Source of the DNA: Firmicutes bacterium HGW-Firmicutes-15
Lineage (GTDB): Bacteria; Bacillota; Syntrophomonadia; Syntrophomonadales; Syntrophomonadaceae
Assembly (NCBI GenBank): GCA_002840245.1
Contig: PHAA01000004.1
Coordinates: 1 to 64,000 of the forward strand
Direction: 5' to 3'
Length of the DNA stretch: 64,000 bases
The position numbers and the translations under genes are program-made. Shown here one piece after another: positions 1-64,000 of this stretch (the stretch's first letter is position 1; each line of letters starts with the position of its first letter). Below the pieces are notes generated by a model. The model had not been told where the DNA came from, searched no databases, and saw only the letters and a program-made list of their open reading frames with translations.

Positions 1-503
1 TACAAATATTAATGGGCGAGATCCAGGCCGATAGTGGAGAGTTTGCCTGGGGAGGAACAACTAGTCGGGCATATTTTCCCAAGGATCATAATGATTATTT
101 TGATTCCAATTTGAACTTGGTAAACTGGATGCGCCAGTATTCGATAGACCAGGAAGAAACCTTTGTTAGAGGTTTTCTGGGTAGAATGTTATTTTCCGGT
201 GAAGAGTCTTTGAAAGAAGCTAATGTTCTATCCGGTGGAGAACAAGTTAGATGCATGCTGGCTCGCATGATGCTGTCCGGAGCCAACGTTCTGCTTATGG
301 ATGAACCTACTAACCATCTGGACCTGGAAGCAATCACTTCATTAAATAATGGCTTGACCGCGTTTCCCGGAACGATATTTCTTATATCTCATGATCATCA
401 ATTACTTCAAACCGTAGCTAATCGTATCATAGATATAACTTCCGACGGAGTAATAGATAAGTTAATGACCTATGATGAATACCTGGAAAGACAAGGCTTA
501 TAA
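1..503 (+). CDS. ABC-F family ATPase, C-terminal part (5' truncated by window)
   Basis: This is the second nucleotide-binding domain of an ABC-F protein, a soluble tandem ABC ATPase that acts on the ribosome (translation factor or antibiotic resistance type). The reading frame is open from base 3, so the gene begins outside the window and the ATG at 12 is internal. The visible part carries the signature LSGGEQ, Walker B LLMDEPTNHLDLE with its D-loop, and the switch histidine in LISHDH. DEPTNHLD is typical of ABC-F proteins rather than transporters, and no membrane segment follows. A hairpin with a T-run at 709-733 could end its transcript. Which ABC-F subfamily it belongs to cannot be told from this fragment. 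Confidence 0.85.
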   Translation, partial: QILMGEIQADSGEFAWGGTTSRAYFPKDHNDYFDSNLNLVNWMRQYSIDQEETFVRGFLGRMLFSGEESLKEANVLSGGEQVRCMLARMMLSGANVLLMDEPTNHLDLEAITSLNNGLTAFPGTIFLISHDHQLLQTVANRIIDITSDGVIDKLMTYDEYLERQGL

Positions 504-535
504 ATACTGATTTAGTACAAAATATCTTTGCCTGG

Positions 536-555
536 AGCCATGGATTACCATGGCT
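536..555. repeat. Hairpin, left partner of the terminator hairpin at 709
   Basis: AGCCATGG-ATTA-CCATGGCT is a perfect 8-bp stem. It differs from the hairpin at 709-728 by one compensated base pair in the stem and one loop base. It has no T-tail. Confidence 0.6.
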
Positions 556-708
556 TCAAACCGTCAAAAAAATCGAATAGTTGCGTTATTCAATCACCCC
601 GTTCAATCAACGTACCTTATGTACGCCTCAATCACGGGCTTCTTGAATGCCTTGCCCTTCACTTCCTTTGCTCGGTCTGGCAGGTTGCCAACTTTATTGA
701 CACCCGGA

Positions 709-733
709 AGCCACGGATTGCCGTGGCTTTTTA
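709..733 (+). terminator. Rho-independent terminator after the ABC-F gene
   Basis: AGCCACGG-ATTG-CCGTGGCT forms an 8-bp GC-rich stem followed directly by TTTTT. It lies about 200 nt after the ABC-F stop codon and before the AT-rich leader of the next operon. Confidence 0.7.
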
Positions 734-772
734 ATTGGCATAATAAGGTTCCCAAAAGTAATGAAAATACTA

Positions 773-801
773 TTGACATAATAAAAATGCAGTATTAACA
801 T
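773..801 (+). promoter_or_regulatory. Candidate promoter of the acyl-CoA dehydrogenase operon
   Basis: A consensus TTGACA at 773-778 is followed after 17 nt by TAACAT (796-801). TATAAA at 801-806 is an alternative at poor spacing. The box is strong at -35 and weak at -10. The distance to the first gene is about 360 nt, so a nearer promoter in this AT-rich stretch is also possible. Confidence 0.35.
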
Positions 802-1164
802 ATAAATAAATAACATATTAATTAATAATGCATTAGGATAGCTGACAGGTTTGCTAATTAATCGAATTCGGGCTCATATTAAGTAAAATATTTTATCGGT
901 AAATCTTATTAATTCAAATGAAAGCAATATTTTTTTATAAAGATAGATAACATATAAATGATTTACATGTTACTGCATAACAATTCAATATTAATTTAAA
1001 GTGGAGATTAATTAGTTTTCGGAGACCTATTAATAATGAACATAACCACCAATGAAATATAAATTTAAGAGAAAAATTTTATTGGCACAGGAGGTGATTG
1101 GACCGGCAAGGCTATACGATAGCATTTGTATTCGAAGTTTGTTTAAAAAAATGATGGAAGAGAG

Positions 1165-3000
1165 ATGAAAAAAACAATGGCTTCAAATTTTATGAACACT
1201 ACTAGAGACCATAAGTTCATTCTCAAAGAATGGCTGGACATGAACAAGGTTTTCGAGACAGAGCGCTTTAAAGGTGGATATTCAGTAGACGACCTGGATT
1301 TTATTCTTGATAATGCTCTCAAGGGAGCCAAAGAAATGGTAGCTCCGGGTTGTGCGGATTCTGATCAAATTGGGTTAAAATTTGAAAACGGGCAGGTTAT
1401 TACTCCCCAGTCAACCAAAGATGGTTATTTCTTTATTATGAATAATGGTTTCGGTGCCACCAATGCTGACCCGCAAGACGAATCAGCAATGCCCCAGACC
1501 TTAGTATGGGCTATTTATGAGTACTTAATAGGTGCAAATCCTTCCATTGGTACATTATGGTTAGCTGGTTCCGGTGCAGCAGGTCTGGTAGAAGATTTTG
1601 GTTCTGAAGAGCTTAAGAAAACCTATCTTGCTAAGATGTACAGCGGGCAGTGGGCTGCAACTATGGATTTGACTGAACCATCTGCTGGCTCCGATGTGGG
1701 AGATTTGACCAGTAAGGCAATTCCAACCGATAAACCTGGTGTGTATAAAATCAAAGGAACCAAGTGCTTTATCAGCGGTGGGGAGCAGGATATAACTGAA
1801 AACATTATCCATCTGGCATTAGCTCGTATTGAGGGTGCGGCTCCGGGCACCAAGGGAGTTTCACTATTCGTAGTGCCTAAATATTTGCCTGATGCAAATG
1901 GTGAAGTAGGGGAATTCAATGATGTCAACTGTGCTGGTATTGAACACAAGATGGGATTAAAGGGTTCTCCTACTTGTGTTATAAACTTTGGTGAGGAAAA
2001 TAATTGTCTGGGCTTCCTGCTGGGAGAGGCTCCAGGTGAAGACGGTGCTGGGCGCGGTTTGATGCAAATGTTTAAGATGATGAATGAGGAGCGCCTCATG
2101 AGTGGTATTTCTGGTATGGCTCTCGCCGCTGTTGCATACCACAATTCTGCCCAGTACGCCAGTGAGCGTATTCAAGGCCGAGCCGCCGCTAATCCCAAAG
2201 TAAGAGCTCAAATTATCAAGCACGAGGATGTAAAGCGTATGCTTATGTTCCAAAAAGCTCATATTGAAGCTTATAGGGCCATGGCTCTCGCCACTTTCTA
2301 CCAGATAGATATCGAAAAATGGAGTTCTGATGCTGAGTTGGTGAAAAAGTCCAAGAAGTATCTGGAGATAAACACGCCCATAGTGAAAGCTTACTGTTCA
2401 GATGGGGCTTTAAATTGTATATCGGAAGCTTTGCAGATTTATGGTGGGTATGGTTTCTCCGAAGAATATCCGGTGGCTGAGCTTTATAGAGATGCCAGAA
2501 TATATCCTATCTGGGAAGGCACCAACTTTATCCAATCAATGGATCTAGTGGGACGTAAGATGACCATGAAGAAAGGTGAAGTCTTTGCCGAATGGTTGAA
2601 TGAGATTCAGAATTTCATCGAAGCTAATAAGGCTGCAGCAGGATTCGAGAAGGAGTTCGAAATACTACAAAAAGGAATGAACAATTATCGCGAGATGCAG
2701 AAGAACTTGGGTGCTATAATGGCTCAGCCAGGTATGGTCCAACAGTATGCCACTAGAGTTCTACATGCTACTGGCAAACTGTATGGGGCTTTCTTGCTGA
2801 TAGATCAAGCTCTGATTGCTCAAAAGAAAATTGCTGAACTGGGTAAAGAACATTTTGATTATTCTTTCTATGCAGGAAAAGTTGCCTCGGCTAGCTTCTT
2901 TATAAAAAATATACTCCCGGAAATAGGTGCTTTTGCTGAAGTATTAAAGAATACAGATACTACTATCCTAGAAGTGCCAGAAGAGGTATTCTTTGTATAA
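1165..3000 (+). CDS. Acyl-CoA dehydrogenase, large (C-terminally extended) type
   Basis: This FAD enzyme oxidises an acyl-CoA to the trans-2-enoyl-CoA and passes electrons to an electron-transfer flavoprotein. At 611 residues it is much longer than the usual 380-400; the extra C-terminal alpha-helical domain (about 470-611) matches the DmdC/AcdH-like subfamily. The first signature is MDLTEPSAGSDVG (about residue 170) and the second lies around IYGGYGFSEEYP. The Glu in YPIWEGTN is the position of the catalytic base in DmdC-type enzymes. The start follows GGAAGAGAG. It is the first gene of an operon with a second dehydrogenase, FixCXAB and a crotonase. The acyl chain used cannot be told; the subfamily includes methylmercaptopropionyl-CoA and medium/long-chain enzymes. 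Confidence 0.88.
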   Translation: MKKTMASNFMNTTRDHKFILKEWLDMNKVFETERFKGGYSVDDLDFILDNALKGAKEMVAPGCADSDQIGLKFENGQVITPQSTKDGYFFIMNNGFGATNADPQDESAMPQTLVWAIYEYLIGANPSIGTLWLAGSGAAGLVEDFGSEELKKTYLAKMYSGQWAATMDLTEPSAGSDVGDLTSKAIPTDKPGVYKIKGTKCFISGGEQDITENIIHLALARIEGAAPGTKGVSLFVVPKYLPDANGEVGEFNDVNCAGIEHKMGLKGSPTCVINFGEENNCLGFLLGEAPGEDGAGRGLMQMFKMMNEERLMSGISGMALAAVAYHNSAQYASERIQGRAAANPKVRAQIIKHEDVKRMLMFQKAHIEAYRAMALATFYQIDIEKWSSDAELVKKSKKYLEINTPIVKAYCSDGALNCISEALQIYGGYGFSEEYPVAELYRDARIYPIWEGTNFIQSMDLVGRKMTMKKGEVFAEWLNEIQNFIEANKAAAGFEKEFEILQKGMNNYREMQKNLGAIMAQPGMVQQYATRVLHATGKLYGAFLLIDQALIAQKKIAELGKEHFDYSFYAGKVASASFFIKNILPEIGAFAEVLKNTDTTILEVPEEVFFV

Positions 3001-3056
3001 GAACCATAAATGCTGAAAGGATATAGTTATCCGAGAGAGTGAAAGGAGAATGTAGA

Positions 3057-4193
3057 ATGCAGTTTACTCTGACTAAAGAACAAGCTCTGATACAGAAAAT
3101 GGCACGGGATTACGCAGAGCAAAACATTGCCCCTATAGCTGAACAAATTGAGAAGGAGAACCGGGTTCCAGATGAGATATTGAAGGGACTGGCTGAACTG
3201 GATCTATTTGGAATGGCTATGCCGGAGGCATATGGTGGAGCAGATGCCGGTTATGACAGCTATGTATTGGCCATGGAACAGATAGCCCGAGTTTCCTGTG
3301 GACCGGCCATGGCGATTTCCGCTCATAGCTTAGGTCTATCTGCAATATCCAATTTCGGAACAGAAGAGCAGAAGCAGAAATATATGCCGAAATCCTGCAA
3401 AGGAGAATATATAACTTCGTTTGCTTTTACTGAACCAGGCACTGGCTCAGATCCCAAACAAATCACCAGCACGGCAGTAAGAGAAGGGGATCACTATATT
3501 ATTAATGGTACTAAACGCTTTATAACTAATGCTAATTATCCGGGACCTCTAGTAGTTTTTGTTAAAGATAGCGTGAGTGGTAAACCCACAGCTTTTATTA
3601 TTGATAAGTTTTGTGAGGGATATTCTATATCTGAGCCATGGGAAAAGTTGGGGTGGCACGGAGGGGTGCTCTGTGACGTATATATGCAAAATGTAAAAAT
3701 ACCGCTGGAAAATCTGCTGGGAGAACTGGGAAATGGCTATCCGGTTTTGCAGTATGGAATAGCATTCGGTAAGATAGGCATGAATTCTGTTGCTCTAGGG
3801 ACTACTTTAGCTGCCTTTGAAGAATCCGTAAAATATGCCAAGGAGAAGACCCATCGGGGTGAACCGATAGCCAAGTTTCAGGCAATTCAATTAAAGATTG
3901 CGGATCTAGCTATGAAGTATGAGGTATCGCGTTGGATGGCATATCGTTTGGGATCGCTGGCTAATAAGCCTAAAAGTCCAGCTGATTTTGCTAAAGAAGC
4001 TGCTCTTTCCAAAGTTGTCATTGCCGAAAACGCCATGGCGGCAGCACGCATAGCCATGGATATACACGGGTCCTATGGGTTGATGGCCGATTATAAAGTT
4101 GCCCGCATTTATCGGGATGCCATAATGGGTCCTCAGGTAGAAGGGGTTATTGACATGCAGAAATTGATAGTAGCCGGTGCGATTCTGGCCTAA
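3057..4193 (+). CDS. Acyl-CoA dehydrogenase (short-chain type)
   Basis: This is a classical acyl-CoA dehydrogenase of 378 residues. The ATG at 3057 was chosen because AAAGGAGA ends 8 nt before it; a GTG at 3039 would put that ribosome binding site inside the gene. The sequence has the first family signature FAFTEPGTGSDPKQ and the FAD/substrate-loop region IHGSYGLMADYKVARIYRDA. The C-terminal MGPQVEGVIDMQ replaces the usual EGT motif and holds the likely catalytic Glu in the short-chain family position. It follows the large dehydrogenase by 56 nt. Two different dehydrogenases ahead of one set of Fix genes suggest two substrates or two steps of one acyl-CoA pathway. Confidence 0.88.
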   Translation: MQFTLTKEQALIQKMARDYAEQNIAPIAEQIEKENRVPDEILKGLAELDLFGMAMPEAYGGADAGYDSYVLAMEQIARVSCGPAMAISAHSLGLSAISNFGTEEQKQKYMPKSCKGEYITSFAFTEPGTGSDPKQITSTAVREGDHYIINGTKRFITNANYPGPLVVFVKDSVSGKPTAFIIDKFCEGYSISEPWEKLGWHGGVLCDVYMQNVKIPLENLLGELGNGYPVLQYGIAFGKIGMNSVALGTTLAAFEESVKYAKEKTHRGEPIAKFQAIQLKIADLAMKYEVSRWMAYRLGSLANKPKSPADFAKEAALSKVVIAENAMAAARIAMDIHGSYGLMADYKVARIYRDAIMGPQVEGVIDMQKLIVAGAILA

Positions 4194-4244
4194 TATGCAA
4201 TAATATTTTTATAAATACTCACAAAGCGCTGGAGGTGCATCCTA

Positions 4245-5546
4245 ATGGTTGAGGAAACTGTCGAAATATTTGATGCAATAATAGTGGGGGCGGGCCTAGC
4301 TGGTCTGGCCGCAGCTTATACCCTGGCTGCAGAAGGACTGGAGGTCTTGGTATTAGAAAGAGGCGACTATCCAGGGGCTAAGAATGTCACTGGGGGCCGT
4401 ATCTATTTAAACCCGGTAAGGGAAATGTTCCCCGAGCTTTGGAAAAAAGCTCCGTTGGAGAGATATATCGCCCATGAAGAAGTTTGCATCATGGATAAGG
4501 AACGTTCCATTAACGTGAGATATGATGGTATGGAACTAGGTATGGAACCCTATCAGAGTTATAGTGTGCTGCGAGGCAAGTTTGACAAGTGGTTTGCTAA
4601 ACAGGCAGAGCGCAAGGGAGCTATGATAGTGGCGAAAAGCCGGGTGGACGACGTTATTATGGAGAATGGACAGGTAGTGGGGGTTATCGCTGGGGGCGAG
4701 GAATTACGAGCCAATGTAGTGATTGCCTGTGATGGAGTATTGTCCTTTACCGCCGAAAAAGCAGGACTACGTAAAGGTGCTCAGGCTAAGAACTTTGCAG
4801 TGGGCTTCAAAGAGATTATTGAGCTCCCGCGGCAGGTTATCGAAGACCGTTTTAACCTGGAAGGTGATGAAGGTCTAGCCCGTTTATACATGGGTGACGT
4901 AACCAAGGGGAAATTCGGCGGAGGATTCCTGTACACTAACAAAGAAAGCATAAGCTTAGGAATCGTAGTGGGAATAAAAGATTTGATGGAAGAAGAACCT
5001 AGGATCGAAGCTCCTCAACTATTGGATGATTTCAAACAGCGCCCCGAAGTGGCCCGCCTGCTTAAAGGCGGGGAGACGGTAGAGTATTCGGCTCACGTTA
5101 TACCCGAGGGTGGCTACAAGGTCATGGACAAGTTGTATGGGGATGGAATACTAGTGGCGGGTGACGCTGCTGGGTTTTCCATGAACATTGGAGTGACTGT
5201 AAGAGGAATGGAATATGCCATGGCCTCCGGTTACTTTGCAGCTCAGGCAGTTATACAGGCTAAAGAGAAAAATGATTTTACTCGGGCTGGTCTAGCCACC
5301 TATGAAACCCTTTTAAAAAATAGTTTTGTTTTAAAAGATTTTATAAACTTTAAAGAATCCCTGGAAGTACTGGAATATCCTCCGTTGTTCAAACACTACC
5401 CAGAACTGGCTGGTAATATCATGAAAGACTTATATGAAGTGCCAGCTGGGCCAAAAGCACGGTTATATCCTACCATCAAGAAATATATTAGTATGGGTGA
5501 GATGTGGGCAATGGTTCAGGTAGGCAGGAGGATGATGAAGATATGA
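4245..5546 (+). CDS. fixC: FixC-type electron transfer flavoprotein:quinone oxidoreductase
   Basis: This is a 433-residue flavoprotein of the FixC/ETF-QO family, the subunit that accepts electrons from FixAB and delivers them to quinone. The N-terminal dinucleotide fold is clear (IIVGAGLAGLAAAYTLAAEG, then LERG) and a second FAD contact region ILVAGDAAGFSMNIG lies near residue 305. GGAGGTG stands 7 nt before the ATG. The stop codon overlaps the start of fixX as ATGA. Unlike mitochondrial ETF-QO, the iron-sulfur part is a separate gene (fixX), as in bacterial Fix operons. FixABCX complexes are known electron bifurcators; whether this one is linked to menaquinone or another acceptor cannot be read from sequence. 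Confidence 0.88.
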   Translation: MVEETVEIFDAIIVGAGLAGLAAAYTLAAEGLEVLVLERGDYPGAKNVTGGRIYLNPVREMFPELWKKAPLERYIAHEEVCIMDKERSINVRYDGMELGMEPYQSYSVLRGKFDKWFAKQAERKGAMIVAKSRVDDVIMENGQVVGVIAGGEELRANVVIACDGVLSFTAEKAGLRKGAQAKNFAVGFKEIIELPRQVIEDRFNLEGDEGLARLYMGDVTKGKFGGGFLYTNKESISLGIVVGIKDLMEEEPRIEAPQLLDDFKQRPEVARLLKGGETVEYSAHVIPEGGYKVMDKLYGDGILVAGDAAGFSMNIGVTVRGMEYAMASGYFAAQAVIQAKEKNDFTRAGLATYETLLKNSFVLKDFINFKESLEVLEYPPLFKHYPELAGNIMKDLYEVPAGPKARLYPTIKKYISMGEMWAMVQVGRRMMKI

Positions 5547-5827
5547 GTAATGTAATGGGATTAAAAGCCAAACTGGGATTAGATGTATTTAAAGAAGACA
5601 AGGAATTCCACATAAGAATCAAAGCGGGCAAGGAAAAAGACATCCGTTTAAAAAACACTGTACTGGTATGCCCAGCAGGTTTATACAGTGAAAACGACAA
5701 TGGCGAGATAATAATAGGCGTGGATGGCTGTCTGGAATGCGGTACCTGTTTATTAGTCTGTGGTCCGGAGGTCTTGGAATGGCATTATCCCAGCGGCGGA
5801 GCCGGAGTACAGTTCCGCTTCGGGTAA
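5543..5827 (+). CDS. fixX: FixX ferredoxin-like protein
   Basis: This 94-residue iron-sulfur partner of FixC starts at the ATG overlapping the fixC stop (ATGA), with AGGAGG upstream inside fixC. The cysteine pattern CLECGTCLLVC plus the upstream CPAGLY cysteine and the terminal WHYPSGGAGVQFRFG are typical of FixX proteins and of the C-terminal domain of ETF-QO. The pattern supports one [4Fe-4S] cluster. A longer reading frame begins 39 nt upstream with GTG, but it has no ribosome binding site and would overlap fixC further. Confidence 0.88.
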   Translation: MSNVMGLKAKLGLDVFKEDKEFHIRIKAGKEKDIRLKNTVLVCPAGLYSENDNGEIIIGVDGCLECGTCLLVCGPEVLEWHYPSGGAGVQFRFG

Positions 5828-5878
5828 AAACACAGGTGACCATTAAACTGTGCATTATATATTAGGAGGTTATGGAAA

Positions 5879-6634
5879 ATGAACATCATTGTGGCCATGA
5901 AGCAGGTACCGGATCTGCAACAAGTCAGAATTAGAAATCGGGAGCCGGTAATCGAAGGAGTTCCTTACACCCTGGGGATAATAGATAAGAATGCCCTTGA
6001 GGCAGGTATTCAGCTGAAAGAGGCTACCGGCAGCAATTTGATAGTTGTATCCGCTGGGAACGAGGAAGTGGAAGAAACCATTAAAGAAGCTCTAGCGGCA
6101 GGAGCAGATGAAGCATACCTGGTGTTAGACGATAAGCTGGATGGTATGGAAAGTTCGCTAACTGCCAGCTTACTGGCGGCAACTATTAAGAAGATTGAAG
6201 AGGTTGGCCTGGTAATCTTCGGCGAAGGCAGTGGGGACAACTACTCGGGTCAGGTAGGCTCCAGGGTCGCTGAAATATTAGACTTGCCCCAGGTGGGATA
6301 CGTTAGTAAAATCGAGCTGGATGGGACAACAGCCAAGATTACCCGTTCTTTAGAGGACTGTGAAGAATTGCTGGAGGTGCAGCTGCCGATGGTAGTTACT
6401 GTACTTGGTGACATAAATGAGCCACGGATTCCTTCGGTATCTCAGATATTAAAAGCAGGTAGAAAGCCTAAAGAGATATTGGAACTGGATGACCTGGACA
6501 TAGAAATCCCCAAAGATAAAAAAATAAGCACGCTTAGCAACCTTGCGCCTGAAACTGATCGCAAACGGGTGGCAGTTAAGAGTGTAAGTGATCTGATAAC
6601 AGCTTTGCAAGCAGAAGGATTCGTAGGGAGGTAA
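5879..6634 (+). CDS. fixA: FixA, electron transfer flavoprotein beta subunit
   Basis: This is an ETF beta subunit of 251 residues that forms the FixAB heterodimer with the next gene. The N-terminal MNIIVAMKQVPD and IDKNALEAGIQLKEATG match the EtfB/FixA nucleotide-binding fold, and the family signature region follows VGYVSKIELDG near residue 140. TAGGAGG precedes the ATG. The gene order fixC-fixX-fixA-fixB is a rearranged form of the usual fixABCX. In bifurcating Fix complexes FixA holds the bifurcating FAD and takes electrons from NADH; that function is inferred from family and context. Confidence 0.87.
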   Translation: MNIIVAMKQVPDLQQVRIRNREPVIEGVPYTLGIIDKNALEAGIQLKEATGSNLIVVSAGNEEVEETIKEALAAGADEAYLVLDDKLDGMESSLTASLLAATIKKIEEVGLVIFGEGSGDNYSGQVGSRVAEILDLPQVGYVSKIELDGTTAKITRSLEDCEELLEVQLPMVVTVLGDINEPRIPSVSQILKAGRKPKEILELDDLDIEIPKDKKISTLSNLAPETDRKRVAVKSVSDLITALQAEGFVGR

Positions 6635-6638
6635 TGAA

Positions 6639-7571
6639 ATGGCAGGAATACTAATTTACAGTGAAAAAAGCAAACTAGCCCTGGAACTGCTTACTGCGGC
6701 CCGGCTGATAGCAAAAGACAATGGTTTAGATGTTAAGGTTCTGTGCATTAACAGTGATGAGCAGGCAGAGGAAATGGTGGCCAGGGGAGCTGAAACCTAC
6801 CATATTAAGGGCCAAATCATTGAACTAGCTGACACGGCTGCTGTAGCCTCAGCGCTGCAAGAGGCGGTTGGAAAACTAGATACTTCTATCGTATTATTGT
6901 CTTCCAATCGCAGAGGCAAGGAATTGGCTGGTCGCCTGGCTCAGAAACTTGATGCTGGTTGCCTAAGTGATGTAACCAGCTTGCAGGTAAAAGGTGGGAA
7001 AGTGCAATGTTCACGGAATGCCCTGGGTGGTGCGACAATTTCTGTTCAGCAAATTGAGACTGACCGGCAGGTAATTGCTTTAGCACCGCGTTCTTTTGAA
7101 CCGGCTTCACCTCAAGATGGCGGCAGCTTAAAGGAAATGGCCATCCTGGTTGGAGCGTCGAACATCAAGGTATTGGAAAGCAGGAGTAAAGCCGGGGATG
7201 TCGTGGATATAGAAGCAGCAGAAATATTGGTAGTAGTTGGACAGGGAATGGAACAAGCGGATATGTTACTGGCTGAGAGCATAGCCAGATCCTTGGGCGG
7301 AGAAATAGCTTGCTCTAAACCGATTGCCACCGATAAGAAATGGCTTCCTGAAGATAGGATAGTAGGTTTATCAGGTAAAAAATGCAAACCACAATTGGCA
7401 ATCATACTGGGTGTTTCCGGACAGGTGCAGTTCAATGTAGGTATACGCGATGCAAATACTATAGTCGCCATTAACAACGATGAAAACGCTTATATTCTTC
7501 AAATGGCTGATTATGCTATGGTAGCGGATCTTAAGGTAATATTACCAGAACTTAGTAAGACCCTGGGATAG
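6639..7571 (+). CDS. fixB: FixB, electron transfer flavoprotein alpha subunit
   Basis: This is an ETF alpha subunit of 310 residues. The C-terminal FAD-binding domain is recognisable: VGLSGKKCKPQLAIILGVSG, then QFNVGIRDANTIVAIN and the acidic end ADYAMVADLKVILPEL. It follows fixA by 4 nt with GGGAGGTAATGAA as ribosome binding site, so the two subunits are translationally linked. The N-terminal domain (1-190) is more divergent, as usual in the family. The last base of the stop codon is also the first base of a hairpin that separates it from the crotonase gene. Confidence 0.87.
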   Translation: MAGILIYSEKSKLALELLTAARLIAKDNGLDVKVLCINSDEQAEEMVARGAETYHIKGQIIELADTAAVASALQEAVGKLDTSIVLLSSNRRGKELAGRLAQKLDAGCLSDVTSLQVKGGKVQCSRNALGGATISVQQIETDRQVIALAPRSFEPASPQDGGSLKEMAILVGASNIKVLESRSKAGDVVDIEAAEILVVVGQGMEQADMLLAESIARSLGGEIACSKPIATDKKWLPEDRIVGLSGKKCKPQLAIILGVSGQVQFNVGIRDANTIVAINNDENAYILQMADYAMVADLKVILPELSKTLG

Positions 7572-7599
7572 CAGGAACAGCGAACAGAGATGTTCCTGC
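7571..7599 (+). other. Intra-operon hairpin between fixB and the crotonase gene
   Basis: GCAGGAACA at 7571-7579 is perfectly complementary to TGTTCCTGC at 7591-7599 with an 11-nt loop. No T-run follows, so it is more likely an mRNA processing or stability element than a full terminator. It begins at the last base of the fixB stop codon. Confidence 0.5.
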
Positions 7600-7631
7600 A
7601 GGGGTCAAAAAATAATTAGGAGGATGAAATT

Positions 7632-8423
7632 ATGAGTAATGATACTGTTGTTTGGACTAAAGAGGCTGGAGTTTGCACAATTACAATGAACCGTCCCGAG
7701 GCAATGAATGCCCTCAATGGAGACATGGTTAATGGTCTGATGGCTGCATTCCAAGATTGTTATGATGAAGATATAAGGGCTGTTGTTCTTACCGGGTCAG
7801 GTAAAGCTTTCTGTCTGGGTGGAGATATTGCCTCGGCCAGCAAATATGGTGATGGGGATTTACAGGCATTCTTTAGAGATTTCACCGTGCCACTGGCTCG
7901 TCTTATTTCCGACATGAGGCAGTTACCGAAACCAATAATAGCCAGCATAAACGGCATTTGTGCCGGTGTAGGCGTCAGCTTTGCTGCAGCTTGTGACCTG
8001 CGCATTTGCAATGACAAGGTTGTTTTCAAGCAGGCTTACACTGGGGTTGGAATCAGCCAGGATGGTGGTTTTTCTCAGATGGTGCCTATAATTATAGGCT
8101 TAGGGAGAGCCAGTGAAATGGTATTCCTGGATGAAGTAATTACCGCTGAAAAGGCTCTGGACTGGGGTCTAGTCAATAAAGTCGTAACCCCCGAAGAACT
8201 TCCCGAGGCGACCGCAAAACTGGCCCTGAAACTTGCCAACGGCGCAACTAAAGCTTATGCTTCCTCCAAAGCACTTTTAAACCAATGCTTGCTACCGCAG
8301 CTAGAAGTGCAGTTGGAAAGGGAACGCCAGGGGGTAATGAGTACCTCTCTAACTGAGGATTATAAAGAGGGTATAGCTGTTTTCACCGGCCAGAAGAAAA
8401 AGCCAGAATTCCAGGGCAAATAG
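7632..8423 (+). CDS. Crotonase-family enoyl-CoA hydratase/isomerase, PaaG-like active site
   Basis: This 263-residue crotonase-fold enzyme follows TTAGGAGG. The oxyanion-hole parts are present (AFCLGGDI, residues 59-66, and INGICAGVGVSFAAACDLRI, 106-125). In true enoyl-CoA hydratases two glutamates act on the substrate. Here the position of the first (Glu144 of the rat enzyme) aligns with Tyr136, the second is kept as Glu162, and an Asp is found in SQDGG (Asp144). An Asp at this place is typical of PaaG-type isomerases and 4-chlorobenzoyl-CoA dehalogenase. It may therefore be an isomerase or specialised hydratase rather than a general beta-oxidation hydratase. It is the last gene of the acyl-CoA operon. 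Confidence 0.82.
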   Translation: MSNDTVVWTKEAGVCTITMNRPEAMNALNGDMVNGLMAAFQDCYDEDIRAVVLTGSGKAFCLGGDIASASKYGDGDLQAFFRDFTVPLARLISDMRQLPKPIIASINGICAGVGVSFAAACDLRICNDKVVFKQAYTGVGISQDGGFSQMVPIIIGLGRASEMVFLDEVITAEKALDWGLVNKVVTPEELPEATAKLALKLANGATKAYASSKALLNQCLLPQLEVQLERERQGVMSTSLTEDYKEGIAVFTGQKKKPEFQGK

Positions 8424-8520
8424 TCATATCTCATCCAGACGGCGGACTGAATAAGTAGCTGCTGCCTTAAATTAGGCCAGGGAGCTATGGAGTAATCATT
8501 CATTTATTATATAATTTTTA

Positions 8521-8560
8521 ATCAGGAAGGGGTCTAATGCTTTGCCTCTTCCTGATTCTT
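8521..8560 (+). terminator. Terminator-like hairpin after the acyl-CoA operon
   Basis: ATCAGGAAG at 8521-8529 pairs with CTTCCTGAT at 8548-8556, followed by TCTT. The T-tail is short, so termination strength is uncertain. Confidence 0.6.
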
Positions 8561-8581
8561 ACACATTCCTAATGACCCAGC

Positions 8582-8610
8582 TTGACGTACGGCTGGAAAA
8601 ATATTAGGAT
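8582..8610 (+). promoter_or_regulatory. Candidate promoter of the marR gene
   Basis: TTGACG (8582-8587) and TAGGAT (8605-8610) are spaced by 17 nt. The site lies about 50 nt before the GTG start of the MarR gene. Confidence 0.4.
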
Positions 8611-8658
8611 AATATACTAGCATGACAATAAATAATATATTAACAAAGGAGTTTATCT

Positions 8659-9078
8659 GTGGACAATTTCACTACATTCTGGTGTTTTCGCTTAGCCGCC
8701 CTATCACGTAAAATTAGCCGTAACTACAATGCTCGGTGTGCAAAGTTTGGGATTACTGCTACCCAGTCATTCGTAATCTTCGATTTATTGGACAATGAAG
8801 GAAGTAATGTAAAGGACATTGCCTATCGCATACAATTAGATAGTCCGGCGGTTACAGGCGTCATTGATCGGCTTTATAAAGAGAATCTGGTACAGAGGAT
8901 AGAAGATCCTTCTGATCGTCGAAGTTTGCAGATACTCCTTACACCCAAAGGGCGTCAATTGGCCGAGGAATTATTGCCCGTAGGACAGGAATTCAATCGC
9001 TATATTAAAGACATTCTCGATTCGGATAAGGTAGAACTTTTTGAAAAATCATTATCTAGATTAGATCAGAACCTATAA
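8659..9078 (+). CDS. MarR-family transcriptional regulator
   Basis: This is a 139-residue winged helix-turn-helix repressor of the MarR family. The DNA-recognition region VKDIAYRIQLDSPAVTGVID (about residues 54-73) and the wing IEDPSDRRSLQILLTPKG are typical. Translation starts at GTG with AAAGGAG 7 nt upstream. The gene stands alone downstream of the acyl-CoA operon and reads in the same direction behind its own promoter. Regulation of that operon by an acyl-CoA-type ligand is a reasonable guess from position only. Confidence 0.85.
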   Translation: MDNFTTFWCFRLAALSRKISRNYNARCAKFGITATQSFVIFDLLDNEGSNVKDIAYRIQLDSPAVTGVIDRLYKENLVQRIEDPSDRRSLQILLTPKGRQLAEELLPVGQEFNRYIKDILDSDKVELFEKSLSRLDQNL

Positions 9079-9101
9079 TATACCTGAGGGAAAATGAAAA
9101 G

Positions 9102-9155
9102 GGACGGTTTTTCTGTCACACTACTTCGTGGTTGGACAGGAAAACCGTCCTCTTA
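9102..9155. terminator. Long bidirectional hairpin between convergent genes
   Basis: GGACGGTTTTTCTGTC at 9102-9117 pairs with GACAGGAAAACCGTCC at 9135-9150, followed by TCTT. The stem is about 16 bp with one mismatch. It lies between the MarR gene and the convergent baeRF gene and could serve both. Its GGGACGG/CCGTCC ends resemble REP-like hairpins that are common in Clostridia genomes. Confidence 0.6.
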
Positions 9156-9186
9156 ATATGCCTTTGTCTATCGTTATCTCTGTAAA

Positions 9187-10353
9187 TTAATAGCGCAGTA
9201 AAGCTGCCAACGATTCACCGTCAGGGACTCTATCTGCTTCAACAACATAGACAGTTCCGCCGTTTATAATGGTTTGAATGGCAGTAAAGTCAAATAAGTC
9301 TTCATCATCAAGTTCAGCTTCCTGGTGTATGTGGACATCATTTATCAGGGGGTCAAATCGGCCCCATTGTTTAGCACCATCAGCCAGAAATAATATTTCT
9401 ACTTGTCCATTGTAGGCTGCTGGAGCAGCCTTGCTTATATCATGGGTGGTTAGTCCAGTTCCTTTAAAGGGACCATAGTAGGTTATAGCCTCCTGTTCGG
9501 CTTTATGGAAATAATGTTCCACAAGAGGCCAAGCCAGGGTTTGTAAATCCTCGGCACACAGTTCTTCTGGATTACCTGGAACTCCTTCATCAGCTAGATA
9601 AGCATAGGTATTTGCTTCCCTGTAGATGGAAAACAAAAACTCTACTCCTACCAGCACTAGTGGTGCTTTTTCCTCCCGCAGCAAATCATGTAAACCCCGG
9701 TCAATCAATTGGAAATACCTTAAAATATTTGGTTTGGTATCGTCGCTGCCTACTCCGTGGCCATGAAATATACCTGCTTCTGCCTTATTATTAGTTCCAG
9801 CCAGGTTAGTGCTGTGGTATTGAACTTGCCTCTCAGGGTCGTCATAATCATCATATTTAAGAGCTTCGGCCAGACTATGAGGAATACTATCCAGTTCTAC
9901 TTCCACTACACTGGCACGGGTGCACCGCAGCACACGGACAGCGTTCTGGCTTAGAGCCAAAACATAGAATAAGCCATCCCCACTTAGTAAGGGAAGAAGA
10001 GGCTTGAGGTGAAAGCGTTTAGCAATCTGCACAAATTCATCAACCCTTACAGGAAGGTAGTAGTAATAGAAAATGTCCGATGATAGAAATATAGCCAGTC
10101 CATCCCGCTGTTGCTGCCAAAATTGATTATCCAAAACTAGTCCTTGAACTGGTTCCAATAAGTGTTTAGCCTCAGAGGAGCGCATTCCGCTGCTTATCAA
10201 ACGTGCTTGAGCTTCTGATACCAGATTTTTCAGTCTGATTCGTCCTTGCCGGATATCTGCTCCCGCTCGGAAGGTAGGCATATAAATGCTAATACAGATA
10301 TCATCTCGTTTTTCCATTAAAGTCGTTAAATCTTCTCTGGTTAATAAACTCAT
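9187..10353 (-). CDS. Bacterial archaeo-eukaryotic release factor-like (baeRF) protein
   Basis: This is a 388-residue cytosolic protein resembling the baeRF families, bacterial relatives of the eRF1 middle and C-terminal domains. Conserved-looking parts are the N-terminal ISIYMPTFRAGADIRQGRIR, the central RFHLKPLLPLLSGDGLFYVL (about residues 123-142) and a C-terminal half rich in acidic residues ending in TVYVVEADRVPDG. AGGAGGTTATAAA precedes the ATG. No GGQ peptide-release motif is present, so it is not a normal release factor. A role in ribosome rescue or stress has been proposed for these families but the function is unproven. It stands alone, convergent to marR. Confidence 0.6.
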   Translation of the reverse strand: MSLLTREDLTTLMEKRDDICISIYMPTFRAGADIRQGRIRLKNLVSEAQARLISSGMRSSEAKHLLEPVQGLVLDNQFWQQQRDGLAIFLSSDIFYYYYLPVRVDEFVQIAKRFHLKPLLPLLSGDGLFYVLALSQNAVRVLRCTRASVVEVELDSIPHSLAEALKYDDYDDPERQVQYHSTNLAGTNNKAEAGIFHGHGVGSDDTKPNILRYFQLIDRGLHDLLREEKAPLVLVGVEFLFSIYREANTYAYLADEGVPGNPEELCAEDLQTLAWPLVEHYFHKAEQEAITYYGPFKGTGLTTHDISKAAPAAYNGQVEILFLADGAKQWGRFDPLINDVHIHQEAELDDEDLFDFTAIQTIINGGTVYVVEADRVPDGESLAALLRY

Positions 10354-10676
10354 TTTATAACCTCCTCGTCTTGCAATTATCTTTCCCCGCTAAAGTACTT
10401 TTTTACCCTTTTTATTAAAAAATCGAAGTTGGGAGAATAGGTTAGTAAATCAATTTAGCTGCAAAAAACTAATTACAGCTTTCTGTGAAAGAGTAGTTTA
10501 AGTCATTGCGTAGTATAATTTGTTAAGGGATGGATACCTTAGGTGCAGATTTTATTGACTTCACAAAGCCTACTAATGTTATAATTAACCAAGTGATAGG
10601 TTGATTTATGATGAATCGACTGGAAAATAGTAAAATATTGCGCTAAATTTAGTAATTTTATTGGGGAGGCTGAGGC
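10354..10676. other. Divergent intergenic region
   Basis: This AT-rich stretch separates the divergent baeRF and SLH genes. It holds a candidate promoter for the SLH gene at 10555-10585. No further conserved structure was recognised. Confidence 0.5.
10555..10585 (+). promoter_or_regulatory. Candidate promoter of the SLH protein gene
   Basis: TTGACT (10555-10560) and a perfect TATAAT (10580-10585) are separated by 19 nt, slightly longer than ideal. The gene begins 90 nt downstream. Confidence 0.45.
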
Positions 10677-12698
10677 ATGAAAAAAAAGATATGGAGCTGC
10701 TGGTTAATTCTAGCTCTTGTTTTCCTTCTTGTGGGCACTGGATCCTGTGTAGCAGCAAACCAGGTGTTTCAGGATGCGAATGCTCACTGGGCTAAAGACT
10801 ATATCAATCAACTTTCTAGCTTGGGCTATATTGCAGGGAATCCAGATGGTACTTTTAAACCGGATAAAAGTATGACCAGAGCCGAATTTACCAGTCTTTT
10901 AATTAGTTGCATGGGAATTACTCCCAGCGACAAAACCAGCCGTAATTTTAGCGATACCGCTGGACATTGGGCATTAGCACCAATCAATGAAGCTGCCAAG
11001 CTCGGTATTTTAGAGCCCAGTGAATATTCGAAGGGTCTGGTGCCTAACGGTGCTATTAAACGCAGCGAAGCCTGCGCAATGCTGGTTCGTGCCCTGGGCA
11101 AGAGTCCCACGAATGCAATGACCACCTTTAAAGACAACGATAAAGTGCAGCTTAGCGATTACCGTGGCTATATTAAAACAGCCTCTGATTTAGGCCTTAT
11201 GTCAGGCTATCCCAATGGTAATTTTGAACCTTTTAACGAACTGCCAAGAGGTCAAGCTTGTACGGTTTTATATAAATACTTGGCCCAGCAGGGTAAAGTC
11301 CCGGCCAGCCCGATTCCTGTCACAGAGACTTCCCCTACCACACCTGTTAGTACCGGTAGTATAAGATATGTGACTATAGGAAATGACTTGTACGATAGTA
11401 AAACTGTCCCTGTATCTTTTATCATTAATTACATAGAAGTGCCGGTCAAGTCTATGTCAGTCAGCAGTTCTAATATTAATGTCAATAACACTTATACCCT
11501 TAAAATGGACAGTGATAGCGACAACCCGGATATCGTCATCAATAATATACGTTACGGAATTGACAAGCTTACGGTTAGTGGAGATAAGCTGGTAGTCTCA
11601 CCGGGCTACCGTAAAATTTATAAATTTAAAGCAGGAGAATATGGCTATAATAGCGACTATGTCAGCTTATACGTTAAATCAGCCAATCAGGGTTATTACT
11701 TGTCTGATATGGGAATTATTGATGAATATAGAGTGAAGGTTGGCAGCCAGACTTATAATCTAAGCACTGATAAGATTACCATTGCCACCAATGCCTCTGG
11801 AGGCTCTACAGGTAAACGCAGTTTTTATGATATTAAGCAAATAGACCTGGCCCCGAAAGATACGATAATGCAGTTGGTAGCTACCGACTCGGTGGTCATG
11901 GATCAACTGGGGATCGCAGATGTTGCTGCCATTTTTGTGGATAATACCACTATTGCTTTGAACAGTATTAAGAAAATTGACTTTATTATGGGTGGAAAGA
12001 AGCATGCTCTCTCTGAAGTTACCATTGATGCTACCGGGAATTTTAGTGGAGGGGGAAGGGACAAGGTATATCCCTATAACCAGGTGATGATGATTATTGA
12101 CGATATGCAGTATAAAATTAATTTATTAAATATAAACAAATCGAAATTCATTTTTTACTGCGATAAAGGCATCAGCCAGGAATGGGTTATAGTAGATGGT
12201 GAATACTATGATGTGTCTGATGTTAAGATCATTAAAGGAACTTCTATTTACGGTTTAGATCAGGCCATTGTAGTGCAACGTAACCTGATACGCATAGGGG
12301 GGCAGCAGTACAAGCTAGATTCTGATTTTAAATGTCGGGTAGATAATAAAATATATGCTATTAATTCAATCGAATATAGTTCTGCTCTGCTGGCTACTAT
12401 CATAGATATCGGGTCTCTGGCAGATACTACCCTAGCCAACCAACCGCTTGAAATCGTATTTTTCAAAGGTAATTCTAGATACCAGGAAGGGACCAGCAAC
12501 GTCTCTATCTATACTGGCAGTAAGTGGTTAACTTTTGATCAAATATTTATATCTGATCCTGCCCATTTCACTTATCAGGACACAAGTTATAACCTGATTG
12601 AAGCCAAGATTAAGATAAATGATAAGGAGTTTAAAGCAACAGATACCGCTTGGCATGGAGCTACTCAGGTTCTGGATATATACATTGAAGAACTATAA
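10677..12698 (+). CDS. Secreted S-layer homology (SLH) domain protein
   Basis: This 673-residue exported protein has an N-terminal signal peptide (KKK, then a hydrophobic stretch to about residue 27). Three SLH domains follow (about 30-75, 90-135 and 150-200), with motifs AHWAKDYI, GHWALAPINEA and the repeated NPDGTF/YPNGNF and TRAEF/KRSEA/PRGQA elements. They anchor proteins to secondary cell-wall polymers of a Gram-positive wall. A Thr/Pro-rich linker at about 205-225 leads to a 450-residue C-terminal part rich in beta-forming, Asn, Asp and Tyr residues that I do not recognise. GGGGAGG precedes the ATG, and a strong terminator follows at 12751. It is a single-gene unit, probably a surface-layer or adhesion protein. 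Confidence 0.85.
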   Translation: MKKKIWSCWLILALVFLLVGTGSCVAANQVFQDANAHWAKDYINQLSSLGYIAGNPDGTFKPDKSMTRAEFTSLLISCMGITPSDKTSRNFSDTAGHWALAPINEAAKLGILEPSEYSKGLVPNGAIKRSEACAMLVRALGKSPTNAMTTFKDNDKVQLSDYRGYIKTASDLGLMSGYPNGNFEPFNELPRGQACTVLYKYLAQQGKVPASPIPVTETSPTTPVSTGSIRYVTIGNDLYDSKTVPVSFIINYIEVPVKSMSVSSSNINVNNTYTLKMDSDSDNPDIVINNIRYGIDKLTVSGDKLVVSPGYRKIYKFKAGEYGYNSDYVSLYVKSANQGYYLSDMGIIDEYRVKVGSQTYNLSTDKITIATNASGGSTGKRSFYDIKQIDLAPKDTIMQLVATDSVVMDQLGIADVAAIFVDNTTIALNSIKKIDFIMGGKKHALSEVTIDATGNFSGGGRDKVYPYNQVMMIIDDMQYKINLLNINKSKFIFYCDKGISQEWVIVDGEYYDVSDVKIIKGTSIYGLDQAIVVQRNLIRIGGQQYKLDSDFKCRVDNKIYAINSIEYSSALLATIIDIGSLADTTLANQPLEIVFFKGNSRYQEGTSNVSIYTGSKWLTFDQIFISDPAHFTYQDTSYNLIEAKIKINDKEFKATDTAWHGATQVLDIYIEEL

Positions 12699-12750
12699 AT
12701 AAGACTGGTTTCCTATCTGATCATTATCGCTTAATAACTTAGGACAGACG

Positions 12751-12792
12751 AAACCCCTTAGCAAGGCCAAGATGCCAGGCTAAGGGGTTTTA
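12751..12792. terminator. Bidirectional rho-independent terminator
   Basis: AAACCCCTTAGC at 12751-12762 pairs with GCTAAGGGGTTT at 12779-12790. A T-run follows on the plus strand and the A-rich left flank gives U residues on the minus strand. It lies between the convergent SLH and RluA genes. Confidence 0.85.
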
Positions 12793-12809
12793 AATTCATT
12801 ATTATTAAG

Positions 12810-13724
12810 CTAGCGAAACAAGCGTGAAAACTTTTTGGGCACTTCTGTTTCAAAACGCATCAACTCACCAGTCACAGGATGCTTAAATGAAAGAATGTGA
12901 GCATGAAGGCATAATCTGCCAACTGGGTTGGTGGTTGATCCATATTTTTTATCACCGACTATACTATGGCCAATATCTTTCATGTGAACGCGTATCTGAT
13001 TTTTTCTTCCGGTTTCCAACCGGATTTCCAGCAGAGAATACTTGGATACCGATTGTATCACATGGTAATGAGTTATGGCTTCCAGGCCCTCGCCGCTTAC
13101 CGAACTTGAATACATCAGCTTGGTTTTAGTTTCCTTTAACCAGGATTTGATGGTACCTTCCTTTTTTTCCACCTGACCTTCAACTACCGCAATATAGGCA
13201 CGATCTACCACGATCTCTTTCCATGAATCCTGCAATAAATGTTTTACCTCTTCATTTTTTGAAAAGAGCATCACTCCTGAGGTATCCCTATCCAGGCGAT
13301 GCACAATAAATATTCGGTTTTCGGCATTGGTGTGACGGACATATTCTGTTAATTGGTGATAGGCCGTATACTGCTTTTCTATATCTGAAGCAATAGATAG
13401 CAGTCCAGCAGGCTTATCGATGACTATGATTTCAGAGTCTTCATATATTATCTTTAAGCCTTTTATTTGCTCCTCATCCCTTACTAGGGACCAGTTAACA
13501 ACAACCTCTTGTCCCACCTGCAGTAAATGATTATACTGCGTAACCACTTTCTCATTTACCAGAACCTGCCTGTGAGTTAATAATGATTTTATGTTGTTGC
13601 GCGCCTTATTGGGTAAATTTTCTATTAGAAATTTCATTAATTCCACAGGTTCCGATACCAGCATATGAGTCTGTCGTTCCTTCCCTGCTTGCATACCCCG
13701 TAACCGATAGCTATATGTGTCCAT
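12810..13724 (-). CDS. RluA-family 23S rRNA/tRNA pseudouridine synthase
   Basis: This 304-residue enzyme converts uridine to pseudouridine in RNA. An S4-like RNA-binding domain occupies about 30-90. The catalytic motif IVHRLDRDTSGVMLFSKN (about residues 140-157) contains the essential Asp. A second conserved motif, LETGRKNQIRVHMKDIGHSI, is near residue 240, and the end HAHILSFKHPVTGELMRFE is typical of RluA/RluD enzymes. AAGGAGGCTTTT precedes the ATG. Which uridine is modified cannot be decided; RluD-like and YtzG/YjbO-like members look alike at this level. Confidence 0.88.
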   Translation of the reverse strand: MDTYSYRLRGMQAGKERQTHMLVSEPVELMKFLIENLPNKARNNIKSLLTHRQVLVNEKVVTQYNHLLQVGQEVVVNWSLVRDEEQIKGLKIIYEDSEIIVIDKPAGLLSIASDIEKQYTAYHQLTEYVRHTNAENRIFIVHRLDRDTSGVMLFSKNEEVKHLLQDSWKEIVVDRAYIAVVEGQVEKKEGTIKSWLKETKTKLMYSSSVSGEGLEAITHYHVIQSVSKYSLLEIRLETGRKNQIRVHMKDIGHSIVGDKKYGSTTNPVGRLCLHAHILSFKHPVTGELMRFETEVPKKFSRLFR

Positions 13725-13803
13725 AAAAGCCTCCTTGATTTAATTTATATAAGAAAGTTGTTGAAAATAAAAATTCGAGTTTGTTCCTAGTATAGTATTT
13801 TTC

Positions 13804-16800
13804 TTAATTGGATATTTCTATTACCATTGGTGGGCCATAATGAGTAATTATATAGTGCTTCCCTTCCCGTAAGACTTCGATATCGGTTCCTTTTATTTGC
13901 AGTTCATCGAGTGAAAATAGCTTTACTTGCTGCATACCAGCAGATAAAAATTCAATCCGGGTTACATTAGAGGTATAATCGAGGGTAATCGGTACATTGA
14001 CGCGTTCCAAATAAAAATCACTTTTTATTTCACCGTCAAACATGATTTTCACCTCATTTGTTGCCGCAAAATAGAGACTGTCACCTTTCTCAAAATGAAT
14101 GGGGGAGGTGGTTACCACCTTAGTATTTTTAAGCTTCTCACCTTTTTCAAATTTTAGCCCCAATGTTCCCTTATACTCTCCTGCTAGAGCTGGCACATCA
14201 TTCACATTCCCTTTTATTATCAGTTGCTTATCCTCTAATAATACGTCTGCTTTGCTGAAGAAAGTATTAATAAACGACTTTGCCATCTGTTCTTCCGTCA
14301 TAAAGTTGTAGTTTTCGTTATCTCTGGTTTTATTAAGAAATTCCGCTTCCTTCTTCAATTCATTAAAGGCAGCAGGCTTGGAAAAACGGTAATCGATATG
14401 TTCATAATAGGTTATTGGCATATCCAGAGAGGATAGACTCTTATATACATTGGGGTAAAAAAACAAGTTGGGAGAAGGTGAGAACATAAGAGGATAAGAC
14501 GTATTCTCTCTATTACTTAAAAGGAATGGCGTAGTCCACAAAAATTCTTTGCTATCCCTCGGAGTCCCGGGATTATTAGGTGGGGTAAAAAAGAAATTCC
14601 ACCAGATACCTGATGCCAGTTCATTTTTGAATGTCTGTTGGGGATCAAAAGCATTAATTCTCCCTGTATGTTGGTTGGTACCGAGACTAATCCACGGCAG
14701 GTTATAGGCTTGAAAAGCCTTTTTGTGAAGCTCAAGTTCAGTTTCTTCCTGCTGTGAGTTTTTATATACATGAGTAGAAAAATGAGGATTAACTGGGATA
14801 CTATATTTTTGGGCATAATTCAGGATTTCCGTTAATTCACTTTTATATTTAAAAAAGCTGCCATCAATATCATAGGGAATTCCAAATTCAAGCTGGCCCA
14901 CAATCAAATCGTTTAGTCCATCAGCATTCCAGTCTGTAATTAGTGGAACTGAATTATGGCCTCCAATAAGGCTGTGGGTCCCATTGGGATTATAGGTCTC
15001 GCCTTCTATTGTTCCGGTGAAATTAAAGGCTTTGCCATCATTAATAAATATTTTAATAACGCCCGAATTGACCCCTATCAAAATATCGTTCTTTCCGTCT
15101 TTATTCCAATCAATAATTGCTGGAGCTGAATATCTATCTGAATTTTGGCCAAGGTTGATAGCTAGCGACTGGTATGTAAAACCTTTTGCGGAACCTTTAT
15201 AAAGACTTACCGAGCCATAAGTATCCCCTATGATTAGATCATCAGTACCGTCACCGTCTATATCACCCATAAATGGAGCGGAACAGCTATTAACCTTGAT
15301 TGGATGGCCACTGCTATCTTTTAATTTAAAAGGTTGATCAAAGGAAGGTTTATTAGGCTTACCTTTATTTATGAACACCGATATAAAGCCATCACCGTCA
15401 CCCACGATTAAATCGAAAAGCCCGTCCTTATTAAAATCATAATTAAATGGAGCAGCATACCGCGATACTATCGCCGACTTACTATCATTCAATGTTAATT
15501 CGATCTTATCAGTAAAACAAGGGTTTTGTGGGGTTCCGGTATTCTTTAGCAGATATAGTTTCCCGTCAGGAGCGCCGACGATTAAGTCTTTTCCCATATC
15601 GCCATCGTAGTCTGCAACTGTCGGGTAGGCCCTGTAAGGAAGGGTTATGGGATCTGCCAGACTCTTGTACACAGGGTAGTCACCGAACGTGATATGATCA
15701 GAACTGCCATCAATCCTTTTACCTGAAGAATAGTAAGATTCCGCTCCTTCTCCTTCAAAAATAGGCTTGTTGGCGGAGCCTTTATTAATATGTAAGGTTA
15801 GGTCAGTTTGCCATTGACCCCATTCGTAACTGGACCTGATCAATGTAAAACTCGGAATTTCATTGTAGTTTTTGAGCAAATCTATCCACTTAATCATTTC
15901 CTTATCTTTTATTGAACCTAAGGCTTCATAATGATTTTGCCAGGCCATAGCAGGTCTGCCATAAGGACCAAATATCTTTTTGAGCACAAAGCCATATTTT
16001 TCTTTCATAGAAAATGCCAGAAACTCGTTTCTTATATAGTAATTAGCTGTTGCCAGCGAAAAATCGAAAAAGCCTTGGTTACCTTGTTTCGCCCTTAAAT
16101 CGAAACCAGTAATTCGCTCATTATTGGGAAGTAAACTACTACAAATACACACCCACCCGTTTTTATATTTGTTCACGGCTATTAGGGAATTATTGTTTAT
16201 ATTAACAAGAGAGCTAGCTTCTTTGGTTTTAAACTGGTTAAATTGAAGCGATTTTAAATCTTCCCTTTTATAATCGGTGAAATTGTCGAGCGTACCTTTT
16301 ATTACCAATTGGAGTTGTTTTAGATTGTAACTTGCCTGTGGATATGAAAAGTTTCTTTTTCTATCGTTATTCTGTGAAAAGGACTCTACCCCTGTAAACT
16401 CACTGGGGAATACCCCAGCCCATTCGTTTTCGAGGAACAAGCATCCTCCGTTTGATACATAAGTAATCAGCATATCCCTAATCTGATTGAGGTTTGGTGA
16501 GGTGAGCAAGCTTGTATCAGGATAGACGGTGTCGAAGCCAGCGAGACTGACGGTTAAAATCTGATTATCATTCAAGGCCATCACCTGGGTATTCAACAAA
16601 TAACTCTGTTTAAAATTTTGATATATATCCAGATATTGATCTGTTCCAGATTTATAGATCACAAGTACTTTGGAATTATATGGGTTGGTATTGGTTTTGA
16701 CGCCACTTGAAGTTTCGGCACTGCTCGCACTCTGATTAGCAAATGAGGAAAATACCCAAATCATTATTATGATTCCTAGAAAATATTTTCTGCTACAAAT

Positions 16801-16818
16801 AGACATAAATTGCTTCAT
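13804..16818 (-). CDS. Large secreted protein with FG-GAP repeats inside a deacetylase-like region
   Basis: This is an exported protein of 1004 residues. The ATG at 16818 (MKQFM) is preferred over one 33 nt upstream because AAAGGTGAGA precedes it. A signal peptide covers about 1-35. Residues 45-250 resemble a glutamine-amidotransferase/ThuA-like fold (SKVLVIYKSG, YVSNGGCLFLENEW). Around 290-340 and again 640-830 the sequence resembles halves of a polysaccharide-deacetylase-like barrel (IPSFTLI, then SIPVNPHFSTHVY). Between them are about five FG-GAP/VCBS repeats with Ca-binding loops such as DYDGDMGKDLIVG, DFNKDGLFDLIVG, DIDGDGTDDLIIG and DWNKDGKNDILIG. The C-terminus is beta-rich. It may act on or bind an extracellular polysaccharide; the assignment of the outer domains is tentative. 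Confidence 0.7.
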   Translation of the reverse strand: MKQFMSICSRKYFLGIIIMIWVFSSFANQSASSAETSSGVKTNTNPYNSKVLVIYKSGTDQYLDIYQNFKQSYLLNTQVMALNDNQILTVSLAGFDTVYPDTSLLTSPNLNQIRDMLITYVSNGGCLFLENEWAGVFPSEFTGVESFSQNNDRKRNFSYPQASYNLKQLQLVIKGTLDNFTDYKREDLKSLQFNQFKTKEASSLVNINNNSLIAVNKYKNGWVCICSSLLPNNERITGFDLRAKQGNQGFFDFSLATANYYIRNEFLAFSMKEKYGFVLKKIFGPYGRPAMAWQNHYEALGSIKDKEMIKWIDLLKNYNEIPSFTLIRSSYEWGQWQTDLTLHINKGSANKPIFEGEGAESYYSSGKRIDGSSDHITFGDYPVYKSLADPITLPYRAYPTVADYDGDMGKDLIVGAPDGKLYLLKNTGTPQNPCFTDKIELTLNDSKSAIVSRYAAPFNYDFNKDGLFDLIVGDGDGFISVFINKGKPNKPSFDQPFKLKDSSGHPIKVNSCSAPFMGDIDGDGTDDLIIGDTYGSVSLYKGSAKGFTYQSLAINLGQNSDRYSAPAIIDWNKDGKNDILIGVNSGVIKIFINDGKAFNFTGTIEGETYNPNGTHSLIGGHNSVPLITDWNADGLNDLIVGQLEFGIPYDIDGSFFKYKSELTEILNYAQKYSIPVNPHFSTHVYKNSQQEETELELHKKAFQAYNLPWISLGTNQHTGRINAFDPQQTFKNELASGIWWNFFFTPPNNPGTPRDSKEFLWTTPFLLSNRENTSYPLMFSPSPNLFFYPNVYKSLSSLDMPITYYEHIDYRFSKPAAFNELKKEAEFLNKTRDNENYNFMTEEQMAKSFINTFFSKADVLLEDKQLIIKGNVNDVPALAGEYKGTLGLKFEKGEKLKNTKVVTTSPIHFEKGDSLYFAATNEVKIMFDGEIKSDFYLERVNVPITLDYTSNVTRIEFLSAGMQQVKLFSLDELQIKGTDIEVLREGKHYIITHYGPPMVIEISN

Positions 16819-16841
16819 GATCTCACCTTTCTGGGACTCAG

Positions 16842-16999
16842 GGACTATCAAGAAATAAACCAGTCATTTACTCCGGTCTTTTTCACGCTATACTTCGTTC
16901 TCAAAGCTGGGAATACGTCCAGTATGACTGCGCTTTGACGTCTTGTCTAGCGCAAAAAATACTCGAAGTATTCTGCCTTGTTTATCTCTTGATAGCCCC
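16842..16999. repeat. Long inverted-repeat element (family A, long copy)
   Basis: The ends GACTATCAAGAAATAAAC (left) and GTTTATCTCTTGATAGCCCC (right) are inverted copies that bracket 158 bp. The interior holds further partly complementary arms, such as AATACTTCGAGTATTT-like segments read from both sides. The left end is nearly the same as the left end of the 44-bp element at 22734. It has no coding capacity. It lies upstream of the secreted FG-GAP protein, just before its start. Confidence 0.6.
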
Positions 17000-17071
17000 T
17001 TATACTACAATGAAGATAATTATACCATACCAAAACGGATATTTTTACCTTGTATATTAAGTATTTCGACA

Positions 17072-17105
17072 CAAAAAAAGCTTATGTGAGGTTAGTCACA
17101 TAAGC
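17072..17105 (-). terminator. Rho-independent terminator of the dedA/PilZ/ferritin-like genes
   Basis: On the minus strand GCTTATGTGA pairs with TCACATAAGC over a 6-nt loop and is followed by TTTTTTTG. The stem is a perfect 10 bp. It stands 33 nt after the stop of the ferritin-like gene. Confidence 0.88.
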
Positions 17106-17137
17106 CATATTTAGTGTTCAGACCCTGGTTGCGGGAT

Positions 17138-17470
17138 TTACTGCATGGGCTGAGAAAAATTCTGATTCTGCTGTTGCTGTACGGCTTGTTTTCCCTGCTC
17201 AATCATCTGCTGTTCGTTGGGGTTCAGCATGAAAATAAGTTGTTGTAATTCACCCACATGCTGTCTTTCCTCGTCCGCAATATGCGCCAAGACCTTCTTT
17301 ACCCTGGTATCAGATGTTGCCATGGCATGAGCTTCATAACCAATAATCGCTTCCAGTTCACCGGCCATATCAACCCTTAAAGCTTGAAGTAATTCCTCGT
17401 TTGATAACTGGCGGGGCACATTAGCAACAAATGGATCGCCTAATAATGCTATTTTAATCACTCCTGTCAT
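17138..17470 (-). CDS. Small ferritin-like (encapsulated-ferritin type) protein
   Basis: This is a 110-residue, mostly helical protein with a two-helix ferritin-like pattern: GELEAIIGYEAHA at about 37-49 and IADEERQHVGEL at 64-75 (Glu68/His71 of an ExxH metal motif). The layout resembles the encapsulin-cargo ferritin family (EncFtn), which oxidises and stores iron, but no encapsulin shell gene is nearby and the usual C-terminal targeting peptide is not evident. The C-terminus is Gln-rich. The ATG at 17470 has only a weak upstream ribosome binding site, while ACAGGAGTG sits at codons 2-4, so the start is uncertain. It is transcribed with the PilZ gene 13 nt upstream. Confidence 0.6.
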   Translation of the reverse strand: MTGVIKIALLGDPFVANVPRQLSNEELLQALRVDMAGELEAIIGYEAHAMATSDTRVKKVLAHIADEERQHVGELQQLIFMLNPNEQQMIEQGKQAVQQQQNQNFSQPMQ

Positions 17471-17483
17471 TACGTTTACACTA

Positions 17484-18137
17484 TTATTCGCCGCTTACAT
17501 CAAAAGTATGTGGTGGTGATAGCGAAACATTTTCTGGATTTTCTCCGTGAATAGCATCACGCTGGCGTTTTAATATCCAGGCCACGATCCTATCACGTTC
17601 ACCAGGCAGGAGATTACCAAATTTTACGGATATATTATACATAATATTGTCTGGGTTGGTCTCCTCCACAATTCTAACCGCTCGTCCGGTTACTGAGAGG
17701 GTTTTACCTTCGCCAGTATTCAGAAAAAACAATATTTCATCATTAGTATTCAGGGTCTCAGCAGTTGTAAAGCAAAGCCCATCTCCACTAATGTCCACCA
17801 AGTGATCTCTTTTATAATCTTTTTCTTTGGATTTCTCAGCTTGGGCGTTCAGAATCCACTGAAACTCTTCCTTAGTTCTTAATCTAAACCATTTGCGATC
17901 ATGTTTTTGCCCAGGCGATGAACGTGCAACCTTTGCTTGGCGTTCTTTATACAACTTATAAGAATTGCGTTGAGCTTCTTCTTCTCGAGCTCCGTACCAA
18001 CGAAATACCAACACTGCACCAACAGAAGCCACGATAAATAGTATGAGAACCGTAAGGCCACTCATACTGAATAGCTGAGTATCGCCCAGGTTATTGTTCA
18101 GTCCCTGGGACAACTCATTGTAGGTCATACCCTCCAT
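17484..18137 (-). CDS. Membrane-anchored PilZ domain protein
   Basis: This is a 217-residue protein with one N-terminal transmembrane helix (about 24-46) and a cytosolic C-terminal PilZ domain, which usually binds cyclic di-GMP. The PilZ-type motif DISGDGLCF (about 114-122) is present, with basic residues KRDH just before it as the possible RxxxR-like part. The ATG at 18137 is chosen because AAGGAGGTG ends 6 nt upstream; a GTG at 18158 would include that site in the gene. An arginine/lysine-rich linker joins the helix to the domain. A role in surface behaviour or polysaccharide control is inferred from the family. Confidence 0.72.
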   Translation of the reverse strand: MEGMTYNELSQGLNNNLGDTQLFSMSGLTVLILFIVASVGAVLVFRWYGAREEEAQRNSYKLYKERQAKVARSSPGQKHDRKWFRLRTKEEFQWILNAQAEKSKEKDYKRDHLVDISGDGLCFTTAETLNTNDEILFFLNTGEGKTLSVTGRAVRIVEETNPDNIMYNISVKFGNLLPGERDRIVAWILKRQRDAIHGENPENVSLSPPHTFDVSGE

Positions 18138-18222
18138 GCGATACACCTCCTTGGACACGCTATAGTTTCATTAGCTTTCCTTAATGGGTTAATATCGGTT
18201 CTTTTTATTAATATAATAACAT

Positions 18223-18885
18223 TTAGCCTTCGTTATGTTCCATTGTTTTTTGCCTTTTATGGCGAAGAAAGGCAATGATACCTGGTAAAAGGGAAATAAA
18301 AATAATACCGAAAACAACCAGGGTAAAATTCTTTTCCACCACTGGAATATTACCAAAGAAATAACCACCTGATAGGAAGAGTAATACCCATGCTATGCTT
18401 CCAGTAATATTGTAAACAAGGAATGGAGCGTATCTCATCTGCCCGATACCAGCTACAAAAGGAGCAAAAGTACGAATAATCGGAATAAAGCGAGCGATAA
18501 TAATAGTCTTGCCACCGTGTTTCTCATAAAATTCATGGGTGCGCAAGAGATATTCCCTTTTTAGGAAGCGCATATCTTTTTCAAATACCTTCGGACCTAA
18601 AAATCTGCCGATTTGATAGTTGACTACATTGCCCAATATGGCGGCAGTAATAAGAACACTACCGATGGCGAGCAGATTAATTTCTCCGCTGGCAGCTAAT
18701 GCACCCAAGACAAAAATCAACGAGTCGCCTGGCAGAAAAGGTGTGACAACCAGGCCGGTTTCACAAAAAATAACCAGGAAGAGTATCAGGTAAGACCACA
18801 TTCCGTAATTATTTATTATTTCAGTAAGGTATTTATCAAGGTTTATTAATACATCTAATAGATTAAAGACTATGTTAGCATCCAT
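18223..18885 (-). CDS. DedA family membrane protein
   Basis: This is a 220-residue integral membrane protein of the DedA/VTT family, linked to undecaprenyl-phosphate or phospholipid flipping and membrane homeostasis. The family motif around VVTPFLPGDSLIFVLGALAA, the segment GNVVNYQIGRFLG and the amphipathic IARFIPIIRTFAPFVAGIG with its conserved arginines are all present. Five to six hydrophobic segments can be seen. AAAGGAAAAA precedes the ATG. It is the first gene of a minus-strand run that continues with the PilZ and ferritin-like genes, ending at a clear terminator. Confidence 0.88.
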   Translation of the reverse strand: MDANIVFNLLDVLINLDKYLTEIINNYGMWSYLILFLVIFCETGLVVTPFLPGDSLIFVLGALAASGEINLLAIGSVLITAAILGNVVNYQIGRFLGPKVFEKDMRFLKREYLLRTHEFYEKHGGKTIIIARFIPIIRTFAPFVAGIGQMRYAPFLVYNITGSIAWVLLFLSGGYFFGNIPVVEKNFTLVVFGIIFISLLPGIIAFLRHKRQKTMEHNEG

Positions 18886-19047
18886 TATCTTTTTCCTTTC
18901 TCAATTAAAGCCTGGATTTAATTTTTGCATATTATGGATTAGTCTAAAGTATATGTTTTGTTCCGTCAATGATGGCCATTGAGGTAAGAGGCGATCTTAA
19001 ATAAGGTTAGGAATAGTTGTGCCAGGTGCTAAGGTAATAACCCCATA

Positions 19048-19075
19048 TTGCTATACGCGCTAATGATGGTATAAT
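19048..19075 (+). promoter_or_regulatory. Promoter of the HAD hydrolase gene
   Basis: TTGCTA (19048-19053) and a perfect TATAAT (19070-19075) are spaced by 16 nt, 53 nt ahead of the GTG start. Confidence 0.55.
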
Positions 19076-19128
19076 CAATAGATAATAATGGATAAGCAAT
19101 TTATGTTTTCCTGGTAGAGAGGTGTAGA

Positions 19129-19842
19129 GTGTTCGAAGCTATTTTATTTGATCTGGATGGTACTTTGCTGGACATTGATATGGAATTTTTCCTGCCCAAG
19201 TACTTTGGGGAAATGGGAAGGATGGCAGTGTCCCAAGGCTATCGTGATACCAAGCATCTGGTTGATCAACTGCTCCTTTCCACTAATGTTATGATTGGTG
19301 ATCTTAATCCCGAAACTAGTAATGAAGAGACCTTTATGCGAGATTTTATTAGTAATCTGGAGGCGGACGAACTGGAGATGCGAGCCTTCTTTAATGACTT
19401 TTACCTTAACGGGTTTCCTCGCCTGCAAGGGTATTGTAGTCCTTTTGATGGGGTACCGGAGATGATGAGCGGGGTTTTTGAAAGAGGAATTAAAGTGGTG
19501 ATTGCAACTAATTCTGTTTTTCCCTTAAGAGCAATCCAGTCCCGGCTGGATTGGGCTGGGGTAGGGAAGTTTCCGTATGAACTGCTTACCTGCTATGAGA
19601 ACATGCATTACTGTAAGCCTCACCTGCAGTACTATCAGGAAATATTGCAATACATAGGGGTAGACCCAGCGAAATGCTTGATGGTGGGCAATGATACCCG
19701 TGAAGATCTGGCTGCAGGGATGCTTGGCATTAAGACGTTTTTGGTGGAGGATCGTTTAATTGACAAGGGTAATAGTCCCTACCGTCCGGATTGGCAGGGA
19801 AGCCTGCAGGATCTCTTTAAATTTATCAAGCAAATGAAATAG
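19129..19842 (+). CDS. HAD-superfamily phosphatase (phosphoglycolate phosphatase-like)
   Basis: This is a 237-residue haloacid dehalogenase-type hydrolase. Motif I is LFDLDGTLLD (Asp9/Asp11-type nucleophile and acid), motif II Thr lies in VVIATNS, motif III Lys is near CKPHLQYY, and motif IV is MVGNDTREDLAAGMLGIKTF. A helical cap of about 100 residues sits between motifs I and II (type C1). Translation starts at GTG with GAGAGGTG upstream. The substrate is unknown; small phosphorylated metabolites are usual in this subfamily. It is a single-gene unit. Confidence 0.82.
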   Translation: MFEAILFDLDGTLLDIDMEFFLPKYFGEMGRMAVSQGYRDTKHLVDQLLLSTNVMIGDLNPETSNEETFMRDFISNLEADELEMRAFFNDFYLNGFPRLQGYCSPFDGVPEMMSGVFERGIKVVIATNSVFPLRAIQSRLDWAGVGKFPYELLTCYENMHYCKPHLQYYQEILQYIGVDPAKCLMVGNDTREDLAAGMLGIKTFLVEDRLIDKGNSPYRPDWQGSLQDLFKFIKQMK

Positions 19843-20169
19843 GCATGATTATACCAATCATATGTAATACTAAGGGTGAGTATTATTAACCTTGAGTTAT
19901 GTTAGATTTTGGTCATTTACCTAATTTAGTATTTGATAGTACCTTATTGAGAAGTTAAAATATGCGATTATTAAGGGGCTTGTTGCTAGCTGGGACGCGG
20001 GTTATTAGTTCCAGTTATGCGAAATTAGTTGTAACCCTAAGCAATTTCTGGTAGAGTTTATAGGGTTGAACTGCTGACTATTGTATCATTAGCATCTAAT
20101 AAAGAATTATAGAATAAGCTTCATAAAAAGGACAAAATCTCAATAAATTAGAGGAAGGGGTATTAAGCT
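19843..20169. other. Intergenic region, no gene seen
   Basis: This stretch holds an inverted pair AACCCTA (20033-20039) and TAGGGTT (20061-20067) with a 21-nt loop and no T-run. Otherwise it is AT-rich with no clear gene or promoter. The last 10-20 bases carry the ribosome binding site GAGGAAGGGG of the glycosyltransferase gene. Confidence 0.4.
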
Positions 20170-21714
20170 TTGTTTGAAGGTTGGTTATTTTATACGCTCA
20201 CGGTTGTTGTAACCTTTTCAGAAGCGTTAATTTTCTTGGTTTTATTTTATTACTATTATGTATCTGTTTCAGGTTGGTGGAAGTACGACGAGGAAAAAGA
20301 CTTTATCCCCGAAAAAAGATTTGCTCTAATTACGGCTGCGCACAACGAAGAATCTGTTATTCGTTATCATCTTGAAAGTCTTAAACAGCTCAATTATCCA
20401 GTAGAGCTATTTGATATATATGTTATAGCGGATAATTGTACAGACAACACCGCTTCGGTTGCCCGCCAGGAAGGGGCAACTGTATTAGAACGATTTTCCC
20501 CGGAAAGAGGCAAAGGTTTCGCCTTAGAGTGGATGTTTAGCCAATTATTTACTATGGAAGATCAGAAGTACGATGCCATCTGTTTATTTGATGCCGACAA
20601 TGTAGTTTCCTCTAATTTTTTGCTGGAAATGAACTCGAAATTAAAGAAGGGGTTCCGCTCTATTCAAGGTTATTTGGACACCAAAAATCCCAACGATTCA
20701 TGGGTAACAGCCTCCTATGCTACTGCTTACTGGTCGATGAACCGTATGTGGCAGTTGGCTCGATATAACAAGGGATTATCTAACGCCCTGGGCGGTACTG
20801 GAGTTTGTTTGGAGTATAAGCTGCTCAAGGAGTTTGGTTGGGGCGCTACTTGCCTGACCGAAGACCTGGAATTTACTATGAAACTTTTGCTTAACGGCAT
20901 TAAAACCTCCTGGGCGCACGAAGCTAAAGTCTATGATGAAAAGCCAGTTCTTTTCTCCCAGACTTGGCGTCAGCGCACTCGTTGGCTGCAGGGTCATTGG
21001 GACGTGGCATTCCGCTATATGATTCCTCTGATCAAGAAAGGAATCAAGGAAAGGAAATGGTATCCCATAGACGGAGCAATATATTTATTTCAGCCATTCG
21101 CGATTACGATCATGCTGTTTAATTTCATGATGGGAGCGGCTCATTACCTTGCTCCACAACCGATTTATGCCTCGCCATTAACTGGCTTAGCACCAGCCTG
21201 GTTCTGGTGGTCGTTTGGAATACTGGGATATCTCTATCCTATGCTGGGATTGGTATTGGAGAAGGCTCCTCGCAGGGCTTACTTATATTACATTACTTAC
21301 CCATTTTATGGGCTTACATGGTTCCCGGTAACCGTTTGGGGACTGTTCCAGCACAACAACCAGGGAGAATGGGCACATACTGCGCACAGTCGGGGTATTT
21401 CCATCAGCTCTATAGAGTCAGCTGGTAAAGTTCCGGAAAATGAAATTCAGCACAACCCGGTTCAGCCTCAACAGCCGAAGGGCAAAGGTGCCAGTGTGCG
21501 CAGAACTTATGCTCCCTATGCTACTTTGGTAACCCGTGATGAACAAAGTATAAAGCGCGAGCCGACCAGTGATGTCACTGGGAGGGCAGTTTATCCTACG
21601 TTAGTGGGAAATAACAAGGCGTCTGCGATATTAAAACCGGTAGAAGTGGTTAAGGCTACTATAAGTCAGGAGAAACGTACTAAAGCTACTGCAGGCGGTG
21701 AAAATTTCGGTTAG
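20170..21714 (+). CDS. Membrane family-2 glycosyltransferase (processive, cellulose-synthase-like)
   Basis: This is a 514-residue GT2 enzyme that polymerises or transfers sugars at the cytoplasmic membrane. One transmembrane helix lies at about 8-30 and several more at about 300-390. The catalytic domain shows the UDP-binding Asp in VIADNCTDNT, the DAD metal motif in FDADN, the acid/base TEDLEFT and QRTRW as the QxxRW motif of processive enzymes. The last about 100 residues are hydrophilic and probably disordered. Start is TTG, 9 nt after GAGGAAGGGG. No polysaccharide operon surrounds it, so the product is unknown; secreted polysaccharide synthesis is the likeliest role. Confidence 0.8.
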   Translation: MFEGWLFYTLTVVVTFSEALIFLVLFYYYYVSVSGWWKYDEEKDFIPEKRFALITAAHNEESVIRYHLESLKQLNYPVELFDIYVIADNCTDNTASVARQEGATVLERFSPERGKGFALEWMFSQLFTMEDQKYDAICLFDADNVVSSNFLLEMNSKLKKGFRSIQGYLDTKNPNDSWVTASYATAYWSMNRMWQLARYNKGLSNALGGTGVCLEYKLLKEFGWGATCLTEDLEFTMKLLLNGIKTSWAHEAKVYDEKPVLFSQTWRQRTRWLQGHWDVAFRYMIPLIKKGIKERKWYPIDGAIYLFQPFAITIMLFNFMMGAAHYLAPQPIYASPLTGLAPAWFWWSFGILGYLYPMLGLVLEKAPRRAYLYYITYPFYGLTWFPVTVWGLFQHNNQGEWAHTAHSRGISISSIESAGKVPENEIQHNPVQPQQPKGKGASVRRTYAPYATLVTRDEQSIKREPTSDVTGRAVYPTLVGNNKASAILKPVEVVKATISQEKRTKATAGGENFG

Positions 21715-21728
21715 GAAGCTAAGAAGCT

Positions 21729-21800
21729 AAGGGCTTGTTACGTGATAAATGTGTCATCTACTTCGGTATGCTTGATGCATTTATTCTGTGACAAGCCCTT
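21729..21800. repeat. Inverted-repeat element (family B, short copy)
   Basis: The ends AAGGGCTTGTTAC and GTGACAAGCCCTT form a near-perfect inverted repeat that extends inward through ATAAATG/CATTTAT. The whole 72 bp folds as one hairpin. The same ends and the GTGTCATC/GATGCA-type inner parts occur in the 165-bp element at 27340, so this is an internally shortened copy. It lies between convergent genes. Confidence 0.7.
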
Positions 21801-21849
21801 AAGTGTAAAACGGAGAGTATTGAAAGAGATAAAGCGAAAGTGGAACGGT

Positions 21850-22515
21850 TTAAGCAGTTATAACTTGCCAACTATTTTTTTGTGCATAAGCGAGAAGTTC
21901 TGGATCAGGATTAACTGCTACTCTTTCACCTACTAATTCCATTACCCAAACATCGCCGTAGCTATCCCCGAAGGCTCGGCTAGCTTCCCAATCTATTTCT
22001 TCACCGGAAAATGCGTCTAACAAAAGAGAGCGCTTACTTTTTCCATTGATAAAGGGAGTGTCTCCCTTATGGTCAAATAAACCGTTATTGTAAGCAAGTT
22101 CAGCCCCGATAACGGTTTCGATTCCTAATTCTCTGGCAACGATTTTTAGCAAGTCAGAATAAGCTCCAGAAAGAAGTACACAATGGAAACCTTGCTGTTG
22201 AGCTCGTTTAATCTCCTGGACAACGAGGATATTAAACATATTACATAACGCAGGATAGGATTGGAGAAAAAACTCTTCAATTTCTTTCTGAGTCATCTTA
22301 TTAAAAAGTCGATTGAACCTTTTAAAAGCCAGGCCTTTCATACTTTCTCGGGGCATGATTTTAGCCTTATAAAGCAACAAAACTGGGGCAATGGAAAGCA
22401 ATGTGATTATATAGCGGGTTCTTGAGCGTTGTTGACGATTCCATTCTTTTCCCAAAGCCGGGAGTGTATCAATTGTTAGTAGAGTTCCATCAAAATCAAA
22501 AATAGCCAGTTTCAT
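21850..22515 (-). CDS. HAD-IB family phosphatase (phosphoserine phosphatase-like)
   Basis: This is a 221-residue HAD hydrolase of subfamily IB. Motif I is IFDFDGTLL at the N-terminus, motif II VLLSGAYSD, motif III Lys in NGKSKRSLL, and motif IV RAFGDSYGDVWVMELV. The ATG at 22515 is preceded by GGGGGAG at 5 nt; a frame from 22584 has no ribosome binding site and adds an unlikely extension. The cap is helical with a hydrophobic stretch around residue 45. Relatives act on phosphoserine or other small phosphates, and some process lipids. Nothing in the neighbourhood fixes the substrate. Confidence 0.78.
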   Translation of the reverse strand: MKLAIFDFDGTLLTIDTLPALGKEWNRQQRSRTRYIITLLSIAPVLLLYKAKIMPRESMKGLAFKRFNRLFNKMTQKEIEEFFLQSYPALCNMFNILVVQEIKRAQQQGFHCVLLSGAYSDLLKIVARELGIETVIGAELAYNNGLFDHKGDTPFINGKSKRSLLLDAFSGEEIDWEASRAFGDSYGDVWVMELVGERVAVNPDPELLAYAQKNSWQVITA

Positions 22516-22673
22516 TATGCTCCCCCAATACGCTCTTTCTAACCATTTTATGCCAATACAAGTAATAATTATATCATTAATCATTACTTGAAGACAAAGA
22601 TAAATGCTTTCGGGTGCTAATCACCTAATTTATCAGTAATATAATTTGCGGGGATTTTCGTTGATAAAAACTA

Positions 22674-22699
22674 AAGCCGTGGGATAATTCCCGCGGCTT
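22674..22699. terminator. GC-rich hairpin between divergent genes
   Basis: AAGCCGTGGGA (22674-22684) pairs with TTCCCGCGGCTT (22688-22699). On the minus strand it is followed by a U-rich stretch (TTTAGTTTTT), so it reads as a minus-strand terminator, yet no minus-strand gene lies directly to its right. It may protect against read-through or be part of a repeat. Confidence 0.4.
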
Positions 22700-22733
22700 G
22701 AATATTCAGTACAGTGTCGGAGATTCTATTAAA

Positions 22734-22777
22734 GGACTGTCAAGAAAGAAACTAGTCATTTATTCCTTGACAGCCCT
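22734..22777. repeat. Inverted-repeat element (family A, short copy)
   Basis: GGACTGTCAAG at the left pairs with CTTGACAGCCC at the right. The left 30 bases nearly match the left end of the 158-bp element at 16842, including CAAGAA, AAAC and AGTCATTTA. It looks like the same family with the interior lost. It ends 36 nt before speD. Confidence 0.6.
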
Positions 22778-22813
22778 TAGAGGCAAATTTGGTTAGTCTG
22801 AAAGGAGAAAAAC

Positions 22814-23629
22814 ATGGAGATCAAACCTATCAATAAAAAGCTTAAGCTTTATGGTTTCAATAATCTGACTAAGACACTAAGTTTTAACCTATATGATATA
22901 TGCTATGCCATTAGTCCAGAACATAGCCGAGAATACATTGAATATGTTGATGAAGAGTATAATGCGGAAAGATTGACCAAGATTCTAACTGATGTAAGCA
23001 AGATAATAGGAGCAAACATTCTTAATATAGCAAAGCAGGATTACGACCCTCAGGGGGCCAGTGTTACTATCCTTATATCAGAGGATGAAAGCCGGGCTGA
23101 AGGGCGCAGTGATAGTAACAGAGAATCACCTGGTCCTTTACCGGAGGCTGTAGTTGCTCATTTGGACAAAAGCCATATTACGGTACATACTTATCCTGAA
23201 AGCCATCCTGACAAAGGAGTAAGCACTTTCAGAGCTGATATTGATATATCTACCTGTGGGCATATTTCACCTCTTAAGGCGCTGAATTACCTGATTCATA
23301 TTTTTGGTCCTGATATTGCTATTATTGATTACCGGGTTAGGGGTTTCACCAGAGATCTCGATGGTAAGAAGTATTTTATTGATCATAAGATTAATTCCAT
23401 TCAGAATTATATAGCCAGTAAAACCCGTAATTTATATCAAATGATTGATGTAAATGTTTATCAGGATAATATTTTTCATACCAAGATGCTGTTAAAGGAA
23501 TTTGATTTGGACAATTATTTATTTGGAACAGCTAAACAAGATCTCAAAACGAGAAAAAAGTATAAGATTAAACAACAAATTAAGAAGGAAATGATGGAAA
23601 TTTATACAGGAAAGAATATCCCTGATTAA
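22814..23629 (+). CDS. speD: S-adenosylmethionine decarboxylase proenzyme
   Basis: This 271-residue protein is of the E. coli-type (class 1) AdoMet decarboxylase, which makes the aminopropyl donor for spermidine. The proenzyme cleaves itself to form a pyruvoyl group: the predicted site is Lys119-Ser120 in [13 protein letters not shown], and [12 protein letters not shown] holds the conserved Cys. The length fits the 264-residue E. coli enzyme. AAAGGAGAAAAAC precedes the ATG. No spermidine synthase gene is nearby. Its pathway by-product methylthioadenosine would be a substrate source for the RuBisCO-like/cupin pair at 49035-50733, a link made by inference only. Confidence 0.9.
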
Positions 23630-23640
23630 GATTTGTCTGT

Positions 23641-24330
23641 CTACATTTTAAATCGGTATCCTACTCCCCAGATGGTTTCGATATATTGAGGGTTAGAGGG
23701 GACTAACTCAATTTTCTCGCGCAATTTTCCTATGTGGACGGTTACGGTAGCAATATCGCCCAGGGAGTCCAGTCCCCAGATTCGCTCGAATAACTCAGTT
23801 TTACTAAAAACCCGGTTGGGATTGGAGCCTAGTAACACTAGTAAATCGAACTCTTTGGCAGTAAGGTTGACTTCTACATTGTTTATATAAACCCGATGGG
23901 AAGTCTTATCAATATGCATACCTCGAATGCTTATTTCATCATTTTTCGGTTTGGTACTTCCGCGCAATCTTTCATAACGGGCTAGGTGGGCCTTGACTCT
24001 AGCCACTAATTCTCCTGGACTAAACGGTTTAATAATATAATCATCGGCGCCTAATCCCAGACCTCTGATTTTATCGATATCTTCTTTACGGGCGGAAACC
24101 ATCAGGATAGGGATATCTTTTAGCGTGCGCAGCTGGCGGCATATTTCAAATCCGTCTATTTTGGGCAGCATTAGATCTAAAATAATTAAATCGTAATCCG
24201 CGCTCAGAGCAGCCCGTAAACCAGTATCTCCTGCTGACTCGATGTCCACCGAGAAACCATTAATCTCCATATAATCTCTTTCTAGTTCGGCGATACTGGA
24301 GTCATCCTCGATGATTAATATCTTTTTCAT
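23641..24330 (-). CDS. OmpR-family response regulator
   Basis: This is a 229-residue two-component regulator. The receiver domain has the acidic pair IEDD near residue 8, the phospho-acceptor Asp52 in ILDLMLP, Thr/Ser in MVSARK and Lys in IIKPFSP. The C-terminal winged helix (about 130-229) ends in ETIWGVGYRFKM, as in OmpR/PhoB proteins. Its ATG overlaps the kinase stop as ATGA. It is the last gene of a minus-strand operon with an ABC exporter and its kinase. The 11-bp direct repeats at 28557 are a likely binding site for this type of regulator. Confidence 0.9.
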   Translation of the reverse strand: MKKILIIEDDSSIAELERDYMEINGFSVDIESAGDTGLRAALSADYDLIILDLMLPKIDGFEICRQLRTLKDIPILMVSARKEDIDKIRGLGLGADDYIIKPFSPGELVARVKAHLARYERLRGSTKPKNDEISIRGMHIDKTSHRVYINNVEVNLTAKEFDLLVLLGSNPNRVFSKTELFERIWGLDSLGDIATVTVHIGKLREKIELVPSNPQYIETIWGVGYRFKM

Positions 24331-25823
24331 AAATCTACCTTACTACCTTTCTCTAAAGTGAAAAAGATGCTGGTTCCCACGCCTTCCTTACTTTCAGCCC
24401 ATATCCTCCCACCATGTTCTTCAATGATACGTTGGGCAATGGAAAGTCCTAATCCGCTGCCCTGGATAGTGGTATTTCTGGAGGGATCAGCCCGATAAAA
24501 ACGATCGAATATTAAAGAAAGTGCTGCTTGCGAAATCCCCTGACCGTTGTCTCTGATACCTATGGTGACCCTGTCACTTCCATCCTGTAAAGTTATGCTG
24601 ATTTCGCCCGGGCTCTTATCCATGTATTTAACCGAATTGTCTATGATATTATTAATGACTCTTTTTAACTTTTCCCGATCCGCGATGACGGTAAGCGGTT
24701 TATCATGGTCTGTTTCAAATTTCAATTGTATCCCTTTTTTGTTTAAATCCAGCAATAATTCTTCGGTGCTATGCTGCAGGTAGCTTATCATTTCCACCTT
24801 TTCAAAATTAAATGGTTCTCGTTTTAAATCCAATTTGGAAAACAGAAATAATTCATCAATTAGTTTATCAACATCAATTGCTTTACTATGAATTGTCTGA
24901 ATATATTTCTCCAATTTCTCGGGAGAATCAGGTATGCCATCCATAATTCCTTCGGTATAGCCCTTGATAGCAGCAATAGGAGTTTTAAGATCATGGGATA
25001 TATTGGATATGAGCTCCTTGCGATTTTCTTCATACTGCATCTGTAATTCTATAGATTCCTGCAATTTACAGCGCATTTCCTCGAACGTGCGGGATAGCTG
25101 GCCAATTTCATCATTGGAATCCGTTTTTACTTTAAAATTAAGATTCCCTTCTTTTATTTGTCCGGCGGCATTCTTAAGAGCCTCAATGGGTTTAAGTATG
25201 CTGCGAGAGACAATATAGGTTAATAATCCATTAGTTATGACCAAAATAAGTAGAATTGCCAGGAAGAATGAGCCCAGGAAATCCCTGGCAAGTTTACCGA
25301 TAGGACTTACATCAGAAACAATAAAAACGCTCCCTGTACTGTAATCAGTGAAACTGAAATCAAACTGCTGAAAAAAGAACAGGTTATCACCGATTAAGAG
25401 CGGCTCTCGGTCATTATGTGGTTCCCCCTTAGCACCCCCGCCTTTTGTGGGTCCCCCATAAGGCGGCAGTTTATTTGATATATCTGGATCATTGACAATG
25501 TTGGACGTATAAATGATCTGATTTTTTTTTCTTACCACAATTCCGGAGTTGATAAGATTAAATTTTTTATCAAGACCTTGTAGGAAAGCAATGTCCATCA
25601 ATTTATCAGGGTCTTTGGAGGTAGTCAGTTGGATTTGCTCAAAGGCAGAGGCTTGTTCTTTAATAACACTCTCAACTGAATTCGGTTTCATATCAAAATT
25701 ATAGATATCCTTTATATCGCCAAGGTAAGCGTGAGCAATTATTCCGCCCACAACAATGGTTAGCACTACCGGAACAACCAGCATTGCAATATAGGATAAC
25801 AATAATCTTAATCGTATTGACAT
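24327..25823 (-). CDS. Membrane sensor histidine kinase
   Basis: This 498-residue kinase has a first transmembrane helix at about 9-31, an extracytoplasmic sensor of about 150 residues with a Gly/Pro-rich loop near 120-135, and a second helix at about 185-207. A HAMP linker (about 208-260), the dimerisation helix with phospho-His277 in NISHDLKTPIAAIKGY, and a HATPase domain (N box DNSVKY, G1 DNGQGIS, G2 GSGLGLS) follow. AGGGGATAAG precedes the ATG. The gene follows the permease by 11 nt, so it probably senses an envelope signal linked to the substrate of the ABC transporter. Confidence 0.9.
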   Translation of the reverse strand: MSIRLRLLLSYIAMLVVPVVLTIVVGGIIAHAYLGDIKDIYNFDMKPNSVESVIKEQASAFEQIQLTTSKDPDKLMDIAFLQGLDKKFNLINSGIVVRKKNQIIYTSNIVNDPDISNKLPPYGGPTKGGGAKGEPHNDREPLLIGDNLFFFQQFDFSFTDYSTGSVFIVSDVSPIGKLARDFLGSFFLAILLILVITNGLLTYIVSRSILKPIEALKNAAGQIKEGNLNFKVKTDSNDEIGQLSRTFEEMRCKLQESIELQMQYEENRKELISNISHDLKTPIAAIKGYTEGIMDGIPDSPEKLEKYIQTIHSKAIDVDKLIDELFLFSKLDLKREPFNFEKVEMISYLQHSTEELLLDLNKKGIQLKFETDHDKPLTVIADREKLKRVINNIIDNSVKYMDKSPGEISITLQDGSDRVTIGIRDNGQGISQAALSLIFDRFYRADPSRNTTIQGSGLGLSIAQRIIEEHGGRIWAESKEGVGTSIFFTLEKGSKVDL

Positions 25824-25834
25824 AACTTATCCCC

Positions 25835-26590
25835 TTAGAGTTCTTTAGTGTCAAACAGGTAAAACCCTGACGTAAATAGAATTATACAGCTTGATAACAT
25901 AATTAAAAATGCATAGAAAAGCTTTTCGGGAGCAGCCAGGCTGCCCAGCCACATAGTATGCCAGTTAGTATAGGAAAATAGTAAGACTTTGGCAGCTGAA
26001 GGTAAAACAACTGGCAGCATTCGGGCAGCGATATATACAAATAAGGAGGTGGTCAAGGCTCCGCTGCTGCTCTTAAAAAACTGGGCAATAAACGATGCTG
26101 CTATTGCTAATGATACCATGGGAATAATAGCAGCCGTGTATGCCTTTAGTCCGTTGCCTAGCCCGGCCAGGTAATCACTGCCGCTGCCGCCTAAGAAAAT
26201 TCCTGATATTAGTGTAAATATAAGAATTACAACTAGTAGCAGTATAGTAGACAGTCCTAAGGCCATAGTTTTGGAAAGATAGATTTTGAATCTGCTGATG
26301 GGGCGCACTAAGACAATTTTAAGATTTCCTTCTCCCAGCTCACCGGCAAATATATCCGCCGCCCACATAAAAATGAATAGGGGCAGAAGTGCGCTGGTAA
26401 ATAGGCCCAGAATGAAAACAGGATAACCAGCTGGCCCCACAGCCAACACTCCCACCTTATTGTGTAATAATGCTACTAAGAGGGCTATTACCACTGGAAT
26501 TATTGCTGATATAATAAAGCAAGCCACGACCTTGCTTTTCAGAAACATTTTCTGGGTTTCGTTAATGAAATTAGCCTGCAAAACATTCAT
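25835..26590 (-). CDS. ABC-2 type transporter permease
   Basis: This is a 251-residue membrane protein with six hydrophobic segments of the ABC-2/BcrB type, partner of the ATPase encoded just before it. The ATG at 26590 (MNVLQANFINE) follows GGGGAGATTAGAT; a frame from 26659 would overlap the ATPase by 65 nt and lacks a ribosome binding site. The cytosolic N-terminus precedes a first helix at about 20-40, and a motif DIFAGELGEGNLKIVLVRP (about 88-106) is typical of ABC-2 permeases. With a kinase and regulator in the same operon it resembles bacitracin or lantibiotic resistance modules, although the substrate is unknown. Confidence 0.82.
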   Translation of the reverse strand: MNVLQANFINETQKMFLKSKVVACFIISAIIPVVIALLVALLHNKVGVLAVGPAGYPVFILGLFTSALLPLFIFMWAADIFAGELGEGNLKIVLVRPISRFKIYLSKTMALGLSTILLLVVILIFTLISGIFLGGSGSDYLAGLGNGLKAYTAAIIPMVSLAIAASFIAQFFKSSSGALTTSLFVYIAARMLPVVLPSAAKVLLFSYTNWHTMWLGSLAAPEKLFYAFLIMLSSCIILFTSGFYLFDTKEL

Positions 26591-26594
26591 ATAT

Positions 26595-27320
26595 CTAATC
26601 TCCCCTACTATTTTTGGCCTGTTCGATAAAAAACTCTTCCAGGGAGGTGTGTTTTTCAAGTATATCTGTGATCAAACCTTCTTTAATCAACAAACCATTA
26701 TTGAGAATTCCTACCCGGTTGCACATTAGCTGCATTTCATGGGCCAGATGACTGGAGACAAAAAAGGTGATTTGTTGCTCGCGGGCTAAACTGATAATCA
26801 TATTTCTAATATCAGCCATGCCCTCAATATCCAAACCATTGGTGGGTTCATCGAGGATAAGAAACTGAGGTCGTGATAAAATTGCGCCAGCTACTCCCAG
26901 TCTCTGTTTCATACCTAAAGAAAAGCCGTTGGTCTTCTCCTTCTTATAAGGGCTTAAACCCACTATCTCCAGGACTTCATCAATTCTGTTACTATCAATA
27001 CCATCATAGAATCGGGATGCAATCTTAAGATTATCGTAAGCGCTCAGGTATTCATAAGAATCAGCAGTTTCAATGATACAGCCAACCTTCGCCATAGCCT
27101 GTTCGAACTGATTTGCAATATTATATCCGAAGATGTTTATTTCACCCTGGTTAGCTCTGCATAAGCCAACTATGGTTTTCATCACCGTGGTCTTACCGGC
27201 ACCGTTAGGCCCCAGAAACCCATAAATGTCGCCTTTATAAATATCGAAGCTAATATCTTTGACCCCTCGGTTGTTCTTATATAACTTGGTGATGCCTTTT
27301 ACTTCCAATACCTTGTCCAT
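26595..27320 (-). CDS. ABC transporter ATP-binding protein
   Basis: This is a 241-residue ATPase of the ABC-2/BcrA class. Walker A is GPNGAGKTT, the signature is FSLGMKQRLGV (the LSGGQ variant common in this class), Walker B is FLILDEPTNGLD and the switch His is in VSSHLAHE. The ATG at 27320 has GGGGGG upstream; the longer open frame starting at 27368 runs into the repeat element at 27340 and is not the start. It is followed after 4 nt by the permease gene. Confidence 0.87.
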   Translation of the reverse strand: MDKVLEVKGITKLYKNNRGVKDISFDIYKGDIYGFLGPNGAGKTTVMKTIVGLCRANQGEINIFGYNIANQFEQAMAKVGCIIETADSYEYLSAYDNLKIASRFYDGIDSNRIDEVLEIVGLSPYKKEKTNGFSLGMKQRLGVAGAILSRPQFLILDEPTNGLDIEGMADIRNMIISLAREQQITFFVSSHLAHEMQLMCNRVGILNNGLLIKEGLITDILEKHTSLEEFFIEQAKNSRGD

Positions 27321-27339
27321 TTTATCCCCCCTAAATAAG

Positions 27340-27504
27340 AAGGGCTTGCCACGGAATAAATGTGTCATCTGATGCCAATGCCAGATTTTTCGTCCTGCGA
27401 GGCGGCAGGAGGCGCAGATACAAGACTGTATCTAAACCGACGACAACGAAGCAGGGCGAAAAATCTGCTGGCATGCTTGATACAGTTATTCCGTGACAAG
27501 CCCT
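27340..27504. repeat. Long inverted-repeat element (family B, long copy)
   Basis: This 165-bp element is bounded by AAGGGCTTGCCACGGAATAA and its inverted partner TTATTCCGTGACAAGCCCT. A second inverted pair (CCAGATTTTTCG and CGAAAAATCTG) lies inside, and a third at the core (AGATACA and TGTATCT). The whole element can fold as one long stem. It shares its ends with the 72-bp copy at 21729. It sits inside the operon between the secreted protein gene and the ATPase gene, so it would be part of the transcript. Confidence 0.72.
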
Positions 27505-27506
27505 AT

Positions 27507-27536
27507 AAGATAGGGTTCCTAATAGAACCCTATCTT
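27507..27536 (-). terminator. 12-bp perfect hairpin after the secreted protein gene
   Basis: AAGATAGGGTTC and GAACCCTATCTT pair perfectly over a CTAATA loop. It lies just after the stop of the secreted protein gene on the minus strand. No T-run follows, so partial termination or 3'-end protection is more likely than full termination. Confidence 0.55.
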
Positions 27537-27549
27537 CAGTGAGAAGGTT

Positions 27550-28467
27550 CTATTTGTCCTGCATATGGCCCTTAAACTCACGGGGTTGAATGTTATTCAC
27601 TTGTTTTCCAGTCAAATCAACGGTATCAGGAGTAGTGCTATTAATTCCGGAGAGGTTCATATCTACATTGATAACTATTTCATGGGTTTGACCAGAAGCG
27701 TCATTGCCGGTAATTTTAAGGCTAGCTGTTTGTTTAGTGATTTGACCCTGGGCATCAATATTAACCACCATATCAACACTGTTCAAGCTGATGGCATCAA
27801 CTAACTGAGGCATACTGGTTTTTATTATGCTGTCTATATTGCCCATGGAAGAACCAGCTTTTAAACCACGTTCGCCTTCGCGGGCAGCATTCTTGACGAT
27901 CAATGAGGCAACCGCATTCTCCAGCGGGGTAATCTGGCTGCCAGCTAGATTCAGGCTCACGACTTTGCTTCCATCTGCCTGGTTATCCAGAGAAATATTG
28001 CTGTCGAAGTTAGAAGCCAGCAGGTCGACTATGTTTTCTACATCTTTGGCAACTGCTTCATGCGCCGGTCTATTGTCCAAGTTTTTGTCTAAGGGTGTTT
28101 TGCCGGCTTTCATGGCCATTACATTGTACACATCGCTGTCACCATTTTTCATAATGGTCTGGTCGTTCTGGCAATACACCTCATTGGTTTGGGTCTTGTC
28201 TCCTGCATTAATGGTTGACAAGCCGCTCATCGCATGAGTGGCGCTATCCATCTTTACAGTGCCATCAGCATTCAGTATTACACTACCATTATCAGATAAT
28301 GAAACTGTAGCCTGGGCAGTCATACTATCTGCCTGGGGAAGGTTTTTAAGAGCTGCCTTGTAAACCTCATATCCAGAAGAGCTGGATATACTAGCAAAAG
28401 CAGTGGTGCTGAGCATAGTTATTCCGAGAACTAGGCTAAGTACAATCATAATTGGTTTTTTCTTCAT
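27550..28467 (-). CDS. Secreted protein of unknown function at the head of the ABC/two-component operon
   Basis: This is a 305-residue exported protein. The ATG at 28467 (MKKKPIMIV) follows GGAGGAGATCG. The signal peptide is clear (KKK, hydrophobic core to about residue 22, TAFAS cleavage region) with no lipobox Cys. The mature part is rich in Asp, Asn, Ser and Val, and alternating short segments such as TVKMDSATHAMSG and ISLNSVDMVVNIDAQGQ suggest a beta-rich fold. I do not recognise the family with certainty. It is transcribed ahead of the ATPase, permease, kinase and regulator, so it may be the sensed or exported component, or an envelope stress protein under the regulator's control. Confidence 0.65.
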   Translation of the reverse strand: MKKKPIMIVLSLVLGITMLSTTAFASISSSSGYEVYKAALKNLPQADSMTAQATVSLSDNGSVILNADGTVKMDSATHAMSGLSTINAGDKTQTNEVYCQNDQTIMKNGDSDVYNVMAMKAGKTPLDKNLDNRPAHEAVAKDVENIVDLLASNFDSNISLDNQADGSKVVSLNLAGSQITPLENAVASLIVKNAAREGERGLKAGSSMGNIDSIIKTSMPQLVDAISLNSVDMVVNIDAQGQITKQTASLKITGNDASGQTHEIVINVDMNLSGINSTTPDTVDLTGKQVNNIQPREFKGHMQDK

Positions 28468-28556
28468 ACCATCGATCTCCTCCATTTTTAAGTATTCAGA
28501 AGTATTACAACTTCCTCTCAATATAATGACTCATAACTATAAACTCCCCATAAAGC

Positions 28557-28578
28557 AATTATAAAGTATTTATAAAGT
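28557..28578 (-). promoter_or_regulatory. Tandem 11-bp repeats, probable response-regulator site and promoter
   Basis: AATTATAAAGT (28557-28567) is followed directly by ATTTATAAAGT (28568-28578). On the minus strand this reads ACTTTATAAAT-ACTTTATAATT and includes a TATAAT -10 box about 90 nt before the secreted protein gene. Direct repeats with an 11-bp period are typical of OmpR/PhoB-type binding sites, which fits autoregulation by the regulator encoded at the end of this operon. Confidence 0.5.
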
Positions 28579-28765
28579 TTATGTGTATTAGAAGAGACCT
28601 TTGGACCTTTACTGATTTTGGATGCAAAAAAACAACATCCGGTAAAAGATGGCGTTTCTTTTAAACTCATATACTTTTACGATTTGTGGCTTAGCTTTCT
28701 GTTGATGGGTGGGCTTTACTCTGTCATCATCTCGTTATAAATAACATTCACTATTTATAAGCACT

Positions 28766-29437
28766 TTAAAGGTAGGCATGTAGAAAGCCTACCAGCTCAT
28801 GAACTCTCGTTGCAGGTGTTCTTTTAGACGGCGGGGTACCTTCTTCATAACCAGCATATAAGGATTCTGCATGGGCAATAGCAATATGGGTTTTATCCTT
28901 TAAAATGTCATATATATTCTCCAAAGGTTTCGCGTATGGAAAATATCCTTTCAAAATATCGTTATACTGTTTTCTGCCCACATTAGCAAATAATGGTTGG
29001 AAATGCAGCAAGAACCATAGCTCGATACACTCATTGGACCAAGCCACATGGTATTCCTGCTCACATGTTCTCCCCTCGGCGCTAAATTGCGTATTGTCAA
29101 AATCGTCATAGGGAAAATCGTCCATATCATACATAAGCCAAACAACTTTGCACTCGGGATAGTCAGAGTTTACCGTTTTTCTTGCGTAATTTAGCAGGCT
29201 TCGGGTATTGCGTCCCGTTCCAATTACCATGATGCGATCACCTGATGTAAACTGCGCATATTTCTGATTGACTTGCTTAGTCAGTCCTTGAATATAGAAC
29301 GGCTCCGTCTTGGTACCTTCACTGAAAATGACCGTATAAGGGGGCAATTGATGTAACTCTTCTATTTTCTTTTTTTTCTTCTGCATGGCGGCTTCCAATT
29401 TCTTTTGGGTGCTTGCCTTTAAGGGCTTTAAACTCAT
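28766..29437 (-). CDS. rloB: RloB-like protein (AbiL system second gene, TOPRIM-like)
   Basis: This is a 223-residue protein of the RloB family. The sequence EGTKTEPFYIQGL, the acidic YDMDDF and the SNECIELWFLLHF segment are hallmarks and suggest a TOPRIM-related nuclease fold with the Glu and the DxD as metal ligands. The N-terminus is lysine-rich. The ATG at 29437 overlaps the stop of the preceding ATPase as ATGA and has GGGGGA upstream; a TTG at 29452 is an unlikely alternative. RloA/RloB pairs correspond to the lactococcal AbiL abortive infection system and often lie next to type I restriction genes, as here. Confidence 0.8.
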   Translation of the reverse strand: MSLKPLKASTQKKLEAAMQKKKKKIEELHQLPPYTVIFSEGTKTEPFYIQGLTKQVNQKYAQFTSGDRIMVIGTGRNTRSLLNYARKTVNSDYPECKVVWLMYDMDDFPYDDFDNTQFSAEGRTCEQEYHVAWSNECIELWFLLHFQPLFANVGRKQYNDILKGYFPYAKPLENIYDILKDKTHIAIAHAESLYAGYEEGTPPSKRTPATRVHELVGFLHAYL

Positions 29438-30696
29438 TGAATCGTCCCCCAATCAAGAATATTCTTGAGATAAGGGTCAGCTCCATACCTTCCTTCTATA
29501 TATTGTTTGTCATAAGTTTCATCGGGGCGCACCTTGACACCGTTATCTTTCCTGAACTCCACCAGCGAATATAATTTTGAAATATTTTTCTTATTAAGCG
29601 CAGAAAACCAGATTTCATCCCTTCTGAATACTGCGGGCTTCATGGTACTCATATCATGAGAGGTAAAAATGAGCTGGGCACCTTTGGTATTAATAGATGG
29701 ATTTGTGAACAGCCCGATGATATACCGAAGAAGCTTTGGATGTAACTTGGCATCCATCTCGTCAGCAATAACTAGGCTTCCCTTATGCAAGCATCCCAAC
29801 AGAAAAGGTAACAAACCAAAGAGCTTGCGGGTTCCACTGGATTCTTCCTCAATGGGCAATTCCTCACATGTACCATCTTCAAGGCAGTGTGTGGTGTAAA
29901 CATTTGTTATTTTACCATTGGTATCTTCTTCTGTTCGTATGCTTGTTATATTGATATCCATCTCAGCGAGCATTTTCAAGAAAATATCTTCCCTGTTTTT
30001 ATCCTTTAGAAAAACAATCCTTTTATCCTGATACGGATTATCATAATCTAAAACCCTGCACTCTAAAAACCACTTGATTACATCATCAATTGTTTCGATA
30101 TCGTAGTTTATAGACAAATGCGACAGTAAAGGAATAGAGGACTTAATATTTCCAACTTTAACCTCGCCTAAAATATCCCCAATATAAAAATCAGAGGTAT
30201 CCCGCTCAAAGACTATTTCCAAGTCGCCTGTTTGAAGGTTTTTCGCATACAGGTTTTCTTCTACAATATCAGAATGCAGTATATTCAACTGATACCGATA
30301 TTCGGTTTCATTAACGCGAAAGAGGACATCAAATTTTATAGGTAATTCCCTACAGCTATTGTCAAACAAATAATACTTTTCCTTTTCATCGATAGGAAAG
30401 CTCTTGAATTCTTTCATTTTCCCATCCTCAAGATTTTCATCCTTTGAAGATGCCATGGCCTTTAACGCTATTACCGGCAAGAGTACCTTGTGAGAGAGGT
30501 ACACAAACGCCTCTAACACGCTAGACTTTCCTCCACCATTTGGGCCATAGATAGAAGTAACCGGCAAAAATTTCTCGCTGTCGTGCGAATCAATAATCAG
30601 ACTACCCTCATGTTCGCTGATTTTTTCGGCGCTCAAGTCCAAGGTAGCCTCATTCTTAAATGATTTGAAATTTTCAAATGTAAACTGACATAGCAT
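29434..30696 (-). CDS. rloA: RloA-like AAA ATPase (AbiL system first gene)
   Basis: This is a 420-residue SMC/RecF-type ATPase of the AAA-15/AAA-21 class. It begins FTFENFKSFKNEATLDLS, has Walker A YGPNGGGKSSVLEAF (about residue 50), an ABC-like signature in ESSGTRKLFGLLP, Walker B SLVIADEMDAKLHPKL and the switch His in LIFTSHDMSTMK. The ATG at 30696 is preceded by TTGGAGTG; an upstream in-frame start lacks one. With RloB it forms a two-gene defence unit in which the ATPase probably senses infection and controls the TOPRIM-like partner. It is read from its own consensus-like promoter. Confidence 0.82.
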   Translation of the reverse strand: MLCQFTFENFKSFKNEATLDLSAEKISEHEGSLIIDSHDSEKFLPVTSIYGPNGGGKSSVLEAFVYLSHKVLLPVIALKAMASSKDENLEDGKMKEFKSFPIDEKEKYYLFDNSCRELPIKFDVLFRVNETEYRYQLNILHSDIVEENLYAKNLQTGDLEIVFERDTSDFYIGDILGEVKVGNIKSSIPLLSHLSINYDIETIDDVIKWFLECRVLDYDNPYQDKRIVFLKDKNREDIFLKMLAEMDINITSIRTEEDTNGKITNVYTTHCLEDGTCEELPIEEESSGTRKLFGLLPFLLGCLHKGSLVIADEMDAKLHPKLLRYIIGLFTNPSINTKGAQLIFTSHDMSTMKPAVFRRDEIWFSALNKKNISKLYSLVEFRKDNGVKVRPDETYDKQYIEGRYGADPYLKNILDWGTIQ

Positions 30697-30751
30697 ATTT
30701 ATCACTCCAACCATAGAGATTTTTTCTCGCAAATATAATCATAGCATGCCC

Positions 30752-30780
30752 ATTATAACAGTAATATATCCACAAATCAA
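30752..30780 (-). promoter_or_regulatory. Promoter of rloA
   Basis: Read on the minus strand, TTGATT (30780-30775) and TATAAT (30757-30752) are spaced by exactly 17 nt, 56 nt before the rloA start. Confidence 0.65.
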
Positions 30781-31075
30781 CGAAGTTGGAGAAAAAATCT
30801 CGCGACTATCGGATTTACACAGACTTTGCAATCACAGTCCTTAATCGCTTTGCTTGAAACATCTTGCAAACATTTCCCACACAAAAATTTAAACCAAAAT
30901 GGTACCGAGAACAGTTGTCCGACTCATTCCCATTTATAATCTTTATAACTACTCCAGCAGTAGTCTCTATTTTTACCATGTTATGGGCCAATTGAACATA
31001 AAACAGAATATACGCAGTAACAGGAAAAAAATAATGAATAATAAGATATGTTAAGGAGCAACACGATACTTTTTA

Positions 31076-31103
31076 TTGACTAAGCGGAATATTTTGGTAC
31101 AAT
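31076..31103 (+). promoter_or_regulatory. Promoter of the type I restriction operon
   Basis: TTGACT (31076-31081) and TACAAT (31098-31103) are spaced by 16 nt. The likely transcript begins about 210 nt before the small Cys-rich gene and contains the hairpin at 31174. Confidence 0.6.
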
Positions 31104-31173
31104 TAGTATTGGAATAAAGTATTGGGTTTTGATCCTTTTCTTGAGGGGTTGAAATAAAAAAAGAGATAAAAAA

Positions 31174-31204
31174 CAAGCCCAAGAACTGGTCATTCTTGGA
31201 CTTG
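31174..31204 (+). other. Leader hairpin of the restriction operon
   Basis: CAAGCCCAAGAA pairs with TTCTTGGACTTG over a 7-nt loop (one mismatch). It has no T-run and lies in the presumed 5' leader, so it may be an operator or an mRNA structure. Confidence 0.4.
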
Positions 31205-31320
31205 CCGCTGATATCAGCTCATGTTATGTGTAATCACATGATATCGCAAATAACATTGCCAACGCAATGATATTTATTGATTTTGCTGATGAATGCGCTT
31301 TTTCTCGGAAAGGAGAAGCT

Positions 31321-31536
31321 GTGTTAGATTATAAATTTTACTATGTTAACGACAATGCCCAGGTTAATGGCGATCATGAAGTCCACCAAAAGTCATGCTC
31401 GTGGCTGGATTTGGCCCCAAGCAAAACTTACTTAGGCTATTATTCTAACTGTATGGATGCTATAGAAAAAGCCAAAACCATCTATAACCAAGTTGACGGA
31501 TGTGTCTATTGCTGCAACCAGTGTCACAAGTCATAA
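31321..31536 (+). CDS. Small Cys/His-rich protein of the restriction locus
   Basis: This is a 71-residue protein. The GTG at 31321 follows AAAGGAG at 5 nt; an upstream ATG frame from 31267 would contain that site. Cysteines and histidines are grouped in HEVHQKSCSW and in the C-terminal GCVYCCNQCHKS, which looks like a zinc- or metal-binding knuckle. Aromatic residues are frequent at the N-terminus (YKFYYVN). It resembles small conserved proteins of unknown function seen elsewhere in clostridial genomes. It is the first gene after the restriction operon promoter and may be co-expressed with it. Confidence 0.65.
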   Translation: MLDYKFYYVNDNAQVNGDHEVHQKSCSWLDLAPSKTYLGYYSNCMDAIEKAKTIYNQVDGCVYCCNQCHKS

Positions 31537-31667
31537 TAGATTAAATTTTGTAATTTAGCATGAAGATTCCAAAGCTATTCCCCCTAAAGGGAGTGGCATT
31601 GGAATCCATGCAGTTAGAAAACCTGTACGCAATATTCTCCTGGATGCAAATGGAAGGGAGTGGAAGA

Positions 31668-32270
31668 GTGAAAATATTAGAAAATGTGAAACTGGGAGAA
31701 ATATCCCGCATCCTAAATGGTGTAGCCGATACCAAGCAACATGAGCATGTAAATAATATGAGTGCCATAACCTATAAATTTATTCAGCCCAATAATTTAG
31801 GAGTCTTCAATGATATAGAAAATACCTTGGAAATAAAGAGGCAAACCCCGGTGGACGATAGCTATATTATTAGAAATAACGATATTATAATTAAGCGGCT
31901 AAATCCAGACGTGGCAACGCTGATTACCGATGATATATTAAATACTACCTTTTCAAGTAATCTCTTCGTTATTAGGGTATTTAAGGGCTATTACCCGGCC
32001 TATATAGCCTGCCTGTTAGAAACCCAGGGCATGGCTTGGCTGAATAGCAATATTGTCGGCTCGGTGGCGGCAATTAAGTCCATATCCACAAAATCATTAG
32101 CGGCTTTGGATATACCAATCATAAAGTATGAAAAACAAGAAATAATCGGCCATATGTGGCTGCTATACAAAAGACGAAAAAAGCTATTAGGCGATTTGAT
32201 AGATGAAGATCAACGGCTTATGGCAGCATTAATAAATAGTATCACCACAAGTACTAAGGAGGAAGAATGA
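31668..32270 (+). CDS. Half-size HsdS-like target recognition protein
   Basis: This is a single-TRD protein of about 200 residues related to type I specificity subunits, which normally have two TRDs. A TRD-like start KLGEISRILNGV, a central NNDIIIKRLNPDVATLI and a helical coiled-coil end KRRKKLLGDLIDEDQRLMAAL (about 165-190) are seen. The GTG at 31668 is chosen because AAGGGAGTGGAAGA precedes it; the frame is open from an ATG at 31560 without a ribosome binding site. The stop overlaps the hsdM start. Such half-S proteins can dimerise to act as a full S subunit. It gives this locus two S-type genes. Confidence 0.65.
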   Translation: MKILENVKLGEISRILNGVADTKQHEHVNNMSAITYKFIQPNNLGVFNDIENTLEIKRQTPVDDSYIIRNNDIIIKRLNPDVATLITDDILNTTFSSNLFVIRVFKGYYPAYIACLLETQGMAWLNSNIVGSVAAIKSISTKSLAALDIPIIKYEKQEIIGHMWLLYKRRKKLLGDLIDEDQRLMAALINSITTSTKEEE

Positions 32271-33853
32271 TGGCAACTACCAGAAAAGATATCGAAGCTG
32301 CTCTTTGGAGAGGTGCAAATACATTCCGGGGAGCTATAGATGCAGCAAACTATAAAGATTACCTCCTGCCCATGCTATTTGTTAAATATCTGAGTGATAC
32401 TTATACAGAAAATGTGGACGATTTAAAGAAAAAATATAATGACCCGGTAAGGCTGCAAAGAGCGATAAACAGACTTCCTTTTGTTATAAAGGAACGGCAC
32501 AGTTTTTCCTGGCTTTATGATAATAGATATAACGACAATTTGGGTGAACTAATCAATGTTGCCCTGAGGGGTATAGAAGATGATAATCCTTCATTGTTTG
32601 CCGGGATATTTAGAAGTATAGACTTTAACAGCGAAGCCATGCTGGGCAACCATAAACAAAAAAACACTCGCTTAAGGGAATTGCTGGAGGATTTTGAGCC
32701 TCTGGATCTGCGTCCTTCTGCCATACAACCGGAGGAAGGAAAAGTAGCTGTGGAAACCGTGGGAGATGCCTATGAATATATGATTGGTGAGTTTGCCGGT
32801 CAGGCAGGTAAAAAAGCAGGCTCCTTCTTTACACCATCCGAAATATCGGAACTGATGGCACGTATTGTAGATCCTAAGATAAGCGATATCATGTACGACC
32901 CTACCTGCGGCTCGGGTTCCCTGCTTATCCGAACAGGGAAAACAGCTATTGCTAAAGAAAACGGTTTTGTAAAAAGCCTCTCCCTTTACGGGCAAGAGAT
33001 GAACGGCTCTTCCTGGTCTATGGCCAAAATGAATATGTTTCTCCATGAGATATTGGATGCCAAAATTGCCTGGGGGGACACCCTGGCTAACCCTTTGCAT
33101 TTGGATTCAGACGGCAATCTCATGCAGTTTGATGTTATTGTTGCCAATATGCCTTTTTCACAGGATAAATGGGCAGCGGGTTTTAATACTGGTGGTGAAA
33201 TGGCTGGGAAATCCAAAGAATTCAAAATGGAACCAGCTCTGGATAAATACCATCGTTTTGATTGGGGTATACCCCCGGCCAGTAAGGGTGACTGGGCATT
33301 TCTACTGCACATGATATCCAGTCTAAAAAGCGGCGGCAGAATGGCTGCGGTTGTTCCTCATGGCGTACTATTTAGGGGCGCATCCGAAGGCAGGATAAGA
33401 CAAGCCGCAATTGAAAAAAACCTGCTGGATGCAGTCATTGGCCTGCCCGCAAATTTGTTCTATGGCACTAGTATCCCTGCCTGCATTTTAGTATTTAAGA
33501 AAAACCGCAATCGTGATGATGTGCTTTTCATTGACGCTTCTGGTAAAGATGAAAATGGTAATCTTCGTTATAAAAAAGATAAAAATCAGAATAAGCTGGA
33601 AATAAAAAATATCGAAGATATTGTCAAGGCATACGAAAGCCGTGAAAATATTAATAAATTCGCTCACGTGGCAAGTATAGCTGAGATAAAGGCCAATGAG
33701 TACAACTTGAACATCCCTCGCTTTGTTGAAACCTTTGAAGAAGAAACCCTTATTGATATCGAGGTGACAAAAACCAATATCGCAAATATCCAATATGAAC
33801 TTACCGAAGTTGAGGCACAGATGGCTAAGTATCTAAAAGAGTTGGGCTTATGA
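32270..33853 (+). CDS. hsdM: Type I restriction-modification DNA methyltransferase (HsdM)
   Basis: This is a 527-residue N6-adenine methyltransferase subunit. The N-terminal helical domain (about 1-160) is followed by the AdoMet motif I DPTCGSGSLLIRTG and the catalytic motif IV as NMPF (in VIVANMPFSQ), a variant of NPPF that is common in this HsdM group. A coiled-coil C-terminus follows. AAGGAGG stands 7 nt before the ATG at 32270, which shares one base with the preceding stop; an ATG at 32267 is also possible. It forms the modification complex with HsdS and, with HsdR, the restriction complex. Confidence 0.92.
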   Translation: MATTRKDIEAALWRGANTFRGAIDAANYKDYLLPMLFVKYLSDTYTENVDDLKKKYNDPVRLQRAINRLPFVIKERHSFSWLYDNRYNDNLGELINVALRGIEDDNPSLFAGIFRSIDFNSEAMLGNHKQKNTRLRELLEDFEPLDLRPSAIQPEEGKVAVETVGDAYEYMIGEFAGQAGKKAGSFFTPSEISELMARIVDPKISDIMYDPTCGSGSLLIRTGKTAIAKENGFVKSLSLYGQEMNGSSWSMAKMNMFLHEILDAKIAWGDTLANPLHLDSDGNLMQFDVIVANMPFSQDKWAAGFNTGGEMAGKSKEFKMEPALDKYHRFDWGIPPASKGDWAFLLHMISSLKSGGRMAAVVPHGVLFRGASEGRIRQAAIEKNLLDAVIGLPANLFYGTSIPACILVFKKNRNRDDVLFIDASGKDENGNLRYKKDKNQNKLEIKNIEDIVKAYESRENINKFAHVASIAEIKANEYNLNIPRFVETFEEETLIDIEVTKTNIANIQYELTEVEAQMAKYLKELGL

Positions 33854-34206
33854 GCAATAGCAACGGATATCAGGGCCTTTATGGAGGCCTGAGTATAAAA
33901 GAAATTCATCTAAAAAAAGGTTTGCAAAGAGGGCAAATAATTTTTGATCATATGGGGAGTACAGAGCTGGCAGCTAATCTCTTTAGTGCGACCCAAGCTT
34001 ATGAGAAAATCAGGAGGGAAAAGATAAAGGGAAAAGAGAAGGCCAACCAAACCCATTATGTAGTAGGCAAAACCGTTCGGGATACCATCAAAAAGCTTGG
34101 CGGTGCCATGCCCGAAGACCTGCCCATTCCCAATGGAAGCATAAAGCAGTTGGACAAGAAAGAAACGAAAACATTGAAGACTAAAGCAAAAGAAAAGGAA
34201 AAATAG
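33850..34206 (+). CDS. DinD C-terminal domain homologue
   Basis: This 118-residue protein matches the C-terminal part of the DNA-damage-inducible protein DinD: FDHMGSTELAANLFSATQAY, then YVVGKTVRDTIKKLGGAMPE and DLPIPNGSIKQLDKKE. The N-terminal Bro-like part of DinD is absent. The gene is intact, starts with an ATG overlapping the hsdM stop (ATGA) and ends in a lysine-rich tail, so it looks like a real translated gene rather than debris. DinD genes are often found inside type I restriction operons; in E. coli DinD inhibits RecA. Whether this short form keeps that activity is unknown. Confidence 0.72.
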   Translation: MSNSNGYQGLYGGLSIKEIHLKKGLQRGQIIFDHMGSTELAANLFSATQAYEKIRREKIKGKEKANQTHYVVGKTVRDTIKKLGGAMPEDLPIPNGSIKQLDKKETKTLKTKAKEKEK

Positions 34207-34249
34207 GTTCAAAATAATTGGCAATTTGTAAGGATGGAGACTTTTTGTG

Positions 34250-35440
34250 ATGCAAATAGATAGTGCATGTTCAGTAACAAAGGGAATTTACCAAACTTAC
34301 CCTAGCGACTGGACAATAATTGAATTAGGTAATTTACTGAAAAAAGTCAGAAAACCCGTCGAAGTCATTCCTGATTATAATTATCAACAAATCGGAATCC
34401 GTTCTCATGGAAAAGGGTTATTTTATAAAGAACCAGTTAAAGGAAGCGATTTGGGGAATAAGTCCGTTTTTTGGATTGAAGAGGATTGTCTGATTATAAA
34501 TATTGTTTTTGCTTGGGAACAAGCCGTTGCAATTACTACAAGTCAAGAAAAAGGAATGATTGCTTCGCACCGATTCCCGATGTGGCAACCAGAAGGCAAG
34601 GTTGATTTGAACTATTTACATAAGTTTTTCTTAACACCATTAGGAAGACATCTTCTTGATCTGGCCTCCCCAGGTGGAGCAGGCAGAAATAAGACGCTTG
34701 GGCAGGATGACTTTAATAAAACCTTAGTCTGCATACCGCAAAAGATCGAAGAGCAAAAAAAGATAGTTGAAATACTCTCAACCTGGGACAACGCTATTCA
34801 GATAAAAGAACAGCTTATCGGCGAGAAAAACCATCAGAAAAAATGGCTGATGCAAAACCTGCTCACCGGCAAAAAACGCCTTCCTGGCTTTAGCGGCAAG
34901 TGGGCAGAATATGAATATGAAGATACTTTATCAACGGTATCAGTAAAAAAATATCAGATCAATTCCTCAAAATATCTTAAAAGAGGTAAATATCCCGTTG
35001 TCGATCAAGGGAAACAGTTAATCGTTGCATTTTCAAATGATGAAAATAAGGTGTTTTCATGTCCATATGACGGGATTATTATCTTTGGGGATCATACCAG
35101 GGAACTGAAATACATAGATTTTGATTTTGTTCTTGGAGCGGATGGAACGCAAGTGTTAACTGCAATTAATAATAATTGCACTCGCTTTGTATACTATCAA
35201 CTTGGAATAAAGGAAATTCCTAATACAGGATATAATAGGCATTTCAAGTTTATAAAAGAGATGTCATTTTTGCTTCCCCCACTTAGAGAACAAATTGCCA
35301 TCGCCAAAATTCTAGCGACAGCAGACCAAGAAATTAACCTGCACGAAGCACAGCTCGATGAACTGAAAAACCAGAAAAAAGCATTAATGCAACTGCTGTT
35401 GACTGGAATTATAAGAGTCAATATACAGGAGGTTTCTTGA
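34250..35440 (+). CDS. hsdS: Type I restriction specificity subunit (HsdS)
   Basis: This is a 396-residue S subunit with two target recognition domains (about 15-165 and 205-345). Each is followed by a conserved coiled-coil region: IEEQKKIVEILSTWDNAIQI and LREQIAIAKILATADQEINL, with repeated KKWLMQNLLTGKKR and KKALMQLLLTG. The N-terminal TRD begins DWTIIELGNLLKKVRKP. AAGGATGGAGA precedes the ATG. It shares a base with the hsdR start. The recognised sequence cannot be predicted by eye. Confidence 0.9.
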   Translation: MQIDSACSVTKGIYQTYPSDWTIIELGNLLKKVRKPVEVIPDYNYQQIGIRSHGKGLFYKEPVKGSDLGNKSVFWIEEDCLIINIVFAWEQAVAITTSQEKGMIASHRFPMWQPEGKVDLNYLHKFFLTPLGRHLLDLASPGGAGRNKTLGQDDFNKTLVCIPQKIEEQKKIVEILSTWDNAIQIKEQLIGEKNHQKKWLMQNLLTGKKRLPGFSGKWAEYEYEDTLSTVSVKKYQINSSKYLKRGKYPVVDQGKQLIVAFSNDENKVFSCPYDGIIIFGDHTRELKYIDFDFVLGADGTQVLTAINNNCTRFVYYQLGIKEIPNTGYNRHFKFIKEMSFLLPPLREQIAIAKILATADQEINLHEAQLDELKNQKKALMQLLLTGIIRVNIQEVS

Positions 35441-38400
35441 TGCCTGATCATACTATGTTCAATGAACGCCCGGAGAGTCAGGAACGGGCAATTAAAGTAT
35501 TAGAAAAACTAGGCTATCAATACATACCCCGTTCCCAGGCCGAAACTTGGCGGGGACGCCTTTCCAATGTTCTCTTCCCGGAGGTTCTGCGTGAGTTTTT
35601 GCAGCGTCAGTCCTTTATTTATCGGGGTAAGCAGACACCCTTTTCCGATCGATCTATCGGTAAGGCTATTAATGATATTGATGCTCCGCTGATTTCAGGC
35701 TTAATGTCAGCCAGCAAAACCATATATGATATGCTGCTTTCCGGCAACAGCTATGAAGAAGAATTATTCGATGGTGCTCGGCAGTCCTTCGATTTAAAGT
35801 TTATTGATTGGGAGCATCCAGAGAACAATATTTGGCAGGTGACCGATGAATTTTCGGTGGAACGGCAAAACGGCAAATATGCAAGGCCGGATATTGTACT
35901 GCACATCAACGGTATTCCCCTGGTGGTGATAGAGTGCAAAAAGTCCAGTGTGGATGTGGAAGCAGGCATTGCCCAAAACATTCGCAACTGGCAGCCTGAC
36001 TATATTCCTCAACTATTCAAACATTCTCAAATCGTGATGGCCATGAACCTCAACACTGTTAAATACGGTACCTGTGGTACTCTTTCCGAGTACTTTAATA
36101 TTTGGCGGGAAAGGGACTATAGATGGCAGCAGGATAAATGTAATAATGTCAGTCCTGACGGACAGGTTTGCGAGCAGGATAGGATTATTGTTTCCTTGCT
36201 TTCACGCGAAAGGCTGTTGGAGATAGTTCGTTATTTTACCCTGTACGATAATAATGTGAAGAAAATTGCGCGTTATCAACAGTTTTTTGGTATACAGGCA
36301 GCCATGAAACGCATAAAAGGTGAAGACGACCAGAATACTCATAGCGGTGTGATCTGGCATACCCAGGGCAGCGGTAAATCTCTTACCATGGTGATGCTGG
36401 TCAAAAAAATAATCGCTGATCCGGATATCAAAAATCCTCGTTTTGTGCTGGTCAACGACCGTATCAGTCTGGATAAACAGCTGCGTGATAATTTTGCTAA
36501 AACCCAGCTTAGTCCAGCCAGGGCCAGAACAGGGAAAGGCTTAATTGCTTTGTTAAATAACCCGGGAGAGACCATCATCACTACCCTGGTGCATAAGTTT
36601 GATGCCGCAGCCAAAAGCAGGGTTAAGGTTAAAGATGACAATATTTTTTTGCTGGTAGACGAAAGTCATCGCAGCCAATCAGGGCAACTTCATAATTTTA
36701 TGATTAATGTACTGCCTAATGCGATAAAAATAGGATTTACCGGTACCCCTCTGCTTAAGAAAGATAAATTCAATACCTATGCACGCTTTGGACCACTCAT
36801 TGACAGTTATCCGATTGATAAGGCTGTGGAAGATGGGGTCATCGTTCCCCTGGTCTATGAGGGCAGAATCATTCCTCAGAATATGGCCAACGAAAAGATT
36901 GACGATTATCTTAAGTATATTATTACACCGTTAAATCCTGAGCGGCAGGAAGATATGAAGCGCAAATGGAGCCGTTTTCTGCCCCTGGCTCAAACTCGCG
37001 GGCGTATTGACATGGTGGCTTTTGACATCCATGAGCATTTTATGAGTTATGCCCGTCCCAAGGGCTTTAAGGCGATGATTGCCGCCTCATCACGTGCAGC
37101 AGCTATTGACCTCTACAAATCTTTAAAGAAACTTGGCGGTGTGAAAACGGCCTTAGTGATTTCGCCTGAAAATGTCAAAGATGATGAAGAGCTTAGCAGC
37201 GAAAATAAAGAGAAAATCAGAACCTTTTTTAAAGAATACGTTGAGCCTCTCTTTGGCAATAATTATGAAGATTATGAGGATTGGGCCAAAAACAGCTTTA
37301 TTGGCGAAGATATGGATATGCTTATCGTCAAAGATATGCTTCTGACCGGATTTGATGCGCCGGTTGCTGCTGTGCTGTATGTCGATAAACCTATGAAGGA
37401 CCATTCCCTGTTACAGGCCATCGCCCGTGTAAATCGGGTGTATCCGGGTAAAGACTTCGGACTTATCGTTGATTATTGGGGTATTTTCAGCAAGCTAAAT
37501 ACTGCCATGGATATGTACTCGGATGAAAAATCCGGGATGGATGGATACGATCAGGCCGATATCGAAAATGCCGTTCTTGGTGCCGGTGATCAGAAGCTCA
37601 AATTAGAAAGGGCCCATCAGGAATTATGGGCAGTATTTGAGGGCAAAAAATTTGATCGCAGCAGCTCAGAAGGCTGGCAAAGCATATTGGAAGAAAATGG
37701 ACTGCGCAAGATCTTTTGTGAAAAGCTCTCTATATTTTCACGTTTGATAGATTTAGCTATGGGCAGCTATTCATTGTATAATGCCATCGGATATGAACAG
37801 ATTCAGCAATACAAGCAGGATTTACTTCATTTCCAAAAACTACGGGGAGCAATTTTGCTCCGCTACAATGAAAAAGTGGATTTCAGTAAATATGAAGACG
37901 GCATTCGCAGCCTCTTGAATAACTTTGTGCTTTCCGAGCCAAGTCAAATTATTGTTGAACCTGTCTCAATCCACGATAGTGCAGGGATGAAGGAACAACT
38001 GGAAAAGCTGGATAGTAAAGCTGCCAAAGGGGATGCTATTCGAACTCGAATGGTGGGAGAGCTGGAAAGCTACCGCTATGATGATCCTTTACTATATAAA
38101 AAGTTTTCTGAGCAGGTCAGAGAAACCCTGGCTGAATATCGGGCATCAAGAAATGATGATTCTTATCTGAATATAATGGATAAAATGGCGGATGATTTTA
38201 AAAGGGGCTATACTGGTCACCACTACCCTCCGTGCATAGACAACGACAGTGATGCCAAAGCTTTTTACGGATCGATTCAAAATATTATTTCCGAGGAGCT
38301 AAAGGATGTTTCGGGGGAAACGGATGAAGCTATGGGCTTATTGGCTATTGAGGTGAAAAAGGCCATAGCCAATCGGGCCAAGGTAGATTGGCGGTTTAAT

Positions 38401-38541
38401 GTAGCAGTAAATAGAGACATGCAGCAGGCCCTTGACGATCTTATTTGGGATTTTATCGAAGAACAGGATATAAAGCTGCCGGTTGAGAAAATTGATCTTA
38501 TACTTGAAGGATTTATGAAAACAGCAGTAAACAGGTATTAA
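35440..38541 (+). CDS. hsdR: Type I restriction endonuclease subunit (HsdR)
   Basis: This 1033-residue motor and nuclease subunit starts at an ATG preceded by AGGAGGTTTC. The N-terminal nuclease has the PD-(D/E)xK elements RPDIVLHINGIPLVVIECKKSS read as D...ECK (about residues 148-168). The helicase part has Walker A HTQGSGKSLTM, the DEAD-like box VDESHRSQ, motif III GFTGTPL and the C-terminal RecA domain around LLTGFDAPVAAVLYVDKPM and ARVNRVYPGKDFG. The C-terminal about 250 residues are helical. All parts of an active enzyme appear intact, so the system is probably functional. Confidence 0.92.
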   Translation: MPDHTMFNERPESQERAIKVLEKLGYQYIPRSQAETWRGRLSNVLFPEVLREFLQRQSFIYRGKQTPFSDRSIGKAINDIDAPLISGLMSASKTIYDMLLSGNSYEEELFDGARQSFDLKFIDWEHPENNIWQVTDEFSVERQNGKYARPDIVLHINGIPLVVIECKKSSVDVEAGIAQNIRNWQPDYIPQLFKHSQIVMAMNLNTVKYGTCGTLSEYFNIWRERDYRWQQDKCNNVSPDGQVCEQDRIIVSLLSRERLLEIVRYFTLYDNNVKKIARYQQFFGIQAAMKRIKGEDDQNTHSGVIWHTQGSGKSLTMVMLVKKIIADPDIKNPRFVLVNDRISLDKQLRDNFAKTQLSPARARTGKGLIALLNNPGETIITTLVHKFDAAAKSRVKVKDDNIFLLVDESHRSQSGQLHNFMINVLPNAIKIGFTGTPLLKKDKFNTYARFGPLIDSYPIDKAVEDGVIVPLVYEGRIIPQNMANEKIDDYLKYIITPLNPERQEDMKRKWSRFLPLAQTRGRIDMVAFDIHEHFMSYARPKGFKAMIAASSRAAAIDLYKSLKKLGGVKTALVISPENVKDDEELSSENKEKIRTFFKEYVEPLFGNNYEDYEDWAKNSFIGEDMDMLIVKDMLLTGFDAPVAAVLYVDKPMKDHSLLQAIARVNRVYPGKDFGLIVDYWGIFSKLNTAMDMYSDEKSGMDGYDQADIENAVLGAGDQKLKLERAHQELWAVFEGKKFDRSSSEGWQSILEENGLRKIFCEKLSIFSRLIDLAMGSYSLYNAIGYEQIQQYKQDLLHFQKLRGAILLRYNEKVDFSKYEDGIRSLLNNFVLSEPSQIIVEPVSIHDSAGMKEQLEKLDSKAAKGDAIRTRMVGELESYRYDDPLLYKKFSEQVRETLAEYRASRNDDSYLNIMDKMADDFKRGYTGHHYPPCIDNDSDAKAFYGSIQNIISEELKDVSGETDEAMGLLAIEVKKAIANRAKVDWRFNVAVNRDMQQALDDLIWDFIEEQDIKLPVEKIDLILEGFMKTAVNRY

Positions 38542-38544
38542 CAC

Positions 38545-39276
38545 ATGAATACTATCAGACTATGTTTGACAAGACCCTTTAACCAGGTTGAAGTAATCAT
38601 CGAAAGCAAGAAGATTAAAAATATAAGGCTTAGAGTATTCCCTAACGGCGTTATTAAGCTATCTGTGCCCTTTGGAGTGTCGGAGCAATGGATAGATGAA
38701 TACCTCCAAAGAAAAATTCCCTGGATTGAAAAGTCTTTGAATTGCTTCAAAAATACGGAGGCCAATCAGGTTGAAACAAGAATACACAGTGGTGTATCTA
38801 CCCGCATTTTAGGCAGACAAATTAGAATCATGGTCAATGAATCGAAAATATATAGAATTGAACAAACGGAAGACCATATTTATATACAGTCCCCCGTCAG
38901 CGATGATAAACAAGCTTTGCAAAGACAGTTTGAGCGCTGGTGGCACAAGCAGAGTAAGGCATATTTTTCAGAAGTTATTGATAGCTTGTATCCGATCATT
39001 GCCAAACATGGTTTTGATAAGCCGAAGCTCCACGTTAGGAAAATGAAAACCCTTTGGGGCAGCTGTTCCAGAATGAATAAGAAAATCAATCTGAACTACT
39101 ATTTATATAAAGCCCCGCCTCCCTGTGTTGATTACGTGGTTTTACATGAACTGGCGCACTTTCTTTATCCCAAACATAATAAAGACTTTTATGAATTTCT
39201 AACTGTTCATATGCCAGATTGGAAAGAGCGCAAAAGAATCCTTGATCACGAGGTTGTAAAGGGAATAGGGTATTGA
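38545..39276 (+). CDS. DUF45/YgjP-type zinc metallopeptidase
   Basis: This is a 243-residue protein of the DUF45 (SprT/M48-like) family. The zinc site VVLHELAHFLYPKHNKDF gives HExxH-like HELAH plus a downstream His. An N-terminal beta-rich part and KTLWGSC lead into the helix. It begins 3 nt after the hsdR stop with only a weak ribosome binding site and closes the restriction operon. Members are frequently the last gene of type I restriction loci, and a role in proteolytic control of HsdR has been suggested from this co-occurrence, not shown here. Confidence 0.82.
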   Translation: MNTIRLCLTRPFNQVEVIIESKKIKNIRLRVFPNGVIKLSVPFGVSEQWIDEYLQRKIPWIEKSLNCFKNTEANQVETRIHSGVSTRILGRQIRIMVNESKIYRIEQTEDHIYIQSPVSDDKQALQRQFERWWHKQSKAYFSEVIDSLYPIIAKHGFDKPKLHVRKMKTLWGSCSRMNKKINLNYYLYKAPPPCVDYVVLHELAHFLYPKHNKDFYEFLTVHMPDWKERKRILDHEVVKGIGY

Positions 39277-39316
39277 GCGATGTTGCGCAAAATCCATTCT
39301 ATGATCACGCCAATAC

Positions 39317-40501
39317 CTATTCGCGGCGCAATGCTTCGATGGGCTTAAGCCGGGCAGCCTGGTTGGCGGGATAGAGGCCGAAGAACAACCCCACCCCGGC
39401 TGAGAATAAGAAGGCTATCACAATAGTCCACCAGGAAACCAAAGGCGGCCAATGGGCAATTTTAGCCACTACGTAAGCTCCGCCATAACCCAGAATAGTC
39501 CCGATAATTCCTCCCATTAGGCAAAGTACTATTGACTCAAATAGAAATTGAATTAGAATATCCTGACGGCGAGCCCCCAACGCCATACGGATGCCTATCT
39601 CCCGGGTGCGTTCGGTAACCGATACCAGCATTATATTCATAACCCCGATTCCTCCAACCAGTAAAGATATCCCGGCAATAAGGCCTATAACCAGGCCGAC
39701 TATACCCAATATCTTGTTGGCTGACTGCATCTCCTGTTCCATGCTGCGAGCCTCATAATGACCGGGGGCATTGTGGCGTCTTTCCAGAATGCTCTTGGTG
39801 CGTTCCATGGCCGTATCTACTGCTTCCTTGCTGGTGGCGCTGCCATATATCTGGTGAATATAAGTCCATCCGGTCATATTGCGCATTAATGACATGGTTA
39901 TATAGGCACTCTGGCGTGAATTATCGTTAAGCACCGAAGTATCTTGTTTTAAAACTCCCACCACCATAGATGAAGTACTGCCGATTACTACCCGCTGTCC
40001 CAGTGGTTTTTCGGAACCAAACAATTCCTTGGCGGTGTCTTCCTGGATGACAATCACCTGCCGGCCTGCGCTTTCGTCCTCCTCATTAAGGAACCGACCC
40101 TGAGCAATTTCCAGATTATTGACATGAACAAGATCTGCGCTGGTTCCCAGCAGTTGAACTGTTTTTTGGCCCTGGCTGCCTCTTAGTTTCATCTGGGTAT
40201 AACAAACGGGGGCCATATATTTCACCTCGGGAACCACATTTTTGATAAGGGTAATATCGCTGACCTGTAAATCCGAGGGTCGGGATGTTTCACCTTCCTG
40301 ATAATTAACGTATACTACGAAAAGGTTGGTTCCGAACTTTTCCAGTTCCTGCATCAGCATGGCTTTGCCCCCCTGGCCGATGGCCACAACCGATATTACG
40401 GCGGCAATACCTATTACAATGCCCAGGGTGGTTAGAAAGGAACGTAATTTACTGCTTCTAATGCTGGCTAATGCAACTACCATCAGTTCCCGAATGTTCA
40501 T
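39317..40501 (-). CDS. MacB-type ABC transporter permease
   Basis: This 394-residue permease has a MacB/FtsX topology: one N-terminal helix (about 20-40), a large extracytoplasmic domain and three C-terminal helices (about 275-385). Typical sequences are FLTTLGIVIGIAAVISVVAIG, the motif GIGVMNIMLVSVTERTREIG and the ending RLKPIEALRRE. It forms with the next two genes a tripartite-type export system. Its start overlaps the ATPase stop by 4 nt (ATGA). Substrate unknown; MacAB-type systems export lipoproteins, peptides or macrolides. Confidence 0.88.
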   Translation of the reverse strand: MNIRELMVVALASIRSSKLRSFLTTLGIVIGIAAVISVVAIGQGGKAMLMQELEKFGTNLFVVYVNYQEGETSRPSDLQVSDITLIKNVVPEVKYMAPVCYTQMKLRGSQGQKTVQLLGTSADLVHVNNLEIAQGRFLNEEDESAGRQVIVIQEDTAKELFGSEKPLGQRVVIGSTSSMVVGVLKQDTSVLNDNSRQSAYITMSLMRNMTGWTYIHQIYGSATSKEAVDTAMERTKSILERRHNAPGHYEARSMEQEMQSANKILGIVGLVIGLIAGISLLVGGIGVMNIMLVSVTERTREIGIRMALGARRQDILIQFLFESIVLCLMGGIIGTILGYGGAYVVAKIAHWPPLVSWWTIVIAFLFSAGVGLFFGLYPANQAARLKPIEALRRE

Positions 40502-41232
40502 ATGCTGCCCGCCTCTTTTCGCAAAGAACTGAGAGCTTGGCCAGCATCCAGCGGTTCCTGTACTATATCATCCATTATTAATAACCCGTCACTTAAACGT
40601 AGTATTCGACCCGCATGCTGGGCAATATTTTCTTCATGGGTAACCACAATTATAGTGGTGCCATCCAGGTTTAATTGCTGAAAAATATCCATCACTTCCA
40701 GGCTGGTATGGCTATCCAACGCTCCCGTCGGTTCATCAGCCAGTATTATGGCTGGGTTATTGGCCAGCGAACGAGCAATTGCCACTCTCTGGTTTTGGCC
40801 ACCAGATAGCTCATTGGGGTAATGGTGCATACGATCAATTAGTCCCATACGTTCCAGAAGAAGAGTGGCTCGCTCTCTTCTTGCTGCTAGTTTAACCCCG
40901 GCATACATCATGGGCAGTTCTACATTATGCAGGGCGGTAAGGTGGGGAAGCAGGTTGAAGGTCTGAAAAACAAAACCAATTTCTTTGTTTCTAATCCGGG
41001 CAAAGTCCTTTTCTTCCAGGGCTGAGACTTCCGTTTGGTTTAGAATATAGGTGCCTGCAGAAGCAACATCCAGCAAACCCAGGAGATTCATCAGCGTCGA
41101 TTTCCCAGAACCAGAAGCTCCCATTATGGCCACGAATTCGCCCTTATTAATATTAAAAGATAGGCCGCGCAAGGCTTCTACGGTTATGCTTCCGGTATCA
41201 TAAGTCTTCTGTAAATCATTTATTGCAATCAT
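40498..41232 (-). CDS. MacB/LolD-type ABC transporter ATPase
   Basis: This is a 244-residue ATPase. Walker A GASGSGKSTLMNLLG (about 38-52), the signature LSGGQNQRVAIARSL, Walker B IILADEPTGALD and the switch His in VTHEE are complete. The signature has GQNQR where GQQQR is usual. It overlaps both neighbours by 4 nt, so the three genes are translationally coupled. Confidence 0.9.
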   Translation of the reverse strand: MIAINDLQKTYDTGSITVEALRGLSFNINKGEFVAIMGASGSGKSTLMNLLGLLDVASAGTYILNQTEVSALEEKDFARIRNKEIGFVFQTFNLLPHLTALHNVELPMMYAGVKLAARRERATLLLERMGLIDRMHHYPNELSGGQNQRVAIARSLANNPAIILADEPTGALDSHTSLEVMDIFQQLNLDGTTIIVVTHEENIAQHAGRILRLSDGLLIMDDIVQEPLDAGQALSSLRKEAGSI

Positions 41233-42506
41233 TTAGGTACTCCTGTGATAATTTTTACCTTCTGTCCGTTTTTAAGTTCAGGTTTGGGGTTGACTACTAC
41301 CTCTTCATCTGGGTTTAGTCCGGAGATCGCTATGTCAAAAAGCTCGTTGCCTCTCTTTATTTCTACTTTCCTTTCTTCTAAGACCGAATTCTTTATCACA
41401 TATACTACCTTACTGCCATCGCGTTCAATGAGGGCGTTAATCGGTAGGGCAATTACATCTTTTTCCTCCGCAGTTTGAATACTTAGATCCACCGAGTAGC
41501 CAATTTTAAGTTCACCTTTTCCCTCTTTGAGATTAATGGTAACCGGTACGTTAATAGTTTCTCCGTTGGTACCTTTTTGAACTACCGCAGCTCCGCCAAT
41601 CCTGGCTATCTCTCCCAGGTAAGTTTTCCCCGGCAGGGCAATACTACTGGCTTTTACTGCCTGCCCAATCTTCAGGTTGCCCGCATCAATCTCGCTGATA
41701 TCAGCCGTAACCTCCAGCAAGCTGTCATCACTGATTACCAGTATTTCTTTTCCTTCCATTACCCGATTGCCTTGTTTGGCCTCAGCAGAAGTAACGACCC
41801 CATCAAACTGAGCCACGAAAGTAGCCAAATCCAAGCGCTCCTTGGTTTGAGCTACCTCCTGCTTGGCCAGTTCTACCTGGGATTGCAGGGAAAATACCTG
41901 CTTGCCGGAAGCATTTTGGCTGGCTTTAATCTTGGCTTCGTGATAGCTATTATCAGCCCGGGCCAAGTCGAGTCGGGCTGATTCCATCTCTTCGACATTA
42001 ACCGCGCCTGCCTGAAACAACTGCTCCATCCGGGTATAGTGATTATTGGCTTTGTTATAATCTGCTTCAGCCATTTTAAGACCCAGCAGGTCATTAACCG
42101 CCTGCGCTCTAGCTAGTTCCGATTCCTTACCGGATAGTACAGCAACGGCATTCTGATATAACCGGGCCAGTTCAAGTGAATCAAGTCGGCCCAAAACATC
42201 TCCCTTTTTAACCTGGTCACCGAGTTTTACCTTAAGTTCCATCAAGGTACTGTCCACTGGTGTGAAAAAAGTCTGCTCGTTCATTGCTTTTAGACGCCCG
42301 CTGGCAAACACGTTACGCTCTATTGTCTGTTTGGTGATTTTGCTGGCTTCTACCGGTATGGGACTATTCTTACTCTTTAGAATAAGTGCCCCACCGGCAA
42401 TAGCTAATACTAGAACAATTGCTAAAGCCCATTTTAACCATCGGGGTATTCTTTTGACTGCCGATCTTATCCTCTTGCCAACTGACTTGGTTTCCTTCTC
42501 CTGCAC
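41229..42506 (-). CDS. MacA-like periplasmic adaptor (HlyD/RND membrane fusion protein)
   Basis: This 425-residue adaptor has a cytosolic Arg/Lys-rich N-terminus, one membrane anchor (about 27-47) and an exported part. The lipoyl-like half motif LGDQVKKGDVLGRLDSLEL, a coiled-coil hairpin (about 115-215) and the beta-barrel region LDLATFVAQFDGVVTSAEAKQGNRV read from two halves are typical. Start is GTG at 42506 with GGGGGTTT upstream. In Gram-positive cells such adaptors work with the MacB-type permease at the membrane exterior. Confidence 0.87.
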   Translation of the reverse strand: MQEKETKSVGKRIRSAVKRIPRWLKWALAIVLVLAIAGGALILKSKNSPIPVEASKITKQTIERNVFASGRLKAMNEQTFFTPVDSTLMELKVKLGDQVKKGDVLGRLDSLELARLYQNAVAVLSGKESELARAQAVNDLLGLKMAEADYNKANNHYTRMEQLFQAGAVNVEEMESARLDLARADNSYHEAKIKASQNASGKQVFSLQSQVELAKQEVAQTKERLDLATFVAQFDGVVTSAEAKQGNRVMEGKEILVISDDSLLEVTADISEIDAGNLKIGQAVKASSIALPGKTYLGEIARIGGAAVVQKGTNGETINVPVTINLKEGKGELKIGYSVDLSIQTAEEKDVIALPINALIERDGSKVVYVIKNSVLEERKVEIKRGNELFDIAISGLNPDEEVVVNPKPELKNGQKVKIITGVPK

Positions 42507-42841
42507 AACTTAAACCCCCATTTTTCTGAATACTTGTTAAGATCTCGATTTTTAATTGGTCTCCTAATAGAGGAATACCATATTGCCAAATCATTATCTT
42601 AGAAAAGAAGTCTTTACTACAAATAACGGGCGAAAAAAAGATATCCCTGCAATACTATGTAATAATTTCCCTGCTTGCCCATCTAAATCCTCTATTATTT
42701 TACAAATTAACTGTAATAATCCTTTTGATTCGATCCGGACGGCCAATTAATTTTTGCAGCTAGAGCCGTTTTTAGGCAGGATTTCATAGTCGCCATGTAG
42801 AATGAATTTCAAACTGTAAGTGAAGAAAGGGGTTTTATAGA
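42507..42841. other. Divergent intergenic region, little seen
   Basis: This AT-rich region lies between the divergent adaptor and hemerythrin genes. The end carries the ribosome binding site GAAAGGGG of the hemerythrin gene. A weak TAGAAT box lies near 42798. Nothing else was recognised. Confidence 0.4.
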
Positions 42842-43237
42842 ATGATTACTTGGAAGGAAGATTTCAGCGTAGGGGTAAAGGAAATAGATGAACAGCACAG
42901 GCAGCTTTTCACTATAGCTGGCAGAGCTTACGAGCTATTAAGAAATGATTTGCAGACAGACAAATATGATGGAATCATTGAAATATTGGAGGAACTTAAG
43001 GAATATGCCATTTATCATTTCAAATTCGAAGAAGATTACATGGCCAGTATAAATTATGGCAAATTCTTGTCTCATAAAGTACTACACGATGATTTTATCG
43101 AAAAAGTAGGCGGAATTGATATGAGGCAGCTAGATGATAATCAGGGACAATACCTGATGGGTATACTGGAATTTGTGGTGAAATGGATAGAGGGCCATAT
43201 TCTGGGCCAGGACAAAAAGTACGCTGGCTTAGAGTAA
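42842..43237 (+). CDS. Bacteriohemerythrin
   Basis: This is a 131-residue four-helix-bundle protein with a non-haem di-iron site. The ligand pattern is complete: His in EIDEQHRQLF (near 19), HxxxE in YHFKFEEDYM (about 59-64), HxxxH in SHKVLHDDF (about 77-81) and HxxxxD at the end in IEGHILGQDKK. The length fits single-domain hemerythrins. AGAAAGGGG precedes the ATG. In anaerobes they bind or deliver oxygen away from sensitive enzymes. It is followed by the HD-domain gene 109 nt later, possibly on the same transcript. Confidence 0.92.
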   Translation: MITWKEDFSVGVKEIDEQHRQLFTIAGRAYELLRNDLQTDKYDGIIEILEELKEYAIYHFKFEEDYMASINYGKFLSHKVLHDDFIEKVGGIDMRQLDDNQGQYLMGILEFVVKWIEGHILGQDKKYAGLE

Positions 43238-43346
43238 TGGGTTTTACCCTTCCAACCATTAATATTTTAATAATGTAAAATAAAATCGCGATATTTTTTA
43301 TTTCTGAATATATCTTATTCAGTACGATATAAGGAAGGTTTATTAA

Positions 43347-44549
43347 GTGAATATAAATGAGTGTTTCTTGAACCTTTCTCGCAGTTTGGACTTCTCTCGT
43401 CAGGGATTGATGCGGCATCACCAAAGAACTGCTTTAATTGCTGCCAAGATAGGGAAAGCTGCAGGTTTGCAGGACGAAGATCTGTTTGAACTTTTTCAAG
43501 CCTCAATAATTCATGATATTGGCATAACCAGCTGGCAGGAGAAAGCAGGACTTGGGACATTGGAAATTGATGCCCCTTGGCAACACTGCCGCAGAGGTTA
43601 TGAGTTGATGCAGCACAATTCGTCCTTAAAGCGCCTAGCTGGAATTATCCTGAGTCATCATGACCGCTGGTCAGGTGCTAACCCTTCTGGACTAGTTAAA
43701 CATCATATTCCTTTGGCCAGCAGGATTATACACCTGGCAGACCGCGTGGAGATCTTGGTGGGTAAGAAGACAAATGTATTGGATCAGAGCAGTTCAATCA
43801 TGGAAAAGATACGAAAATTTAGAGGTGTATTTTTTGACCCTGATTTAATAGTGATACTTGAGGATATAGCCAAGAGGGACAGTTTCTGGCTTGACCTTAT
43901 TTCTCCATGGGAAAAAGAATGTCTTGATACTATTATTCCCATTCGTCGTATTCCTATTGAATCCGATTATTTATTAGATATAGCTCGTCTATTTGCCCAG
44001 GTGGTCGACGCTAAATGTTCCTTTACCTATAGGCACTCAAAAGGGGTAGCAGTGATTGCTAAATTTATGGGAGGGCAAATAGGTCTGCCAGAAGAAGAAT
44101 GCGCTTTGTTGGAAATAGCCGGATTATTACATGATTTAGGTAAACTTTCTGTTCCGACTGAATTATTAGAAAAAACTGGAAAACTTAACGTTTCAGAGTA
44201 TAACATAATGAAACAACATGCCTATTATACCTATTGGTTGCTTAAGCCAGTGACTCAGACCTTTCCGCTGGCTGAATGGGCAGCATTTCATCATGAAAGA
44301 CCTAATGGCAGAGGATATCCGTTTAGCAAGACGGATGAGGAATTAGTACCAAATGCTCGTATTATCACCATCGCAGACATAGTTGTTGCCTTGAGGGAAG
44401 AAAGGCCGTATCGCAACAGTCTGGGATGGGATCAAATAGCCAAAATAATGAATGAATTAGTAGTAGTGGAAGGCTTGGATAAGGATGGTGTCTCCATTAT
44501 CCTAGATAATCAGAGAACATTAGACCAGAAATGGTCAGAGTTGTCCTGA
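43347..44549 (+). CDS. Double HD-domain protein, HD-GYP-like
   Basis: This 400-residue protein has two HD domains. The first (about 22-160) has HHQRTALIAAKIG and IIHDIG. The second (about 225-380) has RHSKGVAVIAKFMG, LLHDLGKL and a GYP-like FHHERPNGRGYPF. The second therefore matches HD-GYP proteins, which hydrolyse cyclic di-GMP. Start is GTG with AAGGAAGG 8 nt upstream. The first domain lacks the GYP part (HHDRWSGANPSG in that place) and may be regulatory. It could be functionally linked to the PilZ protein at 17484 through cyclic di-GMP, which is inference. Confidence 0.82.
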   Translation: MNINECFLNLSRSLDFSRQGLMRHHQRTALIAAKIGKAAGLQDEDLFELFQASIIHDIGITSWQEKAGLGTLEIDAPWQHCRRGYELMQHNSSLKRLAGIILSHHDRWSGANPSGLVKHHIPLASRIIHLADRVEILVGKKTNVLDQSSSIMEKIRKFRGVFFDPDLIVILEDIAKRDSFWLDLISPWEKECLDTIIPIRRIPIESDYLLDIARLFAQVVDAKCSFTYRHSKGVAVIAKFMGGQIGLPEEECALLEIAGLLHDLGKLSVPTELLEKTGKLNVSEYNIMKQHAYYTYWLLKPVTQTFPLAEWAAFHHERPNGRGYPFSKTDEELVPNARIITIADIVVALREERPYRNSLGWDQIAKIMNELVVVEGLDKDGVSIILDNQRTLDQKWSELS

Positions 44550-44615
44550 TGGCATGTGATCTGTTGAATCATTTGATTAAATAACGCTTGGTTTATGTAA
44601 GGGAGTGTAGATAAC

Positions 44616-44867
44616 ATGGTCATAGGTATTTATTTCGGGATTTATGTTTTGTTTACTATTGGACTCTATCATATCTTGATTAGAGTACTGGAGAAACGTT
44701 TCGGTACTTTGCCATGGATAGGTTTTATGGTATTAGGTATCATCTGTTGTATTTTATCCCTGACTGCTAGCAAACAAACTACTTCAATGTGGTGGGGCTA
44801 TAATGCTTTCATCAATCTTTGGTCAGTCAAGGAAATGTTCGAGCAGAAAAAACGTTCTCTGGCATGA
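44616..44867 (+). CDS. Small membrane protein of unknown function
   Basis: This is an 83-residue protein with two predicted membrane helices (about 3-23 and 32-52) and a short polar C-terminus ending EQKKRSLA. AAGGGAGTG precedes the ATG at a suitable distance. I do not recognise a family. It follows the HD protein by 66 nt in the same direction. Confidence 0.6.
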   Translation: MVIGIYFGIYVLFTIGLYHILIRVLEKRFGTLPWIGFMVLGIICCILSLTASKQTTSMWWGYNAFINLWSVKEMFEQKKRSLA

Positions 44868-44957
44868 ACTTATAGTATGGCAAGAAAAGCTTTGAACCAA
44901 TTAGCATAAGAATGCGGACGATGTATAACATTCTAGAGCTTCATAGATTTATAGGTA

Positions 44958-45833
44958 TTATTTCAAGAAATAGACTTCGCCGCTCTGATCTACTTGGTTT
45001 AGCGATATCAATCTTTGTAGATGCTGGTATGCTCCCATTTTTTCGAACACGCGCAAAAAGGGGTCTAATTTTGTCTTTTCTCCATAGATTATTTGTTTAG
45101 CAGTAAGTTCCTCCAGGGTCATGGGTGATTGCAGGGCGTTGACTATTTGTTCTTCCTTCCTGAAAATAACATCCAGATACTTCTGCAAGCGTCCGGGGAT
45201 GTCTTCCTGAATGATTCCTTTATGACATGAAACAATGATTTGAGGCTTCAGTTCGATACATTTCTTAATCGATACAATAAAGTCATCCAGGTTACTGCAG
45301 ATATGTGAATACCAGGGGCCAAAGCCGCTCAAATCAATATCCGCGCTAAAGAGCAATCCGGATTTATCCTCATAAAAGGCACAGTGACCCGGGGTATGTC
45401 CGGGGGTATGAATAACTTGTAAATTCACATGGCCAAAATCCAGGGTATCTCCATCCTCAAACTCGCGATGTACCGGCGACGCGTGCAAATCAATAGATTC
45501 TATGAAATCCCAGCCTATCTGTTCTCCATCAAAATCCTTAAATCCATAATAATCAAGAAATGTATCCAACGAACGGATCGCTGGAGCATCGAGGGAATGT
45601 GCCCATACAGCTGCATCCGGAAAATGATAATTATTTAAAATATGGTCTTCATGGAAATGTGAATTTACTATAAGGTCGACTGGCTTTTTTATTAGTTGTT
45701 CCAGATTTTCTTTCCCAAAACTGCTGTCTATTAATACTCTAATCTCATCCTCGATTAGAAGACAGTGACAGTATGGAAACCTGCCCCCGTTGGGAGCCTC
45801 AATAAATTTTATCCGGTCGGTAAGATTAATCAT
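44958..45833 (-). CDS. Metallo-beta-lactamase-fold hydrolase
   Basis: This 291-residue enzyme has the zinc motif NSHFHEDHILNN (HxHxDH), a third ligand in HTPGHTPGHCAFY, an Asp in LFSADIDLSGFG and a last His in VSCHKG. The ATG at 45833 (MINLTDRIKF) is chosen because AGAGGAGC precedes it; the frame stays open for 33 more codons from 45932 without a ribosome binding site. Such proteins are usually glyoxalase II-like or other thiol/ester hydrolases. It stands alone and its substrate is unknown. Confidence 0.82.
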   Translation of the reverse strand: MINLTDRIKFIEAPNGGRFPYCHCLLIEDEIRVLIDSSFGKENLEQLIKKPVDLIVNSHFHEDHILNNYHFPDAAVWAHSLDAPAIRSLDTFLDYYGFKDFDGEQIGWDFIESIDLHASPVHREFEDGDTLDFGHVNLQVIHTPGHTPGHCAFYEDKSGLLFSADIDLSGFGPWYSHICSNLDDFIVSIKKCIELKPQIIVSCHKGIIQEDIPGRLQKYLDVIFRKEEQIVNALQSPMTLEELTAKQIIYGEKTKLDPFLRVFEKMGAYQHLQRLISLNQVDQSGEVYFLK

Positions 45834-45994
45834 TATTTTTTCAGCTCCTCTACTATAAAAAAGATAATCATTAACTAAATATATTTTATCCGATTTTATT
45901 CCAATTTGCTTGTTTAGTGCATATTTTTCCATAGGAGACCAAATGATGTCAAAACAAATATCATCGCTGTGGTCTTATATCTACATAAATATAA

Positions 45995-46023
45995 AATACC
46001 TTGGGGTCTGACCCCAAGGTATT
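45995..46023. terminator. Perfect bidirectional hairpin terminator
   Basis: AATACCTTGGGGT and ACCCCAAGGTATT pair perfectly over the loop CTG. It lies just after the SHOCT gene stop on the minus strand (46028), where AAAATAT-rich sequence gives a U-rich tail. Confidence 0.75.
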
Positions 46024-46027
46024 TAAG

Positions 46028-46264
46028 CTATTGTATATCTTCTTTCATGTTTCGGAACTCTTCTTGAGATATTTCACCTTTTGCATAGCGAGTTTTCAAG
46101 ATATCAAGAGCTGTATTGGAACTTCCACTTTCTTTTGCTTGGCGTTGGTAACGAGAGTACAGCCAAATAAAAAGACCTATTATTAGAAAGAATTCCAAGC
46201 AGAATCCCCACCCATTCATCCACCACATTCCATTGTTGCCCCAGTGCCAATACGGAACCATCAT
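46028..46264 (-). CDS. SHOCT-domain small membrane protein
   Basis: This is a 78-residue protein. The ATG at 46264 follows CAGGAGGTG at 7 nt. The N-terminus is rich in Trp and Gly (WHWGNNGMWWMNGWG), followed by a membrane helix at about 20-38. The C-terminal SHOCT motif ALDILKTRYAKGEISQEEF (about 52-70) is complete. Such small SHOCT proteins often lie next to copper or other metal transport genes, and here the divergent neighbour is copA. The exact role is not known. Confidence 0.78.
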   Translation of the reverse strand: MMVPYWHWGNNGMWWMNGWGFCLEFFLIIGLFIWLYSRYQRQAKESGSSNTALDILKTRYAKGEISQEEFRNMKEDIQ

Positions 46265-46435
46265 AATAAAACACCTCCTGGTTTTTATTGGTAATCCTTT
46301 TACTGAACACATTATAAAAAAATTTTGTTAAGATATTATGGAGATGTACACAAATAAAGGAGCTTCTACACATTAGGTTACTACAATACGAATATAGATT
46401 GAAGACATTGTAAGCTGATTGCTTCAGTTCGATGG

Positions 46436-46462
46436 TTTACTAGTTCTGCTTCTTGGTATAAT
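46436..46462 (+). promoter_or_regulatory. Extended -10 promoter of copA
   Basis: TTGGTATAAT contains a perfect TATAAT at 46457-46462 with an upstream TGG extended -10 element, which compensates for the weak -35 (TTTACT, 46436-46441). It lies 75 nt before copA. Confidence 0.55.
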
Positions 46463-46536
46463 AAGTTTAGGCTTTGATAGGAATCTTGCCAAGGGTGTAG
46501 TCTTTATTTCAAGTTGGCAAAGAGAGGAACCAGAGT

Positions 46537-48987
46537 ATGAACAAACAATCGATTAAGATATCGGGTATGAGCTGTGCAGCATGTGCGGCTAGGATAGAAA
46601 AGGGTTTAAAGCAGATCGAAGGAGTAGATTCTGCGAATGTTAACTATGCTATGGAACGGGCTACGGTCGAGTTTGATGACAGTTTGGTTCAGCCACAGCA
46701 ATTCGAGGAAGCAGTAATAAAACTAGGATATCAAGTTATTCGAGAAAAGGTTGCTGATGCTGGCCAGGCCGAGCTTAAAATATCTGGCATGACTTGTGCG
46801 GCCTGTTCTGCTCGAATAGAGAAGAAATTAAATTCTATAGACGGGGTGAAACTTGCCAATTTAAATCTTAGCACCGAAAAGGCCAGTATTTCATATGACC
46901 CAGATCGCATTAAAGTTGGTGATATGATTAGTGCTATTCAGTCCTTGGGCTATGGCGCTGAGAAGATAGAGGATATCAGCCGTGTCCAGGAGAAAGAGCA
47001 GAAAGAGACTGAAATCAGGGACATGCGGATTTTTCTGCTATCCTCAGCAATCCTGAGCTTTCCCCTGGTGGCTGCAATGCTTATGAGCATATTTAAAATC
47101 GATATCCCAGCCCTTTCTTTCTTGCATAACCAGTATTTCCAGCTGGCCGTGGCTACACCGGTGCAGTTTATTATTGGTGCCCGCTTCTACAAGCAGGCAT
47201 TTTACGCGCTAAGATCCGGGAGTGCAAATATGGACGTATTAATTGTAATGGGCACTTCAGCTGCTTATTTTTTCAGCCTTTACAATATATTTTTTGAGGC
47301 AGTTCCAGCTGGAATGATGAAAGATCTATACTTCGAAGCATCGGCAATTATTATTACCTTGATTCTACTGGGTAAGTACCTGGAGGCTGTTGCCAAAGGC
47401 AAGACATCTGAAGCGATTAAAAAACTGGCGGAACTTCAAGCCAAGACCGCCCGGGTGATCAGGCAGGGCAGAGAAGAAGACATACCCATAGAAGAAGTTG
47501 AATTAGGAGATGTAGTAGTGGTGAGGCCGGGTGAAAAGGTGCCAGTGGATGGAAAAATCATAGAGGGAAATTCTTCTCTGGATGAATCCATGCTTACCGG
47601 GGAAAGTCTGCCCACCGATAAAAAGGTCGGCGACCTGGTGTATGGAGCCACCATCAATAAATTTGGCGTGTTTAAGCTTGAGGCCACCCGAGTCGGTAAG
47701 GATACAGCTCTAGCCCAGATTATCAAGATGGTGGAGGACGCCCAGGGTTCCAAAGCACCCATACAAAAGATCGCCGACCAGGTTGCCGGGGTCTTTGTTC
47801 CGATAGTCTTGGTCATTGCTGTTGTTACTTTTCTAGTATGGTATCTGGGTGGTGCCGGTATCAACAAGGCATTGATTAGTGCAGTAGCAGTCTTGGTTAT
47901 TGCCTGCCCCTGCGCACTGGGTCTAGCCACTCCAACTGCCATCATGGTCGGTACAGGAAAAGGTGCTGAAAACGGCATCCTGATTAAAGGCGGGGAACAC
48001 CTGGAAATGGCTTATAAGGTGAATGTAGTTGTTTTTGACAAGACTGGTACCATTACTAAGGGGCAGCCAGAGGTTACTGATGTGATTATTCTGGGTCAAT
48101 TAGATGAAAACACCATTTTGCGACTAGCGGCCCGGGCAGAAAAAAGTTCGGAACATCCTCTGGGGGTGGCGATTTACGAAAAGGGCAAACAAGTCTTTGG
48201 GCAGATGGATGACCCCAACAGTTTTGAGGCTATCCCCGGAATGGGAGTGAAGGCGGTGATAGATGCTCAAGAAATATATGTAGGAACCAGAAAATTGATG
48301 ATGGAAAGAGGGGTCGTCATCGACCCAGTAGAATCAGCCATAGCCAGCCTGGAAGATCAGGGCAAGACCGCTATGCTTATGGCTGTTAATGATAAACTGG
48401 AGTCCATTCTGGCGGTGGCAGATACCCTGAAGGACAGTTCTCGGGAAGCTATTGCCGACCTGCAGAATATGGGTATTGAGGTTTACATGATAACCGGCGA
48501 CAACCAGCGGACAGCTAGTGCTATAGCCCGCCAGGTTGGCATAACTAATGTACTGTCGGAAGTCCTGCCGGAAAATAAAGCCCAGGAAGTTGAAAAGCTT
48601 AAAGCTCTTGGCAAAACAGTTGCGATGGTAGGAGACGGAATCAATGATGCACCGGCCTTAGCCACTGCTGATATCGGGATGGCCATGGGTACAGGAACCG
48701 ATGTAGCCATGGAGGCAGCAGACATCACCTTGATGAGGGGAGATTTAAGAACCATTCCCGCTTCTATCAGGCTGTCCCGCCAGACCATGAAGAAGATCAA
48801 GCAAAACCTTTTCTGGGCTTTCATTTACAACATTATCGGCATCCCCTTTGCCGCCCTGGGAATGTTAAATCCAATTATTGCTGGAGGAGCCATGGCATTC
48901 AGCTCGGTATCCGTTGTTACCAATTCATTGAGTTTAAAACGCTATAATCCTACCAAGAGTGCTGTTCAGTTGACCGATGACCAGTAA
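46537..48987 (+). CDS. copA: Copper-exporting P1B-type ATPase
   Basis: This is an 816-residue Cu(I) pump. Two heavy-metal-associated domains stand at the N-terminus, each with a GMxCAAC motif (Cys13/Cys16 and a second pair near 88/91). The CPC membrane metal site is in [12 protein letters not shown] (about 455-462), the phosphorylation Asp in DKTGTITKG (about 501), the HP motif in SSEHPLG and the hinge [10 protein letters not shown]. Eight membrane helices fit the type. AGAGAGGAACC precedes the ATG. No copper chaperone or CsoR gene is next to it. Confidence 0.93.
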
Positions 48988-49034
48988 AATGAATGAAGGA
49001 ACTGAGTTCACCATATCATTACCTGGTCGGGCCA

Positions 49035-50153
49035 TCATTTAGAAACAGCATCTACTAAACTACGGAAATAATTGCAATTCTCTATTAGATTAGGCCCATG
49101 TTTAAAGAGACCTCCACCTACCAGAAAAATAACATCAGATCCATATACCTCAATCATATCTGGGATATTGCTTATACTCATTCCTCCGCCGGGGCAGGGG
49201 AAACTAGTTTTAAGATTGCCCATGTCGACAGAAGTTCCTTTAACTATACTTTGGCATTCTTCGCGGGTAAAAGAGAAACGCCCACCATAATTGGGGTAAA
49301 TGGTCCCATCTGCACCAGCTAGGCGCATTATTTGTCCAAACAAGGCGAAATGAGATATACCATTATCAGAACCGAGGACATAGCTTCCCAGGAAAGCTGG
49401 ATGACTAAAGATCGGGAGTGCAATGGTATCGTCTTCCGCCAAGAATCTCATGGTATCAAAACCAACCAAACCCGGTGCCAGCAATAACCCCTTGGCTCCA
49501 TTTTCTTTGGCATATCTGGCCCTGCTTACTAGTTCGTTATGCGGGGCAGTAATGTTCGCTGCATAAATACATTTCTGCCCGGTTTCACGGTTTGCGCGTT
49601 CAACCGCTTCTGCACACAATCTGACTCGCTCCTCAAAAGGGGCAAAACTTTGATTGGTAAGGCCATGATCATCTTTAATAATATCAATTCCACCCAAAGC
49701 AAACTGATAAGACAGTTCAGCTAGTTTTTCGCTGCTCAATCCCATCGGCTTTAGGGCAGTAAAAAGCAAGGGTCTTTTTGGCACTTTTAGCAGCTCCCTC
49801 AACCCTGCCTTTCCGAACCTGGGGCCTTTAAATAGCTGTAATAATGAATCGGGAAGCTTAATCTCTTCGACCCGATATCCTGGTTTGATACTAATGTTGC
49901 CAAAGATAACATTTAGAAGCTGGGTCAACTCATTTGAGGCCGTTTCAATTGCGAAACTTATGGTAGCCTGATATTTTTCTAGTCCGTCTGGAACGAATTT
50001 AGTTATTTGCCCAACCAGGTGATCTTGAATAAAACCTGACGGTACTAATTCTGCGGGAAATTCCACGGTTTGCTCCAGGCAAAGGTCATGAGCCCTGGCA
50101 TAAGCCTCATTCTCTGTTCCCGCTATCCGGTAGACAATTGAGAATCTTTCCAT
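49035..50153 (-). CDS. RuBisCO-like protein (form IV), cupin-linked
   Basis: This 372-residue protein is a form IV RuBisCO homologue and is unlikely to fix CO2. Active-site positions are mixed: Lys135 in TALKPMG matches catalytic Lys175 of RuBisCO, and Lys160-Asp-Asp in IIKDDHG matches the carbamate Lys201 and Asp203, but the metal ligand Glu204 is His163. His251 in FSHPAF and the phosphate loops PGGG (321-324) and GGG (346-348) are kept. GGGGAGGC precedes the ATG. A cupin gene lies 142 nt upstream in the same direction. In Rhodospirillum rubrum an RLP isomerises 5-methylthioribulose-1-phosphate and a cupin releases methanethiol; the same role is proposed here by analogy. Confidence 0.82.
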   Translation of the reverse strand: MERFSIVYRIAGTENEAYARAHDLCLEQTVEFPAELVPSGFIQDHLVGQITKFVPDGLEKYQATISFAIETASNELTQLLNVIFGNISIKPGYRVEEIKLPDSLLQLFKGPRFGKAGLRELLKVPKRPLLFTALKPMGLSSEKLAELSYQFALGGIDIIKDDHGLTNQSFAPFEERVRLCAEAVERANRETGQKCIYAANITAPHNELVSRARYAKENGAKGLLLAPGLVGFDTMRFLAEDDTIALPIFSHPAFLGSYVLGSDNGISHFALFGQIMRLAGADGTIYPNYGGRFSFTREECQSIVKGTSVDMGNLKTSFPCPGGGMSISNIPDMIEVYGSDVIFLVGGGLFKHGPNLIENCNYFRSLVDAVSK

Positions 50154-50295
50154 AATAAATGCCTCCCCAAAAAAGTTAACCAGGTTTCACAACGTTATCG
50201 ACTGCGTTTAGAGGAGATTATTTCAATGTTCATTCCCGCTTATATGCAAACCGCTAGTATATAGTCCATGCTCCTGCGCTCTGATTTCATATTGC

Positions 50296-50733
50296 TTAAC
50301 TCCTTATGAATGCAGCTATAGCGGGATCCTGGCACAGCATTTCCAGATCATCTTTAGATGGTAAAATTGGTTTATCACGTTCGATGTTGACCATACAAAG
50401 AAACCCAAAAGTGCTGCCCTTAGTTGCCCGAAACTGATGCCAGGTATGGGCAGGAATGGTTATAACATCCTTCTCCTGTACAGGATAAATCTTCTCTCCT
50501 AAAAGAACCTCCCCTTCGCCTCTAAAAACAATTACCAGATGAGCATGTTGATGATGCTCCAGAGTAGAATGACCTTCTGGGGCTATTTCAAAATAGCGCA
50601 GCTGGCAGGGAACATCTATCAAGCCCTCACATAATACTCGCCGGGTAATATTTTTATAGTGATTTCCTTCATCCTTATAGGTAAGTACCGGAACGTTCTC
50701 CCATTGGTAATTTTCTAAATGTTGAATCAGCAT
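50296..50733 (-). CDS. Cupin-domain protein, partner of the RuBisCO-like protein
   Basis: This 145-residue single cupin has the first motif around EGHSTLEHHQHAHLVIVFRG, giving metal-binding His residues and a Glu, and the second PAHTWHQFRAT with a further His. The N-terminus includes a WENVPVLTYKDEG stretch. AAGGAGT precedes the ATG. It is encoded upstream of the RuBisCO-like protein on the same strand. By analogy to R. rubrum it could be the 1-methylthio-xylulose-5-phosphate methylsulfurylase that releases methanethiol and yields deoxyxylulose-5-phosphate. A general mannose-isomerase-like or sensing cupin cannot be excluded. Confidence 0.75.
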   Translation of the reverse strand: MLIQHLENYQWENVPVLTYKDEGNHYKNITRRVLCEGLIDVPCQLRYFEIAPEGHSTLEHHQHAHLVIVFRGEGEVLLGEKIYPVQEKDVITIPAHTWHQFRATKGSTFGFLCMVNIERDKPILPSKDDLEMLCQDPAIAAFIRS

Positions 50734-50812
50734 ATTGAGTACTCCTTCAAAACGTCAATACGATTATTTTACATTAATGTTTAAAATAAAAACAAATAAA
50801 TATATATATCTG

Positions 50813-51583
50813 TTAATGTGAGCAAATTGTGGTTTTAATCAAGTCCTTCACGACCTCACCGGCTATCAATAGCCCGGCTACAGAAGGCACAAATGCTATA
50901 CTGCCCGGGGTCTGGCGGCGGCTCGTACAGGTTCGAGCCGATCCTTTGGGGCAAATACAGTTGACTTGGCAACTGGATTCATCAGTCTCCATAGGTTTTA
51001 TCGGCTCCTCCTTCGAATAAACGACCTTCAAATCATTTATGCCCCTTTTCCTCAGTTCTCTCCGCATAACTTTAGCCAGGGGGCAGACCGAAGTATCATA
51101 AATATCTGCAATTTCAAATCGAGTCGGGTCAAGTTTATTACCTGCTCCCATGCAGCTGATTATTGGGATGCTCAGTGCTTTGGCATTCAAGATCAAATCA
51201 ATCTTGGCGGTTACCGTATCAATCGCATCAATAATATAGTCGTAATTCGGAGTGACCAACTGGGAGGCATGTTCCGGCATATAGAATGTTTGATGGGTGA
51301 TCACTTCAGCCTTCGGATTGATCTCCAAAATCCTATCCTTCATAACCTCAACTTTGGGTTTACCCACTGTCTTACTGGTAGCATGGAGCTGCCTGTTAAT
51401 ATTCGTAAGGCATATGCAATCATCATCTATTAGAACCAGCTTACCGACTCCCGATCTAACCAGGCCTTCCACAGCAAAGCTTCCTACCCCTCCAATTCCA
51501 AAAATGGCAACGGTACTACGCCCCAGCTTCTCAACTGCTTCTCTTCCTATTAATAGCTCGGTTCTTGAAAATTCGTAATTCAT
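50813..51583 (-). CDS. tcdA: tRNA threonylcarbamoyladenosine dehydratase (TcdA/YgdL, ThiF fold)
   Basis: This 256-residue E1-like enzyme uses ATP to cyclise the t6A side chain at tRNA position 37. The nucleotide fold is FGIGGVGSFAVEGLVRSG (about 28-45), followed by LIDDDCICLTNINRQ, the adenylation motif and the Cys-containing CQVNCICPKG near residue 205. The ATG at 51583 follows TTGGAGG at 5 nt. The fold also fits MoeB/ThiF/HesA-type activators, but length and sequence suit YgdL best. It stands next to the RLP pair without obvious functional link. Confidence 0.85.
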   Translation of the reverse strand: MNYEFSRTELLIGREAVEKLGRSTVAIFGIGGVGSFAVEGLVRSGVGKLVLIDDDCICLTNINRQLHATSKTVGKPKVEVMKDRILEINPKAEVITHQTFYMPEHASQLVTPNYDYIIDAIDTVTAKIDLILNAKALSIPIISCMGAGNKLDPTRFEIADIYDTSVCPLAKVMRRELRKRGINDLKVVYSKEEPIKPMETDESSCQVNCICPKGSARTCTSRRQTPGSIAFVPSVAGLLIAGEVVKDLIKTTICSH

Positions 51584-51933
51584 TTTTCCTCCAATTGTTG
51601 GTTTCATAAATGACTTGCACTAGTATCCTTAGTTTTGAGATTGTTTTCTAGAGCTAGATAGCTTTGAGATATTTCTAACAATACCTAAAAAAAGCTTCCA
51701 GTGCAAATGGTTGGACTAACTGTCAGGTATTAAGAGGTCAACTACATGTCGCCGTACAAAAGGCGAAGGCTCATGGGGTTGAATTAAAAATAACTCCCAA
51801 TTAAAGTGGAGTGCGGAAAAGAGGAGAGTAAATCCATGGTTCAGTTACCAGATGAAGCTGAACTTGATATTGGAAAATTTGAACAAATGTTAGATTATGC
51901 TAATTTGCTTTGAGTGAACAAAAGTCCTTGCAG

Positions 51934-51962
51934 TAGACATTATTAAAAAAATAGAATATAAT
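51934..51962 (+). promoter_or_regulatory. Promoter of the DUF3842/CooT transcription unit
   Basis: TAGACA (51934-51939, five of six consensus bases) and a perfect TATAAT (51957-51962) are spaced by exactly 17 nt. The predicted start of transcription is a few bases before the first structured element, so that element would be the 5' end of the RNA. Confidence 0.7.
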
Positions 51963-51974
51963 GGGATTTAATCT

Positions 51975-52086
51975 TGAACTATGAAGGTTCATGAAGATAT
52001 TGTTCTAAGAAGCAATAAAGCAACAGTTAGCCACGAAGGTTGAACAGACTGCAGGAGCGGTCATTCGGCGTTTGTGGCTTTTTTTT
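51975..52086 (+). ncRNA. Tandem structured leader RNA A1-A2, ends in a terminator hairpin
   Basis: Two copies lie head to tail. A1 (51975-52028) has the core CTATGAAGGTT (51979-51989) and closes by AACT/AGTT pairing. A2 (52029-52079) has the core CCACGAAGGTT, an outer stem AGCCAC/GTGGCT and an inner hairpin GACTGC-AGGA-GCGGTC (52047-52062). Eight T residues follow the outer stem (52079-52086), so A2 can act as a rho-independent terminator. The same core occurs in the pair at 53642-53775. Position downstream of a promoter and upstream of metal-handling genes suggests a riboswitch-type leader. Confidence 0.55.
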
Positions 52087-52168
52087 GGAGGGAGAAGATT
52101 AATGAGTTAAGAAATGATATTAACAAGGATTTGTTATATTATTGTCCAAAAAGGGGTGGAGAGAAAGT

Positions 52169-52606
52169 TTGAGGGTAGCGGTAGTAGATGCTCAAGGAGG
52201 CGGAATAGGGAGAATAATTGTAGAGAAGCTACGCCAGGAGATGGGGGATTCCTGTCATATCATTGGGCTAGGGACCAATGCCATAGCCTCTTCCATTATG
52301 TTAAAAGCCGGTGCCAATGAGGGAGCCAGTGGTGAAAATGCGGTGGCTCACTGTGTCGCTAAGGTCGATGTGATTGTGGGTTCTATTGCCATTATTGCAG
52401 CACATTCCTATTTAGGTGAACTCACTCCGTATATGGCAGAGGCCATTGCTTCAGCAGACGCGCTTAAGGTGCTCATGCCGCTAAACCGTTACGGCATAGA
52501 AATTAGTGGTGAGATCGATGAGCCATTGCCTTTGCAGGTCAGCCGCTTGGTAAGTAGGGTAAGGCAGATATATGATAGCAGGAAATCAAGAACTGTTAAA
52601 AAGTAG
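52169..52606 (+). CDS. DUF3842 family protein
   Basis: This is a 145-residue protein. The N-terminus VAVVDAQGGGIGRIIVEKLR forms a Rossmann-like glycine-rich loop, and VDVIVGSIAIIAAHSYLGEL and LMPLNRYGIEI follow. TTG at 52169 is taken as start, with GGAGAG 5 nt upstream; an upstream TTG at 52142 has no ribosome binding site. The function is unknown. Its place between the structured leader and the CooT-DUF4198 gene suggests a part in nickel or related metal metabolism. Confidence 0.7.
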   Translation: MRVAVVDAQGGGIGRIIVEKLRQEMGDSCHIIGLGTNAIASSIMLKAGANEGASGENAVAHCVAKVDVIVGSIAIIAAHSYLGELTPYMAEAIASADALKVLMPLNRYGIEISGEIDEPLPLQVSRLVSRVRQIYDSRKSRTVKK

Positions 52607-52687
52607 GCGGTTACATTTTGAAAGGGTTATAAGAAAGTCATTGAGAAGGAAAATCTGCACCTGCGCATAAAGGATGGAGGTATGCAA

Positions 52688-53488
52688 ATGTGTGAAGCCA
52701 ACGTTTATATCAACCGGGGAGGGCAGGAGGAACTGCTCATGGAGAGAGTGGATCGAATAGTTCCAGGTGAAGATAACAGTATTTTTATGGAAAACATTTT
52801 CGGAGAACGTCGGATAATTATAGCCCGAATCAAGGAAATGGAACTGGTACATCACCGTATTTTGCTAGAAGATATAAGAGAGGAATCTGAAAACCATCAT
52901 CTGGAGCTTTGGTTGGAACCGGATACGGATCATGGCCATTTCCATCCCGGGGAAGAAGTACGGTTGAAGCTAAATAAGGGCTACAATATGACTTCGGACA
53001 GCGAAGCAGAATTTTCCGCCACCCAAGCTTTTTGGGTCAATGAAGGGGTGGTGCAAGAGGTCGAGATACATGACCATGAAGGAACTATGGAGGTTATCCT
53101 TAGCCAACAATTAGATGGTTTGGTGCAGGTGTATGTGCGAGAGCAAGGGGATCAGGAAAGATATGCCATCACCTTGGTGGAGGTTGGTCATCATCACCAT
53201 CATGGGCTGAAGGCCGCCGGTCTTCCCCTGGAAATTGTCCCCTGTGACTACAGCCATGCGCGGTTGGGAGAAAGCTATGAGATACGAGTGCTGAAAGAGG
53301 GCCAACCCCTGGTCGGAATAGAAGTACGGGCGACCTATAGCAGCACCCAGAATAGAGAGTACCCTCACCTCTTAACAACAGATGAAGAGGGTCGCGCGAA
53401 GCTGTTTCTTACTGCCCGTGGGAACTACCTGTTTTCGGTGACTGATGAAAATATAATTAGCACTTTTACCCTAATAAAAAGTTTTTAA
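52688..53488 (+). CDS. CooT-like nickel-binding domain fused to DUF4198
   Basis: This is a 266-residue protein. The ATG at 52688 is supported by GGAGG at 7 nt; the ATG at 52682 is only 1 nt from it. This start gives Met-Cys, the Cys2 that binds nickel in CooT, the chaperone of carbon monoxide dehydrogenase. Residues 1-62 look CooT-like (VYIN, VDRIVPGEDNSIFMENIFGERRIII shortened here). Residues about 70-266 resemble DUF4198, a nickel-uptake-associated beta-sandwich, with a run of five His (168-172) and several other His clusters. No signal peptide is seen, so it is probably cytosolic. A nickel chaperone or store is proposed. Confidence 0.72.
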   Translation: MCEANVYINRGGQEELLMERVDRIVPGEDNSIFMENIFGERRIIIARIKEMELVHHRILLEDIREESENHHLELWLEPDTDHGHFHPGEEVRLKLNKGYNMTSDSEAEFSATQAFWVNEGVVQEVEIHDHEGTMEVILSQQLDGLVQVYVREQGDQERYAITLVEVGHHHHHGLKAAGLPLEIVPCDYSHARLGESYEIRVLKEGQPLVGIEVRATYSSTQNREYPHLLTTDEEGRAKLFLTARGNYLFSVTDENIISTFTLIKSF

Positions 53489-53500
53489 TAACTTGAGATC

Positions 53501-53629
53501 ATGCCGCAGGTTATTAGGCTGATGAATGAAGAGGGGATTTGTAACGATCTACTTGCAGACCATAAAGTTGATACTATAAATTATCTTGGTTGGAAAGCAG
53601 GAATAATTACCAGCATAGCAGATAGTTAA
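53501..53629 (+). CDS. Possible 42-residue small protein
   Basis: An ATG 12 nt after the CooT-DUF4198 stop opens 42 codons with a balanced composition (MPQVIRLMNEEGIC, then acidic and hydrophobic residues, ending ITSIADS). It stops 12 nt before the next RNA element. The ribosome binding site is poor, and I recognise no family. It may be a real small gene or a remnant. Confidence 0.3.
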   Translation: MPQVIRLMNEEGICNDLLADHKVDTINYLGWKAGIITSIADS

Positions 53630-53641
53630 ATATTAATAGGC

Positions 53642-53775
53642 ACTATGAAGGTGCTGATGAGTTTTGGAATTGACTTAGTGATGTGTCCCGATAAAAGATA
53701 AATGCATAGTAATTAATCATACCATGAAGGTGTTTTGACGGATTTAGTGACCGCCGATACTGTTCATGGTTTTTT
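53642..53775 (+). ncRNA. Tandem structured leader RNA B1-B2 upstream of the Nik/Opp-type transporter
   Basis: B1 (53642-53710) is closed by ACTATG/CATAGT and has the core CTATGAAGGTG. B2 (53721-53770) is closed by ACCATG/CATGGT and has the core CCATGAAGGTG. Both also share TTAGTGA (53675-53681; 53744-53750) and CCGATA (53688-53693; 53754-53759). B2 is followed directly by six T residues, so it can terminate transcription about 150 nt before the permease gene. The 11-nt core is the same (CYAYGAAGGTK) as in the pair at 51975. Confidence 0.58.
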
Positions 53776-53925
53776 GTGCTTGTCATTTAACAGGAGAATC
53801 TTAACTCACCCGGGATGTAATTATGAGCCATGGTTTGTTCTCATGTGAACAAAGCCGGTATAACAAAGACAACTTGAAGAACAAGGTGTGTTTGCAGGTG
53901 CAAATGAAGGCAGGGAGGTTGTTGC

Positions 53926-54945
53926 TTGAACCCAAAAGCAATGATTATTAAAAAGATAACAAAAAGAACATTAGGGTTAATACTTACTATGTTTATACTG
54001 TCTGTTGGAGTTTTCTATTTGGCGCGTCTTGCTCCTGGTGATCCGCTGCAATCATTTTACGGCGATGCAGTTGAATCCATGACCACACAGGAACTGGATG
54101 CTGCGAGAATACGATTAGGTCTGGACGGCCCGATATATGCTCAATACACGAAATGGATCGGCAACGCTTCACAAGGTGATTTTGGCCTATCGTTGAAATA
54201 CAAGACGCCGACTCTGGATGTTGTTTCTCCGCTAATCGGAAATACGTTGATTCTTGGGGGCACAGCATATATCCTTGTTTTCGTTTTAGCCACTCTCCTT
54301 GCCTTGTTTTGTGCAATGAATGAAGATTCCTTATTTGACAGAATCATATGCAAGGTGGGAACAGCGGCCTATTATATACCTCCGTTTTGGCTGGGCGTGG
54401 TTTTAGTATTGATTTTTAGTATTAATCTTCACTGGTTGCCAAGCAGCGGGGCTTATGATATCGGCAAATCGGGCGACATATTAAATCGAATACGACATAT
54501 GATCTTGCCGTTGATAGTTATGATACTCAGCCACCTGTGGTATTACGCCTACATGATAAGAAATAAGCTTTTGGATGAAGTGCGAAAGGATTATGTGCTT
54601 TTGGCTAAATCCAAGGGTTGTACAAAAACTGAAATCGTTTTTAAGCATTGTTTTCGCAATGTTGCCCCGACTATCGTCAGCATCATGGCCATTTCGATTC
54701 CTCATGTATTGAGTGGAACCTATATTGCAGAGTCAGTTTTCAATTATCCCGGTATTGGGGCTCTTTCTGTTCAAAGTGCAAAATATCACGATTACAATTT
54801 ATTGATGCTGGTTGTACTGATTACCGGCCTATTGGTTATTTCGAGCAGTATCATTGCACAATCGATAAATGAGGTAATTGACCCAAGAATGAAATTGACG
54901 GAGGTGTCGGCATGGCGGGAAAAAACAGCGAGCAGTTCGTCATAG
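53926..54945 (+). CDS. Nik/Opp-type ABC transporter permease (NikB/DppB-like)
   Basis: This is a 339-residue inner-membrane permease of the peptide/nickel family with six predicted helices. The N-terminus GVFYLARLAPGDPLQSFYGD and the EAA-like loop DYVLLAKSKGCTKTEIVFKH are typical. Start is TTG with GGGAGG 7 nt upstream; the ATG at 53941 lacks a ribosome binding site. It overlaps the second permease by 34 nt. The operon holds both permeases, a lipoprotein and both ATPases; nickel as substrate is inferred from the neighbouring CooT gene and shared leader element. Peptides are the alternative. Confidence 0.8.
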   Translation: MNPKAMIIKKITKRTLGLILTMFILSVGVFYLARLAPGDPLQSFYGDAVESMTTQELDAARIRLGLDGPIYAQYTKWIGNASQGDFGLSLKYKTPTLDVVSPLIGNTLILGGTAYILVFVLATLLALFCAMNEDSLFDRIICKVGTAAYYIPPFWLGVVLVLIFSINLHWLPSSGAYDIGKSGDILNRIRHMILPLIVMILSHLWYYAYMIRNKLLDEVRKDYVLLAKSKGCTKTEIVFKHCFRNVAPTIVSIMAISIPHVLSGTYIAESVFNYPGIGALSVQSAKYHDYNLLMLVVLITGLLVISSSIIAQSINEVIDPRMKLTEVSAWREKTASSSS

Positions 54946-55817
54946 TTGGCGCCAATTACAAGACACACATACCGGAGGCTAAAAAACCGTCTATTATGTA
55001 TAGATTAAAGGGAAAACCGATTATATCAATTGTCATTCTCGGCATTATCGTATTGGGGTGTGTTTTTGCAGAGCAGGTGTATAATCATGACCCGACCGGT
55101 TTCTATCTGCAAAATCTGAGTGAAGCGCCAAATTCGGAATTCTATTTCGGAACAGACTCGCTGGGACGTGATATCTTTTCCATGATCTGGTATGGCGGAC
55201 GAGCCTCAATTATGATTGGTCTGCTGAGCATGACGATTATTACTGTGATAGGTGTTGTATACGGCTGTATTAGCGGTACCGCCAATTCACGCATTGACGC
55301 GATCATGATGCGTGTTCCGGAAATTATTAACAGTATTCCAATATTGTTGCTAGTATTACTGCTTACGTCGGTTATGGGAACGCAGAATATTATGAAGATA
55401 TCTTTTGTCATCGGCGTGACCGGCTGGTGTGCCTTGGCAAGAATCGTGCGCAGCGAAGTCAGGCAGATACGCAGCAGTGAATATGTGCTTGCCGCACGAT
55501 GCATGGGAGGAGGCTTCCTGCATACGATGCTAAGACATTTAATACCGAATTTGGTTTCTACAATTATGTTTGTGGTTGTATCCAGTATAAGTTCAAGCAT
55601 GTCAATGGAGTCTACGCTGAGTTTTCTTGGCCTGGGGCTTCCAGTAGATGTAATTTCCTGGGGCAGTATGCTTTCTCTTGCAAACAAAGCGCTGCTGTTA
55701 AATACTTGGTGGGTCATAATAATTCCGGGCGTATTTTTAATAATTACTTTGGTGTGTATAACAAATATCGCATATTTCTTCAGAAGAGAAACAAACAAAC
55801 AGGAAAGTATTCTATAA
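54912..55817 (+). CDS. Nik/Opp-type ABC transporter permease (NikC/DppC-like)
   Basis: This is a 301-residue permease with six helices. A cytosolic N-terminus is followed by a first helix at about 34-55, the sequence YFGTDSLGRDIFSMIWYGGR and the EAA-type loop SEYVLAARCMGGGFLHTMLRHLIPN read in two parts. GGAGGTG precedes the ATG. It overlaps the first permease gene and is followed by the binding protein gene after 43 nt. Confidence 0.82.
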   Translation: MAGKNSEQFVIVGANYKTHIPEAKKPSIMYRLKGKPIISIVILGIIVLGCVFAEQVYNHDPTGFYLQNLSEAPNSEFYFGTDSLGRDIFSMIWYGGRASIMIGLLSMTIITVIGVVYGCISGTANSRIDAIMMRVPEIINSIPILLLVLLLTSVMGTQNIMKISFVIGVTGWCALARIVRSEVRQIRSSEYVLAARCMGGGFLHTMLRHLIPNLVSTIMFVVVSSISSSMSMESTLSFLGLGLPVDVISWGSMLSLANKALLLNTWWVIIIPGVFLIITLVCITNIAYFFRRETNKQESIL

Positions 55818-55860
55818 ATGGAAATTGCCTTTAGAATAATAAAATTATAGGAGGATTATT

Positions 55861-57441
55861 ATGAATTACAAGAAAAATATTAAGACGCTATTGGTAATCG
55901 CACTATGTTTAGGGGTTATTTTCGGCTTTACAGGGTGTGCTTCAAAAGGCAGCACTACCAAGAACGCAACCGATTTGTCCAATACACTGGTATATGCAGG
56001 CGAGAATACTGATACTATCAACCCTGTTGTCACCGGTCAAAGCGAGTTGGTGAGTATTATTTATTCTGGTTTGATGAAGTATGACGCTTCCGGCAAACCC
56101 ATTGTTGACTTAGCTAAAAGCTATACTTATGATGAAAATTCACTTACTTACACCTTCAATCTGAGGCCTGGGGTTTTGTGGCACGATGGTAAGCCCTTAA
56201 CTGCTGAGGACGTTGTGTTTACATATAAAGAGCTGACAACAGATAAAACCTTGTCTTCAAGTATGCTTAGTGATTATAAGGATATCGCAAGTGTTAAAGC
56301 TAAGGATGAGAACACAGTTGAGATAACGCTTTCGCAATATAACGCTGCAATGCTTAATAATTTTACCATCGGCATCATTCCGAAACATCTGCTTGAGGGC
56401 CAGGACCTGACTACATCCTCCTTCAACCAAAATCCTGTAGGCACCGGTCGTTATAAGTTTGTTAAGTGGGATAAAGCCGGGGGAACTGTAGAAATGGTGA
56501 AGAACGAAAAATACTACGATAAGGTTCCGACCATTGAAAAAATAGTATATAAAACTGTTGCTGTGGAAAGTACAAAGGCCACTATGTTGCAATCCGGCGA
56601 AGCGGACCTGGCATGGTTAAATGCAAAATATGCAGAGAATTTCCGTAATAAGAATGGCTTTAAAAATTACGATTTTAAAACAGCTGACTACCGTGCAGTG
56701 TCAATGGATTTCAGAACTAAGTTCTGGACCCAAAACAAGGATTCCGTTGGTGTGCTTAACTACGCTATTAATAAGGAGGCTATCGTAAAAAGCGTGCTTA
56801 CAGGTCAGGGAGGTGCCGCGTACAGCCCCATACAGATGAACGCTTTTGGCGGCAATAAAAATGCTGATATTTACTCTTATGATCTTGATAAGTTTGCCAA
56901 AGAGATGGGAAAGCTCGGATGGACTAAAGGCAACGACGGCATCTATGAGCGCAATGGCCAAAAGTTCCACTTCACAATTCAGGTGCGTGATTACGAAGAA
57001 GAGCGCGTAGATATCGCAAATATTGTTTCCAAGCAGTTGAAAGATGCAGGCGTTGATATGGAAATGGTTCTGGTTACTAAGTTCGATTGGAATGCTGGTT
57101 ATAACGGATTTTTGGCCGGTTTTGCAGTTGAGTTTGATCCGGATGGAAACTATAAGCAATTCACTACAAACGGAAGCGCAAACACAATGAAATATTCCAA
57201 TCCGGTAGTGGACAATTTACTTACCCAAGCAAGACATTCCAAAGATGTTAATGAAAGAAAGAGCTTGTATGGTAAATTTGAAGATGCATTTGCAAAGGAA
57301 CCGGCGTCTGTCTTGATCGCATATCTTGACGGCAATTATGTAGGCATTAGCGGGCTTCAAGGTCTCAACACAACCAGGGTTCTCGGACACCATGCAGTTG
57401 GCGTTATGTGGAACATTGAAGAGTGGAAACTTTCCAAATAG
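55861..57441 (+). CDS. Family 5 extracellular solute-binding lipoprotein
   Basis: This is a 526-residue substrate-binding protein of the peptide/nickel class. The signal peptide ends in the lipobox FTGC (Cys about 27), so it is a lipoprotein on the outer face of the membrane. Family features are SLTYTFNLRPGVLWHDGKPL followed by TAEDVVFTY, and the C-terminal KEPASVLIAYLDGNYVGISG. AGGAGGATTATT precedes the ATG. It delivers the substrate to the two permeases encoded upstream. Binding residues for nickel or a metallophore cannot be assigned by eye. Confidence 0.87.
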   Translation: MNYKKNIKTLLVIALCLGVIFGFTGCASKGSTTKNATDLSNTLVYAGENTDTINPVVTGQSELVSIIYSGLMKYDASGKPIVDLAKSYTYDENSLTYTFNLRPGVLWHDGKPLTAEDVVFTYKELTTDKTLSSSMLSDYKDIASVKAKDENTVEITLSQYNAAMLNNFTIGIIPKHLLEGQDLTTSSFNQNPVGTGRYKFVKWDKAGGTVEMVKNEKYYDKVPTIEKIVYKTVAVESTKATMLQSGEADLAWLNAKYAENFRNKNGFKNYDFKTADYRAVSMDFRTKFWTQNKDSVGVLNYAINKEAIVKSVLTGQGGAAYSPIQMNAFGGNKNADIYSYDLDKFAKEMGKLGWTKGNDGIYERNGQKFHFTIQVRDYEEERVDIANIVSKQLKDAGVDMEMVLVTKFDWNAGYNGFLAGFAVEFDPDGNYKQFTTNGSANTMKYSNPVVDNLLTQARHSKDVNERKSLYGKFEDAFAKEPASVLIAYLDGNYVGISGLQGLNTTRVLGHHAVGVMWNIEEWKLSK

Positions 57442-57545
57442 TTGAAAAACTAAGTTAGTATAAAAATGTTGCAGTAATTGTAAGATGTGCTGGGTGTTTA
57501 ACAAACACCTAGCACTCACTTGTATGAAATATGGAGGCACAGCCA

Positions 57546-58565
57546 ATGATACAACCTGTTTTGCAACTTAAAAACTTATCAGTTAGCTTCGATACGCCAA
57601 ATGGTGAGATTGAAGCTGTCAGAGATGTTAGTCTGTCGCTCAACAAAGGCGAAATTTTAGCTGTTGTAGGGGAATCCGGATGCGGTAAAACCGTTATGAG
57701 TCAATCAGTTCTGAAGCTGCTTCCCAAAACTTCAAGGATAAAGCAGGGGCGAATTATTGTTGATGGCAACGATATAACGGATTATAAAGAAAAACAAATG
57801 CGTAAGCTGCGCGGAAGTGTTTTGTCTATGGTATTCCAAGATCCCATGACAACGTTAAACCCAACGATTCCGATAGGAAAGCAGATTACAGAATCTATCA
57901 TAAAACATAACAAGATCAGCAAAGAGCTGGCAAGAAAAAGAGCGTTGGAAATGCTGGATTTGGTAGGCATTGATAATCCTCTACATATGTTTTCGTTACA
58001 GCCACACTTTTTTTCGGGTGGAATGCGCCAAAGATGTGTATTGGCAATTGCTCTGACCGCCAATCCCAAGGTGCTGTTTACGGATGAAGCTACTACTGCG
58101 CTCGACGTAACAGTTCAGGCAAAAATACTCGATCTTCTTTTAGATATTCGGAACAAGACCGGTATATCAATAGTCTTTATTTCTCATGATTTGGGAGTTG
58201 TTGCGCGTATTGCAGACCGTGTGGCTGTTATGTACGCTGGGAAAATAGTTGAAATTGGCACGGTGGAAGAGATATTTTATGATCCCCGGCACCCCTACGT
58301 GTGGGGATTAATGTCAGCATTGCCATATCTAACTAAGGAGGAAGGGAATCTCACCTGTATTCCTGGTATGCCACCGGTTATGCTGGACCCTCCACCCGGT
58401 GACGCATTTGCGGTTCGAAACGAATTTGCGCTGGCAATTGATTACGAAAAAATGCCGCCAATGTTTCAAATTTCGCCCACGCACAGCGCGGCTACATGGC
58501 TGCTTGACGAAAGGGCGCCAAATATTACATCACCACTTTCACTGAAAAGGATGGCCGTATCATGA
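57546..58565 (+). CDS. Nik/Opp-type ABC transporter ATPase (NikD/OppD-like)
   Basis: This is a 339-residue ATPase. Walker A is GESGCGKTVM, the signature FSGGMRQRCVLAIAL and Walker B LFTDEATTALDVTVQ, where Ala replaces the usual Pro after DE. The C-terminal oligopeptide-type domain (about 250-320) includes a GMPPVMLDPPPGDAF motif but lacks the usual Cys cluster. The ATG at 57546 has GGAGG 7 nt upstream; an ATG 15 nt earlier would include that site. The stop overlaps the next start as ATGA. Confidence 0.87.
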   Translation: MIQPVLQLKNLSVSFDTPNGEIEAVRDVSLSLNKGEILAVVGESGCGKTVMSQSVLKLLPKTSRIKQGRIIVDGNDITDYKEKQMRKLRGSVLSMVFQDPMTTLNPTIPIGKQITESIIKHNKISKELARKRALEMLDLVGIDNPLHMFSLQPHFFSGGMRQRCVLAIALTANPKVLFTDEATTALDVTVQAKILDLLLDIRNKTGISIVFISHDLGVVARIADRVAVMYAGKIVEIGTVEEIFYDPRHPYVWGLMSALPYLTKEEGNLTCIPGMPPVMLDPPPGDAFAVRNEFALAIDYEKMPPMFQISPTHSAATWLLDERAPNITSPLSLKRMAVS

Positions 58566-59449
58566 ACCCAGATGATATTTTAAGTGTTTGTGATTTAAAA
58601 CAGCATTTTTATATAAACAAAGATTTAACTATCAAGGCTGTAAATGGTGTGACTTTTCAGGTTAATTGGGGCGAAGTTTTTGGCATTGTAGGTGAAACTG
58701 GCTCAGGAAAATCAACGGTTGCACGTACAATTATGGGAATACACCCAGCCACGGGCGGTGAAGTTTATTTTAAGGGCAATAAGATATCCGAAAAAAAGAT
58801 ATATAAGCAGAATAAAAAAGATATATACAAAAATATGCAGATTATATTCCAGGACTCAGCTGCCGCTCTGAATCCAAGAATGACTGTCGAACAGATAATT
58901 ACAGAGCCGCTAAAAGTTAACCGTATTATTAAAGACAAAAATGAACTTCAAGAAAAATTAGAGTCCTTGCTTTTGGAAGTGGGCCTGGATAACACCTATA
59001 TAAGAAAATATCCAGCTGAGATTTCAGGTGGTCAGCGTCAGCGTGTAGCTATTGCAAGATGCTTAAGCACGAGTCCTGATTTGATTATTGCTGATGAGCC
59101 AATTGCATCATTGGATGTTTCAATTCAGGCGCAGATAATTACCTTGTTTCAACGCTTGCAGCGCGAGCGTGGGTTTTCATTCCTCTTAATTGCACATGAC
59201 CTCTCCATTATCAAGTTTATCTGTGACAAGGTGGCCGTAATGCTTCATGGCAGGCTTATGGAAATTGCAACAACAAAAGAATTATTTGAAAATCCGCTCC
59301 ACCCATATACACAGTCGCTTTTGTCTGCCATTCCTGTACCAGACCCTATCTTTGAAAGAAATAAAAAGATTATGCCCTTTGATGTAAAACGCGCAAAAAC
59401 CAATGGGGAAATGGTTGAAGTATCACTTGGGCATTACGTTTTGAAATAA
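58562..59449 (+). CDS. Nik/Opp-type ABC transporter ATPase (NikE/OppF-like)
   Basis: This is a 295-residue ATPase, the second energising subunit of the transporter. Walker A GETGSGKSTVAR, signature ISGGQRQRVAIARCL, Walker B LIIADEPIASLDVS and the switch His in LIAHDLSI are intact. The C-terminus has the family NPLHPYTQSLLSAIP. It starts in the ATGA overlap with the previous gene. A 186-nt gap with an AT-rich hairpin (59478-59502) separates it from the methyltransferase. Confidence 0.87.
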   Translation: MNPDDILSVCDLKQHFYINKDLTIKAVNGVTFQVNWGEVFGIVGETGSGKSTVARTIMGIHPATGGEVYFKGNKISEKKIYKQNKKDIYKNMQIIFQDSAAALNPRMTVEQIITEPLKVNRIIKDKNELQEKLESLLLEVGLDNTYIRKYPAEISGGQRQRVAIARCLSTSPDLIIADEPIASLDVSIQAQIITLFQRLQRERGFSFLLIAHDLSIIKFICDKVAVMLHGRLMEIATTKELFENPLHPYTQSLLSAIPVPDPIFERNKKIMPFDVKRAKTNGEMVEVSLGHYVLK

Positions 59450-59635
59450 TTAGACATCTGCTGAAGTGTTGATTTTTATTCTAAATACCGTTTTTTAGAA
59501 TAAGTTGGCATCACCCCGCAGATTCAGTGAGGATTTTTGGGATTTTAGGATAGTACTTGCAATGTAAAATTAAAATTTTTGACGACTAAAAGAGTATACT
59601 TGTTTAGAAAAAAAGTTTTTAAGGGGGTTATATCG

Positions 59636-60409
59636 ATGGATAACCTAAAAAATGAAATAGCATTAAGATGGAATTCTCTATGTAATGATTATGACGAACA
59701 GTATTGTCACGGATTAAGAAGCAAAGAAGAAGAAGAGCAATGGCTAAAGTTTCTGCGAGATATTGTTGGAGACGAATCCAAAGGGATACTAGATATTGGA
59801 ACAGGAACTGGGTTTTTAGCTATTTTATTGGCCAAGCTTGGTCACCATTGTACTGGAATTGATATATCAGAAGGAATGTTAAACGTAGCCAAGAATAAAG
59901 CTCAAAAAAATAATTTACATATAGATTTTGGAATTGGAGATGCAGAAGATTTACCTCTTGATGATAAAAGTTTCGATATTGTAATTAATAGGCATTTGCT
60001 GTGGACTATTTCACAGCCAGAAAAAGCATTAAAAGAATGGATAAGGGTTTTAAAGCCGGGGGGGAAATTAATAATAGTGGATGGAGACTGGTTTTATAAA
60101 AATAAAGGAAATGATATTAAAAAATGGATAGGAAATACTTTGATTAAGATTAGTGAGTTTGATGATCCAGGTAAACATTCCAGCAATTATAGTGAAGATA
60201 TTAAAGCTATGCTTCCAATGATGAAAGATAAAAACGCAAGAAATGTACATGAATTAGTAAAAGGTTGTGGATTATGCAATATTGAATTAATTCCGATGCT
60301 TGAAGTTGACCAGGTTGAGAAGAAAATAATGCCTTTTAAGTACAGATTGGCAAATCCATATAAGAGAAGTTGTGTTACTGGGGTAAAGACTTCGCTTTCA
60401 TCAATATAA
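59636..60409 (+). CDS. Class I SAM-dependent methyltransferase next to the transporter
   Basis: This is a 257-residue methyltransferase of the Methyltransf_11/25 type. AdoMet motif I is [18 protein letters not shown] (about 46-63), followed by the acidic GIDISEGML and motif IV near [11 protein letters not shown]. The ATG at 59636 follows AAGGGGGT. It lies behind the Nik/Opp-type operon and is markedly AT-rich. The last about ten codons are the antisense of a pdxS remnant, so the C-terminus (VKTSLSSI) was probably gained when the cluster joined that site. The substrate is unknown; a metallophore or metal-compound role would be guesswork. Confidence 0.75.
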
Positions 60410-60690
60410 TCAATTCCCAACGATTCTAGGATCTGGGCTTCTACAAAGTGACCGATACGGCACTGGCCATGACCGGAATGGTTACCGTGTCCATGATCCG
60501 TAGAATTATGGCGGGGTTAGCCATCGGGGCTACTCCGCCCGTAGGTCGGATATCTGCTGGAACACGCTCCAGGGCCATCACCGCACAGGCTCCGGCTTTT
60601 TTAGCAATTATTGCCTGTTCCGGAGTGGCAACGTCTATTATCACTCCACTTAAGCATTTGGGCTAGGCCACTCTTCGATGCAAAGTTTCC
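60380..60690 (-). pseudogene. pdxS: pdxS (PLP synthase) remnant, frameshifted and truncated
   Basis: Read on the minus strand, the N-terminal third of PdxS is recognisable: GLAQMLK, then after a frameshift near 60649 [18 protein letters not shown] and [19 protein letters not shown], then after a second frameshift near 60463 [20 protein letters not shown] and ESEVFTP. The rest is missing, cut off where the methyltransferase gene begins. There is no start or stop that would give a working protein. It shows that the right end of the transporter/methyltransferase cluster abuts an old pdxS locus. Confidence 0.8.
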
Positions 60691-61013
60691 TTTTTCTACA
60701 ATTACTTCTGACAAAAAACCATACCTTTAAAAAAACGTATTAAAACCATGGATATACTGAAGATTAGCTAATAGTGCCTGACTGTCAATAGAATCCAGTG
60801 AAAAATAAGGGGGTTCAAAGAGATATTTTTTACCTGTTATTGACTAAATAATACATATATAACTATTAGTTATTTCACAGATAATATGTTATTTGTTAAG
60901 ATGATGCAATAATATAAATTAGATGAGAGTGAAAGAAAGAGCTGGAGTCAGACTATGTAGTCTTTAAGGTGGATGGATTTTTTTGGTTCACCATCGGGGA
61001 GAGGGGAACACAA
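60691..61013. other. Intergenic region ahead of the arsenosugar-type cluster
   Basis: This AT-rich stretch has a TTGACT box at 60840-60845 with a weak TATTAG at 60864-60869, a possible promoter for the next cluster. No gene was recognised. The last bases carry GAGAGGGGAA as ribosome binding site. Confidence 0.4.
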
Positions 61014-61469
61014 ATGCTAGAACAACAAGCATCCCAGATTGCTAGAGAGGAAATGAACTCGGGCAGTAATTGCTGTCAGTCTGTTTTAGTGGCGGCCGGT
61101 AAGGTCTGGAATATGCCAGTAGGGGATGATATATTGGCTGCTGCCAAGATGTTCGGCGGAGGAATGGGCAGCGGTTGTACGTGTGGGGCACTGGCTGGCA
61201 TGGTTATGGCTGCAGGGATTCGTGAACAATATTGTCAACATCCACGTGGTTCCCAATTGGTCCAGGACTTACATGACCAATTTAAGGAGGAATTTGGAGC
61301 TACCTGCTGTCGAGTTATAAAGAAAAAGCGGAGTGTTATAGAAAAAATTGGTAACAAGGCTTGCGTGGAATTGACAGGCAAGACAGCGGCCTTGTTAGTT
61401 AGACAGTGGGAGGGGATAGATGATGGAGCAGAAACCGCTAGTGTCAATTATCATACCCACGCTAAATGA
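61014..61469 (+). CDS. C_GCAxxG_C_C family redox protein
   Basis: This is a 151-residue Cys-rich protein of the C_GCAxxG_C_C family. The pattern has NCCQSVLVAA near residue 20, SGCTCGALAGMVMAAG (about 60-75, the GCxCGA core), then YCQHPRGS and TCCRVIKKK. These proteins are thought to bind a metal cluster or take part in redox chemistry and are common near organoarsenic or selenium genes in anaerobes. The ATG at 61014 follows GAGAGGGGAA. Its end overlaps the next gene by about 47 nt, so the cluster is translationally coupled. Confidence 0.8.
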   Translation: MLEQQASQIAREEMNSGSNCCQSVLVAAGKVWNMPVGDDILAAAKMFGGGMGSGCTCGALAGMVMAAGIREQYCQHPRGSQLVQDLHDQFKEEFGATCCRVIKKKRSVIEKIGNKACVELTGKTAALLVRQWEGIDDGAETASVNYHTHAK

Positions 61470-62100
61470 AGCCCGGAAAATTAGAGAACTGCTCCAAGAA
61501 TTACAGTTCTTATCCGGGATTGAAATCATTGTTAGTGACGGCGGAAGTACCGACGATACATTAAAAATTTGCCACACTTATCCCGTAAAGGTGTGTACAG
61601 GTACAGCTGGCCGCGGGATACAGTTAAATATTGGAGCACAAGCAGCCAGGGCTGATATTCTGCTCTTTTTACATGCTGATTGCCACATATCAACAGAGCT
61701 TATTCAGCAGCTAATTGATGCTGTTGGGCGGGGACAGATGTGGGGATGTGCCCAGATCACCTTTGATGATCCGGCTGTCTTCTTTAAGTGCTTGGCTTTT
61801 GTCTCTAATTGGAGGGCAAGAGTTTTGAGCAGTTGTTTTGGCGATCAGGCTATCTTTTGTCAAAAAGATTATTTTAATAAAATCGGTATGTTTCCTGAGA
61901 CTATTTTTCTCGAGGATTTAGCTTTCTCTCATATAGCGCGACGTCAGCAGAGAGCTTTTGTAGTAGAGGGAAAAGTGCTCAGTAGTTCCCGGCGCTTTCA
62001 TGATGGCGGGAAGTGGAAAACGTTTATTAAAATGCAGTGTATTAAATCATTATATTTTCTGGGGGTTAGGCCGGACCGGCTCTACTCCATGTATAGATAA
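61423..62100 (+). CDS. TIGR04283-type glycosyltransferase (arsenosugar biosynthesis family)
   Basis: This is a family 2 glycosyltransferase of about 225 residues. It begins VSIIIPTLNEARKIRELLQE with the DGGSTDDT motif and has the FLHADCHIS metal motif (about 82-90). The C-terminus holds an amphipathic helix pair and ends SLYFLGVRPDRLYSMYR. GGGAGGGG lies 7 nt before the ATG at 61423 (4 nt before one at 61420). It is followed by the DUF2064-type partner, the two being the usual paired transferases of arsenosugar-type clusters. Confidence 0.85.
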   Translation: MEQKPLVSIIIPTLNEARKIRELLQELQFLSGIEIIVSDGGSTDDTLKICHTYPVKVCTGTAGRGIQLNIGAQAARADILLFLHADCHISTELIQQLIDAVGRGQMWGCAQITFDDPAVFFKCLAFVSNWRARVLSSCFGDQAIFCQKDYFNKIGMFPETIFLEDLAFSHIARRQQRAFVVEGKVLSSSRRFHDGGKWKTFIKMQCIKSLYFLGVRPDRLYSMYR

Positions 62101-62118
62101 AAAAGGGGGGAGTATGGC

Positions 62119-62844
62119 ATGAATACAGCTGTTGTGATTATGAGTAAAACTCCTGTGCCAGGATATACCAAAACTCGGCTGATATCCGTACTTTCTCCCC
62201 AGGAATGCGTTGCTTTTCATAGGGCCTGTTTAAACGATATTGTAAAAAACATCAATGTTCTAGGGCTGCCAGTATTTCTTTACTATGCACCTGCACCTTT
62301 AGAGGATAAAAGCTTGGTTGACTGGCAAGACAATAGTTGGTGGGAACTGAGCGAGGAATTATTGTCCAACGTAAGCATGTATCCGCAGCTTGGCAAAGAT
62401 TTGGGGGAACGCATGTATCAAGCATCCCTGGAGCTTTTATCTAACCGGGAAGCAGTTGTGTTTCTGGGGAGTGACCTGCCAGATATACCAACGAGTGTTC
62501 TTATCCAAGCCATGGAAAAATTGGATTCTAATGACGTGGTGATTGGTCCCGCTGAGGATGGGGGCTATTATCTTTTAGGAATTAAACAAGCTTATTCAGG
62601 TCTGTTTGAGAATATTTCATGGGGGAGTAGTGAGGTATTAGTTGAAACATTGGATAGGATAAAAAGGAATGGTTTAAGCTTTGCCCTGCTCAAAATTCAA
62701 CGTGATATTGATACTTGGGAAGATATGCAAGACTACTACTTGCGTGGACAGGAATATGTAGAAACTCAAAACCTGGATTCATACCAGGTAGTAAAAGAAG
62801 TCATAGAACGATTCAATATGCTGTCGGCAGAAGACAAAGGATAA
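62119..62844 (+). CDS. TIGR04282/DUF2064-type glycosyltransferase (arsenosugar biosynthesis family)
   Basis: This is a 241-residue nucleotide-transferase-like protein. The N-terminus VVIMSKTPVPGYTKTRL is the hallmark, followed by GSDLPDIPTSVL and GPAEDGGYYLLGIK (about 145-175). GGGGGGAG precedes the ATG with suitable spacing. It stands between the family 2 glycosyltransferase and the AhpD-like gene. Confidence 0.86.
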   Translation: MNTAVVIMSKTPVPGYTKTRLISVLSPQECVAFHRACLNDIVKNINVLGLPVFLYYAPAPLEDKSLVDWQDNSWWELSEELLSNVSMYPQLGKDLGERMYQASLELLSNREAVVFLGSDLPDIPTSVLIQAMEKLDSNDVVIGPAEDGGYYLLGIKQAYSGLFENISWGSSEVLVETLDRIKRNGLSFALLKIQRDIDTWEDMQDYYLRGQEYVETQNLDSYQVVKEVIERFNMLSAEDKG

Positions 62845-62859
62845 CGAATGGAGGTCATC

Positions 62860-63192
62860 ATGGAAACGTATTACAATCCCAACGATTTATCTAAATTTGC
62901 ATCGATGGGCGAGGAAGCGCCAGAACTGTGGGAACTATTTATGTCATATTACAGTTCGGTTTTTAAAGAGGGAGCTTTAAGTGCTAGAGAGAAAGCCCTA
63001 ATTGCTCTGGCTGTGGCCCATGCTGTTCAGTGCCCATACTGCATTGATTCTTATACACAGGAAGCCTTGGAAAAAGGGTCCAATAAAGCCCAGATGACGG
63101 AAGCCATTCATGTGGCTGCTGCGATTCGTGGCGGGGCTGCCCTGGTACATGGTGTACAGATGAAAAACATAGCTGATAAATTAAGTTTTTAG
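62860..63192 (+). CDS. AhpD/carboxymuconolactone decarboxylase-like protein of the arsenosugar cluster
   Basis: This is a 110-residue AhpD-fold protein with the redox pair CPYC in QCPYCIDSYTQ (about 58-68) and the HVAAAIRGGAAL helix. The ATG at 62860 is preceded by GGAGGTCATC; an ATG 12 nt earlier would include that site. It matches the peroxidase-like proteins associated with arsenosugar biosynthesis genes. It ends just before the radical SAM gene. Confidence 0.82.
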   Translation: METYYNPNDLSKFASMGEEAPELWELFMSYYSSVFKEGALSAREKALIALAVAHAVQCPYCIDSYTQEALEKGSNKAQMTEAIHVAAAIRGGAALVHGVQMKNIADKLSF

Positions 63193-63195
63193 AGA

Positions 63196-64000
63196 ATGAG
63201 TATTATGAATTCAAATGAGAATAACATTCATTCCCAGGTTGGATATTTGAATAATATAGAGGGTATTAAACCATTTTCGGATAGAATCAAGGAAATAGGT
63301 TTTAACTCCCTTAAGAGTAATCCTACTATCACTACCTTGCAGGTCAATGTAGGTAAGGTGTGCAATTTAATGTGCAAGCACTGTCATGTTGAAGCCGGTC
63401 CACATAGAACCGAATCCATGACGAAGGATACCATGTCACAATGTCTTAGTATTCTCATGAAGAACCCCATTCCCATCCTTGATATTACCGGCGGAGCCCC
63501 GGAATTAAATCCGAACTTATCTTGGTTTATTAAAGAAGCAATCAAAGTAGGCTGCCATGTAATAGTCAGGACAAATCTAACGGTTTTAAGACAATACGAA
63601 TACACTAACATGCCTGAATTTTATGCTGATAATAATGTTGAGCTAGTTTCTTCTCTGCCTTATTACAGTGAAAAAGATACCGATCGACAACGTGGAGAAG
63701 GTGTATTTTTGAATTCTATTGCGGTACTATCGAGGCTGAATGAACTTGGATATGGTCAGAGGGATGGATCTTTAAGACTAAATCTAGTTTTTAACCCTGG
63801 AGGTGCTTTTTTACCACCATCTCAAGATACAATAGAAGGTGATTTCCGCAGGATATTATCGAAGCAATACGGAATAAGTTTTAATAATTTATACACCATT
63901 ACTAACGTTCCAGTAGGAAGGTTTCTAACCTTTCTATATGATTCGAAAAATTTGCATAGATATATGGAACGTTTAACCAGCAGCTTTAATTCATCAACAA
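63196..64000 (+). CDS. Radical SAM protein of the arsenosugar (ArsS-like) family, 3' truncated by window
   Basis: The frame is open from ATG 63196 (or 63205) to the window end, about 268 codons. The cluster motif CNLMCKHCH (CxxxCxxC) follows LQVNVGKV near residue 53, and the segment ITGGAPELNPNLSWFIKEA is typical of radical SAM/Cys-rich proteins linked to arsenosugar synthesis. A later RLNLVFNPGGAFLPPSQ fits the family. The C-terminal Cys-rich part is beyond the window. No ArsM-type methyltransferase is visible, so either it lies beyond the window or this is a variant system. Confidence 0.85.
   Translation, partial: MSIMNSNENNIHSQVGYLNNIEGIKPFSDRIKEIGFNSLKSNPTITTLQVNVGKVCNLMCKHCHVEAGPHRTESMTKDTMSQCLSILMKNPIPILDITGGAPELNPNLSWFIKEAIKVGCHVIVRTNLTVLRQYEYTNMPEFYADNNVELVSSLPYYSEKDTDRQRGEGVFLNSIAVLSRLNELGYGQRDGSLRLNLVFNPGGAFLPPSQDTIEGDFRRILSKQYGISFNNLYTITNVPVGRFLTFLYDSKNLHRYMERLTSSFNSST

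Follow-up and report, generated by a model that had tools for sequence, protein, structure and literature searches.

The locus and its two leaders

The window, that is, the whole stretch of 64,000 nucleotides of contig PHAA01000004.1 from Firmicutes bacterium HGW-Firmicutes-15 that was analysed, contains exactly four copies of the core CYAYGAAGGTK, at positions 51979, 52031, 53643 and 53722, all on the plus strand. A sequence-only reading of this DNA had described them as two pairs, and their exact positions and strand were recovered. The pairs lie, as it proposed, upstream of metal-associated genes, the first before those encoding DUF3842 and a CooT-DUF4198 fusion and the second before a Nik/Opp-type transporter operon. 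The second copy of either pair does run into a terminator with a T-run at its end, and the consensus-like promoter placed before the first pair is borne out by a sigma-70 match at 11 of 12 positions. The features are as follows.

51934..51962, plus strand: putative promoter of leader 1, TAGACA-17-TATAAT (consensus scan 11/12)
51975..51991, plus strand: leader 1 hairpin 1, TGAACT[ATGAA]GGTTCA (sequence and predicted fold; loops of this class are overrepresented 5' of related terminators)
52027..52043, plus strand: leader 1 hairpin 2, the predicted antiterminator, TTAGCC[ACGAA]GGTTGA (sequence and fold; outer pairs covary, 57-59 distinct relatives)
52029..52087, plus strand: leader 1 terminator, AGCCACGAA...TTTGTGGCT + T8, its 5' arm common to hairpin 2 (fold z = -5.5; covariance-model match 52024-52084; pair covariation)
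52169..52606, plus strand: DUF3842 gene (PF12953), probable TTG start (Pfam E 7.8e-49)
52682..53488, plus strand: CooT-DUF4198 fusion gene, domains of nickel-binding type (Pfam PF10133, PF10670)
53639..53655, plus strand: leader 2 hairpin 1, GGCACT[ATGAA]GGTGCT (sequence and fold)
53719..53733, plus strand: leader 2 hairpin 2, the predicted antiterminator, ATACC[ATGAA]GGTGT (sequence and fold; covariation in relatives)
53721..53775, plus strand: leader 2 terminator, ACCATGAA...TTCATGGT + T6 (covariance-model match 53715-53776, E 5.7e-6; fold)
53926..59449, plus strand: Nik/Opp-type ABC transporter operon, with two permeases, SBP_bac_5 and two ATPases (Pfam and NCBIfam for one permease, the binding protein and one ATPase; second permease and second ATPase by eye from the translations)
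59636..60409, plus strand: class I methyltransferase 3' of the transporter (Pfam PF08241)

The remaining 3.46 Mb of the home genome hold only 13 exact, scattered copies of the core, so that four of them inside 1.8 kb on a single strand, an event of about 1e-11 at the genome-wide rate, form a cluster beyond chance.

The surroundings offer some observations of their own. The methyltransferase that closes the Nik operon is perhaps a metallophore or cofactor gene, and in other genomes related methyltransferases directly follow the element described below (L045, L109, L075, L207, L210 and G049). Behind it, positions 60410-60670 look by eye like the remnants of a broken transporter gene. Positions 49035-50153 encode a RuBisCO-like protein, which does not reach the cut-offs set for the named enolase families and adjoins a cupin and a TcdA-like gene, and the region 60969-63960, with a C_GCAxxG_C_C protein, a TIGR04283 arsenosugar-type glycosyltransferase and more genes, looks like an arsenosugar cluster.

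Two mutually exclusive helices

Every core caps a small hairpin of the form stem-(A)NGAA-stem, in which the core reads ...CY[AYGAA]GGT.... The stems differ among the four copies yet pair in each of them (TGAACT/GGTTCA, TTAGCC/GGTTGA, GGCACT/GGTGCT and ATACC/GGTGT), and this local hairpin closing on the core is what copies 1 and 3 have in common with copies 2 and 4. In the latter two, CCAYGAA doubles as the 5' arm of the terminator (GCCACGAA...TTTGTGGC-T8 and CCATGAA...TTCATGG-T6), and since these bases are common to hairpin 2 and the terminator arm, the two structures are mutually exclusive. The longer-range pairing arms that had been read as the mark of conserved structure are accordingly reassigned: AGCCAC/GTGGCT and ACCATG/CATGGT are real but make up the terminator stems in copies 2 and 4, and for ACTATG/CATAGT of copy 3 no conservation is seen elsewhere, so that such arms were rejected as the conserved structure. 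A leader peptide starting at the ATG of ATGAAGGT was also rejected, as copy 2 carries ACG there.

Covariation was measured on an alignment A3 and on A5, which was enriched with covariance-model matches. Hairpin 2 scores 0.297 against 0.180 for shuffled alignments in A3 and 0.333 against 0.165 in A5, and the terminator 0.135 against 0.074 and 0.208 against 0.120, respectively; none of 500 shuffles, which do not model the relatedness of the sequences, reaches any of these values, and slid controls give far lower covariation than hairpin 2 or the terminator. At the terminator pair that involves the Y in AYGAA, A5 contains UA 43 times and CG 11 times. In 74 of 90 units, where 45 would be expected, the fourth pair of hairpin 2, whose bases are left free by the search pattern, is formed as AT, GC or TA, a count reached in 0 of 2000 shuffles. 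For the outer pair of the terminator, AT is seen in 45 and GC in 38 of the 90, against 44 expected for the two types combined (maximum 60).

Upstream of the terminators a further hairpin recurs. Among hairpins in the 200 nt upstream whose stems have 6 pairs or more, the loop ends in GAA in 48 of 115, compared with 1.25 of 49.6 in shuffled sequence, and at least one (N)NGAA hairpin followed by G occurs in 55 of 110 units, compared with 2-10% in flanking controls; by simple criteria, roughly half the units retrieved gave no hairpin 1. The common upstream loops are ATGAA, TGAA, AGAA, AAGAA and CGAA, on stems unrelated in sequence, such as GGTAGC[TGAA]GCTGCC, GGATGAC[CGAA]GTCATCC and TTAACC[ATGAA]GGTTAA, and no conservation is visible outside stems and loops.

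Covariation and relatives thus support the claim of a conserved tandem RNA structure, and not a one-off, by which metal genes are controlled through termination, and the covariance search that had been suggested as its test did find further copies with compensatory changes upstream of metal genes, with the outer pairs of both alternative helices covarying. It could be argued that these are ordinary intergenic intrinsic terminators resembling one another by chance, as the core of the second copies does lie in a terminator. This is hardly credible, however, given the conserved loop and GGT flank, the covarying second helix, which is incompatible with the terminator, the enrichment of upstream GAA hairpins and the gene association.

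Distribution and target genes

The tandem pattern, searched in 80 relatives, recovered besides the window two copies directly 5' of cbiM (L018, L021), and over 398 genomes of the phylum it gave mostly chance-like matches. When 84,980 species genomes were scanned for hairpin 2 together with the terminator, with no first hairpin required, at least 117 stretches matched. Among the matches listed, most hosts are anaerobic Bacillota such as acetogens, sulfate reducers and syntrophs, and further genomes come from Desulfobacterota, Nitrospirota-type bacteria, Spirochaetes and Synergistetes; the laboratory acetogen Sporomusa ovata DSM 2662 carries copies (L124, L125). A minority of matches (e.g., in Bacillus, Winogradskyella and Streptococcus) was judged to be chance and excluded by eye, unblinded. 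The first genes behind 90 units among the matches listed encode CbiM (14), DUF3842 (8), FmdE (8), SBP_bac_5 (7), Peripla_BP_2 (6), DUF4198 (3), a permease (3), a TonB plug (3) and CobN (2), and the seven ECF_trnsprt matches overlap with CbiM. The SBP_bac_5 proteins are of NikA type, the best NikA match having an E of 6.3e-124. HypA (L137), LarE (L129), CooT (L039) and an [FeFe] hydrogenase (L057), all named by eye, are single cases, and some genes, encoding LDH, UbiX-like flavoproteins and MATE proteins, have no obvious nickel link. No exporter was seen among the genes inspected. Nickel is the simplest common denominator of these targets, and cobalt is possible too.

The covariance model finds five copies of the element in the home genome, two of them in the window and the others 5' of a second Nik/Opp operon, of CbiM and of an [FeFe] hydrogenase. 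The five all stand with nickel-type genes, and each is preceded by an (N)NGAA hairpin, which carries one mismatch at the CbiM copy.

Some individual loci deserve mention. The home-genome hydrogenase lies on the minus strand of L248 (7956-9574) with AAGGT[ATGAA]ACCTT upstream, and the arrangement recurs at L057 in Syntrophomonas. On L248, too, an FmdE-domain gene (10685-11269) stands between DUF3842 and CooT-DUF4198, FmdE being among the commonest genes behind the element (8/90). At L068 (4669-5033) the element is directly 5' of a TM1266-family putative regulator of iron-only hydrogenase. On the minus strand of L215, from genome G059, which lacks DUF3842, three serial terminators of the element type (~2060-1500) precede a Peripla_BP_2-like gene, with GGTAAC[TGAA]GTTACC upstream of them; because an ATGGA loop occurs at this locus, the loop may be more generally (N)NGRA.

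Proposed mechanism and polarity

The median predicted energy is -3.6 kcal/mol for hairpin 2 and -22.6 kcal/mol for the terminator, which is the stabler of the two in 103 of 103 cases. The terminator being far stabler, read-through requires an agent that holds hairpin 2. As this agent would turn on importers and a nickel-free hydrogenase, it should act at low nickel, and Ni2+ itself is for that reason an unlikely ligand.

The current model proposes that two hairpins with (N)NGAA loops would fold one after the other in the nascent leader, hairpin 1 first. By default, the 3' arm of the terminator, once made, would displace the weak hairpin 2, and transcription would end short of the gene. Under nickel shortage, hairpin 2 would be kept closed by a trans-acting factor, most likely a protein touching both GAA loops, so that no terminator could form and the genes for uptake, chaperone and nickel-free replacement functions would be transcribed. 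The gene content is what suggests read-through under scarcity. The element is probably a leader whose two hairpins mediate transcription antitermination in a regulon of nickel, or possibly nickel/cobalt, limitation, and DUF3842 is the best candidate for its reader. The element itself is documented by its sequence parts, the covariation of both alternative helices, its wide distribution, its gene association and the energy gap.

The sequence-only reading had favoured a nickel or cobalt sensing riboswitch, of a divergent NiCo type or a new class. The families of Rfam 15 gave no match at gathering score in the window, nor at the element in 20 related loci, and at E<=10 the region yielded nothing except a chance nematode snoRNA. 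The Rfam run thus found neither NiCo (RF02683), at gathering score or at E<=10, nor a confident match to an unrelated family, and membership in NiCo or another Rfam family was rejected, the covariance-model searches being without match. Direct sensing of Ni2+ or Co2+ is also unlikely, considering that the hairpins would act as antiterminator and that the targets are importers and a nickel-independent hydrogenase: a metal ligand in the style of NiCo would have the wrong polarity, as a binder of the hairpins would turn uptake genes on.

It could still be that a small molecule or metal is bound directly in a pocket shared by the two GAA-loop hairpins, as in guanidine-II, whose two like hairpins with conserved loops and a variable linker the element recalls; moreover, no protein family tested occurs in every element-bearing genome. 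Such a ligand would nevertheless stabilise hairpin 2 and turn importers on when bound, which excludes Ni2+ or Co2+ as repressing signal, and with nothing visibly conserved outside stems and loops and no Rfam match, a ligand-binding riboswitch is unlikely.

Nickel and cobalt supply limits acetogenesis and CO and hydrogen metabolism in anaerobes, and the known nickel regulators are mostly DNA-binding proteins, e.g., NikR. A literature search of open-licence papers gave no prior description of the element. A nickel-scarcity RNA switch outside Rfam would make the nickel regulon of many anaerobes predictable from sequence.

Candidate readers of the element

That the reader is a protein is presumed in the antitermination model, and candidates were compared by their presence in 43 genomes picked for carrying the element. 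DUF3842 occurs in 41 of them, CooT in 36, ANTAR proteins in 28 and TM1266-like proteins in 25, while DUF3842 is found in 0 of 14 control genomes. Across 80 genomes of one phylum, all 15 with a strong match (E<1e-4) carry DUF3842 (Fisher p 1.3e-5), and at E<=0.01 it is present in 22 of 26 genomes with a match against 19 of 54 without (p 3.6e-5), p-values which are optimistic because of shared descent. A second, broader model found, by eye, variants 5' of nickel-type genes in 8 of 19 seemingly empty DUF3842-positive genomes and one plausible case in 21 DUF3842-negative genomes; pooled, the element is present in 30/41 and 2/39 genomes, respectively.

DUF3842 is highly conserved (DGQGGGIG, GTN, GENA, GE-TP) and is predicted with a pLDDT of 95 to adopt a Rossmann-like fold, which differs from known RNA-binding domains. 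It has no close solved relative, Foldseek giving weak Rossmann-type matches (best E 0.011), and no mention of it was found in the open-licence papers searched. Four element-bearing genomes (G059, G087, G453 and G455) contain no convincing DUF3842 even with a sensitive alignment-model search, and it cannot therefore be the sole reader. DUF3842 is thus the leading candidate for the reader rather than an established one, and may simply be another target of the element. That it is a new RNA-binding antiterminator, which alone or with CooT senses nickel status and holds the (N)NGAA twin hairpins closed, is a tentative proposal, rather on the unlikely side. If true, it would constitute a protein-RNA nickel control system across several bacterial phyla, and a nickel-scarcity switch of this kind would also give the uncharacterised DUF3842 a testable role.

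A serious possibility, if short of an even chance, is that the cis element works as proposed with DUF3842 a mere member of the regulon, the real reader being CooT or another protein. CooT dimers bind one Ni with a Kd of 9 nM (PMC6006190), CooT commonly adjoins DUF3842, and its presence is not significantly below that of DUF3842 in the 43 genomes (Fisher p 0.16). On the other hand, CooT is absent from 7 of these 43 and from 4 of 14 further strong-match genomes, all 14 of which have DUF3842; it was set aside as a good candidate of less complete presence. The TM1266-like NikR-C-type protein encoded behind the L068 copy was rejected as reader on its occurrence in 25/43 genomes.

Comparison with known systems

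The element shares with the NiCo riboswitch the context of Ni/Co metal genes. The NiCo aptamer is a four-way junction and serves exporters, whereas here twin hairpins precede importers and the opposite polarity is expected. The guanidine-II (mini-ykkC) RNA, which consists of two ACGR hairpins, resembles the element in the paired architecture noted above, but differs in loop sequence and gene context, and its ligand-on logic is unsuited to importers; ACGR loops were not encountered in the loop tally, and the Rfam scans were without match.

A close parallel in layout is the ANTAR dual-hexaloop element (EutV and NasR targets), in which the second of two hairpins is buried in the terminator and the loops are hexaloops with A1 and G4 at tight spacing (PMC8934654). 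Here as well there are two small hairpins, the second of which has bases in common with an intrinsic terminator, so that factor binding would block termination, and the home genome encodes one ANTAR protein, beside glnA. Instead of A1/G4 hexaloops, however, tetra- and pentaloops ending in GAA dominate, the distance from the upstream loop to hairpin 2 varies from ~16 to 166 nt, the regulon is one of nickel, and no ANTAR protein was found in 15 of the 43 genomes, although some of these absences may be an artefact of unfinished genomes. An ANTAR protein was thus rejected as reader, as loop rule and genome distribution fail, and a strict ANTAR target is highly unlikely. The best explanation is that the element works like an ANTAR target, although it departs from the loop rule and ANTAR proteins do not consistently accompany it.

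In its targets the element resembles the NikR regulon, which comprises the same kinds of genes, namely Nik transporters, NikMQO with NikK-type genes and, in the regulon predicted for Desulfovibrio, [Fe] hydrogenase (PMC545781). The difference lies in the level of control, as NikR works via a DNA operator, whereas the element would act on the RNA, after initiation.
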